A DNA stretch of 64,000 nucleotides from Ulva prolifera (taxonomy: Eukaryota > Chlorophyta > Ulvophyceae > Ulvales > Ulvaceae): contig CM041198.1 of assembly GCA_023078555.1 (NCBI GenBank), positions 11,599,874-11,663,873 on the forward strand, read 5' to 3'. The notes below the pieces were generated by a model. The model had not been told where the DNA came from. It searched no databases and worked only from the letters and a program-made list of their open reading frames with translations. Positions within the stretch are counted from its first letter, which is position 1; each line of letters begins with the position of its first letter. Made by a program: the position numbers and the translations under genes. Of this stretch, positions 1-64,000 are shown piece by piece.

Positions 1-1800
1 TACACCTGTAGCCACGCACGCTGCAACGGTCCGCCAGGCTTCAGAGCCAGCTATAGCTTATAAGGCAGCACAGCATCGGGAAAACACATTTGCAATCAGA
101 TTTGCCGTGCCAGAAATCACATACATGAAGCTTCAAGCGTCACATCAGTAACATTGTTTCACGGGCGTTCTGGCTGTGTATGTGCTTCGAAACGCTTTCT
201 CTGCTGCGCGATCGCGGCCGCAGCTGCAGTACACCTCTATCCACATCTCAGGCTGCGGCGCTCCGCCACGGACGAACGCGGTCGTTTCAGGCCCCGCTGC
301 GCCCATTTCCAACCCCCATACCCCTAACGGCTGGGCCCAGCCAAGGCATCACTGAATCGAAAAATATTGTTTTGTACCGCCTTCAGTTCGACAGCCTAGG
401 CATCGATTGCATCAAGCATCATGTTTCAAGAATCACGTACGCTTCAGCTGTCGAACCGGAAGAGGGCCCCCTGCAGGGCGGCTCGGCCCCTGTAGGTATG
501 TATACCTATCCGTCTGGCCTGAAGGCTCGTTCACATACGATGCAACAGACATAAACCACACAAACACCAGCCGTTACTTCTGAGACTTGGCAGTTTATTG
601 ATGCCTGTAGCTTGTGGGTAGCTTATCCTTTTGTGCATGCATATCTTAAGCCTGTTGTTAAGCTCGGAGCCGAGGCGACGGCGATGCGGGAGATTTAAGT
701 GGCATTCCCCAATGCGATGGCTCCTTGCCTTTCAATCCTGCGAAAGTGGCATGCTAGGGGCGAGTCCCTGTCGCCGCTATGATGTCTGGACACAGAGTCT
801 GTATGTCCGCCTGATGGCAGCCCCAAGGCCGGCAGGTTTCTGGTCGCCACCATGCCGTACGTGTGTGGAGGTGCTGCAAAAGCTGCACTGCAATCGATGA
901 CTACGTCAAGCATATTGGTCATCTACCAACTCCCCAGTGCTGAGGCTCATGCTCTCGTGGGTAATTGTAGGCATCCGGGATCCTCACTTCGGGGGCTGTC
1001 CCGGTAGGCCTGCAAGGATGTGCCGCTGGAAGGTCTGGCTCCATCAGTTGTGGCTCTGGCTTGCCGCGATTTTGGTCTGGTGGAGCTCGATGCCATGTCC
1101 AGTGACAGCGATTGCATGCTTGGGATGATGTGAAGCGGCTGTTCTTGTGCGTCCCTGCTGTCAAGCCTGCAGCGCCTCAGCACTGCCTGCCCACGGCGTG
1201 CACAATACACAACCCTGAGGAGTTTGAATGGCTTTACTCGGTGTGCAAAGTTGATACGATTGAGGGGCAGGTACCCATGTATGGTGTTCGTGGGCACATA
1301 ACATACATGTATAGTCCATTCGTACACAGAGCCAGTATGTCTCAGTCAATTTGTACACGAGAAAAGCACACCCGGTGGGCCATGCCAGTATGTCTAGCAA
1401 GAACCACGAAGCATGTGTCAGATCAAGGATCGTCCAGCTGAAACGCAGCAACCCATTCATTCACGCGCCTCGAAGACTAACACTCGAGCACAATTTACAG
1501 GGACCTAATGACTACAACATCGAGTTTTGGAGACCAGGACAGCTGGCAAGAAGCCACACATCCATGCATGTACCATCGTCCTCCATCATGCGTACGTGCG
1601 CGAGGGCGCAGGTGCCGTGCGCTTGCAGGCATAGCCTCCGCAGGCAAGCAAGACGCTGAACGGTGCTCCGATTGTATGCTTCCAAGGCAAGTGTAGTGTA
1701 GATGCACAGCACTACTGCACCTCTTGAGCCCGCGCACATATCTCTGCTGCCGCCTTGCTCAGGCTGCGGGTGTGGCAGGCGCCATGAAGCGTATGCCTCA
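1..1800. other. Non-coding or unassigned flank
   Basis: No exon with recognisable protein similarity was found on either strand. The short open frames here change frame often and carry no family motif. This stretch is downstream of the NRPS-like gene, which ends at 1801 on the minus strand, so part of it is probably its 3' untranslated region. Confidence 0.5.
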
Positions 1801-4800
1801 CTACGCGCCGCACAGGTGAGAGTCCATATTCACATCGTGCTGCCACGAGCGCTGCAAAGTGACTGTTCCATCACACACCACACTCAGCTGATGCACAAGA
1901 CGTGCTGTGTTTCCAGTGCCAATCATATGCACCTCCAGATTGCACGCCACATCAATCGGGAGACAGCCCTGGCGCTTGATCCGTGTGGAACGCTGGATTC
2001 GGTGCTCTGCAGTCAGCCGGTCGCCCAGCGGTGCCAGTAAGAACGACTCAGTGCAAGAGGTGGCCAGAGCCAGGCTGTTATCGGCGCTGCCCAGCACAGC
2101 CTCGCCCCCACGGTCCTCCACAGTCACCTGCACGCCCTGCGGCCCGCACACCGCCGTGCGCTGTCCGCCATGCTGGCGAGCACGTCTCACAGCCATGCCT
2201 GGCGGGATATGAACTCCGTCGTGGCCGACAGTCGAGCCAAGTCGGAGCGCCGCTGTGGCAGGTGCCGCCGTGCATGGTATGAGGCGGACCCGCAGCATGC
2301 TGTCCACACAGCGCACGGGCAGCGGGGCTAGCGATTCAGGTGCGAGCTCAGGCCAGATCAGTGGGAAGTAGTCGCGAGACAGCGCCAGCCGCAGATGATA
2401 CCCGCGCGGCAGTGTGTAGCAGGCATCGTGCATTATAATGTCCAGCATGGGGCTGTCTGCTGCCGCCTTGGCGGCGTGCAAGCTCCCCCAAGACACGCGG
2501 TGTGAGACGCCATTGGGTGCGACGGCGTTCAGCCGCGCGACTACCACGCCGCTTCTTGTTGCCCCGTCCACCAACGCCAGCTGCATCACCGGGCGGCCGA
2601 GGAGCAGTAAGTCAGCCTCTGCGGGCGGGCCGTCCCATGTCGCACACAGGGCATCCTCAGGGGCCTGGTCTGTCGGCAAGTCATCGTTCGCTCCGAAAGT
2701 GAACCATCGGCCGCCGGCGAGCCCAACGCATGGGCGCCCCTCATGCACCTCCGGCAAGGTGCTGCGCACTGATGCCACGGAGCACACCGCGGCAGCAGCG
2801 GCTGTTGGATCCGCTCCAAGGACGCCGTCGGGCAGCAGGGGGAGGGTCACCTCCTTGATGCAGTCCAGGGCAGAGACAGAGGGGAATCGCAGCCACCGCC
2901 CACACCTCGCCGCGGCAGCGCTGGCCATCGGCCGAGCCGGGCTTGGCGCCTCGGAGAACAGCGTCACATCGTCCGCGGCCTCACCCCTTGCGACCCCGGC
3001 AACAAAGGCAACCACATCCTGCAGGAACCCCGTCTGTGGCCCCAGAGGCGACACATGCGGCATGTTGTGGCTCCACGGCCCCACCACTGCCTGCACAGAC
3101 GCGTTGACACACTCCCGCGCCATGCGCAGCACTGAATTGTGGTACCCGCCGCCATGTGTCCCGCCGACGAGCAGCATGGGGACCGTGATCCGGCTGACCA
3201 CATGCTTCACGGAGCCGACAGCCCAATATTCGTCGTCCAGGCTGTGCCGCATCCAGTCCGGCGCGCGCGGCTCCAGCGCCTGCACCCGCTGCGCCCACTG
3301 CTCCTTCCATGCGCTGCCGACTGCTGCAGGGTCCGGCGGCATTGCCAGAGTGTGCATCAGCCAGGAGGACCACGAGAGGTTCTCGCAGAGGAGTGCGCCA
3401 CCCTGATAGTGCATGTCATCATCATACCGACTGTCTGTCGCGCACACCGCGACAACCGCCACGAGCGGCGCGCACGGCCGCGGCTGCGCCGCGACCTGCA
3501 TCGCAATGAAGCCGCTCCATGACAGACCCAGCATGACAACTCGCCCGTCGCACCACGGCTGCGCGGCCGCCCATTCCACCACCGCCGCGGCGTCCGCCGT
3601 CTGCTGCCGTGAGCACTCGTCGTCAAGGATCCCCTGCGAATCACCGGCGCCGCGCGAGTCCACGCGCACACACGGCAGGCCATGTCCGGCCAGGTACGGG
3701 AAGGTCAGCGCGTCAATCTCAGCCGTCCCATCCGCCTTGCGGTAGGGGTTCACCTCAACGATGGCGATGCCAGGAGGCGCGCTCCCTGGCAGCCACAGCT
3801 TTGCCGACAGCTCCACACCATCCTCCATCGGGATCGCGACATGCGGCACCTCCAGCGTCGACTCGTACGGCAGGTGCGAGGGCGGAACCACCTGCACGCG
3901 CACCTGCTGCACCGCCTGTGCGCCACTCCTGGCCGCACCCTGCTGCACCTGCGCCTGGCCGCCAGCAGCTAGGGAGTCGATGAACTCCGCAAGTTGGTCG
4001 AGGCGCGGGTGGGCAGCAATGCTGGCCATGGACAGGTGAACTCCGAAGAGCTCCCGCACGGACGCCGTGAGCTGCATGGCCAGCAGCGAGTGCCCACCCG
4101 CCTCGAAGAAGTCATCGTCCGCGGATGTGTCGGCCAGGTGCAGCAGCTCGCCCCACATCACCGCCAGCTGCGTCTGCGTGTGGCCCACCGGTGCCACAAA
4201 CGTCCCCGGGTCGCGCATGTGGTTGAGATGCACCACGGCCTCCGTCGGCTGCGGTAGCGCTGCCCGGTCGAGCTTGCCGTTCTGCGTCAGCGGCAGCGCG
4301 GCCAGCGGCATGAAGACCGTGGGAACCATGTACTCTGGGACGCTCAGCCGCAGCATGGCCTTCCACTCGCGCACGTCGGACATCGTGACTGCAAACGAGT
4401 CGGTGTCGCTCACGGCAGACAGGCTGCTGGCGCGAGAGTGGTCCGAGATGGTGGTGGTGGTGGTCGACGCTGCTGTATCTTCAGCGCACAGGGCGGTGGA
4501 GGCGTCAATGGCCTTGCTGGTGAAGTGTGCCCATGGCTTGTGGCGGCAGCCAGAGGGGTACGCGCCGCTGGGGCGGCGGGCCGCAATCGCCACGGTCTCG
4601 TACGTGTGCTGCCAGCCCTGCTCGACAAAGAGGATGTCCATCGCGCATGCGTCCTGCACATCGTCCTGGTGAAGCAGCCATCTCAGCTAATTGCACATGG
4701 CATTGGCTTCCATCAACATGGAGTTCGGTGTGCGTGCATCGGGCCATCACAGTGGTTCGGAGTTCATGACCCTGGGGCATTTATCTGGGCTACTGTGCAC

Positions 4801-7800
4801 GGCGCTGTTGACAGGCGCCAACGGCTGCTCATGTGGCACGCAATGGGTTGCTACTTTCAGTGTTGATTGCATATTGCAGAAGCCGAGCGCACACTGTACC
4901 CACCACACGATCCAGTGCAATCCTGCCCGGGTTAGTGCAAGATAGCAAACACGAAGAAGTACACTGCGTGTCCGACAATCCAGGCCATGTCCACGGAGCG
5001 ACTGATGCGCACCTCGGGGCTCCACATCATCTCGACATGATACCCAAGGTCTGACCCGAGCTGGTACAGTTCCTCTGGCTCCAAAGGCATCTGGGCTGCT
5101 GCCAGAGCGGAGGCCATGCGGCGCAGCTCGCCACACGTCTCGGGCCGGCGTGCGGGGCTGCGCAGCAGTTGCACCAACTGCCCATCTGCGGCAGTGCGTG
5201 CGTCCGGCACCGCAGCCAAGGCCAGTAGCCGAGGAGCTTCGGGGCCAGTGAGAGCCGCCCGCAGCTGCTTCAGAGAGTGGCGTTTGGGGTCGTATGCAGT
5301 GAGGCCGTACGTGCTGAGCTGGCGCGGCTTCCTAGGGTCCTCACGCCAGAAGTACACATCGTAACGGAACATGGAGAACTCGGAGTGGTGGTGGCCCCGC
5401 TTCATGTCAAGCCGAACTTCCGCAATGTCTGGAATCTCATGGGACACGTGCAGGAACAGGTCAGGGTCCACAAGGAACTCCTTCTCAAATGTCATAGAGT
5501 GTGTGATCTGCATGCCAGTGCAATCGGCGTCAGTGCACAGGCATGGAACGCATACAGAGGACAAACATCGTGCCAGGGCAGTACTCCTGTTCAACCTGCA
5601 AGCCACCGCCTGGCGACATTGGCCTGCTAGCAAAGGCATCGCTGAGGTGACGGGGTTCTGCATAAGCACTGGTCGGCCGCAGTGCGGCACTCGCAGCAGG
5701 GCTTCCACGCATCCTGACGGGAGCACGGAGGCAGCAGGGCTTCCAGGCATCCTGACGGGAGCACGGAGGTAGCGCACCTTCTGCACGAGCTCCCGCACAG
5801 GCATGCTGTCGCCAGCCTGGAAGAGCTGAGTGGAGGCGTGGAAGTGTGGGAAGAGCGTGTTGGCGCGCACGTCCCCCAGGAAGAACGCGCCCCCGGCCAC
5901 CACGGTGGCCACCGAGGACCGCACCACCTCCAGGAGGTAGTCAGCGCTGGGGAAGTACATGGACACGCCGTTGCAGATGACAGTATCCAGCTCATGCTTG
6001 CTGTACTTCTCCGCCTCATGTGCTCCCGCAATGTCCAGCACCACCTGCACGTGCCTGTCCAGTCGCACCCTGATGTGCGGCATGCATGACGCCACTCAGA
6101 CTCTCCCTTGCAAGCAGCAACAGCGCGACAGTGCTGGGTGGCTCAGGTGTCCATGATGCGCGCCGGCTGTGGCCAGGTGCCAACGCGCATGCTAGCCCAC
6201 CACCGCAGGCGGCCGTGTGCCACACGGGGCTGGCACAGTGTGGGCACTCCGTGCGGGCACCGCGCTGAGGGCGAGTGAGGCGAGAGGCGCACGTGAGGCA
6301 GCTCGAAGCGGGGGTCACTCGCGAGGATGTGCCTGCAGTAGTTCACAGAGAACTGGGAGAGATCACAGGCGACGTACAGCTGCCGCGCCACCTTAGCGCA
6401 GCGCAGCATGATCATGCCCTGGCCGCACCCCATCTCCAGCGCCCGGCGCGGCTGCAGTGCTGCGATGCGCTCACACGTCGTCTCGACCCACTCCCGCACA
6501 ACGGGGATCTGGTGCGGCGATCGCGGCGTGTACGAGTTGTCGTACCCTGAGAAGTTGAGCGAGGGGTCAGAGTTAGCGGAGGTCTGTGCAGAGTAGGCCT
6601 CGTCATACACTGCCCCCCACGCTTGCACTTCCTGCACAGCAGCGCTGCCTTGCACATGACTGCGCCGCCCGTGACGCTCCTGAACGTTCTGCCCGCCATC
6701 AGCATGCGCAGCGAGGAAGCTCACTGTGGTGTCAAGAGGCTGGGAGGGGTAGGGCTGGGCGCAGAGCGTGCCTGTAGGTCGTTGGCCAGGAGATCTGGGG
6801 CTTGGGTGGAGGACTGGTCCAGGATGCTGTTGATGCGGGCCAGAGATGCTTTGCAGACGGGGCCGAGGCGATGCCCAGCCAGGGAGGACACCTCGGGCGT
6901 GCTGTACATGCGCCGGATCTCCTCCGGCTGGCGCAAGACCACATAAGCAACGAGGTGCTTGCTGTCCTGTGCCTCCGCCTCCGCCCTACATGGCACACCT
7001 AAGCATGGGGCACATATGATGCATATGCCGGATGGCTTGTCGCATACCTGACTTAGAAAGAGGTGCTGCTAGGGGCAGCACTGCTGGTATCAGCCTGGCG
7101 CCTGTGCTCATGCGGTTCATGTCTCCAGGGCCTCACCATTGGGATACTCACGCTGGCAAGGATGCATGCGGCGGGCGCACAGCGCGCATACATTCTTCGC
7201 AGAAACGCCATTGCAGGGCCAAAACCGCTGGAATGCACTTTGAGGGGGCACGTGTTGACCGTACGACTTGGATTCAATTCCCGGCACCACAGGCAAAGTC
7301 CCAATGGATGCGGGTATGCATGCATGCACCCATAGATACATCATGCACCCATACATACATGCGGCCGGGCCGGGCGGCTCGGGAGGACGGGGTGCTGCGG
7401 TGGTGCAGGGCAAGCAGAAACGCAACGCTTATCGTTTGTGCGACCCTGATGCACATAGTTTTGTGCCGTTGTCGCATGAGACGCACGGTCGTTGGGACAG
7501 CCTGCTATGGATCACTTGAATCGACTGGCGGAGGTTGCGTCTCGGTGTGGTGTGGTGGACCGTGGTGTGTTTGTGACGAATGCGTTGCGCCGGTTGAGTG
7601 TGGAGTTGCGCCCAGGGAATGCGACTGTGCTCCATGCGGGGCTACAATTTTTTGGCTGGAATCACCGGCACGGCTGTGGTACGCGCTCGTGCCCGGCCTA
7701 TTGCCATGAATGAGTGAGTGGGTTTGCGAGTGGATTCCGAGAACCTGCTTCATGCCCAGCCTCTGTCCTTTGTAATTGCTTACATATATACAGAGCATAC

Positions 7801-10800
7801 ATCCATGCATACAGGCCGAGTCGAGCTTCCAGGGTGCCGATATCGATCGATTGTGACGGCAGGAGGTGGGGCGCACTTGACATCGACACAGCAGTCTCCA
7901 ACAAACGGATGTCTCTTGAGGACAGTTGAGACTTCTTCAGCCTCGATGCGAAATCCCCGCAGCTTGATCTGATGGTCGATGCGGCCACCGCAGAACAGAC
8001 TGTCGCCCTGCTGATACGCCAGGTCCCCCGAGCAGTAGATACGCTCTCCGCTTTCCTCGAGAACATGGAATGCCTTCTCATTCAAATCTGCTCGATTAAG
8101 GTAACCTGGACGACAACGTCTCGTGCTAAGAAACGTTTGGCGCCTGCACAGAAGCGCATGGTGCAGGTGCCTCCCCTGCTGCAAACGACGGCATCAGCTG
8201 GAACTCAACTACGGCGCCCAGTTGCAGGCAAGGGCGGTGCAGACGAGCACGAGCCGCAGCGGCGTGGATGGCTATTTTCTGAAGGGACCACAGCCCAGAA
8301 GGCAGGTGCACACCAGGGGAGAGGCCGATGCCACCAATCCAGAGCGTGCCAGTCTCGCCCTCTGGCACCGGCCGAAGGCGGTCGTCCAGGATATGCACCT
8401 GCGCAGCAAGTGTCGACTCTTCAATGTGCAGCACAGATTCAGTTTTACTACATGCTCTGCATCAGAAGCTCCGCGAGAGGATCCATCGAGGTCAGTGTTC
8501 CATCGAGGTCGGTGTTTGTACAAGCCCGGGGTGAAGGGACTGCGCCGCGGCAGAGCAGCGGATGCAGTGCAGCACAAGGGCATCGGGGCTGGTCAAGTCA
8601 GCCTGAAATAAGCCCCATATGAATGACCTCTCACACGGCGTGACCTCGGCAGGTGACATGCCATGGGGCCAGCGTCAAGGCAGTGTCCCTCAGTTTATCA
8701 CCCCGAATGGCATCACGAGGCACCGAAGCACACGCCGCAGCCGGCACGCCAGAATGGTGCGAGACACACCGTGGTGTTGTTGATCGGCCGGCCAATCTGC
8801 ACCTTCTCTCCAGCACGCGCGGTCCACGTGGTGCTCCAGACGGTCGTCTCCGTCGGGCCGTAGCAGTTCACAAGGCGGCCGACACGGGGCAGCAGCTCCT
8901 CCTGCAGCTCCTGCGGCATGGCCTCGCCCCCACACAGGGCTGCCATGTTGTGCGCCCCTGCCCAGCCGCTGCGCAGCAGCATGCGCCACGTCGTCGGCGT
9001 CGCTTGCATGATGGCCGGCTGGAAGTGCGAGATGAGGGACGTGAGCTCCTCGGGGTCGGCGGCCTGGTCGCGCGTTGCGAGGAGCAGCCTCGCGCCGCAC
9101 AGCAGCGGCAGGAAGAGCTCGAGGCCGGCGATGTCAAAGCACACCGTCGTCAGCGCCAGCAGGCTGCTCTCGGCCGTCACGGACAGCTGCACACGCGGCC
9201 GTGGGTGACTGGTGCAGGTTCGGACAGATGGTCATGGGGCGGCCGGCTGACTGTGCTGCAGCCCGTGACAGCATGCACTTTCGATGCTGATGTCGACCAG
9301 GATCAGGCCTAAGTTGTGGCATTCACATCCAAAGGCGCCATCACGGGATGCGGCTGCCATGGACATGTGCTGTTACACTGCGAGCAAGGTGGCACTGGCA
9401 ACTGCTATTGCACACCTGTTGTTGAAACGACTCCAGCAGGTTTGCCAGCGCACGGTGCTGTATCGGGACGCCCTTCGGCTTCCCGGTCGAGCCAGAGGTG
9501 AAGATGCAGTATGCGAGGTCGTCGCCACCGCATGCGGCCGCGCCGGCCGGGCCTGCAGCGGCCAAGCCGTGCATATCACCTTGAACTGCCTCACTATCGA
9601 GCTCTAGCAGGCGTGGCCGGCAGCCCTCGGGGCGATGGTGGGCGAGCGCCGCGGCGAGGTGCGCACTGACGGCTCCGAGAGTGACGGCGCTAGTGGCCCG
9701 GGCGTCGAGCAGCATGTGCGCGCAGCGGTCCGGGGGGTACAGCGGGTCGAGCGGCACGTATGCTGCGCCCACTTTCATGATGGCCAGCAGGGTTGCCACC
9801 AGGTCCGCGCTCCTGCGGACGCACCACAATTGTGCACACACTCATGTATGTGTGCGTAAGCTGTTGCAGCAGATTTCGCGATGAGACCCCGCTGGACACA
9901 CATTTGGCCGCCTCCTGGCTTTCTGCCATACTTCGGGGCATGCCGTGAACACTTCATGTCAGAGGCGCGACGGCGCCAGGGCCCGGTCGAGAGTTTGCAG
10001 CCCAGCCGGGGCAGGACCGGCACGTGGAGGTAGCCGGCCTCCCGAACTGCTGTGGGGTGCACAGGCGGTGTGCGGAAAGTCAAATCAGTAGTATGAGACG
10101 AGGATTGCACCGTGTGATCCCCAGAGCGCCGATGCGTCGCCGCCGGCGGCCGCCGATGACGGAGGGTACGTAGCATGCATGCGCATAAGTAGCAAGGTCC
10201 TGGATGGACAGATCTGCATGCTATTGTGCTTGGCACCACATGCCACAACAGATGTTGGTCAACATCAACTTGCCCCATTGCCATGGCCAAGGTAAATGGC
10301 CATGGCCACGCATGGTGAGCTAGCTGCAGCCGCAGCGCACCGATTTGTAGCTATATAGCTATATATGTACTTTTCAAATACACAGCTGTATGAATATATA
10401 CTTTTATACTTTAGTGATCGTGTGTGCGTTGCTGTTGTTTCGGATGAGATTCTTTCCTGGTGTTTGTCTTCTTCTGTTTACTCTCGTGTAAACAATACAT
10501 ACATATATATACTTTTATATGTATGATCTATTGACTTGCTATATATTATGTTGTGCCATTGTCGCATGAGACACATGGCAGGCAGAGGTGGCGTCTCGGC
10601 GTGGTGTTGTGGACCATGGTGTTTGATTGTGGCGTTGTATATATGCACATGCACAGGGAATGCTTATGTGCTCCGTGCGGGGCTTCAATCTTTGGCAGGT
10701 ACTACCGGCAGGGCTGTTGATTCGGACGAGATTCTTTTGTGGTGGTCGTCTTCTCCCGTCCACTCTTCTGTAACAAGGTTGGAGGATGGGATTCGGTTTC

Positions 10801-13050
10801 AGTGTTTGTTTTCTCCCATTCACACTTTTGTCATGTATCTGTATGTTGGAGGATGGGTGCCGAGAACCCGGTAGCCGGTAGCGTGCCCCGGCCTACGGTA
10901 CATATGTACACGTATAAATACTATGGCTACATGTACAGCAACTTTCGGCTGCTATGTATCAGCTCTGATCAGGCTTATCAGCTCTAATCAGGCTGACTAA
11001 ACCGGCACGGTCTTGCGTGCCGCATGCACATGTGTGCATGAGTTACAAGGACAAAGGCAGCAAGGCGGGCAGCACCACGAAAGAAGCACAGACGAAGCAA
11101 ACACCCAGCCACCCACACACGCGACACCCACGTGGTACCACGCCCAAAAAACCCACCACCGGCGCAGCAAACGACACAGATCCACAGACCGCCAAGCACA
11201 CACCTACAAACCCATACACGCACGCACAGACCCCACGGCCCACACACAACAACCGCCAACACCACAACGGCCGCCGCCGTACGACAGGGCCACGCCCAAC
11301 ACACTGCTGCCCGAGGCCGCCCATCATGGCCGCCCGATTGCCGGGGGCCGCCCTAGCCCCAAACCCCACCCCCACGCCCCGAGCCACAGCACACCTCGCC
11401 AGCCCGGCACACCGCCACGCAGCCTCGCCGGCCCACGCCGCACCGTACCCAGGACAATGCATCGCCCAAGCCGTCTCCGCAATCCCTGCACATGCCAACG
11501 AAGGCATCCCGCACTCCCATCGGACCCGGCCTAGCTGGAGTCAGAGGCCATCGGTTGGTGGCGTCAATTGCTTAAGCGGACGGGGCTCCCGAGGAGCACC
11601 CCGCCGCTCAGGCCGGATGGCCTGTCAGGCCATGTTTAGTGGTGAGCTTTAGTGATGAGCGGTCACATTGGTCACATTGGCGGTCAACTGGCGGTCAACG
11701 GCGATGTGACCGGTCACAATGCCCGCCGTGTTTAGTGGCGATTAATGTAACAATTGTTAGTTATTTAAATATGAATTGCTCCTTGACTGCAGACACCGCT
11801 TTGAAACACCTTCATAACACTCTTACACTTCATCTTGAATGCCTTCGGTGCTACATGATGTCCTGTGGGGTCTCGCGATGGAGCGGACGATGTGACCTGG
11901 GTCGCGACCGCGAATGTGGCCTGGCCATGCGATCCCGGAATGTGGACCCCCGCCCCCCGGTCACATGCCCGGTCGTTCACATTGACAGGTCACATCACGG
12001 ATCGACAAATCACTCCCGAACAACATCGAACCAAGACAAACGAACAATGCAGCAACACTTAAAATATGTTTCTGAGTAACTTTCATGCCTCGGTCGTGCT
12101 TTTTACGATTTTTTTGTTTGCCGGTCACGCTCCACAAACTAAACACGGCCTGAGCGGCGAGACGTCATGTGTCCATGAGTCTCAAACTTGGGTGCCCGTG
12201 TGGACACTGGCATGTGGACACGGACGTTTCTTCCAGTCTCAGTCCGTCTCGCTCTAGAGGACTGAATATTAGGGGATTCGCGAGCTGGTTCGGTGTTGGT
12301 TGGTGTCGGTTGACTCACGTAGGCGCCTGATCAAGGCCTAAACATGTTATGCCGCTCCGTGATGTTTATGTAATACAGCATCAACCAGTGAACTTTCTAC
12401 CTCAGTACACGGGCGTTGATCTGCATGCATGCCCCTCGGGTTGTGTTTGTTGAGACTCGCTTCGCTCTTTTGCAAGATATACACCTATACTTAAGACTGC
12501 GGCTGTTTCCAATTCACTGATGCATGTGACTGTAGGTATATACATATTATATCTATAGATGAAACACTCTATGTAATATGCCAACCTTCGTCATCTCTAT
12601 CTACGCACACACCAGCTTCCGAGAAGGTGCAGGGATGTTTCCGGATTGGGCACGCTACCCGTACCAGTTCTGGATAACTAAGGCCCGGTGGGCAATTGCC
12701 TCCGGAATAGCGCGGTAATACATCATATGACATATAGATTTTGCAAAATCTTCGTGCTGGAAAGGCGACTTTACGCTAGTGTGCAGCTGCTTCTGCTGGT
12801 GTTCAATTGAGCCCGCGGCCGTTGACTCTTCTGTAGCATGGCTATATATATACTTGTGGCTTCGCGCGCACCTTGGGAGCATCACACCCACAAACTGGCC
12901 TCGTTCAATGCCGTTGCGCATCAGCATGTGGGCGAGCACGTCCACCCTGCCAGCCAGCTCGGCGTAGGTCAAGCTGCCCTCGCCGCAGTGCACCGCAGTG
13001 CTCGAGCCCGCCGTCACCGCGTGGCGCTCGACAGCGTCCACGACGTGCAT
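1801..13050 (-). CDS. NRPS-like enzyme: adenylation (with inserted N-methyltransferase) - carrier - CocE/S15 hydrolase
   Basis: Ten exons join in frame: 13050-12872, 9812-9416, 9186-8770, 8398-8314, 8105-7877, 6961-6772, 6631-6293, 6044-5778, 5507-5013 and 4653-1801. They total 5451 nt, or 1816 residues plus stop. Residues 1-435 hold adenylation motifs A1 (LTYAEL), A2 (KVGAAYVPLDP), A3 (FTSGSTGKPKG), A5 (NCYGPTETT), A7 (YCSGDL) and A8 (GRIDHQIKLRGFRIEAEEV). Residues 500-866 are an N-methyltransferase inserted between A8 and A9, with SAM-binding motif LEMGCGQG and conserved blocks WGAVYDEAY and FPSADYLLEV. A9 (EYMVP, near 973) and A10 (NGKLDR, Lys near 993) follow, then a carrier domain with phosphopantetheine Ser near 1055 (GGHSLL). 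Residues from about 1135 form a CocE/NonD (peptidase S15-like) alpha/beta hydrolase with GLSWSG and GPWSH and a PepX-C-like tail. There is no condensation, reductase or ordinary thioesterase domain. By family rules it should load one amino acid as AMP ester and thioester and N-methylate it; the hydrolase role is inferred. The ATG at 13050 fits the usual adenylation-domain start, but an upstream exon is possible. Confidence 0.9.
6632..6771 (-). other. Putative GC-AG intron 6 of the NRPS-like gene
   Basis: The only donor that keeps frame and conservation is CTACAG|GCACGC, a GC donor, paired with acceptor GTGCAG|GAAGTG. The join gives LLANDLQ-EVQAWGAVYDEAY, the expected entry into the inserted N-methyltransferase. 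GC-AG introns are a known minor class in eukaryotes. The call rests on frame and protein conservation only. Confidence 0.6.
7461..7680 (+). repeat. Dispersed repeat, copy A (in NRPS intron 5)
   Basis: About 220 bp matches, with divergence, 10551-10720 in intron 1 of the same gene. Shared blocks include ttgtgcc(g/a)ttgtcgcatgag, a GTCTCGG-GTGGTG-GTGGACC block and a block beginning gggaatgc and ending in a ccggca-ggctgt stretch. No coding capacity was recognised. It is probably a decayed transposable-element fragment. Confidence 0.6.
10438..10834 (+). repeat. Tail-motif repeats, three direct copies
   Basis: Three related copies at about 10438-10490, 10721-10772 and 10787-10834 share a core of cgga(t/c)gagattctttt followed by a TGTTTGTCTTCT-like stretch and a terminal TGTAA-like end. 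The third copy is the most diverged. A fourth copy lies in inverted orientation near 13105-13185. Confidence 0.55.
10551..10720 (+). repeat. Dispersed repeat, copy B (in NRPS intron 1)
   Basis: This is the diverged second copy of the element at 7461-7680, in the same orientation. It runs straight into a tail motif beginning ttcggacgagattctttt, which has further copies nearby. Confidence 0.6.
11602..12159. mobile_element. MITE-like element with terminal inverted repeats
   Basis: The left arm CGCCGCTCAGGCCG (11602-11615) is the exact reverse complement of the right arm CGGCCTGAGCGGCG (12146-12159). The match resumes as TGTTTAGT (11633-11640) against ACTAAACA (12138-12145), after a 17-nt insertion on the left. 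The interior is full of short GGTCACA/TGTGACC and GGTCAAC motifs in both orientations and has no recognisable coding region. No clear target-site duplication is visible. The element sits inside intron 1 of the NRPS-like gene. Confidence 0.5.
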
Positions 13051-13102
13051 CTCGGGCCTCCGATCCTGTACATGTACATGTGATGCTGCAATCGCGTTAA
13101 TT

Positions 13103-13190
13103 ATTACAAAAGATTAAACGGGAGAAGACAAACACCACAAAAGAATCTCATCCGAAACAACAGCAACACACAGTCACACGACAGTCGCGT
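13103..13190 (-). repeat. Inverted copy of the tail-motif repeat
   Basis: Read on the minus strand, this stretch contains gttgctgttgtttcggatga followed by gattctttt and tgtttgtcttct. It closely matches the plus strand at about 10415-10490. It lies just upstream of the NRPS-like start codon, so copies bracket exon 1. Confidence 0.6.
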
Positions 13191-15004
13191 TAATTAGTTC
13201 CATCGGGCCGCATGCAACTGTACAGATTTTGCGCGGTACTGCAATGAATGCATGTGCTATCGTATCGAACCCTGTCGGCACGCACGCAACACAGACCAGC
13301 GCACCTGTACCACCTGCATGTACATGTGCGGGCAGTATTCGTCGGTTGTTGGTCTACGGAAACCTGTGACATATTTATGAAGTCCTGTTCATGAGGTCAA
13401 GATCATCTGCTTGCGCACATGTTGCATGCGCATGCATGTACACAGCTTCATGATCAATTGTGAACCATTCGCTCGTACATGGCACCTCGGGCGCTCATTC
13501 AAGCTAGATACCACGGCTGCAACATGCAACGCTGCAGCTAGTGTTTCAGTGTGATCATGCAGGTGGCAGGTCAACGCGCGCAGCAACACCTCACTGACAG
13601 GCGGTCACTGACGGCGGTGTGAGCGCGCAAACGGCCACTGGCATTCCGAATTCGGAGTCCTTCCATAACTGTACACGTACAAGGACAGCTGCAGCCTGTA
13701 TCGGCACAATGCACAGCCATCGTTAAGGAGACGCAGTATATAAAACGATTGAACGTACCACTGAAGAAAACAAAGTTTTTGGCGAGCTCTCGCGAGGTCG
13801 TGTCGAGGTCAACGCGGGTGCAGATCCCGACCCGATTCGGCTGAATGTACATGTGCTGTGCTGGACAGAAGGGTATGCTGGTGCATTCATGCGGCAAAGT
13901 AGGCCATAGCCTGTACCAGTGAACGGACAGCGCCGTGCCCACATAGATATATCCTGCTGGTGATCGAGCTAACGCATCGTGGCGATCGACTGCCAGAGCG
14001 AAGTGATGCCCCACGTGCACGCATGCGTGGTGGCTGCGCGGGAATTGTGCTCAGACTCCACTCAGCAGCGGCGCCGCAGGCCGCCATCAGATACGCGCTC
14101 GGCTCACGCGCTCAGGCATGGTACAGCATTTGTGCACAAGTGCAACACAGGCACATGCCAGTGTGACAGAGGAATGAACGGACCAGAGGCAAACACAGTG
14201 CAAAAAAGTATCCATGCTCACAGCCAGCACATCCAGCAGCATCATGATGGCACACGCCCACAGTCCAGCAGGACAGGTACCTACAGCTAGAGACCTACAG
14301 CTATAGCTAAGCCTCGACCCAGGTCGACCCATATGGATCCTGCACAGTTCAAAAGGCCAACGATGCATGGGCAGCATCTCAGCCCAATTGAACATGGGGG
14401 CACCGTGGTTTGCTAACATGATGCCTCTTCTTCAGCTGAATTCTGTTCTGCGGTGCTACCGGCCTCTCCGAGTTGCTCCCTGCAGCTCACGCTTGGGCAC
14501 CGAATAACCACAGTACTGACGTATGCGCATGTGAGGTGCAAGCCTTACAATTGACTTGCGGTACGTCTCACCGCTGCGTGCCAACGCTACATCGCACAAG
14601 ATGCTGCAGGTTTGAAGCTGCAACAGCTATGGCGAGCGGTGCGACATAGTTTCTGCTGCATCGACGTCGTCAGCCAGATGACCACTGCAGAATATGGGAT
14701 GTGATCAAGATGTCTGTCTCCAAGATGCACACTTACTTTGTACTCACGATTGACAGACTTATCATACTTGTTCGAGCTTCAAGCCTGGGTGGAAGACCAC
14801 TTCGGGCAACTTGTGACTGTCTCTAGCCGTGCATAGCTGTAGCTAGATCTGGTGTGTGAGCACGTGGCCGCCGGGTCGCCAACTCCACAGCCAGCTGCCC
14901 CCCACGCAGCCGTAGCAGTACTTGCATGCGAGCTGTGCTACATGTGTACACGTCCACGTGTCCACGTATTGCGATGTCGGGGCCCCCAGTAGTGGGCTAG
15001 CACT

Positions 15005-15212
<208 letters not shown>

Positions 15213-16300
15213 CACGGGAAATACCCCCTGAGCACTAGTATGCTACGGTGAGCGGGGTCCCATGTCTGACCCGCGTTCCGCCTTGCGTGCGCAGGCGATC
15301 CTGAGCGTTCGATTAGACCTATTGTGGTGGAGGATGTGGACGACAAAGTGTAGGAGCCAGAGCTTCGGGTACGGCTGTGTGTCGGAGAAAGCGCACGCTA
15401 CATAGTATTGCTACGAGCAACCACACCGCTCGTGTGTCTCGACTTCGTCCCGGAGCATCGGCCACCGAGCGCCGGCCACGCGCCCTGGATTTGCAATCAT
15501 TGATACAAGGGGGGCCAGAGGGTAATCTCATATGCATGCCACCAATTACATGGGATATGCGGCATATTACCAGTATGTGTGCCACATGGACACCTCACGG
15601 CCCACGTCTTGGGTAGCAACTGGCCAGCAAAGTTGCCAGAATCATTATGCATGCTGTATGATGCCATAGGCGCACCAATGAAGTGACCGGTGACCTCAAA
15701 ATCATGCCCCGCAAGGCAGCAACCTGCAATGTACAAAATAAAGCCTACCGCGGAACCACGGCTCGCATAGCCACAGTTGCGATCGTTTGCAACACGCCAC
15801 CCGGCCAGGAGCCCGCACCCCCACAGCTGCCAGGGCCCGGACAGGAAGCTAGAGGCCTCACAGCTTCCGCAGCCACGCTCACATCCCTGGCCATCCAATC
15901 GAGCACCCGCACGCGCCTCCCCTCAATGCTTCTGGCGCGTGCGCACCAACACGGCAGGGCCACACGGATAGCGTAATGGGCTGCCACCCCACTGCAGGCT
16001 GAAATGCGCAGAGCCAACGGTCGCAGCAGATGCCCCTCTGTCAGACCGGGCCCCCGCACACGTGGCAAACAGATGGAAGGGCCCAGCCCCTTCGCGCATG
16101 ACCACGTGCATCGCACCTCTGGCACGTCTGGCCACAAGCCGAGTGACTTTCGGGCCTGCAGCTGGAGTTCAGGGCAGCTCACATGTGCAGCCCGAAGACG
16201 TTGGCTACAGATGCGGACAACGCTGTGCGAGCGCCATGGTGGCTACAGTTTACTTGATCATGTGGACGGCGCAGATGCAGGTGTCACAAGTCCCCCGACA

Positions 16301-16320
16301 CCCCCCCCCCCCCCCCCCCC
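16301..16320 (+). repeat. Homopolymer C20
   Basis: Twenty consecutive cytosines are preceded by another short C run. The length may be unreliable in sequencing. Confidence 0.95.
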
Positions 16321-17741
16321 GCCAAGACTTACCAGCATACTAACACATGCATCTTCCTCAGCGCGGGCCTCAGCACCGTCAGCATGAAGCAGGAGAGACT
16401 TACGCATTCTAGCTTTGCAGCTTGAACGAGCTACAGATCTTGCCAGGCTGTTGCGCCGGACTGTGTATGTTGTGTCAGTCAGCGACCCTGGCAGGCAGTA
16501 TGAATTGCACATGGTATCGTGGCAAACGAAAATTCCATTGGCATGTGCAGTTGGTCGATCTGGATGCAGAACCAGCCAGGACACAACATTGTGCTAGGTT
16601 GCAATACACCACTACAGTACCATGTCTATGCTTTGGTTACGACCAGGGGGCTGAGTGCTCCATGGCATTGCTTTGCTGCGGTGGAGAAGGCCATCACCTG
16701 CACCTGCCGTAGTTCCTGCCCTGTGTCGTAGCCCCTTGTGCGTACAAGCCTGGCCCTGCTCACCACAGAGTCCTGAGATGTGATGCACAGGAGTGCTGCT
16801 CTGCGCAGGTGCGACTTGATGGGCCTGGTGAAAACTACTCGCAGTGGCCCTCGTGCTCTTGCCCCCATGCCAGAGCAGGGCCTGTGGCTTGCATGCAAGA
16901 CGGAACTTGCTGCTCCGGCCTGCTCTGTCACGGTCCTCATTATGCACTATCTCCCTCTCATACTCGTGTTCCGTTACGCTGGGGAGGGCCTGACGTTTTG
17001 CTGGCCTTTGAGCTGGGTGCCGGGTGTCGAAAGGGGTTACAGTATAAGGTCTACACGCAGCCCGGCAGGTCGACAACTGCAGTGCGCTGAGGCCTACCGG
17101 CCAGCCTATCGCATACAGCACTCGACCTGCATGTCACTGATGGCTCTTCGGAGCCGGCTTGCTCGAGCACGTGAGATCGTTTGTGTTTCAGATGTTGATC
17201 ACCGTGAGCCACTGTGTCAGTGCAACAAGAATCAGAGCATCACTAGATCTGCTTCGAGTCGGACGCAAGCGTTGAAAGATGTGCATAGAATTTCTGTCGC
17301 CCGTGCTCGTCGTGCATATTGTGGCAATCGTGGTGCCATCAATGGAAGCAGGACAAGACTGGTTACGCACCGGGAACACGGCACTGGTCACCACAGCAGA
17401 GGAGAGTTGTCGAAGCATGGCCACGCGCACATCTGCTACTGACAGCATTATCAGAATACGCCTGGGCACTGCATGTCTGTGAGGCTGGCTGCCACGTTTC
17501 CATACCGATAGCCAGGATTAAGTTACGCGATCGTGGCAACGCAGGCTCGGGTGTAAGCCCGAACAAGCTCTGCTTCATATCTGTGAATAGCTGCCTGTTA
17601 TCCTTGAATTCGATTTTCGTGATCGGAGTCCCAGGCTCGCGCCTGTTCGTGTCGGAAGAAAGCAGCATGTCCACACATGAACGTGGACCCCTGGCCAGCC
17701 ATCATCACCGGTGACCGCTAGTTGAGGAAAATCCTTGCACC

Positions 17742-20700
17742 ATGAATACTTTACTTGCGGGGCTCGCGGGCGTGCTGAGTATATTAACGTGCGTAACGAT
17801 CTTGTCTTTGCATGACGCGACATTGTACCAGCTGGTGCTTTGGCCAGCCACCAAGACAGCCGTAAAGCTTGCACACCCTGCCGTGCGAGGAAGCGGCCAC
17901 TCCATCTATGTGTGCACTGCATCACACCGGCTGTTGGGTGTTGACGTGTGCCTGTTGTAGCCAGCAGGGGTGGCCTGGGTGGAGCCGGCAAGCATGCCCT
18001 GCTTTTGACGATGGCTTTGATATGAAAGCACATGCTTCATGATATATGCTGTCCCGCGTGGGTGGTACACTATCTCGCATTTGCCATGACGGGTTTGCGC
18101 ACAATGCAGCGGATGCCGGGCAGGCTCGGACATCAGTGGTCAGGTGGGGGACACCGCACCGGCGCAGCAGCCTGATCCTGAACAATGGCGGACTCACAAT
18201 CATGATCAAGGCCACTGTGCCATGTACGGTATCTGTGGGGACAGGCTAGATGGTGGTGCCTTGAATTGTCCATATAACATTCCAGCACAGAAAGCCGAGC
18301 CGGAGGCAGAACGCATCTTGTCCTCGATATGTCCACAGTTGTGGGCTGAAAGCGGTGTGTGACTTCCAGAGAGTGGGCAAATATACCTTTACAAGGACTC
18401 TGCTGCTCATCTGTCATAAGACGCGCACTACTGAGCATTCCGGCAGTTCTGACAGTTACAGACAGGGTGACACATACTGCATGACTCAGACCACACTGCA
18501 GCTGATGCCGCAGCACTTCGCATCATCAAAGTACAGATATGCAAAGGAACGTCACTACAGGAGCGGTGCATGTAGGCGGCCATGTCTGCTGCAGTGGCAA
18601 GCAGGCAGGTGTCATGCAGCACGAGATGATGAAGGCGGCACCGTTTCTGATCGGGTGTCCGGCGTGCATGAGCAACTTCCGAAACCTCTTCTGCTCCCTG
18701 TTCTGCTCTCCAGACCAGGCCAGTTTCACAAACGTCACCGCTGCTGCCATGGGCAGCCCCAAGAGCAATCGCTCGGAAGAGGTGGTAGTTGTGAAGGAGG
18801 TGGCCTTCTACCTCAGCGAGAGCTTCAAGAACGCCACATACAACAGCTGCAAGGACGTCAGCTTTGGGGCAGCAAACAACAGGGCGATGACCTACATCGG
18901 CAATGGTGCTGAGAATGCACAGGTGAGCTGCTGCCCAGCTGCTATTCGAACTTTGATGTCGCATGTATCTGCCGCTGATGTCTTCAATTCTGCAGGAGTT
19001 TCTGGACTTCATTGGCACTGTCAAGGACAGGACTGCGTATCACATCGGCTCGCCGATCCAGTTGGACTTCATGCCAGGCGATGTGGACGTCCCGGATGCG
19101 ATGACCCCATATGAGCAGGCAGTACCGACGTGCGGGGGCTCACTGTTGCGCTGCTCCTGCGGTGACTGCCCGGATGCTCCGGCATGTGCTCCGTCCGACA
19201 CAGGAGGCGACGCCACGGGTGTGGGCAGATGCACTATCATTCACATCTTCGGCTTCCCTGTATGGTGCACAGATGGCATCATCGCGTGTGCGGGGCTGAT
19301 CGTCCTTGGCATTCTGGCCTGGCTGTCATCTCAAGGGCGGCTTGAACCGAAGACTGGCAGCCAGCCGGTAGGTGTGTGTCAGCATGGAGGCCCTGACCAA
19401 TCTGGTATGTCTGCCGTGCTGCTGCTCGATGCCCCCGCACAAGGGCTGCTCTCCACAAGGGTGTGCTCTTGCAGCGTGGCTGTCGGAGGCATCCTGGCTC
19501 GAAGCAAGGACTCCAGAACGTGAGGTCAGCATGGGCGCCTCCGTGGACGATGAGCGGACTGCAGCAGAGACGCTGCTGCCGCCGTTTGCAATCCCCCCGT
19601 TCCATGCGCATTCGGACGATGTGTGGGTCTCTCTTGGTGGCAGGCCAGTCCCGGTAGTCCAAGCGCAGCTGCAGCGCTTCTTTGCGTTCCTCGGCCGCAG
19701 AGTGTCGGGCTCCCCCGGGTGGACGATCCTGCTCTGCATTGCCTGCGTGGCATTCTGCATGCTGGGGCTCATTGGGATGCATGTCGTGACCGACCCTCTC
19801 CACCTGTGGGTGCCGCGGGCCTCCCGGGCGGCCAAGGACAAAGCCGCCTTTGACTCGGAGTTTGGGCCATTCTACAGGATTGAACAGATCATTCTGAGCA
19901 CCAAGCCCGACGCGGATGGCTTGCGGCCTCCAATTTTATCAGAGGAAGCCATCGAGCTGGTGTGCTTTTGTTTTCACCTCCTGTTCGGGCCCGACTCGAA
20001 CGCCAGTGTGCCAGCGCGCTTGCAGCAGCACTTCGTTCACACAACGCACACGGGCCGAGGCTCACTGCATCGGCTGCCCTCACGTACTCGATCTGGGCCT
20101 GCCTCAATCGTTCATGACGATGGAGAGCATCGGTCACGGGTGCAGTAGAGCTTGCGGGAGATTGCAGGTTTTCAATATTCATGATGTGATCGATGACGTA
20201 AGAGCGGTGTCGTATGATGGCGATGTGGTGTACCTGGAGGATGTCTGCTTCAAACCGTTTGGGGATGCGTGTGCGACACAGAGCATTGCCCAGTACTGGG
20301 CCATGAGCAGGGAGGACTTCCGGTCGTCTGGCTTCGCATCCCTGAAGTATTGCCTGAGTCACTGGTCGACTGCATGCCGGTGCGCTCATGCTGTTGCAGT
20401 CAGCACAACAGCCTCCTTGCACTGCGCCAGCGCCCTGCAATGCTAGAGCTGCACCGATTTAGCTCGTCGTTGTAATGTGGATGTTTCGACTGTGAGTTGT
20501 ATGATTGTCCATGGTATGCACTCCTCTTATCACTGGGAGCGCTTGCCTTCCTCTGATGGAGCCTCAAAGAGAGACCTGATCTTGGGAACCCTCTAGTTCA
20601 TCCACTGCCATGGAAGAGGTGCATTGTGCTTGCCCTGGCGATGTGGTGTGGTGGTGGTAGCACTGTCAACACACCCGCTGAGTGTGCATGACTGTTTCAG

Positions 20701-23700
20701 GAGCGCATTCAAGGCCCCCCTTGATCCCAAGCTGGTGCTGGGAGGTTACCCCGAGAATGCGACGGACCTCATGACCCATGCTACGGCATTGCTGATCACC
20801 CTGCCCGTCAGCAACGGCCACACTACCCTGCACAAGACCGAGAAGTGGGAGCGGCACTTTATTCATGCGGTGCGGCTTGGCCCCCTGTTGCGAAGCTGCA
20901 CTTGCCCGTGCGTCACAGCTCGCCGGTGCCCGCCGGGCTGCCCACACAGCGAAATTCTCTGGCGCCTTCACTGCAGCATGTGCTGGATCTGGCACCTCGA
21001 TGGCTTTTTTCCCGGCTCCATAGCTGAATGTTCCTGCTCACGTGCCTTACCGGTTTCCCCGCAGAGGTATTCAGTAGACTTGGAGGCACGCACGTGGTCT
21101 CCTACCACCCTCCAGGGTGAGAGGCTACAACCTACCCGCACACTGATGGAAGACGTGCAGGTGGAGGCCAAGATTGTGCCCCTGGTGCAGCAGCAGGGCC
21201 TCGATGTCAGCTGGAGCGCCGAGATATCAGTGCAGAGCGAGCTCGCCCGCGAGTCGTTGCTGGACGCCCCCACAGTCGCGCTCTCGTATGTCGCCATGCT
21301 CACCTACATTGCCCTCGCCCTTGGCCGCGGCCCCTGGGACCTGTCAGCCCCCTGGAACAAGCGAGTTGTGGAGTCGCGGGTGATGCTCGGCCTTGCCGGC
21401 GTCGCCGTGGTCGTGTGCTCCGTGCTGGGCGGCATGGGCATCTGCAGCACGTTCGGCGTGTCCGCTAGCCTGATCGTCATGGAGGTGGTGCCCTTCCTCG
21501 CCCTGGCAATCGGTGTCGACAACATGTTTCTGCTGGCCACGGAGGAGTCACTACAGCCGCGCAGCGTGCCGGTGCGGGAGTGTGTCGCGCGTGCGCTCGT
21601 CGCCGTCGGGCCGTCGATTACGCTTTCTACGCTGTGCGAGGTCCTCGCCTTCCTCACCGCCGCGCTGACAAGCGTGCCGGCGGTGCGGAACTTTGCGCTC
21701 GTTGCCGCCGCGGCCATCACGCTCGATTTCTGCCTACAGATCACTGCGTTTGTCGCGATCCTTGTTCTTGACTGTGAGCGCATGCGGGACGGCTACGCGG
21801 ACATGCTGCCCTGCCTGTGCTTGCTGCCGGAGGAAAGCACCACCGTGTCGGAGGCGTTCGAGGTTGAGCAGCTCTCTGAGGGCGAGGAGCCTGAGTCAGA
21901 CATCCTGGCGGGCACGGGATCCGTTGTGGCTGCAGGAGATGCCCCCAGCAGTGACCCGTCAGGTGCACATGCGCTGCTGTCCCATGCCTTGGGGGCTCTG
22001 CATGAGCATGTGCTGAGCACAGCCCGCGGGAAGCTGGTGATTCTGTGTGTTGCGGTCGTAGCCAGCGCCGCCGCAGCTATTTCCATCTCGCACGTGAGCA
22101 TCGGGCTAGATCAGCAAGTGGCGCTACCGCAGGATTCTTACCTGCAGCATTACTTCAGGTTTGCTCTGAGCCCATGTCGGCTGCTGTGCATTGGCAGGTG
22201 GAAGTACTGCGGACAGCCAAGTGAAGCTTGAGGCCTGGTCGTGCTCACAGTCTCTGGTATGCAGTGATGTGCTTCACTTCGCTCGAGTCGGGCCGCCAGT
22301 GTACTTTGTCGTCGAGAACATGAATGTATCAGCGAGCGCTCCAGACATGGCCGCCGTCTGTGGCTCTGCAGGATGCAATGATGACTCGCTAGTCAACGTC
22401 GTGTCGCAGGCCGCAAGGCACCCTGCTGACACGTTCATTGCCACTCCCGCTGCATCCTGGATCGATGACTTTGTCGCATGGGTGCAGCCCGAGCTCCCAA
22501 ACTGCTGCAGGAAACACGATCAAGGTGCAGCATCGTTGCCTTGTGCTGTTGCGCATCAGCCAGGTGGTCTTGTGAGCTCTGGCAAGTGGACTCTCATTGC
22601 TTGCTCAACCAGTGCACGGCTTGCAGGATCGTTTTGCCCAGCCCCCGACATCGAGCCGTGCAAGTCAGACAGCGGTGTCTGCAGCGACTGCCATACATGC
22701 CTACAACCTTCAGACCTGGAGAATGGTAGGCCATCGTTGACAGATGTTCAGCGTTTGCTTCCATGGTTCTTGGAGGCAACGCCCTCGCAGTCGTGTGCAA
22801 AGGGGGGCCGCGGCGTGTACAATGCAGCCTTCAGCATTGACCCAGACTCAGAGCAGCCCGCGGGTCTGGCAGAGGGCTTGGTCACCTCGTCATTCCGTGC
22901 TCTGTCACAGCCACTATCCAAGCAGTCCGACTTCATCGCTGCGTTGACGTCAAGCCGACAGCTGGCTGATCAGGTTCAACAATCTCTCGACAAAGCAGCA
23001 GGTGCGGGCATTTGAAGTGTGCCCGGCGGTTGCCGCTTTCTCTGGCACACAGCTTTGTAAATGCCTTGGGTATTCATGCAGGTCGCAGAGGTGGGGGCCC
23101 CTTTGTCTATGTGTACTCAGTGTTTCACCCATTCTTTGAGCAGTTCTTAACAATAGTGTGGGATTCGGTGACCCTTCTGAGCCTGTCAAGTATCTTAGTC
23201 TTGCTGGTCACGTTGTTGTTCACTGGCTCACTACATCTGTCTGGGATTTTGGCGATAACTATTGGTTCATTGATGCTGGATGTGATGGGAGCGATGCACA
23301 TTTCCGGGATACAACTGAATGCCATCAGCCTGGTCAATATTGCCATGTGTGCTGGTATTGGCTTGGAGTTCCTCAGCCATACTGCACATGCTTTTCTCAC
23401 AGCGACCGGCACCAGGTATGCTGTAACTTCTCCTGCTCATGTTGCAAATTGGTAAAGGGTGTGTGGTCACATTGGATGTCGTGCAGGGAGCAGAGGGTCA
23501 GCATTGCTTTGCGAGGCAAAGGCGCGGCAGTGTGCTCTGGCATCATCCTGACAAAGCTGGTCGGCGTGACCATGCTTGCATTCTCACAGACCAAGATCTT
23601 TGAGATCTACTACTTTCGTATGTACATGGCATTGGTAGTCATTGGCACGTTCCACGGCTTGCTGCTTCTGCCAGTACTTCTTGCTCTGGTGGGCCCAGAG

Positions 23701-23775
23701 GCGAAGGTGTCTGTTGGTCCATTGCTCCTCAGACAGTCAACAGGGTCAGGGAACAATGATCAGGTGAGGGTCTAA
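17742..23775 (+). CDS. NPC1: NPC1-type sterol transporter (Patched/sterol-sensing family)
   Basis: NPC1 proteins move sterols out of the endolysosomal or vacuolar lumen. Twelve exons close in frame: 17742-17792, 18171-18354, 18576-18922, 18996-19367, 19525-19959, 20168-20379, 20701-20869, 21161-22158, 22265-22524, 22627-23001, 23082-23415 and 23487-23775. They total 1341 residues, a normal family length. Exon 1 gives a hydrophobic signal peptide. The Cys-rich sterol-binding N-domain follows (CAMYGICG, GCPACMSNFRNLFC, TYNSCKD). A luminal segment contains YLEDVCFKPFG and ATQSIAQYW, and the sterol-sensing transmembrane block falls at about residues 635-790 (LALAIGVDNMFLLATEE). A second Cys-rich loop ends in LPWFLEATPS. 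The C-terminal transmembrane half contains MYMALVVIGTFHGLLLLPVL. The last exon could splice at CAG|GTGAGG near the stop, so the final residues are less sure. Exon 2 could begin one codon earlier. Confidence 0.93.
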
Positions 23776-25500
23776 GTCTGCAAACGTTTTGACATAGTGA
23801 AGAGTGTCTCAACGAGAACGTCAGGAAACTGTGGACGATCATGCAGGTTTTAACCAGCCGCGCGAGGTGCATAATCAGCCGCAAGGATGCATCTGCAACG
23901 AGCAGTAATTCAACTTTTGGTGACAATGTCATGTACTAGCGGAATTGAGCTAGAGTTTGTGAAACAGATGCGAAACGACACACTTGGCACGGAATCGCGG
24001 AGCCAGTAACCAAGGTCGCATTCATTGTGTCCTGCGTCACTCATATCAAGTTAGCTGTTGTCCCGAGACAAGAATCAAGGCTTCGAAGAGGGCGCTGTGC
24101 ACACTTGCAACAAGGAGCATGGAACAGTTTGCTCGCCATGCAATGGCCATTGAGTTACTCTGTGTAACTGTACACCAGTGCTCTTGGCGCCATTCAATCA
24201 ATCTTATTGTTCGCCAGGTTGAGTGAGCGAGACAATACAGATGCTTGTCATGCACGGTTCAACATTGAACTCTGTGGCCGTTTCGGGCAGGAACCGCAGT
24301 ATCATCGTGCTGATGGTGTATAACTGTAGTGTGCATCCCGAAATAGATACCCAAGTAAAGGCCAGCATCAAAGCAGCTGGTGAAACGGCAGCAACAGCGG
24401 AGCTATGTCCGTTTGTACACCCGGCCAGTTCAGGTCCCATGTGGCCGATCATAGTGGTAACAGTGAGGTTGTGAATGGAACATGGCATCAGATGCTGCCT
24501 TCGCTATCAATGTCACACAGCCTGAAGTCAACAGGCAAGGACAGACACTGGCCATTCGCGCATGGTTATCCGCCTAATTGTACTACGCTCTCGTTCTTAA
24601 AAAATGCAGGCCCTTCTATTGTTTGCATTGATGCAGTCACTTAAACCAATGTACATGCAAGGGCCGTCTCAGCCTGAAGAATGTGCCATCAGGGGCAGGA
24701 ACAATACATCTGGCCAGTATACGGATGTCCAGGGGTCATGGAGGCCCCGGCAGATAGGCACCACTAGCCCAGTTCTTGGAGGCCTCGGCCGAGCCCATCA
24801 TTGATGGAGGAGGGCGAGGCTGCACACCACAACGCACTGGTCTGCAAAATGCATGACATGGACGCTTCCATTGAACAGAGATCTCGGCACACGTGGAATC
24901 CAGAAACAGTACCAGGTCGCCAGGGCTGGGTAGTGCAATCGGTGGTGGCATATTGTGTAGCTGTGGGCCCCTGTACGGCTGCCGCGCTGGCCTTGGCGGT
25001 GGCTTTCCGGGCGGGGGTGCGGGCAAGAGTTCCCTGTTGCTTTGATTAGCCCCGTTAATTATTGGGAGGGCGTGCGGGGGGGACCAATTGGAGAGCACTG
25101 GCCTGCACGTCATAGGGTCGAGTTCTTGGCGCCAGCAAAATGAGACCATGTCATCGGCTGTAGCCAATGCTTGCTACACGAGCAGCATTCTGCAAAAAGA
25201 CGGGCAATGGGCGCAGCTGTCATGCATGAAACGCTGCTTCCACCACAGATCAGCTGCACCTTTGTGGCTCTTGAACAGCGCCAATTTTTGGCTTTCCGGG
25301 CATTGGTGGCGGGAGTGGAATGGTGTTGACCGGCTGCACAGGGTGCGCGGCAGCAGCCCCTAGTGTTTGGGGTTTGCCCCGCACCCCTGAAATGCACGCA
25401 AAAGCTGCAATGCAGCTTCCATGTCAGATCATTGGTGCAATAGTGCATAATCAGAGACGAATTAGCGACATGCGGACACTTCAGATGGAGCACACGTATG
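23776..25500. other. Mostly unassigned stretch; possible proline-rich minus-strand exons
   Basis: 23776-24700 shows nothing recognisable. On the minus strand, 24730-25320 contains two similar proline-rich pieces (LLPAPPPGKPPPRPARQ and IPLPPPMPGKPK). They could be 3' exons of the coiled-coil gene that lies upstream on the same strand. Frames and splice sites could not be fixed. Confidence 0.3.
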
Positions 25501-25509
25501 GCCGGTGTC

Positions 25510-26899
25510 CGAGCTTCTGTCATACTGGCTGCCGTGTTATTGTCTGATACTGCTGTCCTGGGCACCTTATCTGCGGCCTGTGGCACATCTGGCCCATGAC
25601 CTTGTGCATCACGCTTCCGTTTGAGCCGATCTTCAGCTGATGGTTGCAGAAAAACGTCATCCTTAAAGAGTCCAAACAGCCTCTCGATAAAATCCCCAGG
25701 ACTGAATGGGGCCCGTGGTTGTATCCAAGAGTACTGAAATTTGTCCCCATCAACTCCAGCACGCCTCTGGGCTGGCCTCTCTGGGTCGCCACACGTTGCA
25801 AGTGCAGGGGTGCCTGCATTCCCAAAGACATGAATGTGTGGACAGGACACCTTCACACATGTGCAGTCAGTCTGGGCTTGAGCAAGGAGAAATTTTTGCC
25901 TGTGCTACGTGATGCGAACCGTGCACATTGGGTAAAATTGGCAAATCAGTAGCAACAGCATAGTGGTCCGCGCCTCCAGCTGGTGCAGCCATCTGTTTCT
26001 TGAGAAGTGTCACAGCATTATGCTTGGCACCCTGGATAATGCACGAGCTGTCTTGCATCGAGAAAAAACTGCATGACTTTGTATGATGTGCTGGCATCCG
26101 GCTCAGGCAAAGCAAACCTTTATTTGATCAAGCTTCATTCGGACGTCATCAACTTTGGAGCTCAGCTCTTGCAGTGCACGGTTATTGGATTCGAGATCTA
26201 AAACAGCTTGGTCTCGGTCCATGATGCGCTGCTTATCAAGTGCTTGCAACTTGGCTTTCTTCAGCCGCAACAACTGCGCACAAGCGCGACCAAGTCAATA
26301 AGCACGACACGGGCGCTCAGAACATGAGTGAAACATGCAGAGAGCATAGAGAGCCAGACCTTGGAGTGCGTTCTAGCTTGCTCCTGTTGCAGGCGTTTGC
26401 GTTCCTCCTGCTTTTCTCTGCTTTTGCGAAGTTCATCCCTTCGCCTGGCCTGAAGTTCCAACAGGAATGGATCAGATGGCCCAGAGTCTGGCTCATTTGT
26501 GCGCCTTGAACTTCCTTGATCAGCTCTATGGGCATCAGGAGTTTCATCGGCGGCTGCTGCCTGTGACTCTCTCACCAACGGAGCCGTTTGATTGAGCAGG
26601 CTTTCTGCCCTCTGCCTCTGCCATGGAGACCCCAGCCAATTCGTGCTGGGCTTTGGCGTCAAAGCCAAGCTTTTATAGGCTTTGAGATACTGCGACTTTG
26701 AGAACTTGCTGTGATCGGGCTGATCCCTGTCTGCACTTATATTGTCTAGCTGTGGCGGTGGTACGAAATTGGTTGTGGCAGGTGAGCTACGACACGCCAT
26801 TCTCGCATGAATAAGGTTGTGAAACTCGTTTGGCGTGATGGTCACAGGCAAACGGCCTATCCACTCCGGCCCGCGCTCCTGCCGCGAAGTTGCTTTCAT
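25510..26899 (-). CDS. Uncharacterised coiled-coil protein (partial model)
   Basis: I do not recognise the family. Exons that keep frame are 26899-26360 (180 codons from an ATG), 26273-26118 and one starting at 26031. A likely further exon near 25725 begins YSWIQPRAPF. The first exon is polar and ends in a charged helix (ARRRDELRKSREKQEERK). The second continues as a coiled coil (LKKAKLQALDKQRIMDRDQA, then NNRALQELSSKVDD). The later exon carries GDFIERLFGLFKDDVFLQP followed by a basic cluster RLKRKRD that may be a nuclear signal. The 3' end is undefined; proline-rich pieces further downstream may belong to it. A structural or scaffold role is only a guess from the coiled coil. Confidence 0.5.
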
Positions 26900-28194
26900 C
26901 TCGACTGAGGTGACATGCAGGCGAATTGTGAGCCTTCGAAGGAGCACCGAGCAGTGCATTCTCGGCTCGTGGCATTATGAATTCGATGAGGCCTGCTTGA
27001 GCCTTTCGCGGAACGCATGTTCTTCGTCGCATCATCGATGTGCATGCACAGCGGCTCCACTGCAGTCGCTGTGCACCAGCAGCGTCGGTCATACTCACTG
27101 GCAGACGAAACAAGTGGAAGTAGCATGGGTCAGGATGTCGGAAACGCTTGGACGCAGTCGAATTATCACGGGGCTGATTGTGATGTTATGTGGCAGTGCT
27201 TCTATGCTAGCACGTGTGTACCACGGCACATTCCGCTTTTGGAGTCAGCATGCAACTGAGCTGTATGTCACCCTTCAAACCCCGGTGCAAAACGCTCACA
27301 GGGCATGTTCCAGGTAGTGGAACAGAACTCATCTGTGGCGAGACATCAGGTCTAGATTGTCTTGCTGTTCTTGAGCAATGCTACGAAAATTGTGCCAGGC
27401 TCCACAAGAGTAAGTCGTGGGCTACGCTGAAGAAGGCATAAAAGCTCAGTGCGAACGCCTATGGATCATTGCACTGTAGGTCTGGCATGATACCCTCCCG
27501 GACTTGTTCACCCACAGTTGTAGTGGCCGCTCGCGCATCATCACAGCACTGAGATTATTGTTTGGGGTGAATCTGCATTGCACAGCGGTATTGGAGCACA
27601 TGCCGACTTCTGACAAACTCCAAAATGATCTACACTGATCATGAGATTTCCTGCTCGAATGCGCTTTTGATTCTGCTGGACAGGCAAAGTATGTCTCCAT
27701 GTCGGCCGTGGAGTAAGCTTGTGAGGAACAAAAGAAACATAAAGGCTGAACGAGTGGGAGCAGACCAGCAGGAGCTACCAGACCTGCAGTGGCAATTGCA
27801 TGCACCTTCATGAGGGTGAAGGCTTGCAGAATTATGCAAAGAATCAGAGCTCTGCGCTGTGGTAAACAAGATGCAACAACGACTGTATTGATGTACTACA
27901 AAGCGGAAAGCAGACAGATAGTCAATATCGCACGAACGACAGACATGCAAATGCCAGTAACAGCTGCACACAGCAACAGCTGTACTGATGTCCAATGGTG
28001 GCAGCACATCCCAGGAAAGATTGTGCTGTCCAGATTCGAGCAATGACAACATGGAATTTACATACAAACAAGCCTTGGTGTGCTCCACGGAGCCAGCTAC
28101 CAGCAGCACCAGAAATTCAGCTTCTGGATGGAGTGAATATGCACTGCATATGCACCCAGTGGCTACCTTGTGATTCTGCTCGCAGCAGGAGGCT
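26900..28194. other. No gene supported
   Basis: This lies between the start of the coiled-coil gene and the stop of endonuclease III. A 209-codon minus-strand frame (28268-27639) has no family motif and overlaps the last endonuclease exon in another frame. Nothing else is visible apart from probable untranslated sequence. Confidence 0.45.
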
Positions 28195-29479
28195 TCAGAT
28201 AGCTGCCCACACGCAGATAGGGCACATCTCCGGATCATGAGCCCTGGCTGGACAGTGCTCCCGTCCAAAATATATAAACTGAAAGCACACAGACATGAAT
28301 CTGGGTCTACACTGAATTATTTCCAAAGACGGGATCAATAGAATGTGAGGAGTGTTGCAGCATGATATCCCCCGGGATACAGATGGCATGACGTGGCCGA
28401 TACTACACTGTAGACTCGGCAGGCCTCATAAAATTCATACCTGGAGGTGGAGTGCATTCCAATGCTTCTTGTCAAACAGGGCCTTCAGGTCTGCTTCAGT
28501 TTGAACCACATTGGCTCCGTTTGATAAGCCCCAGCGTGTTGCCAATCGATGGATGTGAGTATCTACAGGGAACGCTGCAACACTGCACAGGCAGAAAGCA
28601 TTGTCCCTTCATTAAAAAAGTTATGGCTCAGGAACATAAGCACCCTCTTCATGTACGGGTAAGTGCATACCCATGGCACTGAGACATCACAACCGAGGCT
28701 GTTTTGTGCCCAACACCTGGCAACGCCTCCAGTTCCTCAAATGTCTTCGGGACTTCACCAGCATGCCGTTCCACTAACAGCTTTGATGTAGCAATGACAT
28801 TTTTTGCTTTAGTTGGAGCTAGCCCGATCTCTTTGATCATGGCTTCGACAACTTTAACATTGGCTTGCGCCAAAGCATCAGCATCTGGAGAATGCTGAAA
28901 CAGTGCAGGCGTTACTTCATTCACCTTCTTGTCCGTGGTCTGCAGTGTCCACCAGCACTCTATGGGATGTTTCAATGCCACAAGAACAGGAGGAACAGCA
29001 ATGACAACAAATGAGTGAGGATCGTCTGAACACCTGCGCCGACAGCATGACAGCAATCAACAGCTGAAAGTTGGATGTGAAGGTCAAAGGGATGGCTGGC
29101 CGCGGATAAAGCTTGTGCAGCTGCTGCTGCAACCTGTCAGCTTTGTCACGCAGATCAGCTGTAACAGGTGCTGCTGTCGCTGCCTTCCTCGTGGCTTTGG
29201 GAGACGCTGATTTCCAGGCTGTACTCTGCTCCAGGACAATCTTACCGACAAAATCTTTTTCTGGCGTTTTAGGCAACTTCTTCTTTGCCGCTGCCTTGGA
29301 CAGCTTGGCAGCAAGGGGTCTCTGTGCAACAGACCGACACTAAGCAGAATGTGTGCATGTCTCTGCGTGTCAAGAGCGATCAGGCAGGGGCTCATAATCC
29401 ATGCAGCTCTCCACTGCGAAGCTCGGCCATAATTGTACCTGAGGTAACGCTGACCGGGCGAGCACCACTCCCGTGTCAT
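28195..29479 (-). CDS. NTH1: Endonuclease III-type DNA glycosylase/AP lyase, altered Fe-S loop
   Basis: Base-excision repair enzyme that removes oxidised pyrimidines. Five exons close in frame: 29479-29439, 29319-29034, 28939-28671, 28582-28441 and 28278-28195, giving 273 residues. An N-terminal Lys/Ala-rich stretch suits an organelle or nuclear signal. The catalytic core has FQLLIAVMLSAQTTDKKVNE, the helix-hairpin-helix LPGVGHKTASVV (catalytic Lys in HKTA) and FPVDTHIHR (catalytic Asp). The usual C-terminal [4Fe-4S] loop is C-x6-C-x2-C-x5-C. Here the tail is HCPARAHDPEMCPICVWAAI and then stop, so spacing is C-x9-C-x2-C and the fourth Cys is missing. The cluster may therefore be absent. The first short exon is the least certain part. 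Confidence 0.9.
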
Positions 29480-29897
29480 TGTCCTTCACAAGAGAGGACC
29501 TGGTGATCCGCCTCATCGAGCGAAGAACACTAGATATACACCTATGAATTCCAAGGCTGATGGGATGTATGCCTCAAGGGGACTTCAGTCTTCAGGCCAT
29601 GCCTTGGTTGTTGGACCCGCGTCAACGCGCAGAGCACAGACTCCTACCTACGATGGTCCACGCACACCTTCATCATGTGTCAGAACAGAGACTAGGTGAC
29701 TTTCGCTAGCCGGAACGCACGACACGCTCTACCGTACTGAGATTTTTGTGTTCCTAGCCTTTGTCGAGCTCCGACATGATCAGCTCATGTGTGTTACAAC
29801 ACAGCGAACGTACGCATACTTCAAGTTTGAATGGTATCGATGTGCCCCCCAGAAGGTAGATTTAGACATGTACAGAATCCAGAATACATGGCGTGCG

Positions 29898-30964
29898 CTA
29901 TGATGCCTGACCGTCGCACATTGCGGCAGGTGCACTTTTGTGCGGTGTCCCCGCGACTGGAAACGCAGGCGGGTCCCACAACTTGCCCAGTGGTACATTT
30001 TCGCTTTGACACTTCTCAAGCACCGCCGCAGCAACGGCATGCACCGCCTTGCTCACTTCTTCCACAGATCCACTGGCATCGATGATTGCGAACCTGCCAT
30101 CCTCCAGCTGTTTGAACTCCTGGGCTACACGCTGTTGCAATTCTAAAACTTCATACCTCTCCTGCCCATACCCGTCCCTGCATTTTGATAAACGATACAC
30201 CAGCAGAAGTGGCGGACGGAGAAACCTGACAACAGGGGAGCAAAGCTGCACCCGCCGAAACAGTTCAGTGGGGTCTGAGCATCATCACTGTGATAGAGCC
30301 GCACCTGCCTTCAGCAATTGTCGGGAACATCTGCAGAAATATTACTGCGTCCGGTGCTATAAGACCCGCATCTGCCGATGCACACCATTGCCTGTCCATG
30401 CCTGGTATTTGCTTGGCAGCGGAATATGCTATTCCCGAGTATGCATACCTATCCAGCACCAGGTGTGTGCCACCCAAAAGCATTTCTTCCATATCTTTTC
30501 TGTGCACAGAACTGTGTTACACTCTTTCTCAAGAAGCAATCTTGCGTGATCCTCCACTAGTGACTGTTCGCACCGGCACTCCCAGCGATTTGCACTGAAC
30601 AGCAAGTGAATTGCGTGATCATCCATGGCAACTCCCTGTGCGAGATAGCCATCGATCATCCTGCCGGTGATTGTCGATCTGTCCGGAAATTTCATCTGCT
30701 TGACGTCAGCCTGAAAAACAAGCCCTTGCTGCCAAAGGGTGGGCATGTGCCAAGGTGCCAACCACACAACCAGTTTTTGCCATCCTGACCAACACCAGCT
30801 GACTTCCAAATCGCGTAGAGTATATATATATCCCGAGGCGTGTCGGCATGCAAACGGACCTTGAACGTTTTCCGCAGATACTGCGCTAGCATGCTAGCCT
30901 GTGTTGACTTCCCTGCCCGATCTAACCCTTCGAGAACAAATAAACATCCCCGCGTCGCAGCCAT
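29898..30964 (-). CDS. TMPK: Thymidylate kinase (dTMP kinase)
   Basis: Phosphorylates dTMP to dTDP with ATP, an essential step to dTTP. Four exons close in frame: 30964-30860, 30710-30580, 30499-30305 and 30177-29898, giving 236 residues. The P-loop is EGLDRAGKST near the N-terminus. FPDRST is the substrate-binding block, HLLFSANRWE and LVLDRYAYSGIAYSAAK are family signatures, and the LID region reads RDGYGQERYE. The C-terminus contains VPLGKLW, a typical eukaryotic ending; the last roughly 20 residues after it are unusual and could reflect a missed end. No clear transit peptide precedes the P-loop. Confidence 0.93.
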
Positions 30965-31269
30965 TGTTAGCTATAGATTGTTAACGGCAGCGATGTGGCT
31001 GGATCGAGGTCGCGTTTCCAGACTGTTGCAGTGCCTGGTGATAATCGCACGTACTCCACAGCACATGTGGCTTCATGAGAACAGATCACCGCATCAACAG
31101 TTCAAACAGTACATTATAGCGTTGAAGAATTCCGACTCTTGATTGTGCATTGGAGTTCAGCGCATCTCGACAGTTCTGCGCATTTATGCTGGTCAGTTGT
31201 CGAGAGAAGTATGGTTTCGGTCCGAGAGGCCCATCGCCACAACTACAAGTGTGCGGAGGGACAGCGAAT
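30965..31269. other. Short intergenic gap
   Basis: Between the thymidylate kinase start and the 3' end of the GalT/HIT-like gene, both on the minus strand. No coding signal was seen. Confidence 0.5.
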
Positions 31270-34200
31270 TCATGATATGCCAGCCAAGCCGGATTTCAGC
31301 GTCACTCTTGCCGCAGTCTCCTGGAAAGCCTGGTACACTCTGGCAATATCACCAGCATTAAGAGCAGAATCCCCGGGGTGCGATGTGCAAGGTGGTGCGC
31401 ACGTGACAGTGTCATTAATGTGACCTGTGCCATCGCAGATGTCCCGCTTAGGATGTCATTGATATTTCTGCGGCGGTGTATGTCATTAAATGAACAGTTT
31501 TTGCACTGCACATCGCATATTCAGCATGCAACATGGCGCCTGCGTCAAACCAGGTGCACCTGTTGAACTGATGAAATCAACATTCACCTTGGCACAATTC
31601 GCCCGACATGGTCAGTCACAGTGCTTCGCCATGCACGGCTGACGTAGCATGTACACATGCACGCTGTCATACTGACAGCCAGAGCCACTCTGCAGATCTG
31701 TGCCGCCGCATAGCTGCCACACTGGTGTTGGGCGGCAGGTATGGTCGTTTCAGTGGCTGACAAGGATACAAACCAGGCCACGCGAACCAAGCATGGTGGC
31801 GTTTCAGGATACATCAGCTGGAAAACACAGCCACGCCCACGCTGTGCGGCCAATAGGACCTCTATTGCAAGTTGCAAGGCGGGCAATGATGACCGATGCA
31901 ACTAGCACACATGGATAGCAGGAGCCGGACTTTCAAACGGCGAGATTGCTTCATGGCTGGGTTTGCTGCAGTCAAAGCAGGACATTGTAGGATCCCAAAC
32001 TGCAGTGATTCTGTTGCAAGTACATCCCATTGTAAGGGGGGAACTTGGGGGCAAATGGCAGGTATTCCGAGAGGCACAGAAAATTGTATTACTAACCTGG
32101 TTGCACCAGAGCGTGGTCCATGCAGACCGTAAGCCACCCCGCCCCCCTAGTGACGCCACCCGTCATGTGGCCGTAGTGCAGAAGGAGTTCGATTTCGGCA
32201 CAACACATGCCTCCCTCCCTCTTGCTGCGCACCGCGTACCTTGTCCAGTGCTAGAGGGCCAATACGGCAGCATGTTCAGAGCAGGGCTTCAGGAGCTATG
32301 TGTGTCCAAATTGGCGCTCGCAGCTTTTCTTGTATTGCCGCATGCAATGTGTATGGGTCTGTGTGCCCTATCGATGCCCCAGCAAGAACCTCCAGCGCTC
32401 CAAAATCGGATGCTTTGCTGCTCAGCTTTCCTCTTGACACAATCCTGCACGCTGCGCCCGCTGAGACACAACAGCCCACTGAGGTTTTTGGGTCCAGCTA
32501 CGCCAGAATCTGGAATGAGAGTGCATGCTGCCGGTGATGGCAGGAAACACCTGGCGACGACCGGCCGGTGTGGCAACAGATCTGGGCCTGCATTGGCAGC
32601 CTCGCCTGCTTTGGTGGGAATTTCCGCCGCTGCATGCAGGCTTGCATCAGAAGCCTCGCCGGTGGTATCTTGCACTAACTCCATCCCAAAGATTGCAACA
32701 TTGAATGTCTTGACATGTAGTTCGTCGATCATGAGGCGGAGCACGGTGTGCAAAGCCTTGACAAAACTTGGATCACACATAGATTTGCCCAGGAGAAAAA
32801 CCTCCATGTCCTTGACAGGTGCCAAGCTGGGCCAGACAAATACACTGCACCAACCAGCCCTGTCTTGACGTGCCACCGCCATGCATGTAATGTGTCAAAC
32901 GAAAAGTTTCATCTGCTGCTGTAACACCTCCCTGTGTGTAAGCGCTCACAGTTGTGACCACAGCACGGATACGGACCGGCTGCCTTCACTGCTTTGACCT
33001 TGCTCTGTCAGACACACACTCGTGAGCAGTCCGATCGCAGCATGTGCAGCAATCATCTCACCCCATAATCCAATCTGCATGTGAGGCGCATCACAGTGAC
33101 GACGACCCATCCATCGCATCACGTCTGGAAAACTCTCCTGCATGCTGACGCAGGTGATGCCCGTTGAGAGACATCGCACAGGCGCATGTACAGGCCAGGT
33201 ACATCGATCCAAAAATGTCCATGGCGCACTCAACAGGCGATGCCAGGGCTGTACCGCACTCAACAGCACTTGAGCATGGCCATGAAATTGCGATGCTCCC
33301 GCACGTGGCAAACAGTTCCTGCAGCGCAGTGATCCAATTCCCAGATCAAGCGTGCCGGGTGGCATGGAACAAGAGCCGACTCGGGCTTGTACCTACATAG
33401 GCGGCTGCAACATGTCCATACCCCAGCGGCTGAATGAAGCATACCAGATGAAGAGGGGGTGTACCCCGCTTGGATTGTGACTATGTGCTGCTACAAGCCA
33501 CTGTAGTGAGACATCCAACAGATCCCGGATGTGGTGCTCTGCAGCAGGGTCACCCAGGTCATGCAGCGCGAGCCTCTTGACAGCTACCATGGCGTCAACA
33601 TTATGTTCATAATCGGAAGACGTTGGAATTAACACCTTGAAAGTGCAGCGGGTCATGGTGCTTGAAAAGCACCACACCGTGACATGGCTGGCAGTATTTG
33701 AAAAGGTTGCTGGCGGTCACGGCGTATTCTGCCTCAAAACGACCAAATGTGTCAGCAGCTGTCAAGTCCTGCCACTGGCAGAAGTCGCCTACACATGGCC
33801 TAGGCATGATGTAGCCGTCAGTGACACAACACGTGGGTTCCGCGTTCTCACGCTGACGCAAAAGCGAGCCTCGTATCCATCATGCTTAAAGTAGGCCACT
33901 GAGCCACATGCATTGACGCGGCACACCACTTCACTCAGGCAATGATATGATCACTCCAGCAAAGGGCTTAGCAGCCAACGAGGGCAGTTCTTACACTGTG
34001 TGGCCGGGTCCGCGATTGGGTCCTCTGGTGTAGCAGAAGTGGCCTTGAATGTTTGCGGTTTGCGAGTGCGTTGTTCATTGTACCATGTCTGATCATGTGT
34101 GATCTGATTTGTCACGCAGACAACAACCTGCTCACTAGTTTCACAGACTCCTGTATATCTTGTTGTGGTTGTGTGAGCTTATGCAATAGGTGACACCGCC

Positions 34201-34430
34201 CAGGTCCTGGTGCATGATTATGGACGACCCATTGCAGCCTGGCAGAACCGGGATCTTACGTGAAATACCTGGCACGCACCGTACTTGCTAGCAAGCTTTG
34301 GGCCAGCTACTGCCACAGACGTTCCGATCGTAATGCTGTAGATTCGCTGAAATGAAGGCGGAGGGACATATGTATTAGTGGCCACTTGCTGTGCCAAGTC
34401 AATTACGCTCCTCACCTTGGCCGGTAACAT
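31270..34430 (-). CDS. GalT/HIT-superfamily nucleotidyl-transferase/hydrolase-like protein (model incomplete)
   Basis: Recognisable exons on the minus strand are near 34430-34290 (LPAKVRSVIDLAQQVA), near 33840-33640 (VTASNLFKYCQPCHGVVLFK followed by HHDPLHFQ), near 33590-33455, 33330-33200, 32880-32690 and a terminal exon ending at a TGA at 31270 (GDIARVYQAFQETAARV). Splicing TG|GTATGC to CAG|GAACTG joins PLFIWNCLPRAGASQFHGHA and then QVLLS. This is a histidine-triad-like HxHxQ motif in a GASQ context, as in galactose-1-phosphate uridylyltransferase relatives. The fourth recognisable stretch includes KTFNVAIFGMELV. Substrate and true function are unknown. The 5' end could reach an ATG at 34874, and several junctions are not fixed. 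Confidence 0.55.
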
Positions 34431-35021
34431 GTCAGGACCTCAGCCAAGTTACAGCAACTGCGTACAGCTGCGCATACGTGATGATCGCTGACTTGGGGAC
34501 TGGTGTCCCGGCTCAGCGACCCTCTGCGCTGCGGAGGCAAATTTGTTCAAGCGCTGTTGTGCCACAGCGGTGACGCATAGGCTGAGCCAATGTTCATAGG
34601 GCCCAGGAAATCATGCACATGATCATACTTCCGCTCCACTTGCCGTTTGACGTCGCATGCTTCCACTGTTCACCTTGAAGGTTGTGTCAGCTTGTGACGG
34701 TTCAAACGCTGAAACGACCCCGGTAGACATAGACAATGGCCACATCCGTACTGCTACGGCATGCCATACAGCTTGTCGTGCAAAGATTGATGAGCACCTT
34801 GTCTCACAGAACAGCCCAAAAAATAATCCTGTTGCATTGCTGCTTCCACGACGTCGTGATTGAACGTCTGTCATCTGCCAACCCCATCACGGGGTGCCCT
34901 GCAACGGTTGGTCGTCGATTTTCCATCGCTTCTCGGTTTGGTGGAAGGCATAGAATCTCATCTTTATGTAACACAAGACGGTGTTCATGAGCTGGGTGGT
35001 TCTGTGACAGCATGGAAGGAA

Positions 35022-36848
35022 ATGTCATTGGTCACACTGCAGCTTGGCCAATGTGGTAATCAGCTCGGTTTTGAGCTGTTAAACCTCCTCGGAAGTGAAA
35101 TCCTATCTGCACCTACGGATACATTAGACGTTTGCTTCAGACAAAGCCAGGATGGGCACTTCACACCCCGATCTCTACTTATCGACATGGAACCAAAGGT
35201 CGTCAATGCTTGTCTGCACAACGCCCGGTCACAGGGGACCTGGGCATACGATCCAGCAAATGCTGTCGTGCAGCAATCTGGATCAGGTCAGTCATACACG
35301 TTTACCGTCTCCTCAATTGGCGTGACCTTACGGAATGGAGCGGTTGACTTGAGCAGTTCGTTGCAGGCAACAACTGGGCACTTGGATATAACCGGCATGG
35401 CTCCCAATGCACTGACACCGTCGTAGAGCAAGTGAGACGTGAAGTTGAGCGCTGTGACTATTTTGGTGGATTTCTGCTGTTACAAAGCTTGGCTGGCGGC
35501 ACTGGAGCCGGGCTTGGCTCAAGAATTGCGGAGGAGCTCGGGGATCGTTTCCCATCTGCCTTGAAACTCAGCTACGGAGTATGGCCGTTCGACACCGGTG
35601 AGGTTCTTGTGCAAGCATACAATTCCATATTGTCTATCAGCAAGCTTCTGGAGGTGTGTGAAGGCGTGACAATCGTGCGAAACGAGGACCTGCAAAAAAC
35701 CAGTATGGTATGTCCCTGAATCATTCTTGAAGAGCATGATAAACTTCATCACAGCTGTGAATCCACAATGGTCTCTGGTGCAGAACGTGTATGGACAAGT
35801 ACGGCCTGACTTCAAGGACCTGAACTCTGTGGCTGCCCATGCCTTGGCGTCCTTGCTATGCCCCTCTCATCTGCGTCCGACCCTGCTTCCTGCACAACCA
35901 CATGACATTACGCGAACGGCTGGCAGCAACAAGCATAGCCGGGCTCCAGCTACCCCGCCGCCGCCCAATTCTGCAGCTATGCTGTCTTGTATGCCCACAC
36001 GTCTGTACCGCAGGCTCGTTCTAGCAGATGTCCTCAGTCAGGTGGCGTACCTGACTGAACTCTGCAGAAAACACGTTCGTGCGGCATGACAGGCCGCACA
36101 GGGGCGGAGGTAGAACTGATTTCGGTTGAACGTGAACAACGTGATAGGCACGTCATGGGCCTGTGATGGATGAGTCCAGCTGTGCAGCACAAGAGCGCCT
36201 GTGCAGGTTGCGGCACACCCAACTTTCAGGTTGCTGTCTCTCAGAACTTGTCCTCAAGTTGCACAGAATACAGTGAAGTACACAACATTTCAGTGGAACA
36301 GCATCTTGAAGCGACTCCTGCAGATGTTCATTACCCGCGTGGCTTGCTCAGAAAAGCTCGACTGGAGCATTGACGTGGGGAGTCCTGTGGTCGCCCAAGG
36401 ATTTCATGGCAAGCGAAATCGATCCGCTGGAAGCTATCTCTGCCTGAGAGGACTGTATGCAGCACAGGTAGATGTGTCATGCCTGGCAGACAGCGGGCTG
36501 TACCCTGCTTGGCTGGCAGACCCTCTTCTTGTGTCTGCTAGCACCGCATCCTTCCAAGGGTACGAGATGTGCAGCACACTGCTTTCTGCAGACCAGGTAT
36601 GACCAGGCTGTCTCCTGTCATTACGCTTATGTCAAGCTTGAGCTCAGACAGCCACAGATGGTGCACGACAGGCATGCTGTGTGCAGAGCTGTGTAAGCCC
36701 TATCAAGGTCGCCACAGCAAAGGCCATGAAGATGCTCAGCGCAAATGCGTTTGTGCATCAATATCGGAAGTGTGGTACAGATAAGGAACAGCTACAGGGT
36801 GCTGTGCAACATGTACAGGAGGTGGTAGAGTCATATGAGATGATGTGA
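35022..36848 (+). CDS. TUBD1: Delta-tubulin
   Basis: Delta-tubulin is needed for triplet microtubules of centrioles and basal bodies. The ATG at 35022 opens MSLVTLQLGQCGNQLGFELL. Exon 1 (35022-35286) contains LLIDMEPKVVNACL. Exon 2 (35367-35707) contains NNWALGYNRHG and the tubulin GTP-binding signature LAGGTGAGLGS, followed by WPFDTGEVLVQAYNSIL. Exon 3 begins at 35784 with NVYGQVRPDFKDLNSVAAHA. Later exons carry KYTTFQWNSILKRLL and LYPAWLADP. The last exon (from about 36691) carries SANAFVHQYRKCG and ends at TGA 36846-36848. The junction sequence SGSGNNWALGY distinguishes it from alpha, beta and gamma tubulins. Splicing between about 35900 and 36270 is not resolved. Confidence 0.88.
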
Positions 36849-37902
36849 ACCAGGAACCACAGCAGACTAGTTAGAATGAATCATGGACAGGTGGACAGTT
36901 CTTATCGCATCCTGTGGTGCGATTGATGAATGTGCACGTGATGTGATGTGAGACATGCCACATGCCTAGCCCTCCACACCTAGAAAGCCAGCATGTCTGT
37001 GAGCATGTTGAAGCTGGCAATGCATTTTTGGACACTGCGCGGTCAGGTTTCGCGCCAGCTACTGCAGTACGAATCGAGGCCTGTAACCAAAGAAACGAAC
37101 CGCTTGGGCAGCAGCCACCTAGCTGAGGGATGCAACTGCCAAAACGTGAGACCGGTACCAATACACAGACTGTGGGAATGTGTCGAGCATCCGTATGTCT
37201 CAACAGTACAACGTATGTATTTATGTCGGGATTGTACCTGTCAAACCACCTTCTACATCACGATGGGTCACCTCACATGAGTTGGATCGAATGCTTCATG
37301 CGACATTCTAAGTGAATGTAGGATGTCATTTGCAAGACATGTTGCAGCTCTGCAATGGATGAGACCGGATGTGCATGAACACTGCCAGTCAAAGGGTCAG
37401 GCTGTATGATGGAAGAGTAGACAATCGTGCTGAGCATTATCTTTGACAGGGGCAACTGCACTGTGGCGTAGACTATGCCAAATTGTGATGGCAGGAACAT
37501 TTGTACGCTCATTCCTCACAGGTGGCACAATGTCCATGCAGCCCGGAGTCATGGGCCCACAAGGCACATGCACGTTCAGTGCTGTAAAGGCATTGCCCAC
37601 TGCCCGCGTATATGCGATGCTGCTGTCCACGCCATCAGATGCATGGATCACATAACCCCAAACAGGAGACGCCCCTGCCACGTGACACTATCCTCAACAC
37701 TATCCTCCATCTGTGGGTGATAGATTGTCCCCCGCCTCCTGAAGAAGTCTCTTGGAGAAGTCAGCTCCTTCCACAGTGTCAGTTCTCGGCAAGACTCCGC
37801 ATTGTCGACTTAGCGTTGTCGTCTCATATATGATGAGACCAGCGAGGCACGCCAACAGCCAGGCCCCGGTCTTGAGTTGACCCGCACACATGTCTATGGA
37901 AC
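36849..37902. other. No gene supported
   Basis: About 1 kb lies between the delta-tubulin stop and the 3' end of the PrmA-like gene, which converge. Open frames on both strands lack conserved motifs. Confidence 0.45.
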
Positions 37903-39460
37903 CTATCTGCGGACTGCTTCCACAAGCGCCCAGCCGTCCAGACTGCGCGACGCGACAGAAGAGCAGCTGTGAGAGAAAGCTTCAGCCACCGCTGCGGCCT
38001 GCATCAGCGGAGCCCCCTGATACGAGGCCTGGACCCGGCTGATGGACACAGGCGCATCTGCCGCGGGACGTCTACAGTGTCCTGTGGGCTGTCCATAGAT
38101 TCTCACATGGTTCCTGTTGCCACTTCATGTTTACCTCATCATTGGAACACACCTGTGTACCGTCAAGCATTCCTGACATGACGATTCTCCCTCCGGGTCG
38201 CACCAAGGCGCCGAATGTGTCCTGCAACGCCAGAAGATCCCCCTGGAAAATGTTTGCGATGCACACGTCAAATTGCCCGTGTGACACTAAATCAACTTCC
38301 AACCCCTCCTGGTCGCAAAGGTGAAAGGAGCATCGGCCTGCAACCCCGTTGAGCTGTGCATTGGCTCTGCTGGCTTCAACAGCTTCCGCCTCGATGTCAT
38401 ACCCCACCTGCAACACACCAGAAGTGCATGGCGCCCCTGACCGGGCCACATAGAGAACCAAACATAGCGCAGGGGTAGGTCTCCTGTTACATGCATCCGG
38501 GGGTCCCACACCACCTCCTCAGCACCGAGCATGCACGCTGCAATTCCCAGCACTCCAGAGCCGCAGCCATAATCCACCACTGAGCAGCCCGCAACCTCAG
38601 CCTGCACAAGCCATTGCAAGCACTGCCTTGTCGTCGAATGATCTCCAGAGCCAAACGCGAGTGTTGGATGGACACGCACAATAGTGGGAGTTGAGCCAGA
38701 ACTTGAGTGCCTGGACACATGCATGTGGCTGATGCTGTGGACCAGCTGCTTGGCTGTCAGTTCGGTTCTCATGGCAACCTCGCCCTTGATGCACGGCGTA
38801 CCATTCAGATGGTACAGTCGAATGCTTTGGTACAACCCAGAGACGGTCGCTCGCTCTGACGGGCACGTAGGCTGCTGCTGCCGCATGTTCCTCCCATCCA
38901 GTGTTGCACACATCCTGCCATTCAAGGACCAGACCAGCAGAGTCCAAGGCAGCCATGCTCCTACTCAGCTCGACGATGGACTGCATACTGCTCTGCACCC
39001 GGAAGCTCATTCCCATGTCTTACCCATGTTCTCCAGGGTGCAACATGGTATGGCAATGGCAGCGAACAGAGGCATCGAGGCACTACCGACAGGCCACATG
39101 TGCTTTGCATGTGATAGCGTGTGGCCTGGTCAATCAGGTGAAGAGATTTACTTGTGGCAAGTCACCGCCAAATTGGGCAACAACTGCACATGTACCAACA
39201 GCTCCCTCGGGCTCCAACAGAACACTAGCTGCTTGAGCCCCACACTCCAGCAAGGCGTCCGCATAACTATCTGCTTGGTCTTCAGGGACCTGTACTGTGC
39301 ACCTGAAAGAGACAAGTGCCACAGCTCAGCATGTGTCGATTGGCGCACAGCTGCACTTGCGTGCTTCCAAGCAGTTGCCTGGGCAGGGCTCACGTCGTCG
39401 TATGCTGGCTGATTGTTGCAAATGTACTGCCTGAATGGCAGTGCGGTCGTCCGGGCCAAC
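37903..39460 (-). CDS. PRMA: Ribosomal protein L11 methyltransferase-like (PrmA family)
   Basis: PrmA trimethylates bacterial-type ribosomal protein L11, so a plastid or mitochondrial target is expected. In minus-strand order the exons carry TVQVPEDQADSYADALLECG (N-terminal domain, near 39300), LVLEWQDV and RLWVVPK (near 38940-38800), then HPTLAFGSGDHSTTRQCL and VVDYGCGSGVLGIAACMLGA (SAM-binding core, near 38680-38510). An exon near 38410-38160 follows with AEAVEASRANAQLNG and FDVCIANIFQGDLLAL, then GALVRPGGRIVMSGMLDG. A last exon ends DGWALVEAVRR at a stop at 37903. The order and motifs match PrmA throughout. The first exon, presumably with a transit peptide, was not placed, so the upstream limit is approximate. 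Confidence 0.82.
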
Positions 39461-39962
39461 ACGCAAAATGTGACCGTCCTTCGCTAGAACGTATCGCAGA
39501 TGCTCCTCTACAATGCGTGAACGCCCTGGCTACCCTGAAAGAGAGTATAAGCATCACTTCTGTAGTTTCACGCAGCAGTTATGCCGTCGATGGCCAGAAG
39601 TACAGTCTGTGCGCAGCGATGCAATGGAGGACAGCACGAGATGCCCTGATGCAACATAGAGGTGGAGGGGAGGCGTATTATGTCGTAAGGCAGTAACTAC
39701 CCGAGCATGGCTTGTGTCCCACAACTCGCAATGACGGTTTGCAACGCCATGCACCCTTCCAACAAGCCTCACAAGAGCGAATTGTGTGCTGCTGTGGCTT
39801 GTGAACACACCATGCATATCCAAACGGGGGCCCGCCGCCTTGTGGAGTACCCCATCATCTCGTGTGGCTTGTCCTGTGTAGCAGTTGCATTGCTTCAGCG
39901 ATCGCAGCGGTCATAATTGTCAGTGAGCGGCACATCATTCCCTCTTTGAACGTCCGGCAATC

Positions 39963-40589
39963 ATGGGTATCAGCCGCGATAGTGTTCACAAGCGCCGTGC
40001 CACGGGCGGCAAGCAGGCGCCATGGCGCAAGAAAAAGAAATTCGAGATGGGCCGTCAGCCAGCCAACACAAAGCTGTCTACAAGCACAGATATTCGTACC
40101 GTTCGGTGCCGTGGTGGCAATATCAAGTTCCGTGCGCTGCGTCTCGATCACGGTAACTACTCGTGGGGAAGTGAGTCCGTCTCTCGCAAGACCCGCATTG
40201 TCGACGTGATGTACAATGCTTCAAATCAGGAGCTTGTGCGTACGAAGACGCTGATGAAGAATGCGATTGTGACGATCGATGCTTCGCCGTTTAAGCAGTG
40301 GTACATGCAACACTATGGTGTGGAGCTGGGCAAGAAGGTCGAGAAGGAGGAGGGTGCAGTTGACGAGAAGAAGTCCAAATCTGTGCAGAGCAAGCTTAAG
40401 AAGCGTAATCAGACCCGCAAGCTCGATCAAGCCCTTGAGGACCAGTTCATGTCTGGACGGCTCTACGCTTGCATCTCCTCCCGCCCAGGCCAGTGCGGCC
40501 GTGCGGATGGATACATCCTCGAAGGCAAAGAGCTTGAGTTCTATGTCAAGAAGATGCAGAAGAAGAAGGGCAAGGGTGGCAATGCGTAG
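39963..40589 (+). CDS. RPS8: Cytosolic 40S ribosomal protein eS8
   Basis: A complete intronless frame of 208 codons begins [18 protein letters not shown] and has the conserved [19 protein letters not shown]. It then has [20 protein letters not shown] and, near the C-terminus, [20 protein letters not shown] and ending KGKGGNA. Length and motifs match eukaryotic eS8, a component of the small ribosomal subunit. Being intronless is unusual among its intron-rich neighbours. Highly expressed ribosomal protein genes in compact algal genomes can be intron-poor. Confidence 0.98.
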
Positions 40590-41368
40590 GCCTCCATGTC
40601 CTGAGGTGCAGCTGTAATCACAACCCACGCCAGCAAGAGCACGCATGCATATCCCATATTAGATAATATCGTGTGAGGCACATATTTTAGCCTGTCAACC
40701 AATCCAATGCAGGCGCAAAGAGCTAGTTGGCTGGTATTATCAGCACCTGCTCGTTTATTTGTGCTTGTGTACAGATGTGTGCCACTTCTGAAGCCTGAAC
40801 CACATACATCCACAACCGTATTTCATGCATTGCTCCCCAAGATATCGGGGTCAGACGTGATTCTGAGTTTTACCTGTTTGTGACAATGCTGTCACAGGAC
40901 ATGTCTGCAGTGCGCCTTGGTTGACACTCAAGACAAGACGAAGTCTGCTGCCAAACTGCCCGGCACTGCATGCTCCGTTCTACCAAAATTGAAGAACTGT
41001 CCTTAGTCACGAAGCAGTTTGACTGAGAAGTTCATACGTGATAGGGTTCTCGCCCCCCCACGGACGATCAGGCGATCTCGCTCGCGTGGGGCTCCAGTAC
41101 ACTGCAATCTCCTGCTGGTGAGCACACAAAAATATCAGACAGGTGAGTATGCCAGTACAGTTCTAAGCATCGACGGTCAAAGTGTATCCACAGATTGAAG
41201 AGTCCGCATCTGCAATATCAATGAATAAGTCTCCTGGAATTACGGGCAAGCCATGGCATAAGCATCAATGGAATCAAGCATGCGCATGAACTAGTGTGAG
41301 ATGATATCAAATATGTTACTAGTTACATTGACCATAACGTCACCACTCAAAACCTTATGCAGACCAGA
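40590..41368. other. Convergent intergenic region
   Basis: This is 3' flanking sequence of eS8 (+) and lysyl-tRNA synthetase (-). Besides the TGTAA motifs at 40613-40617 and, on the minus strand, 41323-41327, nothing was recognised. Confidence 0.5.
40613..40617 (+). terminator. Candidate TGTAA poly(A) signal after eS8
   Basis: TGTAA occurs 24 nt after the eS8 stop codon. TGTAA is the common polyadenylation motif in chlorophyte green algae. Being only five bases long, the motif is weak evidence. Confidence 0.35.
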
Positions 41369-44852
<3,484 letters not shown>

Positions 44853-45394
44853 GCTCTGCCTACCGCGGTGTAGCGGTGTCTTTGGTCAATCGAACACGAC
44901 CGCAACCCAGAAATGTGACGGCCCGAGGTTTCTGCTGGTCCGCAGCGGATGATGAGCAGTCGACCGCCGTACATTTGCATATACTGTCAGCTTGCCAGTG
45001 CAAAATTGATCCTGGCGCCCAACGACCTGCCGCCGCGAAGTGAAGGATCCGTGCGTGGGCATGTCTTGGCATGCCATGCATGTGTGGTGAACGCCTCGAC
45101 CCAGAAATTGTAATTCGCGCACAATGTGTCCAGATTCTGAGCGCTACGCATCTAAGATCGCAAGTCTGCTGCTATATTGCCCTGACTTGAAGGCCTCTGA
45201 CATCACGGCTTGTTCGTGCAGCCCGGATCGCGCAGGGCAATGCTCTGTCATCACATTTGCGCTGCATGCTAGCGCTGTGGAGCATTGAGCGGATCACAGC
45301 TCCTTATATACATCGTGTGACATCTGTAGCACTCCTTGACTTATTTTGCTGTCGTTCTGTTTACGCTGCAAGGTCCGTGCCTCATCGCTTCAGC
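44853..45394. promoter_or_regulatory. Divergent intergenic region, lysyl-tRNA synthetase / formate-THF ligase
   Basis: About 540 bp separates two start codons that point away from each other, so promoters of both genes should lie here. No TATA box or other element can be assigned with confidence. Confidence 0.45.
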
Positions 45395-48300
45395 ATGGGC
45401 ATCGAGATCCCCCACTCGGGGCCAGTGCCACCAGACTACGAGATCAGTCGCCGCGCTTCTCTGAAACACATCAGCGAGATCGCCAAGTCACTTGGAATTG
45501 AGGAGTCTGAGTACAACCTTTACGGCAGATACCAGGCTAAGGTGCGCATTGCGCATGAGGTGCATGCGAGGGTATCTACATACGGACCCGACGACGACCT
45601 ACGTGCATCCAAAGCTGCGACAGACACAGCAGGATATCCCAATGGAGCTCTCAACTGTCCCCAGATTCTGCGAAGATGACGGTACATGACCGGCATCTGT
45701 GCGTGTGCAGGTGAAGCTCGACGTAGTCAAGCGTCTCGCCGATAAACCTCATGGCAATTATGGTGCTCATCCCCACAGTGCTGGTTCGACATCCACTTTC
45801 ACCATCTCACAGGAGCACGCATGGTATTAAAATCAAATTCTATTCGGTGCAGTGGTAGTAGCGGGCATCACACCTACCCCACTCGGAGAAGGTGCGATAA
45901 TCTGGTCATCAGGACAGTCCCTGCAGGAGCACAGGCAGACGTCGGATGCATGTCTGTTGAGGCCTGACTCACCACACAATTGATGAACTGCCGATGCCGC
46001 AAACACGATGACAAGTTTGCTGCAGTCGTGCATGCTCAATACCCAGATAGACATGGGCTGACAGTCATCATCACAAGAAAAGCACCCGAACAGAGACGAC
46101 ACTGCCACCACGTGCAGGAAAGTCCACCACGACCGTCGGGCTTTGCCAGGCGCTGGGGGCGCACTGCGGCAAGAAGGTGGTGACATGTGTACGCCAGCCG
46201 TCCCAGGGGCCAACGTTCGGGATTAAGGGCGGCGCTGCCGGGGGCGGCTACGCGCAGATCGTGCCCATGAGCGACATGAATCTGCACCTCACAGGTGACA
46301 TCCACGCCATCACGGCCGCCAACAACCTCCTCGCTGCCGCCATCGACGCCCGCGTCTTCCACGAGAACTCGCAGACTGATCTCGCCCTGTTCAACCGACT
46401 CTGCCCCCCAGCCTCCTCGGTCCGCCAATGACTCCTCCCCAATCCTGCCCGCTCCACATAACAGCACGTTAGTCTCAAGACCACGCATACACGCCATCCT
46501 GTGAGAGCACCATGAACTTAGGTAAACGTCAAACTGAATGAATGTTTTGTGGGCCGTTTGTAACAGGCTCCAGTGGTTACAGGGTGCGAGGACATTCACT
46601 CCTGTCATGATGGAGAGGCTGCAGCGACTGGGCATCGACAAGGCCGATCCCAACGAGCTGACGGTCGAGGAGAAGGGACGCTTCGCACGGCTGGACATTG
46701 ACGTGTCGTCAATCACGTGGAAGCGCGTCATTGACACCAACGACCGCTTCCTTCGCACCATCACCGTCGGCCAGGTGCGCCACCTCCACCGCGCCAGCGG
46801 CCCCTTTGCTGATGGCCGGTCTGTGTGCTTTGACCACTGTAGCAGTCAGGATTGTTCACATTCTCCTGTCGACTCATCTGCCACATCACGGCGTACACCT
46901 GTCATACGAATGCGTGTGTGTTTGTCACCGCAGGGACCAAACGAGAAGGGCATGGAGCGGCAGACGGCGTTCGACATCGCAGTGGCGTCAGAGATCATGG
47001 CAGTTCTGGCGCTGACGACGAGCTTGGCCGACATGCGGCGGCGCCTCGGCGCGATGGTCATCGGCAACTCCCGCACTGGCGCGCCCGTCACGGCGGACGA
47101 CCTTGGCGTCGGCGGCGCCCTCACCGTGCTCATGCGTGACGCCATCGAGCCCACCCTCATGCAGGTGCTGCTCTTGGAGCACACCCCCCCCTCTCCGCCA
47201 CAGCACACATGTTTGGTACATACCTCACCCCGCAGCTGCTGCTCAGGATCTTGTGCTGCGTGAGCTGATTGACACATCCAGAGATGTGTATCGTGGCGAG
47301 GGCACGCAGGGAAGCAGTTAGCATTTCAGCCATATGTGAGTCGCAAAACGGCATTGACAGCAACACGTAGCAGGGGCAGCGGGTGGGGGGGGCTATGCCG
47401 CGTGTGCACATGCCGTCGCACTGCGCAATCACGTTTGCAGTACCAACGCATGCACTCATTCTGCTGCCACCTCGGGTACGGCGACCAAAGCCTTGCCGCT
47501 AGCCACCCTGTCCACGTACACGCACCCGTGCGCTGACGGATTGCTGGAGGGCCTTGACGACCCCCTCAATGTCCCATTCGCTGACGGCACGGCGCCTGTA
47601 GACGCTGGAGGAGACACCGGTGCTGGTGCATGCGGGGCCGTTTGCCAACATCGCGCACGGCAACTCGTCCATTATCGCGGACAACATCGCCCTGAAGCTC
47701 GTTGGGGCCGGCGGCTTCTGCGTCACCGAGGCCGGCTTCGGCGCCGACATCGGTCTCGAGAAGTTCATGAACATCAAGTGCCGCACCTCCGGCCTCACAC
47801 CAGACTGTGTCACTCTCGTGGCCACCGTGCGGGCACTCAAGATGCACGGCGGCGGGCCGGTAGTGACTGCTGGTGCGCTCGACCTGCGGCAGTGCTGTGT
47901 GCAGCAGTGGTTGTGCAGTGGTGCTGTAGTGCGCGAGCGCGCAGGGGGCGGGGCTTACAGAGCGGCGGTGACGCGGCAAGGCTGCTGTGCAGGCAAGCCG
48001 CTGGCGCGGGAGTACAAGGAAGAGAACATTGCCCTCGTGGAGGCGGGCTGCTGCAACCTGGTGCGGCACATCGAGAACTGTGCCCACTACGGAGTGCCCG
48101 TGGTGGTCGCCATCAACCGCTTCATCAACGATACAGACGCTGAGCTGGCAGCGATCAAGGCCGCGGCATTAGAAGCAGGTACACTCGCGGGCCTGGTGCT
48201 TGCTCTGCATGCATCCATACTACTCGAATGTGTTGTGTATGTGTGAGGGCGACGGCCTGTGGCTGCACCGGGGCATATGGTGTAAGAGAATGTGCATTTG

Positions 48301-48856
48301 CAGGGGCGCTGGACGCGGTTGTCTGTGAGCACTGGGAGCATGGTGGCCAAGGTGCAGTGGCTTTGGCTGAGGCAGTGGAGCGCGCATGCTTGCAAGAGAG
48401 TAAATTCGAATTCCTGTACGATGTGAACCTGTCGATAAAGGAAAAGATCGAAATCATTGCAAAGAAGATCTACCGCGCAGATGGTGTGGAGTACTCCCCA
48501 GAGGCTGAGTCTGCCATCGCCAAATACACTGACATGGGTTTTGTGGACTTGCCGATATGCATGGCCAAGACACAGTACTCTTTTAGCCATGATGCAACTC
48601 TCAAGGGCGCCCCGAGCGGATTCACACTACCGATCAGGTACGTCCTGTCATGGACTTAACATTGCTGCAACATAGAGAGCATGCAGTTCTGATTGTATGC
48701 CTGTGTGTTTGCAGGGCTGTCGGGGCATCTGTCGGAGCGGGATTTGTGTATCCTTTGGTCGGCACGATGATGACAATGCCTGGTCTGCCGACCCGGCCAT
48801 GCTTCTATGACATTGATGTTGACGTGGAGACGGGCGAGATCATTGGCCTGTCGTAG
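45395..48856 (+). CDS. FTHFS: Formate-tetrahydrofolate ligase (10-formyl-THF synthetase), monofunctional
   Basis: Makes 10-formyl-THF from formate, THF and ATP in one-carbon metabolism. The ATG at 45395 opens [20 protein letters not shown]. Exons then give [40 protein letters not shown] (ATP-binding loop) and [20 protein letters not shown], all family signatures. [20 protein letters not shown] and [20 protein letters not shown] follow, then [18 protein letters not shown] and [45 protein letters not shown] and [13 protein letters not shown] lie further on. The end reads [13 protein letters not shown] with stop at 48856. At roughly 640 residues it lacks the dehydrogenase/cyclohydrolase domain of animal and fungal C1-synthases, so it is the stand-alone form found in plants and many bacteria. 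Confidence 0.95.
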
Positions 48857-48899
48857 ACTGTAGGCGGGCATTGCCCAATTGCAGTGGCTGATGTATTTC

Positions 48900-48904
48900 T
48901 GTAA
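48900..48904 (+). terminator. Candidate TGTAA poly(A) signal after formate-THF ligase
   Basis: TGTAA occurs 44 nt after the stop codon, the position expected for the chlorophyte-type polyadenylation motif. Chance occurrence cannot be excluded. Confidence 0.3.
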
Positions 48905-49159
48905 TCTTTTGGATTACATGGTGTGGTGCAATCGGCATGTTTCGCAACCTCTATTGCAGCAGGCAGTCATGCAGCACCCACTCTCGAAAAGGAAATCATC
49001 TTGGATACACCTCGGTGCATAGTCATCATGCATGCCAGGTCAAATAGCAGTTGCAGCCCTGGCTGCCTACAGATATCATGGCACTACGTGACATGTGATG
49101 CTTGGACAAGGATTCGGTCATACAGGCTCCGATAACTAAGAACGGAAGGCACATTGGAG

Positions 49160-50777
49160 TCAAGGATCTTGCAGGCTGCCGTTTTGTCTGCGTGATGATG
49201 TGCCTTTCAATTCAAGGCGAATGAAATCCTTGAGGGCGACAAAGATGAAGCGAAGCTGCTCTGTGCCTTGGACAAGCGCCATGCGCTGCGTCCTCAAAAA
49301 GTATATCACTGCAAGCTGGCCAGTGTCACCGTGTGATGCCAGATATGTTGCGATCAACATGGTGTGCAGACTGGTGAGGGAGCAGCAGGGCGCACACATG
49401 AGTTCACATCTAGTGCTGCACGAATCTGTTGGGTGTCAGTACAATTTTGTGCTGCAAGCCTGTGCAGCCGGTTCATGATGATGTTGATCACAATAAATGT
49501 TCCTGTGCGCCCCACTCCAGCACTGCAATGAACACAGGGGAGACCCTGCTTGATAGATAGCTCCTGCAGGTGGCACGAGTAGGTTGAGTGCTGTTCCACT
49601 GTCGGCGGCTGTGAATGCGACCTCAACAGTAATGGAAATGATCAAGCTAGAAGTTTCATGCATTGACGACTTTCTTCAAAACAGGTGTGCAGCTTGCCAA
49701 GGTTGGCGAAGATGTCAGAAGGACAGGCGTCGCTGCGTCAACATTATGCAATGGATCGGGGCAAGCAAGGCTCATATGCTTCGATGCGTATGACATGCCA
49801 TATGAAGCGATCCATGTTCCCTTTCACGTCCCTCGGCATCAACAATGAAAACACGTGAGCCAGGTTGCGTACAGAATTGAAGGCTTCGACGAGGTCTCTG
49901 ATGGTCGAGGTCTCCTTGGGAGCTCCATGGTCCGGCCAACAGCATAACTGGTAGTGTGAACAATTGAAAGGTTGGCTGCCGTTGATTTGCACGGTCAAAT
50001 CTCGGTGTTCGATGGTGCCTCCTTCCAGCACTTTGTATGAATTACATGTCACATGTAGGCCATCCTCCTGCAAAAAAGTGGAGTTGAGCGTCAGAGGTGC
50101 ACAGCTGTAAATGCAGTGGCAAGGGGTTCATGCATGCATCGAGGCCATGCTAAAACACGCACCTCCAATATCGCGCCAGTGGACTCGGGAAAGTACTCAC
50201 TGCATTTGGATGCTACGCCTTCACGGCACCGGGTCAGCATGACAATGACTGCGCATTGTTTCTCGGTGACCATCATCCAGAAGTCATTGACAGTATCTTT
50301 CATGGGGCCTTGTGTAGCGATGTAAGCCCACGGCGGTTGATCATCTTCATTCGACTGCACACAAACACAAATTTGAGGTTGGTCAGGGTCAGGCTGGACG
50401 ATACAATGCCTTCACTGTGCCTACAGATCCCGCGCCTTCAGCAAAGACGCATTGATATAACGTCCACGTCTGCCTTCTGCTTCTGATGAATGTATTTTGA
50501 CACCATTGTGATCCCATGGCAGGATGTTGGAATATCTGTTGCACATTCGATTTTTTTTCTTCATTGCACTAACCGTAGTGAACTTGCTGCCAGTGGGGTA
50601 ACCAATATCTTCAAAGCGCAGCAAAAGGCCATCTTTTGACACATCAACTTCCTCGAGGATCTCCTGAGCTACCTGCCACATCGTCTGTGGCGTGACTATA
50701 TCGGGCATGGATCCAAGGGGGGTAGCAGCTTTGGGATGGGCTTGAAACAGGCTTAAAACTTCTGCAGAGTCCAACAC
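49160..50777 (-). CDS. Classical protein tyrosine phosphatase, non-receptor type
   Basis: Removes phosphate from phosphotyrosine. Exons in minus-strand order carry a short N-terminal region, then MCNRYSNILPWD (the pTyr-loop equivalent) and RGRYINASLLKA. Next come WAYIATQGPMKDTVNDFWMM and QYLCCWPDHGAP-like WPD loop sequence (YQLCCWPDHGAP) with the general-acid Asp. The active-site loop VHCSAGVGRTGTF holds the HCx5R motif with catalytic Cys and Arg. The last exon has the Q-loop region DTGQLAVIYFLRTQRMALVQ and ends at a stop at 49160. No transmembrane or accessory domain is visible, so it is a compact single-domain enzyme. The upstream limit is uncertain: no convincing ATG was fixed, and a short first exon may be missing. 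Confidence 0.9.
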
Positions 50778-51781
50778 GTGATCATCTCATCTGTACAATC
50801 ATGCTCCGCTATACGGTTCGCGCGTAACCTGCTTGTGTAGTGACAAATGCGAGCATACATAGCCAGGCACACCCGTTGTGGACCAATGGGGCGCAAAACA
50901 AGGATGTGAAATAATATTGCTCTACGTCTCACAGAGCAAGTTTGTCTCAATTTTCATATTGGAGAATCCGCGCCTAATGCAGCCAGGGAGATTGCCGAGT
51001 CACGTCAACCCAGCCGTGCACAAGTTCCGGCTTTCAAAACGTGGGCGCTATCGACCATGGACATCACAGATATGAAGCGACACGGTTGCGCCCTAAAGAC
51101 CGTCAGAGAGGCTTCTGATCGGTAAGCAAGAATGTGAGTCTGGATTGCCACCGTGCGAGCTCGAGAAAGAATGCTCCCGTGGGCGCCAGCGTATAATCGT
51201 CCCGAGATTATGAACTTAAACTATTTTCAAAATAATTTTTGGTGATTCCACGGCGGCACTAAACCATCAACGCACTCCGGAGTTGAGCTGTCGCGGCACC
51301 AGGCCAAACTAAGGCTGATGCTGCATGCTGTGCGAATTGTGCACATGGCACGGATCCCAATGCATGCACGGGATCATTTGGGGTCTCACGTTGTTGTGCA
51401 TCCGTTTCGATGAATTTACTCGAGCTGCAAAAACGACGACTCGGCTATCCGCCGACCCAGTCTGACTCAGAACAGAACAGGGGCTGGTGCAGTCGAATCT
51501 TCCGCCTCGCAACAACATCAGCGCTGGAGTTGATACAGTGTTCTTGCAGTAGATGCGAAGTGATGTACGTTTTGTTACTTGCGTGTATGTGAGGGCCATC
51601 GGGGCTCTGCGACGGAGAGCTTAATCACCACAGCGACAACGAGCACTTGCTTGCATCACTAGTACTGCTAGAAAGCGCCTACCTTTTCGAGAACCGATCT
51701 AACATAGTAAATGCTTGTTGCTCTGGCTGTGAAGAAGCGCAGTCCCTCAATTTCAAGATGATGTGGAGCGTACCTTGAGGA
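50778..51781. promoter_or_regulatory. Divergent intergenic region, phosphatase / RING E3
   Basis: About 1 kb between the phosphatase 5' end (-) and the RING gene start (+). It probably holds both promoters and perhaps an unplaced first phosphatase exon. No conserved coding sequence was recognised. Confidence 0.4.
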
Positions 51782-52550
51782 ATGCAGTCGATCAGAGGGT
51801 CACATCCAGAACAAGATCAACTACTTGAGTCTGATTCACAATTTGATTGTAATATTTGTTTCGCCTTGGCATCTGATCCAGTTGTCACGCTGTGCGTCCC
51901 CAATCGGTACCTACTTGCTGGATTCCTAATTTGTATAGCAACAATAACCGCGAAGCGCTTGCAGTTGTGGTCACTTATACTGTTGGCCGTGCCTTTACAA
52001 ATGGATACAACGACACAAATCGTGCCCCATGTGTTCAGATTTTGTCGATGAGGTGTGTCCCGCGCCCGGCAGCATTGGGCCTGCACGTACTCCGCAGTCA
52101 GATTGTTGCTTGACATAGTGTCGCATAGTGGTTCTGTCAAGGACCTGCAAGATGCTGGTAAGTTGATAATTGGCTGCTTGAAACAAACTAGAGCCCAATA
52201 TCTATGTATTAGTGATCAAGAATCTGCCATCTGATCTACCGTTTTGCTGCCTGCAGGATCGGGTCATCCCGATTTTCTGTCGGGATTCCAGCACACCGAC
52301 ACCACCTGACTCCTCAGTGCCACCTAGACCTGCTGGGCTGCGTCTACTAATGCCACGAGCAGTCAGCACATCCAGTGACACGGGCGGACCGCACCGCCAT
52401 TCTACCAGGCAGCCACGGACCCTGCCTGCTTTTTTCGCACTCCTCACGAATGCAAATCAATGGCAACTGTCACCCGAGTTTCAAAGGCTTCTCCAACCGC
52501 TCTTGTTCTTCTGTGGCTCACTCTTGATTCTCATCTTATTGCTTTGGTAG
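51782..52550 (+). CDS. Membrane-anchored RING E3 ubiquitin ligase, RMA/RNF5-RNF185 type
   Basis: Three exons close in frame: 51782-51891, 51965-52052 and 52257-52550, giving 163 residues. Splicing ACGCT|GTGCGT to GCAG|TTGT completes a C3HC4 [24 protein letters not shown] and then [20 protein letters not shown]. The third exon has the family block [15 protein letters not shown] followed by PPRPAGLR. It ends in a hydrophobic C-terminal anchor ([16 protein letters not shown]). RMA/RNF5 proteins sit in the ER membrane with a cytosolic RING and take part in ER-associated degradation; that role is inferred from architecture. The length is typical for the family. The in-frame ATG at 51782 leaves a short acidic leader before the RING, as usual. 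Confidence 0.93.
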
Positions 52551-53535
52551 CGACTCCACCAGTAACTCTGATTGCATATGTGTGTTTCATTTTAGGCTTG
52601 GCCGGTTCGGATAGCAAATGAAGCCCAAGTACAACACGTAAGAGCGAGTGGTCATGATGACCACTGAGTGTTGCGTGGCAAGCAGATGCCATCAAAAGGC
52701 CAGCAGTCTTCTGCGTTCAGTATTGAGAATGTTGTAGTAATATATGAATGACCATAGAGGTTTCATGTGTGCGGAATCCCAGCAGTATCCTGTTCATAAG
52801 ATTACAGACTCTGTGTCGATCCCTTGTCGGCCATGACTGTGTTGTCAAGTGATACAGTGCTCTAGTGTCGGCATGTAGTGAATGCTCAAGTGCACATGTT
52901 GCCACCAACAGACTGCCTTCCCTGAGTGCATGGCCTGTACCAATGATGTACAGACCCTGCTTCCAACGCTCCATCTACAGAGAACTGTGGTGTCGTGACC
53001 GAGCTGGGCGTCCGTGCTCGGTAACAAGGAACAAAACCAGTCCTCACCCAGGCCTGAAGGGCTTCTACCAGCCCATTCAGGAGCACAACCTGCCCTTCTT
53101 CAGTGATGTAAGCCATCTTGCAAACAGCGCACGGCACGCACATCACAATTGCAGCAATACAAGCAAATCGTTGGCACTAGAGCACTGGCATCGTGGTAAC
53201 ATAACAGGGCTCGATGCGCAGTTCGTGTTTCGTCCTGTATTGTGCAATTACACACGTGTCGACGAGTTCCTCCAGGACTGTGTAGCAGCTAATGCTGTGC
53301 ACTTGCAGCAAGATGGGTCGACTGGTCCAGTGGGGCAGTTTCAGTCCTGTGAGGGCATTTCAGGTATTAAGCGATGATCTGTGCTGCCAAGTCTGGGTGA
53401 AGGAGATACATGATGAGCCGTCCATTCACATGTATGTGGTGCCCCCAGTTGCAGCAAGTACACCTCTTGTGTGCCGCTGTTTCTGCACAGGCTTCGAGAA
53501 CAGCTTGTCAATATGGAACACTATGGCAAATTCAT
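52551..53535. other. Unassigned region with possible plus-strand exons
   Basis: One plus-strand stretch (about 52907-53108) reads as an exon-like frame ending HPGLKGFYQPIQEHNLPFFS and then a D codon directly before a good donor GTAAGCC. Another (about 53208-53350) reads as LDAQFVFRPVLCNYTRVDEF onward. I recognise no family, and the two could not be joined with confidence. Confidence 0.25.
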
Positions 53536-55673
53536 CTAAGCTGATGGTGACCTGGCTGCAAGCCACTCGGACAATTTGCTTCGCCTCTCCCTTTCCAGTG
53601 CTACCTGGTCAGCTCGCTGATCACGCAACTGTTGCCAATCGAATCCGAGAGGCTTGAAGCCACGATGCAAGGGACGCTTGAGTCTGTTGGTCAGATCATC
53701 CGCCCCAGCGCAGGTGATGATCAGGTATTTGTGCAGCATGATATCTTGCACATTAGCACCTCGTGCAGGGAGTATGTTGATCTCTGGTACGTTGGCTACA
53801 CACCGCCTCACACCAGCTGCAATGTCTGAGCCCTGCAAACACTCGGCTCGCTCAGATTGAGGGAAATATACAGACGCTTGAAGCGAGTCTCAGGTCGAGC
53901 GTCACAGGATGTTGTGACGCAGTGCACCAGAACTGACCTCGTCACTATGGATGATCAGGATCTTTTCGTCCTGTGCTGGTACATGGAGACCTGGAGCATT
54001 GTGTATCTTCATCAGCATAGCTGTAACACCGTTTGCCACATTCCCATCCTCACTGTCAACAGGCTTGCCTTCCCTGTCCAACACAGCTTGCTTCAGCTTG
54101 GCCTTGACCGGATGTGGGAATGTCTGCATACGTTGGTCGCGGTCTGGAGCAGAACAGCGCATACAGCATGACTCCCAGGTAAACCCCCACACGCTTCCCA
54201 AACTGCGAAGATGTAACATGCATATAGGGTGCAGATAGGAGCTTACATTGAGCTGTTGCAGGATGTTCCTGGCCGCAACGACATGTGATTCGCCTTCCGG
54301 AGGTGCAGAAGGAATGAGCTTTGTCAGATTAGCCTTGTACCACCCTGCACAATTGCAGCTACAACGTTTTCTCTTGAGGCGTGCTCCGTGCAGTTCCACC
54401 CATGCTACATGGTTTGGAAGGCAATTGCACCGTCTGCAAGGTAGACGAGGCACACGTGTGCTTTCAACAAGGGAAAGCATGTCGATCTTATTCCGGCGGA
54501 GGCGCTCCATCACTGCTTCTAGCGCATTATCCGCATCCAGTGGTGCGCCATCTGCATCCTCAAACACCTGTGCATCGCCGTCAAGAGCCTGATAGACCCT
54601 GTCCCGGAACGCGCGACGCCGCACAAAGTGGCTGTTGATATCTGCAAGCTCTACTTTGATGTCCTCTAACTCAGTCCGCAAGCATGCCTCAGCTTCTACA
54701 CCAGACAGTGAGAGCGAATCAACAAGCGTCACACATTCATCCTGTGCTTTTGAAGACAGTGCAGCCATCAGCCCGGCCCGCCTTACCTGCACCAGATCAA
54801 CCCGGATGATGACTCAACTCAGGAGAGTAACATGATAAAACCAGACGGGCCTGCAGGTATAGCAAAGAGCACGCTTCTGACCTTCTTAGGCAGCTTGAAC
54901 GCGAAGGAACGTGGCTTCGGCCCAAACACAACCCCGCCACCCCGCATGTGAGGCGAGCGAATACTACCCTGTCGTGCTCGGCCGCTCCCTTTCTGCGGAA
55001 ATGGTTTCCGACCTCCACCCCGGACCTCTGCCTTGGTCTTCGTGCATGCGATCGGCTGCACAGCATTTCCACAAATAATATATCCCATCTTACATCTGTG
55101 TCTTGTTGAGTTATTGCAGCCAGCTGCTCACCTGTCGATGCAAAGCTCGTTGCCATCTAATTACTTGGTGGATCACTGTTGGGTTGACTGGCCGATTGAA
55201 CAGGGATCCGTGCAAGACAGTTTCCTGCGGATTAGACTGTCCAGTGCCATTTACAACGGACGCCCAACTGATCACAGGCACTTTGAGGTCATGTCGACCA
55301 TCCTTCACCTGCTTCTTGAACTTCTTCAAGCCCTTGAGCCTGTAGACCATGCCGATGCGTCAAGTCTACTGGTCCTCAACCCAGGACCTCTGCTTGGCTT
55401 CTACGCAAAATCAGAGAGAAACAGTATATAATCCACGTACCTAGAGTTTTTCTGCTCAAGCCTCCGTCTTTCCACCAGGATTCGTCGCGCCCGGGTCATC
55501 TGCTGCTGTGACAGAATTGGGAGTGCAGCTGCACCATGCTGTGGGGTCTGCTCGATGACGGTTGCCACACACCGGGAGATAGAGCCGCATCTAGTTTCAC
55601 GCTGCCATGAAGCGGCAGCACTTTGACTTGTTCTGAGGTTGAGCGCGGCTGTCTGCAGCCATCGCCGCAGCAT
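53536..55673 (-). CDS. Organellar (bacterial-type) ribosomal protein L4, extended
   Basis: uL4 binds 23S-type rRNA and lines the peptide exit tunnel. The ATG at 55673 opens an Arg/Ser-rich, acid-poor leader ([20 protein letters not shown]), typical of an organelle presequence. The next exon carries [18 protein letters not shown] and [20 protein letters not shown]. Then comes the L4 signature [20 protein letters not shown] followed by [10 protein letters not shown] and [20 protein letters not shown]. After the splice to [20 protein letters not shown], the usual short segment is replaced by a long acidic insertion (54760 to about 53950). Normal L4 resumes with ILIIHSDEV and the terminal [20 protein letters not shown] and then [10 protein letters not shown]. 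Mitochondrial targeting is more likely than plastid from the leader. Internal splice sites in the insertion are not resolved. Confidence 0.8.
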
Positions 55674-57796
55674 CTGTCACCTCAGACAGCAATCTTGCGA
55701 CGTCAAGAGATCTACAAGGGCAGGTAGTGCTAGTGTGCAACAGATTAAATCGGCAAAGCACTTTTCACCCCCACAGGTGCGTCGATCTGCTTGCTTGAGC
55801 ACGATTTGTTTCACACGAACACCGCAACACACGGCCTCTTGTTGTGGGTGGTCGATGACGATCACTAGCGCATGACCTGTACATCATTCAACACATCCTG
55901 CTAACAAGACTTCTCCGATGACAGGCTACCGTGCACGCATGGGCTAGCAAACCGGCTCTGCACCAACATGCGTCATGCATGATTGCCGGATCCGTCGCGT
56001 CGAGGCATCCTCGGCGCAAACAGCTCGAATCACTTGAACCCGACATCTCGTGAAACAAGCTGCCCGCCGCGGCCTGCTCATGGACGCCATGTTGGCACCT
56101 CACCACAGTTGCATGTGCACAGCTGCAGGGGCCTTCGAACGCCAAGCCCCTGGGGCGTGTTACCACCGTGATGCCTTGCAGCCCGGACTTTCTGACTGGA
56201 TGACGCAGCAGGCAAACCGCGGTGCCGGAACAGCTAGCTGCCACGCATAGAGAGAAGCAAGTGGGCCAGGTGTTAGCGTTGCAGCGTCTGAAGGAAAGTG
56301 GCTGCGGGGGACGGCAAGGCACAGTGAACAGTGCGCATGCTGTATTACATGAGTAAAGGCAGCGAGGCAGATGACACTGCGACATTCTTCTGGCTTGTCG
56401 AATGCAGGTGCAGGACGCTGCGTCAGAGCCCAGGAAGCCCAATTGCGTAGCCAGCACATGTAGTGCACTGTATCAGTACACATACACCACATCCCTCACG
56501 CACACAGGCACAGGTGTAAAGATGGTGCTGGCCGAGCCCGGCCGCACCCCAGCTTGACCACCAGCTTGCCGCCCGGCGCGCGACAGTAAAGCCCGCAATA
56601 CGCCCACCGACCGCATGCGGCCGCAATCTCACATCAAGCCAAGAGTCAACCCCCGGCAGCGCAGGAATGCTGGCGCATTGCAACGGGCAGACATGCCATC
56701 AGGGAATGGCGCTAGGACCAGGGTCCTTTGCGCATCGCCACGGTGCCGCTGCTGGAGGTGGCCACCATGTGGCTGACCTATGCGCCTTTGGGCACCAGCA
56801 GGTTAGGGCATACGCCAGCACGTCGCCGTGATGAGTAGCTTTGCAATTCGAGAAGGATGGCGGCTGAGGAACTGCTTGCGAGGTCTAGTCGCTGTGCCTG
56901 CCATGCAGCTGTGCTGATCCTGAGGACGGTGGGTGTGGTTGGGAGGCACTCGGCACATGGGGGGCAGACGCCAGCTGTAGCGGGTGGTCATGCACGCCCG
57001 CCCCTGATGGACAAGTCTTGCATGCAGAGCTCGAACTTGGCCAAGCACACTCCCAGGCAGGCAGGGTGACACCGTGTGGCCATCCCGTGACCAGCATCTG
57101 CACGCATGTGACCCAGCCCACCAGCATGTCGCCACAATGCCCGACAGGAGGAGCTGTCATGGAGCACCTTTCAGTTTGTGTGGGAGCTCCACCGGGCGCG
57201 TGCAGGTGATCGGGATCCGCAATGCTGTCGTTGAAAGCACCCCAGGAAACATGATGCAGTCTGCTGGGATATGTCTGCCTAGCGAAAACCGTTTTGCATC
57301 AATTCCCCAATGAAAATTATGATACGATTTAGTTCTCGGGATGTGCGATCCTTCCCTGTGCTCAACTCCAGACCATGCCTGTGCTGTGCACCTGCGACGT
57401 ACCGATGGTGCATGCCCTGTACTCATCTCTATAGAGCTGCAATTGTGCCCTCCTGATTTCCAGATGCTCGAACATGTAAGTTGATTGAACGGACATCAGG
57501 GCAAAGCTGCACTGCAGGCTCCAGGCACAACAGAAGCAAGCGCGGGAGGACTTCCTCAGCGATGAACCAATGCCATCCTCTGGGCAAGGTTACAGTTCGG
57601 AGGACCTCCAGCAACATGCAAGGAGTGCTATTCATTACAGGAGACTGACCCAGGCATAGAAGTGCGATCATGTTGTCCATAAGCCTGGAACCCAAAGCCA
57701 TAAAAAGTAGCATGACGCTCTCGCGTTCATTCTATTCCCGTTCAAGTTCATCAGCAAGCGAGCCCGAACAAAAACAGGGTGGTGACGACCATCTCA
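55674..57796. other. No gene supported
   Basis: About 2.1 kb lies between the L4 start and the 3' end of the Hsp90 gene, both on the minus strand. Open frames are short and lack conserved motifs. Confidence 0.5.
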
Positions 57797-60700
57797 TCAC
57801 TTCTCCTCAATCACTTGATCGGCTTCCACCGGCTTGGAAGTGCTTGCCTTTGCCGCTGGCGCAGCATCCCCTTCACCCATAAGAGCCATCCCCATCATGT
57901 CATACACCTTCGATGCATAATCCTTTGGCGAGTCCACATCAAACCCAGATGTTAGCAATGCGGTGTCATACATCAAGTTGACAATCTCTCGAGCTGCTGG
58001 ACTGGTGCTGTCAGCCTTCACCAGATCATTCAACGCTTGAATCACCTGCAAGACACCCGTGTTCTGTGCAAAGACGGCACCCAATTTTGCATACTCATAC
58101 GTACGCTCATGTCAGAGCACTTGACAAGGAAGGCTGGCGACTGGTCGGCCCGTCGAAACGCCAACAGCATTCACGAAGGGTGCCTCGGGCGCACCTGGTT
58201 GTCGGGGTTGATCTCCATGATCTTCTCACCTTTCATGTAGTCCATCGCCCGATTGTCACCCATGGGCTGGCTCTTCATGATGCGTTGCATGTTTGCGCTC
58301 CAACCCTGCTGGGAGGTGACCAAGATGCATGGTGAGTCTGTGAGGCGTGCAGACACGGACGCCTTGCTGACCTTGCCCCCGAGCTCCTGCTGAATGAAGT
58401 CCACCACTGGCTACAGCACACACAGCCCCAGTCACTCGACAGCTACGGAACCCAGCAAGCAGAGGCTCTCCACCTGTGCTCTGCAGTGGTGCACCAGAGC
58501 ACACACCTACCTACCGCACACATGTCACACATGCAAGCACCAGCTACCAGCAGTTTCAACATGATGCTGTAGGTGTCGAAGGATCTACCTCTCCACGAAC
58601 ACAGGCAGGTGAACGCCACATATGGCCAAGATGCGTGAAGGCGGCAACTGACAAAACACGAGCCCACCGCTTGTTCTTGCACGACATGGCCATGAGGCAC
58701 ACCTTGAGGAGGTTCTCGCCCTGCTCAACCTTCTTCTTGTCCTCCTCGTCCAGCTCCAGGCCCTCCTTGGTGACGTCCACGAGCTTGTGGCCCTTATACT
58801 CTGACAGCTGTGCGCCCGTCCACTCATCGATCGCTTCCGAGTAGAACAGCACCTCCAGGTCCTTGCCCTGGAGCGCCTCGACAAACGGCGAATTGGCGGC
58901 AAGCGCGTCGCTCTCCGCCGACACATAGTAGATGCCCTTCTGGCCCTCTTTCATGCGCGACACGTAGTCATCGAGCCCCGTGAGCACGTCCCCAGACTTG
59001 TTTGACTTGTACTGCACACTCACCACATATGTCAGCCTGAAGTCACGACACTGCCAGCCACGCCTTTATGAGGTATGCAACAGAACGCGTGCAGTGCGCG
59101 ATATGCATAGGCTAATGCATGCGATAGCCCGGCAAAAGAGGTTGCAGAACACAGTTCCCAGCTAGGGTGCAATGCTGTTTGATGCGCATGAAGGGCAGAG
59201 GCAAAAGAGGCAGATTTCAGGCGTGGGCGGCCGTGGAGGCAGGGGCACACGCGCAGGAGGGAAGCGAGCTTGTCCTTGTTCTCGGGGTCGTCCACGATGC
59301 CGAGCTTGATGTTGCGGCCAAACTGGCTCCAGAACTTCTCGTACTCGTCCTCGCCCTTGCCCATGAGGTCGGTCATCATGTCCAGACACCGCTTGACGAG
59401 CTGCTTGCGGATGATCCGCACAACTCGGGACTCCTGCACACAATCACAACCCCTTGGCACCGCATCAATGGTACAACCGGCCGCACGTTTGTACCTCAGC
59501 ACAGGGCACCTCTAACCCACTTCATGTATACTTTCCGCACTAAAAATGTCGGCGGCGCCACGTGCGCCTCGCGCGGCCCGGAGCAGAAGGGCGGATGCGC
59601 ACCTGGAGGATCTCACGGGAGACGTTGAGGGGCAGGTCCGCAGAGTCAACGACACCTTTCACGAAGCCGAGGTACTTGGGCAGCAGCTGCTCGTCAAACT
59701 GGTCCGAGATGAACACACGCTTGACGAACAGGCGGATGCTGCTCTTCTTCTGGTCTTGCATCATCATGTCGAAGGGCGCCATGCCGGGGATGTACAGCAG
59801 CCCGGAGAACTCGTACGTGCCCTCAACGTTGAAGTGTGACCGCGCCATCGGGTCCATGAACTCCTTGAAGGTCTGCTTGAAGAAGGAGCTGTACTCTTCG
59901 TCGGTCACGTCCTTGGGCGTGCGCGTCCAGATCGGCTTGTTCTCATTCTGCAGCTTGAACTCCTCCACCTCGTCGTACTCTGTCTTCATCACCGGCTCCA
60001 CCTTCTCCGTGTCCTCCTGTACACCCCACTCGCCGCTCACACACCCACCAGTTTCTTGCTGCTGACAGCACGTGTCGAAGCGACCTCACCGATACAGATG
60101 GAAACAGGTCCTTTAAGATCTGCTTTGTGCCTGCCTGGCTGAAGCCCGGCGCTCAAATGATGTGAGCGTGGATGGAGAACGGAGAGCCACCGCCATGCAG
60201 AGTGGCGCACAAGGCAGCCGAAGAGGCAGTGCAGCAGTGCTGCGGTGCATACCTTGCCCTCGTCCTTGGCCTTCTTGTCGGCAAACTCCTGCGCCTTCTT
60301 TGTCGCCTCCTCGTCCTCCACCTGCTTCGGCACGCGCTGCTTGCTCCACAGCTGGATGGGGAATGATATGAACTCACTGTACTGCTTGATCAGGCGCGAC
60401 AGCTCCATCTCCTCCAGCAGGTCGGCGCAGTCCTCCTTCACGTGCAGTGTGATCCTGCGCACGGCTGCCCCTCAGCAACCCCCGCCCGCGCCTCCGCTGC
60501 CTGGCACACGCTGAGCACAGCATCTCAAGTCCACTGCCTGCCTGAGGCACGGCGGAACATGGCAGCGGAGAGAATTCTGTTTCACAGGTGCAGTCACCAT
60601 GAGCATGCATGCACTTGCGTACGACGACGCATCTGCAGCAGGAGTGAGGGGCACACCGGGTGCCGCGGGCAAGGTCGCCGTCCGGTTCCTCTCGCACCGA

Positions 60701-61704
60701 GTACTCGTGGCTGCCGGCGGTGGACTCCCACGCCCACTGCTTGTCGTCGTTGTGCTTCGTCTGCACGGTGACGCGGTCAGCGACGAGGAAGGAGGAGTAG
60801 AAGCCGACGCCAAACTGGCCGATGAGGTTGCTGTCCTTCGCCTCCTGCGCCTGCTTCATCGCCTCGGCAAACTTGGCCGTGCCGGAGCGTGCGATCGTGC
60901 CCAGCGACGATAGCAGGTCCTCCTTCGTCATGCCGATGCCCGTGTCCTCGATGACAATGGTGTTGCTCTCCTTGTCGGACTGCAGGCACGACAGGGGGTG
61001 TAGGCGACGTGGGTGTGCATGAGGAAGGCTCTGGAGCACCACAAATACGAGATCCAGCGTGACAAGACATGCCGTGGTTGTGTGGCATGGGTGAAGGGCG
61101 TGGTCATGAGGGGTCATTGTGTCATTTTGACTGATTGTGTGGTGGGAGCCATGAACGTCAGGATGGCCTGGACAAGCACAGAAGCCCTCAGCATCGACAG
61201 CCGAGCAGCTATCGTCGTCAAGCCACAGGACCCTGTGCATGTATGCCAACGTGCCTGTGAAGGTGCGGGCTGTGGAGGATCATGCTGGCAACATACCTTG
61301 ATGCGGACTTCCAGATCAGTGCCAGTCTTGAGGACATCTGGGTCGGTGAGACTAGTGATGCGAACTTTGTCTAACGCATCGGACGCGTTAGAAATTAGCT
61401 CACGAAGGAAAACCTCCTTGTTGGAGTAGAGTGAGTTGACAATCATGTCCATCAGGCGGTCAGTCTCCGCCTGGTAGGCAAACTTCTCCTCGGTAGCAGC
61501 TGCACTAGCTAGTGTCGCACGTCGGTCCATGGAGCTTTGCATGACGGGGGTCACGAAGCGGTGGGAGTGGCTTGATCTTGTTTGAGTGACATGCACTGCG
61601 CTGGCTGCCCTGACCTTCACGACAATGACGCGTGTCAGCGGTGTCCAGAAGCTGTTCAACAGGTAAGTAGAAAAAGGCCGATGAGTGTATAAGTTTATCT
61701 TCAT
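57797..61704 (-). CDS. HSP90C: Organellar Hsp90 (plastid Hsp90C-like)
   Basis: ATP-dependent chaperone. Eight exons are supported; the first ends at 61297. The N-terminal region (from ATG at 61704) is basic and Ser/Thr/Ala-rich with no signal-peptide core, as in an organelle transit peptide. The ATP-binding domain has [20 protein letters not shown], then [20 protein letters not shown] and [20 protein letters not shown]. The middle domain has [30 protein letters not shown] and [20 protein letters not shown]. The C-terminal domain has [40 protein letters not shown] and [20 protein letters not shown]. The tail ends [10 protein letters not shown] with neither the cytosolic MEEVD nor an ER KDEL signal, supporting an organellar form. 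The ATG at 61704 is chosen as the longest plausible leader; an internal ATG near 61541 would shorten it. Confidence 0.93.
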
Positions 61705-62500
61705 ATGATCAAGCGAGGTGCTACACTTGCACGTGGACGTGCGAACAAGGAGCGCGCGGCTGCCCGCACCAAGCAGATCCAACAGCTGTCGCCGCCCCGT
61801 TACCAAAGCGGAAGACCAAGCGTACACGTCAAGGGCCTGAGTTAATAGTACAGTTTCACAGACTGCTTGTTTGGACCCGGATGATCAAGACGTGACTGAA
61901 CGTGCAATTCCAGCCGAAGCGTTTGCAGGCGTTTGAGACTACACCGAGTTCCGAGCGAACTAAAATGGCGCTACATATTTCGAGGGGAAGACATGGGGCA
62001 TGCTCGTTGCAAGACGTGCGGCTTGTGTGGAGCATCGAGCTCTCGGCCCCGCAAGCCGCACACAGGAAACGCACCGCCGGACGAAGGGAAGTGCGGGAAA
62101 GCGGTGCCATGCTACGAGCGACCATGATTGCCATCTTCAGCATATCCTGTATATGTGAGTTTTCGTGCTAGTCACGGAAGCTGGTGCTCGTGATTGTATC
62201 GGCGCGACGCGTGCAGCGGTGTTGCTCCGTAGATGCAGAAAACGTCAATTGCCAACAGGATGATCCTGTATCCATGCCGTGGTGATATGTTTTCTTCACT
62301 ATTCCTGGCACAGCGCAGGCAAGGAGCTCCGCTAGCCTTGCGACGGCATCAGCCGGGGCTTCTCGAAAGTGTCTAGCAGGCTCCAGACTCTAGAAGGCCA
62401 ACTCCATGGAGCTCCAGTCAATTAGGTGTCTCAGCGATTGACCAAGGCGACCAAGGCTTAAAATAAACACCCAGCAGCATTGCTGCTCCATAAATATCGA
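61705..62500. promoter_or_regulatory. Divergent intergenic region, Hsp90 / MurD
   Basis: About 800 bp separates the two start codons, which point away from each other. Both products are likely organelle proteins. No heat-shock element or other site can be called with confidence. Confidence 0.4.
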
Positions 62501-64000
62501 ATGGGTCGTGTCAGGACGCAGTGCGGGATGTCGGTCAGAGAGGTTGCACAGCTTGGCTGCGCCAGGCGCAGCAACGCGATAGCTCCCTACGCTCTCACAC
62601 GCCACCTTTTCCGACAGCCACCAGGACGTGTCGCGGCAAAACAACCTGTGCACCAGGCAACATCAAGGGATGCGGTCGCCGTTGTAGGAAGTGCTGCAGT
62701 CAGAGCAGGTGTGCAGAGAAACATGGTAACAAGCACCCTTGTCTTGAATGGCTGTCTTGGCTGCTGGTCCTGTGCGATCTAGCTCTCACGATCAGCGATT
62801 CCACATGCATGTTTATGTCAACGTAATCAGGAGGGTACAGCAGCCTTTGACAGGTCTGGTGAGTATGTACATGATTCCCTTTAATCATCACCAACACGTT
62901 GCAACTGCAGCCCATTGCATTCGCACAAGGCACCCTCTTGCCGTGCAGACGTAGACAGTCAGGGAAGTGTCAAATCGAGTCGAGGGCGTACGGTCAGAGG
63001 GCTCTGTGGCTGCCAGGCAGACATTGTGGTGCTTGGACTTGGTGCCAGCGGCACTGCAGTGGCAAAGGTTGCAGACCAGCTGGGACACACTGTGTTAGGT
63101 GTGGAAATTCGTTCATGATGCTGGAGCATGCAATATCTTCGGACAGCATAGCGTCAAGCCCTATGTGGTGCAGCAATTGACGAATGGAAAACACACACAG
63201 CCAGAGACGTGTTAATTCCGGGTCTTCCAGCCCGGTCTCCCTTAAAATGCTGGTGGGGTGAACCCCCGGTGGAAGCACTGGATCACTGCCGCCTGCTAAT
63301 TCTCTCGCCGGGGGTCACACTCGAGCACAAATTAGTTCAGGCAGCTCTTGCCCGACAGACTGCCATCACATCAGAGCTTGCATATGCAATGGGCTTGCTG
63401 CCTTGTACTCTACCTACAATTGCAATCACGGGGACGAATGGCAAATCTACGACCGTTGCTTTCGTAAGTGCCATGCTGTGTCAACTTGGACTCAATGTAT
63501 GGACCGGTGGTAATTTTGGAGAGCCTGTGTCATGCTTGGCAGCTGCACTTGCATCGGGCAAGCCACCACCTGATATTGCAGTAATTGAGGTGTCTTCTTA
63601 TCAATTAGAGGCTCCTGGTTTGATTCAACCGTATGCAGCAGCAATTCTCAATCTGTCAGTGGATCACCTGGACCGACATGGGGATATGCAAGAATACGCA
63701 CGCACCAAAATGCGACTGGTGTCGAGAATGCCACCCGGAGCTCCAAAGCTGGTGTCTCCTGAAGTCATTGCATACGCAAGGGGCATCGCGTCTGCAGTGG
63801 CACGTGAAGTCTTGGATGAGATGCCTGGACTTGAGTTTGATCACACAGCATCCCAAGTGAAAATGCAGCATGCCGGCTGGTCACAGCCTAAGCTGCTGGA
63901 TTTATCTGAGTTGCGTGCTGTGGGTCATCACAACCGGAGGAACGCAGGCATCGCCGTATTTCTGGCCAGTGCCGTTGTCGGTGAATCCAGGTGGGATGAG
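62501..64000 (+). CDS. MURD: MurD-like UDP-N-acetylmuramoylalanine-D-glutamate ligase (5' part; cut by window end)
   Basis: MurD adds D-Glu to UDP-MurNAc-L-Ala in peptidoglycan synthesis. Exon 1 (62501-62708) encodes a basic, Ala/Arg-rich leader suited to plastid import. Splicing AGCAG|GTGTGC to GGCAG|ACATT continues into the N-terminal Rossmann motif IVVLGLGASGTAVAK (exon 2, 63021-63098). A long frame open to the window end then carries LLILSPGVTLEH, ATP loop IAITGTNGKSTTVAF, and WTGGNFGEP. It continues with IEVSSYQLEAPGLIQPYAAA, LNLSVDHLDRHGDMQEYART and VGHHNRRNAGIA. The order and content match MurD rather than other Mur ligases or folylpolyglutamate synthase (SSYQLE plus DHLDRHG). The acceptor joining exon 2 to the long exon (between 63170 and 63270) is not fixed. 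The C-terminal domain lies beyond the window. Confidence 0.87.

What the first reader, a model, noticed from the sequence alone, without database searches (positions are those of the whole stretch)
1801..13050. Single-module NRPS-like enzyme in a eukaryotic nuclear genome: A(nMT)-PCP-hydrolase
Seen: ten exons close in frame to 1816 codons with every core adenylation motif, an inserted N-methyltransferase, a carrier Ser and a fused alpha/beta hydrolase, and no condensation domain. Known: free-standing NRPS-like enzymes exist, but usually end in reductase or thioesterase domains (alpha-aminoadipate reductase, A-T-R enzymes). Inference: this enzyme activates and N-methylates one amino acid and releases it through the hydrolase. 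I do not know of a described enzyme with this architecture in an alga.
Basis: partly seen in the sequence, partly recalled or inferred. Interest (0 to 1): 0.88.

Follow-up and report, generated by a model that had tools for sequence, protein, structure and literature searches.

The report
One-module glycine N-methylating enzyme in alga
A green alga carries what looks like one solitary enzyme built to pick up glycine, add a methyl group to its nitrogen, and pass the product to a fused cocaine-esterase-like domain whose usual catalytic acid is missing; this combination was not seen in the bacteria searched.

Summary
The gene is real. Ten exons on the minus strand (13050..1801) close in frame to 1824 codons (1844 with an alternative intron 6). 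They encode an adenylation (A) domain, an N-methyltransferase (NMT) inserted between A8 and A9, a carrier protein (PCP) and a full-length CocE/NonD (peptidase S15) hydrolase. The last exon alone encodes A10-PCP-hydrolase, so that fusion does not rest on splicing.

New here: (1) the specificity code is DILQLGCVWK, glycine type; the loaded unit should become N-methylglycine (sarcosine). (2) The genome shows no condensation domain, one strong PCP and one strong S15 match, so the enzyme looks solitary. (3) The hydrolase keeps Ser, His and the oxyanion Tyr, but GGWxDGY, holding the triad Asp in 47 of 47 bacterial relatives, reads GGTHGGGY. Simple hydrolytic release thus has a fact against it. (4) No bacterial counterpart of the fusion was found, but cyanobacterial chromosomes and other algae could not be searched.

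Best reading: a glycine-activating, N-methylating one-module enzyme with a modified CocE-type release or transfer domain; product sarcosine, a more methylated glycine, or a sarcosyl conjugate. New variant of a known kind.

The parts
12872..13050 (-). Exon 1: start ATG, A-domain core A1 (LTYAEL)
   Evidence: junction aligns with three bacterial modules; motif names recalled
9416..9812 (-). Exon 2: A2, A3 (FTSGSTGKPKG)
   Evidence: TIGR01733 E 7.9e-32 for the surrounding frame
8770..9186 (-). Exon 3: A4 (FDIA), A5 (NCYGPTE); nine of ten specificity positions
8314..8398 (-). Exon 4: most of A6
7877..8105 (-). Exon 5: end of A6, A7 and A8
   Evidence: TIGR01733 E 8.5e-20 for the surrounding frame
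6772..6985 (-). Exon 6: start of the insert and linker (ends at 6725 in the alternative model)
6293..6631 (-). Exon 7: N-methyltransferase with SAM motif LEMGCGQG (starts at 6644 in the alternative model)
5778..6044 (-). Exon 8: N-methyltransferase
5013..5507 (-). Exon 9: N-methyltransferase, C-terminal part
1801..4653 (-). Exon 10, one frame: A9, A10 (NGKLDR), PCP, linker, CocE/NonD S15 hydrolase, stop
3979..4167 (-). Peptidyl carrier protein, GGHSL with the carrier Ser
   Evidence: PF00550 E 1.7e-13; genome-wide
3067..3822 (-). S15 (CocE/NonD) catalytic domain; Ser at 3520-3522, His at 3067-3069, oxyanion Tyr at 3742-3744
   Evidence: PF02129 E 7.2e-47, TIGR00976 130.4 bits; residues
3136..3168 (-). 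VGGTHGGGYHN loop where 47 of 47 bacterial relatives have W and the catalytic Asp (GGWxDGY)
2335..2664 (-). PepX_C jelly-roll part of the hydrolase
   Evidence: PF08530 E 2.8e-5

Best explanation
A solitary one-module NRPS-like enzyme. The A domain activates glycine with ATP and loads it on the PCP; the inserted NMT methylates the PCP-bound amine with SAM to sarcosyl-S-PCP (possibly more than once, since no condensation domain takes the unit away); the fused CocE-type domain takes the acyl unit onto its Ser and discharges it, either to water (sarcosine or N,N-dimethylglycine) or, because the triad Asp is lost, preferentially to an amine or alcohol acceptor. Shown from sequence: domain order, intact frame, core motifs, glycine-type code, solitary status at the sensitivity of the searches, loss of the Asp. 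Inferred: activity of every domain, number of methyl groups, and the release step.
For: Gene model and domains. Code DILQLGCVWK; four glycine domains carrying a monooxygenase insert share DILQLGMIWK (PMC12283262, passages), and DILQLGVI was read as glycine (PMC5466765, passage). EntF as control gave DVWHFSLVD in the first nine positions, the serine type. Of eight bacterial modules aligned, the three closest in the A core (42-44% identity) have glycine-type codes; the other five are at 33-38% with other codes. Genome: 0 condensation matches, this PCP plus one small frame, one strong S15 match, so no second module was found to take the unit; two PPTase-family matches that could arm the PCP. AlphaFold2 model of the hydrolase, pLDDT 84.1, pTM 0.90, best matches cocaine esterase (Foldseek E 9.4e-30, TM 0.61 on the model, 0.74 on the target, rmsd 5.5), then, among others, alpha-amino acid ester hydrolases. 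61 of 71 columns invariant in 47 bacterial relatives are kept.
Against: The triad Asp and its Trp neighbour are gone, so the release step may not work. The hydrolase sits on a very long branch (4.54 against a median end branch of 0.42) and changes 10 of 71 bacterial-invariant columns where no bacterial row left out in turn changes more than 4 of about 75. The NMT is no closer to the three glycine-type modules (32-34%) than to the other five (28-35%). Free sarcosine is normally made by simpler methyltransferases (general knowledge), so an ATP-costly route to it would be odd. No transcript, product or relative from another alga was available. Specificity codes are predictions, and Cys at position 322 was in none of the glycine codes I read.
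Confidence: 0.5

Rival explanations
1. The CocE domain is catalytically dead or structural; sarcosyl-S-PCP is offloaded by a separate enzyme or acceptor in trans, so the protein is a sarcosyl donor rather than a complete synthetase.
For: Loss of Asp and Trp that are invariant in 47 of 47 relatives, long branch, low model confidence in that loop (mean pLDDT 65 for residues 251-260).
Against: Nucleophile, His and oxyanion Tyr are kept and 61 of 71 invariant columns are kept; the whole domain of about 690 residues is still in frame.
Confidence: 0.25
2. The CocE domain is active but not on the PCP-bound unit: it cleaves a separate ester or amide, like its free-standing bacterial relatives, and the fusion only couples two steps of one pathway.
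For: Bacterial relatives examined are free-standing; 24 of 64 loci with at least 12 kb held have an ABC importer ATPase nearby, against 0 of 8 NRPS plasmid loci, which suggests imported small substrates.
Against: Direct fusion behind a PCP is the position of a releasing domain.
Confidence: 0.1
3. The gene is in early decay and makes no functional enzyme.
For: Triad residue lost; intron 6 needs a GC donor or an alternative GT pair; a repeat-bearing 3-kb intron.
Against: No stop or frameshift in 1824 codons; core A motifs, PCP Ser and SAM motif present; coding GC 0.66 against intron GC 0.56.
Confidence: 0.1
4. Two neighbouring genes were merged, or the sequence is a bacterial contaminant.
For: The parts have separate bacterial relatives.
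Against: A10, PCP and S15 lie in one uninterrupted frame; nine introns; contig C3 extends past 11.8 Mb and carries light-harvesting matches.
Confidence: 0.03

Closest known systems
Glycine-type A-NMT-PCP modules of cyanobacterial and Mycetohabitans NRPSs (Planktothrix agardhii L096, Nostoc L098, M. rhizoxinica L097)
   Same: Same order A1-A8, NMT, A9-A10, PCP; glycine-type code; 42-44% identity in the A core, 32-34% in the NMT
   Different: They lie in NRPS or NRPS/PKS plasmid loci; in the alga one module, no condensation domain found in the genome, and a fused CocE domain
CocE/NonD family hydrolases (cocaine esterase; S15, TIGR00976)
   Same: Full-length fold with PepX_C; Ser, His, oxyanion Tyr
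   Different: Triad Asp and Trp replaced in GGTHGGG; fused to an NRPS module, whereas none of 85 relative loci shows an A, NMT or PCP part
Alpha-amino acid ester hydrolases (Acetobacter turbidans, PDB 2b4k, 1nx9)
   Same: Same fold; act on aminoacyl esters and can transfer the aminoacyl group to amines (recalled)
   Different: Weaker structural match than cocaine esterase; their acidic cluster for the amino group (recalled) was not tested here
NRPS-like reductases (A-T-R; alpha-aminoadipate reductase, fungal glycine betaine reductase, recalled)
   Same: C-less, one A and one carrier
   Different: No reductase domain in the Pfam result of the last exon; an NMT is present

Membership tests
Canonical NRPS module (C-A-PCP) | A domain and PCP with core motifs | tested here: met
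Canonical NRPS module (C-A-PCP) | Condensation domain in or near the protein | tested here: not met
   PF00668: 0 matches in the genome; ten of twelve upstream minus-strand frames without NRPS domains
N-methylating A domain (NMT between A8 and A9) | NMT inserted between A8 and A9, aligned with known modules | tested here: met
Glycine-activating A domain | Specificity code of the DILQLGxxWK type | tested here: met
   DILQLGCVWK; passages
Glycine-activating A domain | ATP-PPi exchange with glycine | not testable with these tools
   needs protein
CocE/NonD hydrolase (S15) | Family score and fold | tested here: met
   TIGR00976 130.4 bits over cut-off 66.3; Foldseek
CocE/NonD hydrolase (S15) | Complete Ser-His-Asp triad | tested here: not met
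   Ser and His kept, Asp column reads Gly
Type I thioesterase-terminated NRPS | PF00975 thioesterase after the PCP | tested here: not met
   absent from the five Pfam families of the last exon at E 0.01
A-T-R NRPS-like reductase | C-terminal reductase domain | tested here: not met
   absent

The most novel reading that the evidence does not exclude
A eukaryotic lineage fused a bacterial-type glycine N-methylating module to a CocE hydrolase and then lost the triad acid, turning the hydrolase into an acyltransferase: a self-contained carrier-protein route from glycine to sarcosyl (or di/trimethylglycyl, betaine-type) conjugates that needs no condensation domain, a release chemistry I do not know to be described for assembly lines.
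Probability: 0.2. Interest if true: 0.8.

Novelty: new variant of a known kind. Interest (0 to 1): 0.6.

Why it matters
A survey of algal NRPSs found them by the condensation domain (PMC4661987: NRPSs in 7 of 32 species; abstract and passages seen), so C-less enzymes like this one would not be counted. The product class is predicted narrowly enough (N-methylated glycine) to be tested at once. The fused CocE domain with a lost catalytic acid raises a clear question about how an NRPS product can be released or transferred without a thioesterase, reductase or condensation domain.

Tried and rejected
Rejected: bacterial contamination and gene merging (introns, uninterrupted last exon, contig context). 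Unlikely: an upstream condensation exon. Other AMP-binding genes as a second NRPS: of 22 matches, some of which are this gene's own exons, I scanned seven frames from L002, L003, L004, L006 and L008: L003 and L004 are acetate-CoA-ligase-like, L002 and L006 (one gene) acyl-CoA-ligase or carboxylic-acid-reductase-like, L008 gave no family. Matches on C9, C6, C8:0.18 Mb and C1:2.095-2.099 Mb were not scanned; no strong PCP match lies near them.

Search for the fusion in bacteria, with limits. Genomes of the phyla reached from L034, L073, L051 and L061: 377, 396, 392 and 395, with matches in 17, 54, 8 and 1 (E limits 1e-25, then 1e-30); only about two candidates were scored per genome, so a fusion could be missed. 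Three matches are ordinary carrier matches without S15. Six S15 matches lay in frames over 900 residues; four were fetched and hold no A, NMT or PCP match; G154:C44 (938) and G707:C17 (925) were not fetched. Cyanobacterial chromosomes and all other eukaryotes: not searched (no handle, not held). Viral contigs: one scan, no relative.

Led nowhere: Rfam; genome-size search for the species (species not identified); paper searches for a CocE-NRPS, an algal sarcosine NRPS, NRPS-like betaine enzymes or CocE D259. The tree places the algal hydrolase on a branch too long to name a donor. Coordinates of the fold model were not available, so a replacement acid near the His could not be looked for.

Full report
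What is there. On the minus strand, ten exons between 13050 and 1801 join in frame with nine AG acceptors and GT donors in eight of nine introns. Intron 6 is either GC-AG (1824 codons) or GT-AG with other ends (1844 codons); both keep the frame, and only the first was aligned with relatives. Its nine junctions continue the alignment with modules of Planktothrix, Mycetohabitans and Nostoc, with gaps of a few residues beside junctions 5, 6 and 9. I chose the sites by eye from splice consensus and recalled NRPS motifs before those sequences were fetched, so the agreement is partly built in. The spliced A-NMT-PCP part matches Planktothrix in one piece over residues 17-1099 of 1106 at 33.7% identity.

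Domains. Pfam finds AMP-binding, PP-binding, weak class-I methyltransferase matches around their cut-offs, then Peptidase_S15 and PepX_C. The methyltransferase region aligns end to end with NRPS N-methyltransferases, including the SAM motif LEMGCGQG. NCBIfam scores the last part as CocE/NonD, 130.4 bits over a cut-off of 66.3. The last exon encodes A9, A10, PCP and the entire hydrolase without an intron, so the PCP-hydrolase fusion is direct.

Substrate. The ten specificity positions read DILQLGCVWK (numbering recalled). EntF from E. coli K-12, aligned the same way, gives DVWHFSLVD in the first nine, the serine type; its tenth column was misaligned because EntF has no insert. PMC12283262 (passages) reports 93 glycine domains, says 12 of their codes are 70% alike and names positions 299, 322 and 330 as setting them apart (I take these as the variable ones), and gives DILQLGMIWK for four glycine domains with a monooxygenase insert. 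PMC5466765 (passage) reads DILQLGVI as glycine. I aligned eight bacterial modules from seven plasmid loci, out of 1610 matching plasmid records. Three have glycine-type codes (DILQIGIVWK, DILQLGLIWK, DIVQLGVIWK) and are the closest of the eight in the A core, 42-44%; the other five are at 33-38%. In the NMT the three are no closer than the rest. With an NMT behind a glycine A domain, the expected unit is N-methylglycine.

Solitary. In the 88.9-Mb genome (44 contigs) PF00668 gives no match, PF02129 one strong and one weak match, PF00550 this PCP and one small frame. These searches look exon by exon and score only the best candidates, so they are lower bounds; a modular NRPS or PKS should still have shown carriers. 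Two PPTase-family matches exist. No partner module that could take the unit was found.

The hydrolase. Against 47 bacterial relatives the algal domain keeps the nucleophile Ser, the His and the oxyanion Tyr (48 of 48 rows each), but the loop GGWxDGY, with W and D in 47 of 47, reads GGTHGGGY. The alignment to solved cocaine esterase puts an algal Gly opposite the Asp of AGWYDG as well (number D259 recalled). 61 of 71 columns invariant in bacteria are kept; each bacterial row, left out in turn, changes at most 4 of about 75. The fold model is good (pLDDT 84.1, pTM 0.90) with a dip to 65 at this loop, and best matches cocaine esterase, then other S15-type enzymes including alpha-amino acid ester hydrolases. 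The branch to the alga is long. So the domain is not rubble, but its chemistry has probably changed or weakened.

Is the fusion known elsewhere? None found: plasmids; 85 relative loci; 1560 genomes drawn from four phyla with about two candidates scored each (377, 396, 392 and 395); four of six long frames checked. The gaps are serious: the collections hold no other eukaryotes, cyanobacterial chromosomes could not be reached, and the genome-contig scan hit its limit. In print: PMC4661987 (abstract and passages) reports NRPSs as rare in algae, 7 of 32 species, found by the condensation domain, so an enzyme like this would not have been counted. PMC11523091 (abstract and passages) reports NRPS/NRPS-like clusters in most of six Trebouxia strains, without architectures in the passages seen. 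My ten answered paper searches listed no description; they cover open-licence papers only.

Mechanism. Glycine activation (my estimate about 0.85), loading, N-methylation (about 0.8), then release or transfer by the CocE domain (about 0.5). Because no condensation domain removes the unit, double methylation is possible (inference). Loss of the triad acid could favour transfer to an amine or alcohol over hydrolysis (inference; alpha-amino acid ester hydrolases of the same fold transfer aminoacyl groups to amines, recalled). A dead domain is the main rival.

Origin. Both halves have bacterial relatives and the gene has nine introns; a transfer followed by fusion is plausible but not shown. The host is of the green lineage by its LHCII sequences (recognised by eye); the species was not identified.

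Noticed in passing
window 63152-64000 +: Mur ligase (PF08245 E 4.6e-23, weak MurD-like N-terminus) in the nuclear genome of a photosynthetic eukaryote: a peptidoglycan-pathway-type gene.
   Followed up: no
window about 18640-22230 +: NPC1-like gene (sterol-sensing domain and NPC1 middle domain in frame 20597-22228; start read by eye), divergently oriented next to the NRPS gene.
   Followed up: no
window 10400-10900 and 13101-13172: Interspersed repeat in the 3-kb first intron (46 matches listed, 1712 first-look candidates in the genome); copies at 10423-10491 and 10713-10776 are inverted relative to 13101-13172, just upstream of exon 1.
   Followed up: partly
window 60377-61279 - and 41686-42402 -: HATPase_c_3 domain and a class II tRNA synthetase domain.
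   Followed up: no
L016-L095: Free-standing bacterial relatives of the CocE domain have an ABC importer ATPase nearby in 24 of 64 loci with at least 12 kb held (permease in 15 of 64), 0 of 8 NRPS plasmid loci as control; function of this subfamily is unclear.
   Followed up: partly
G000 C1:2089736-2098837: Large-frame AMP-binding matches; the part scanned scores near carboxylic acid reductases and acyl-CoA ligases.
   Followed up: partly
window 15050-15210: Long CA/CG dinucleotide run.
   Followed up: no
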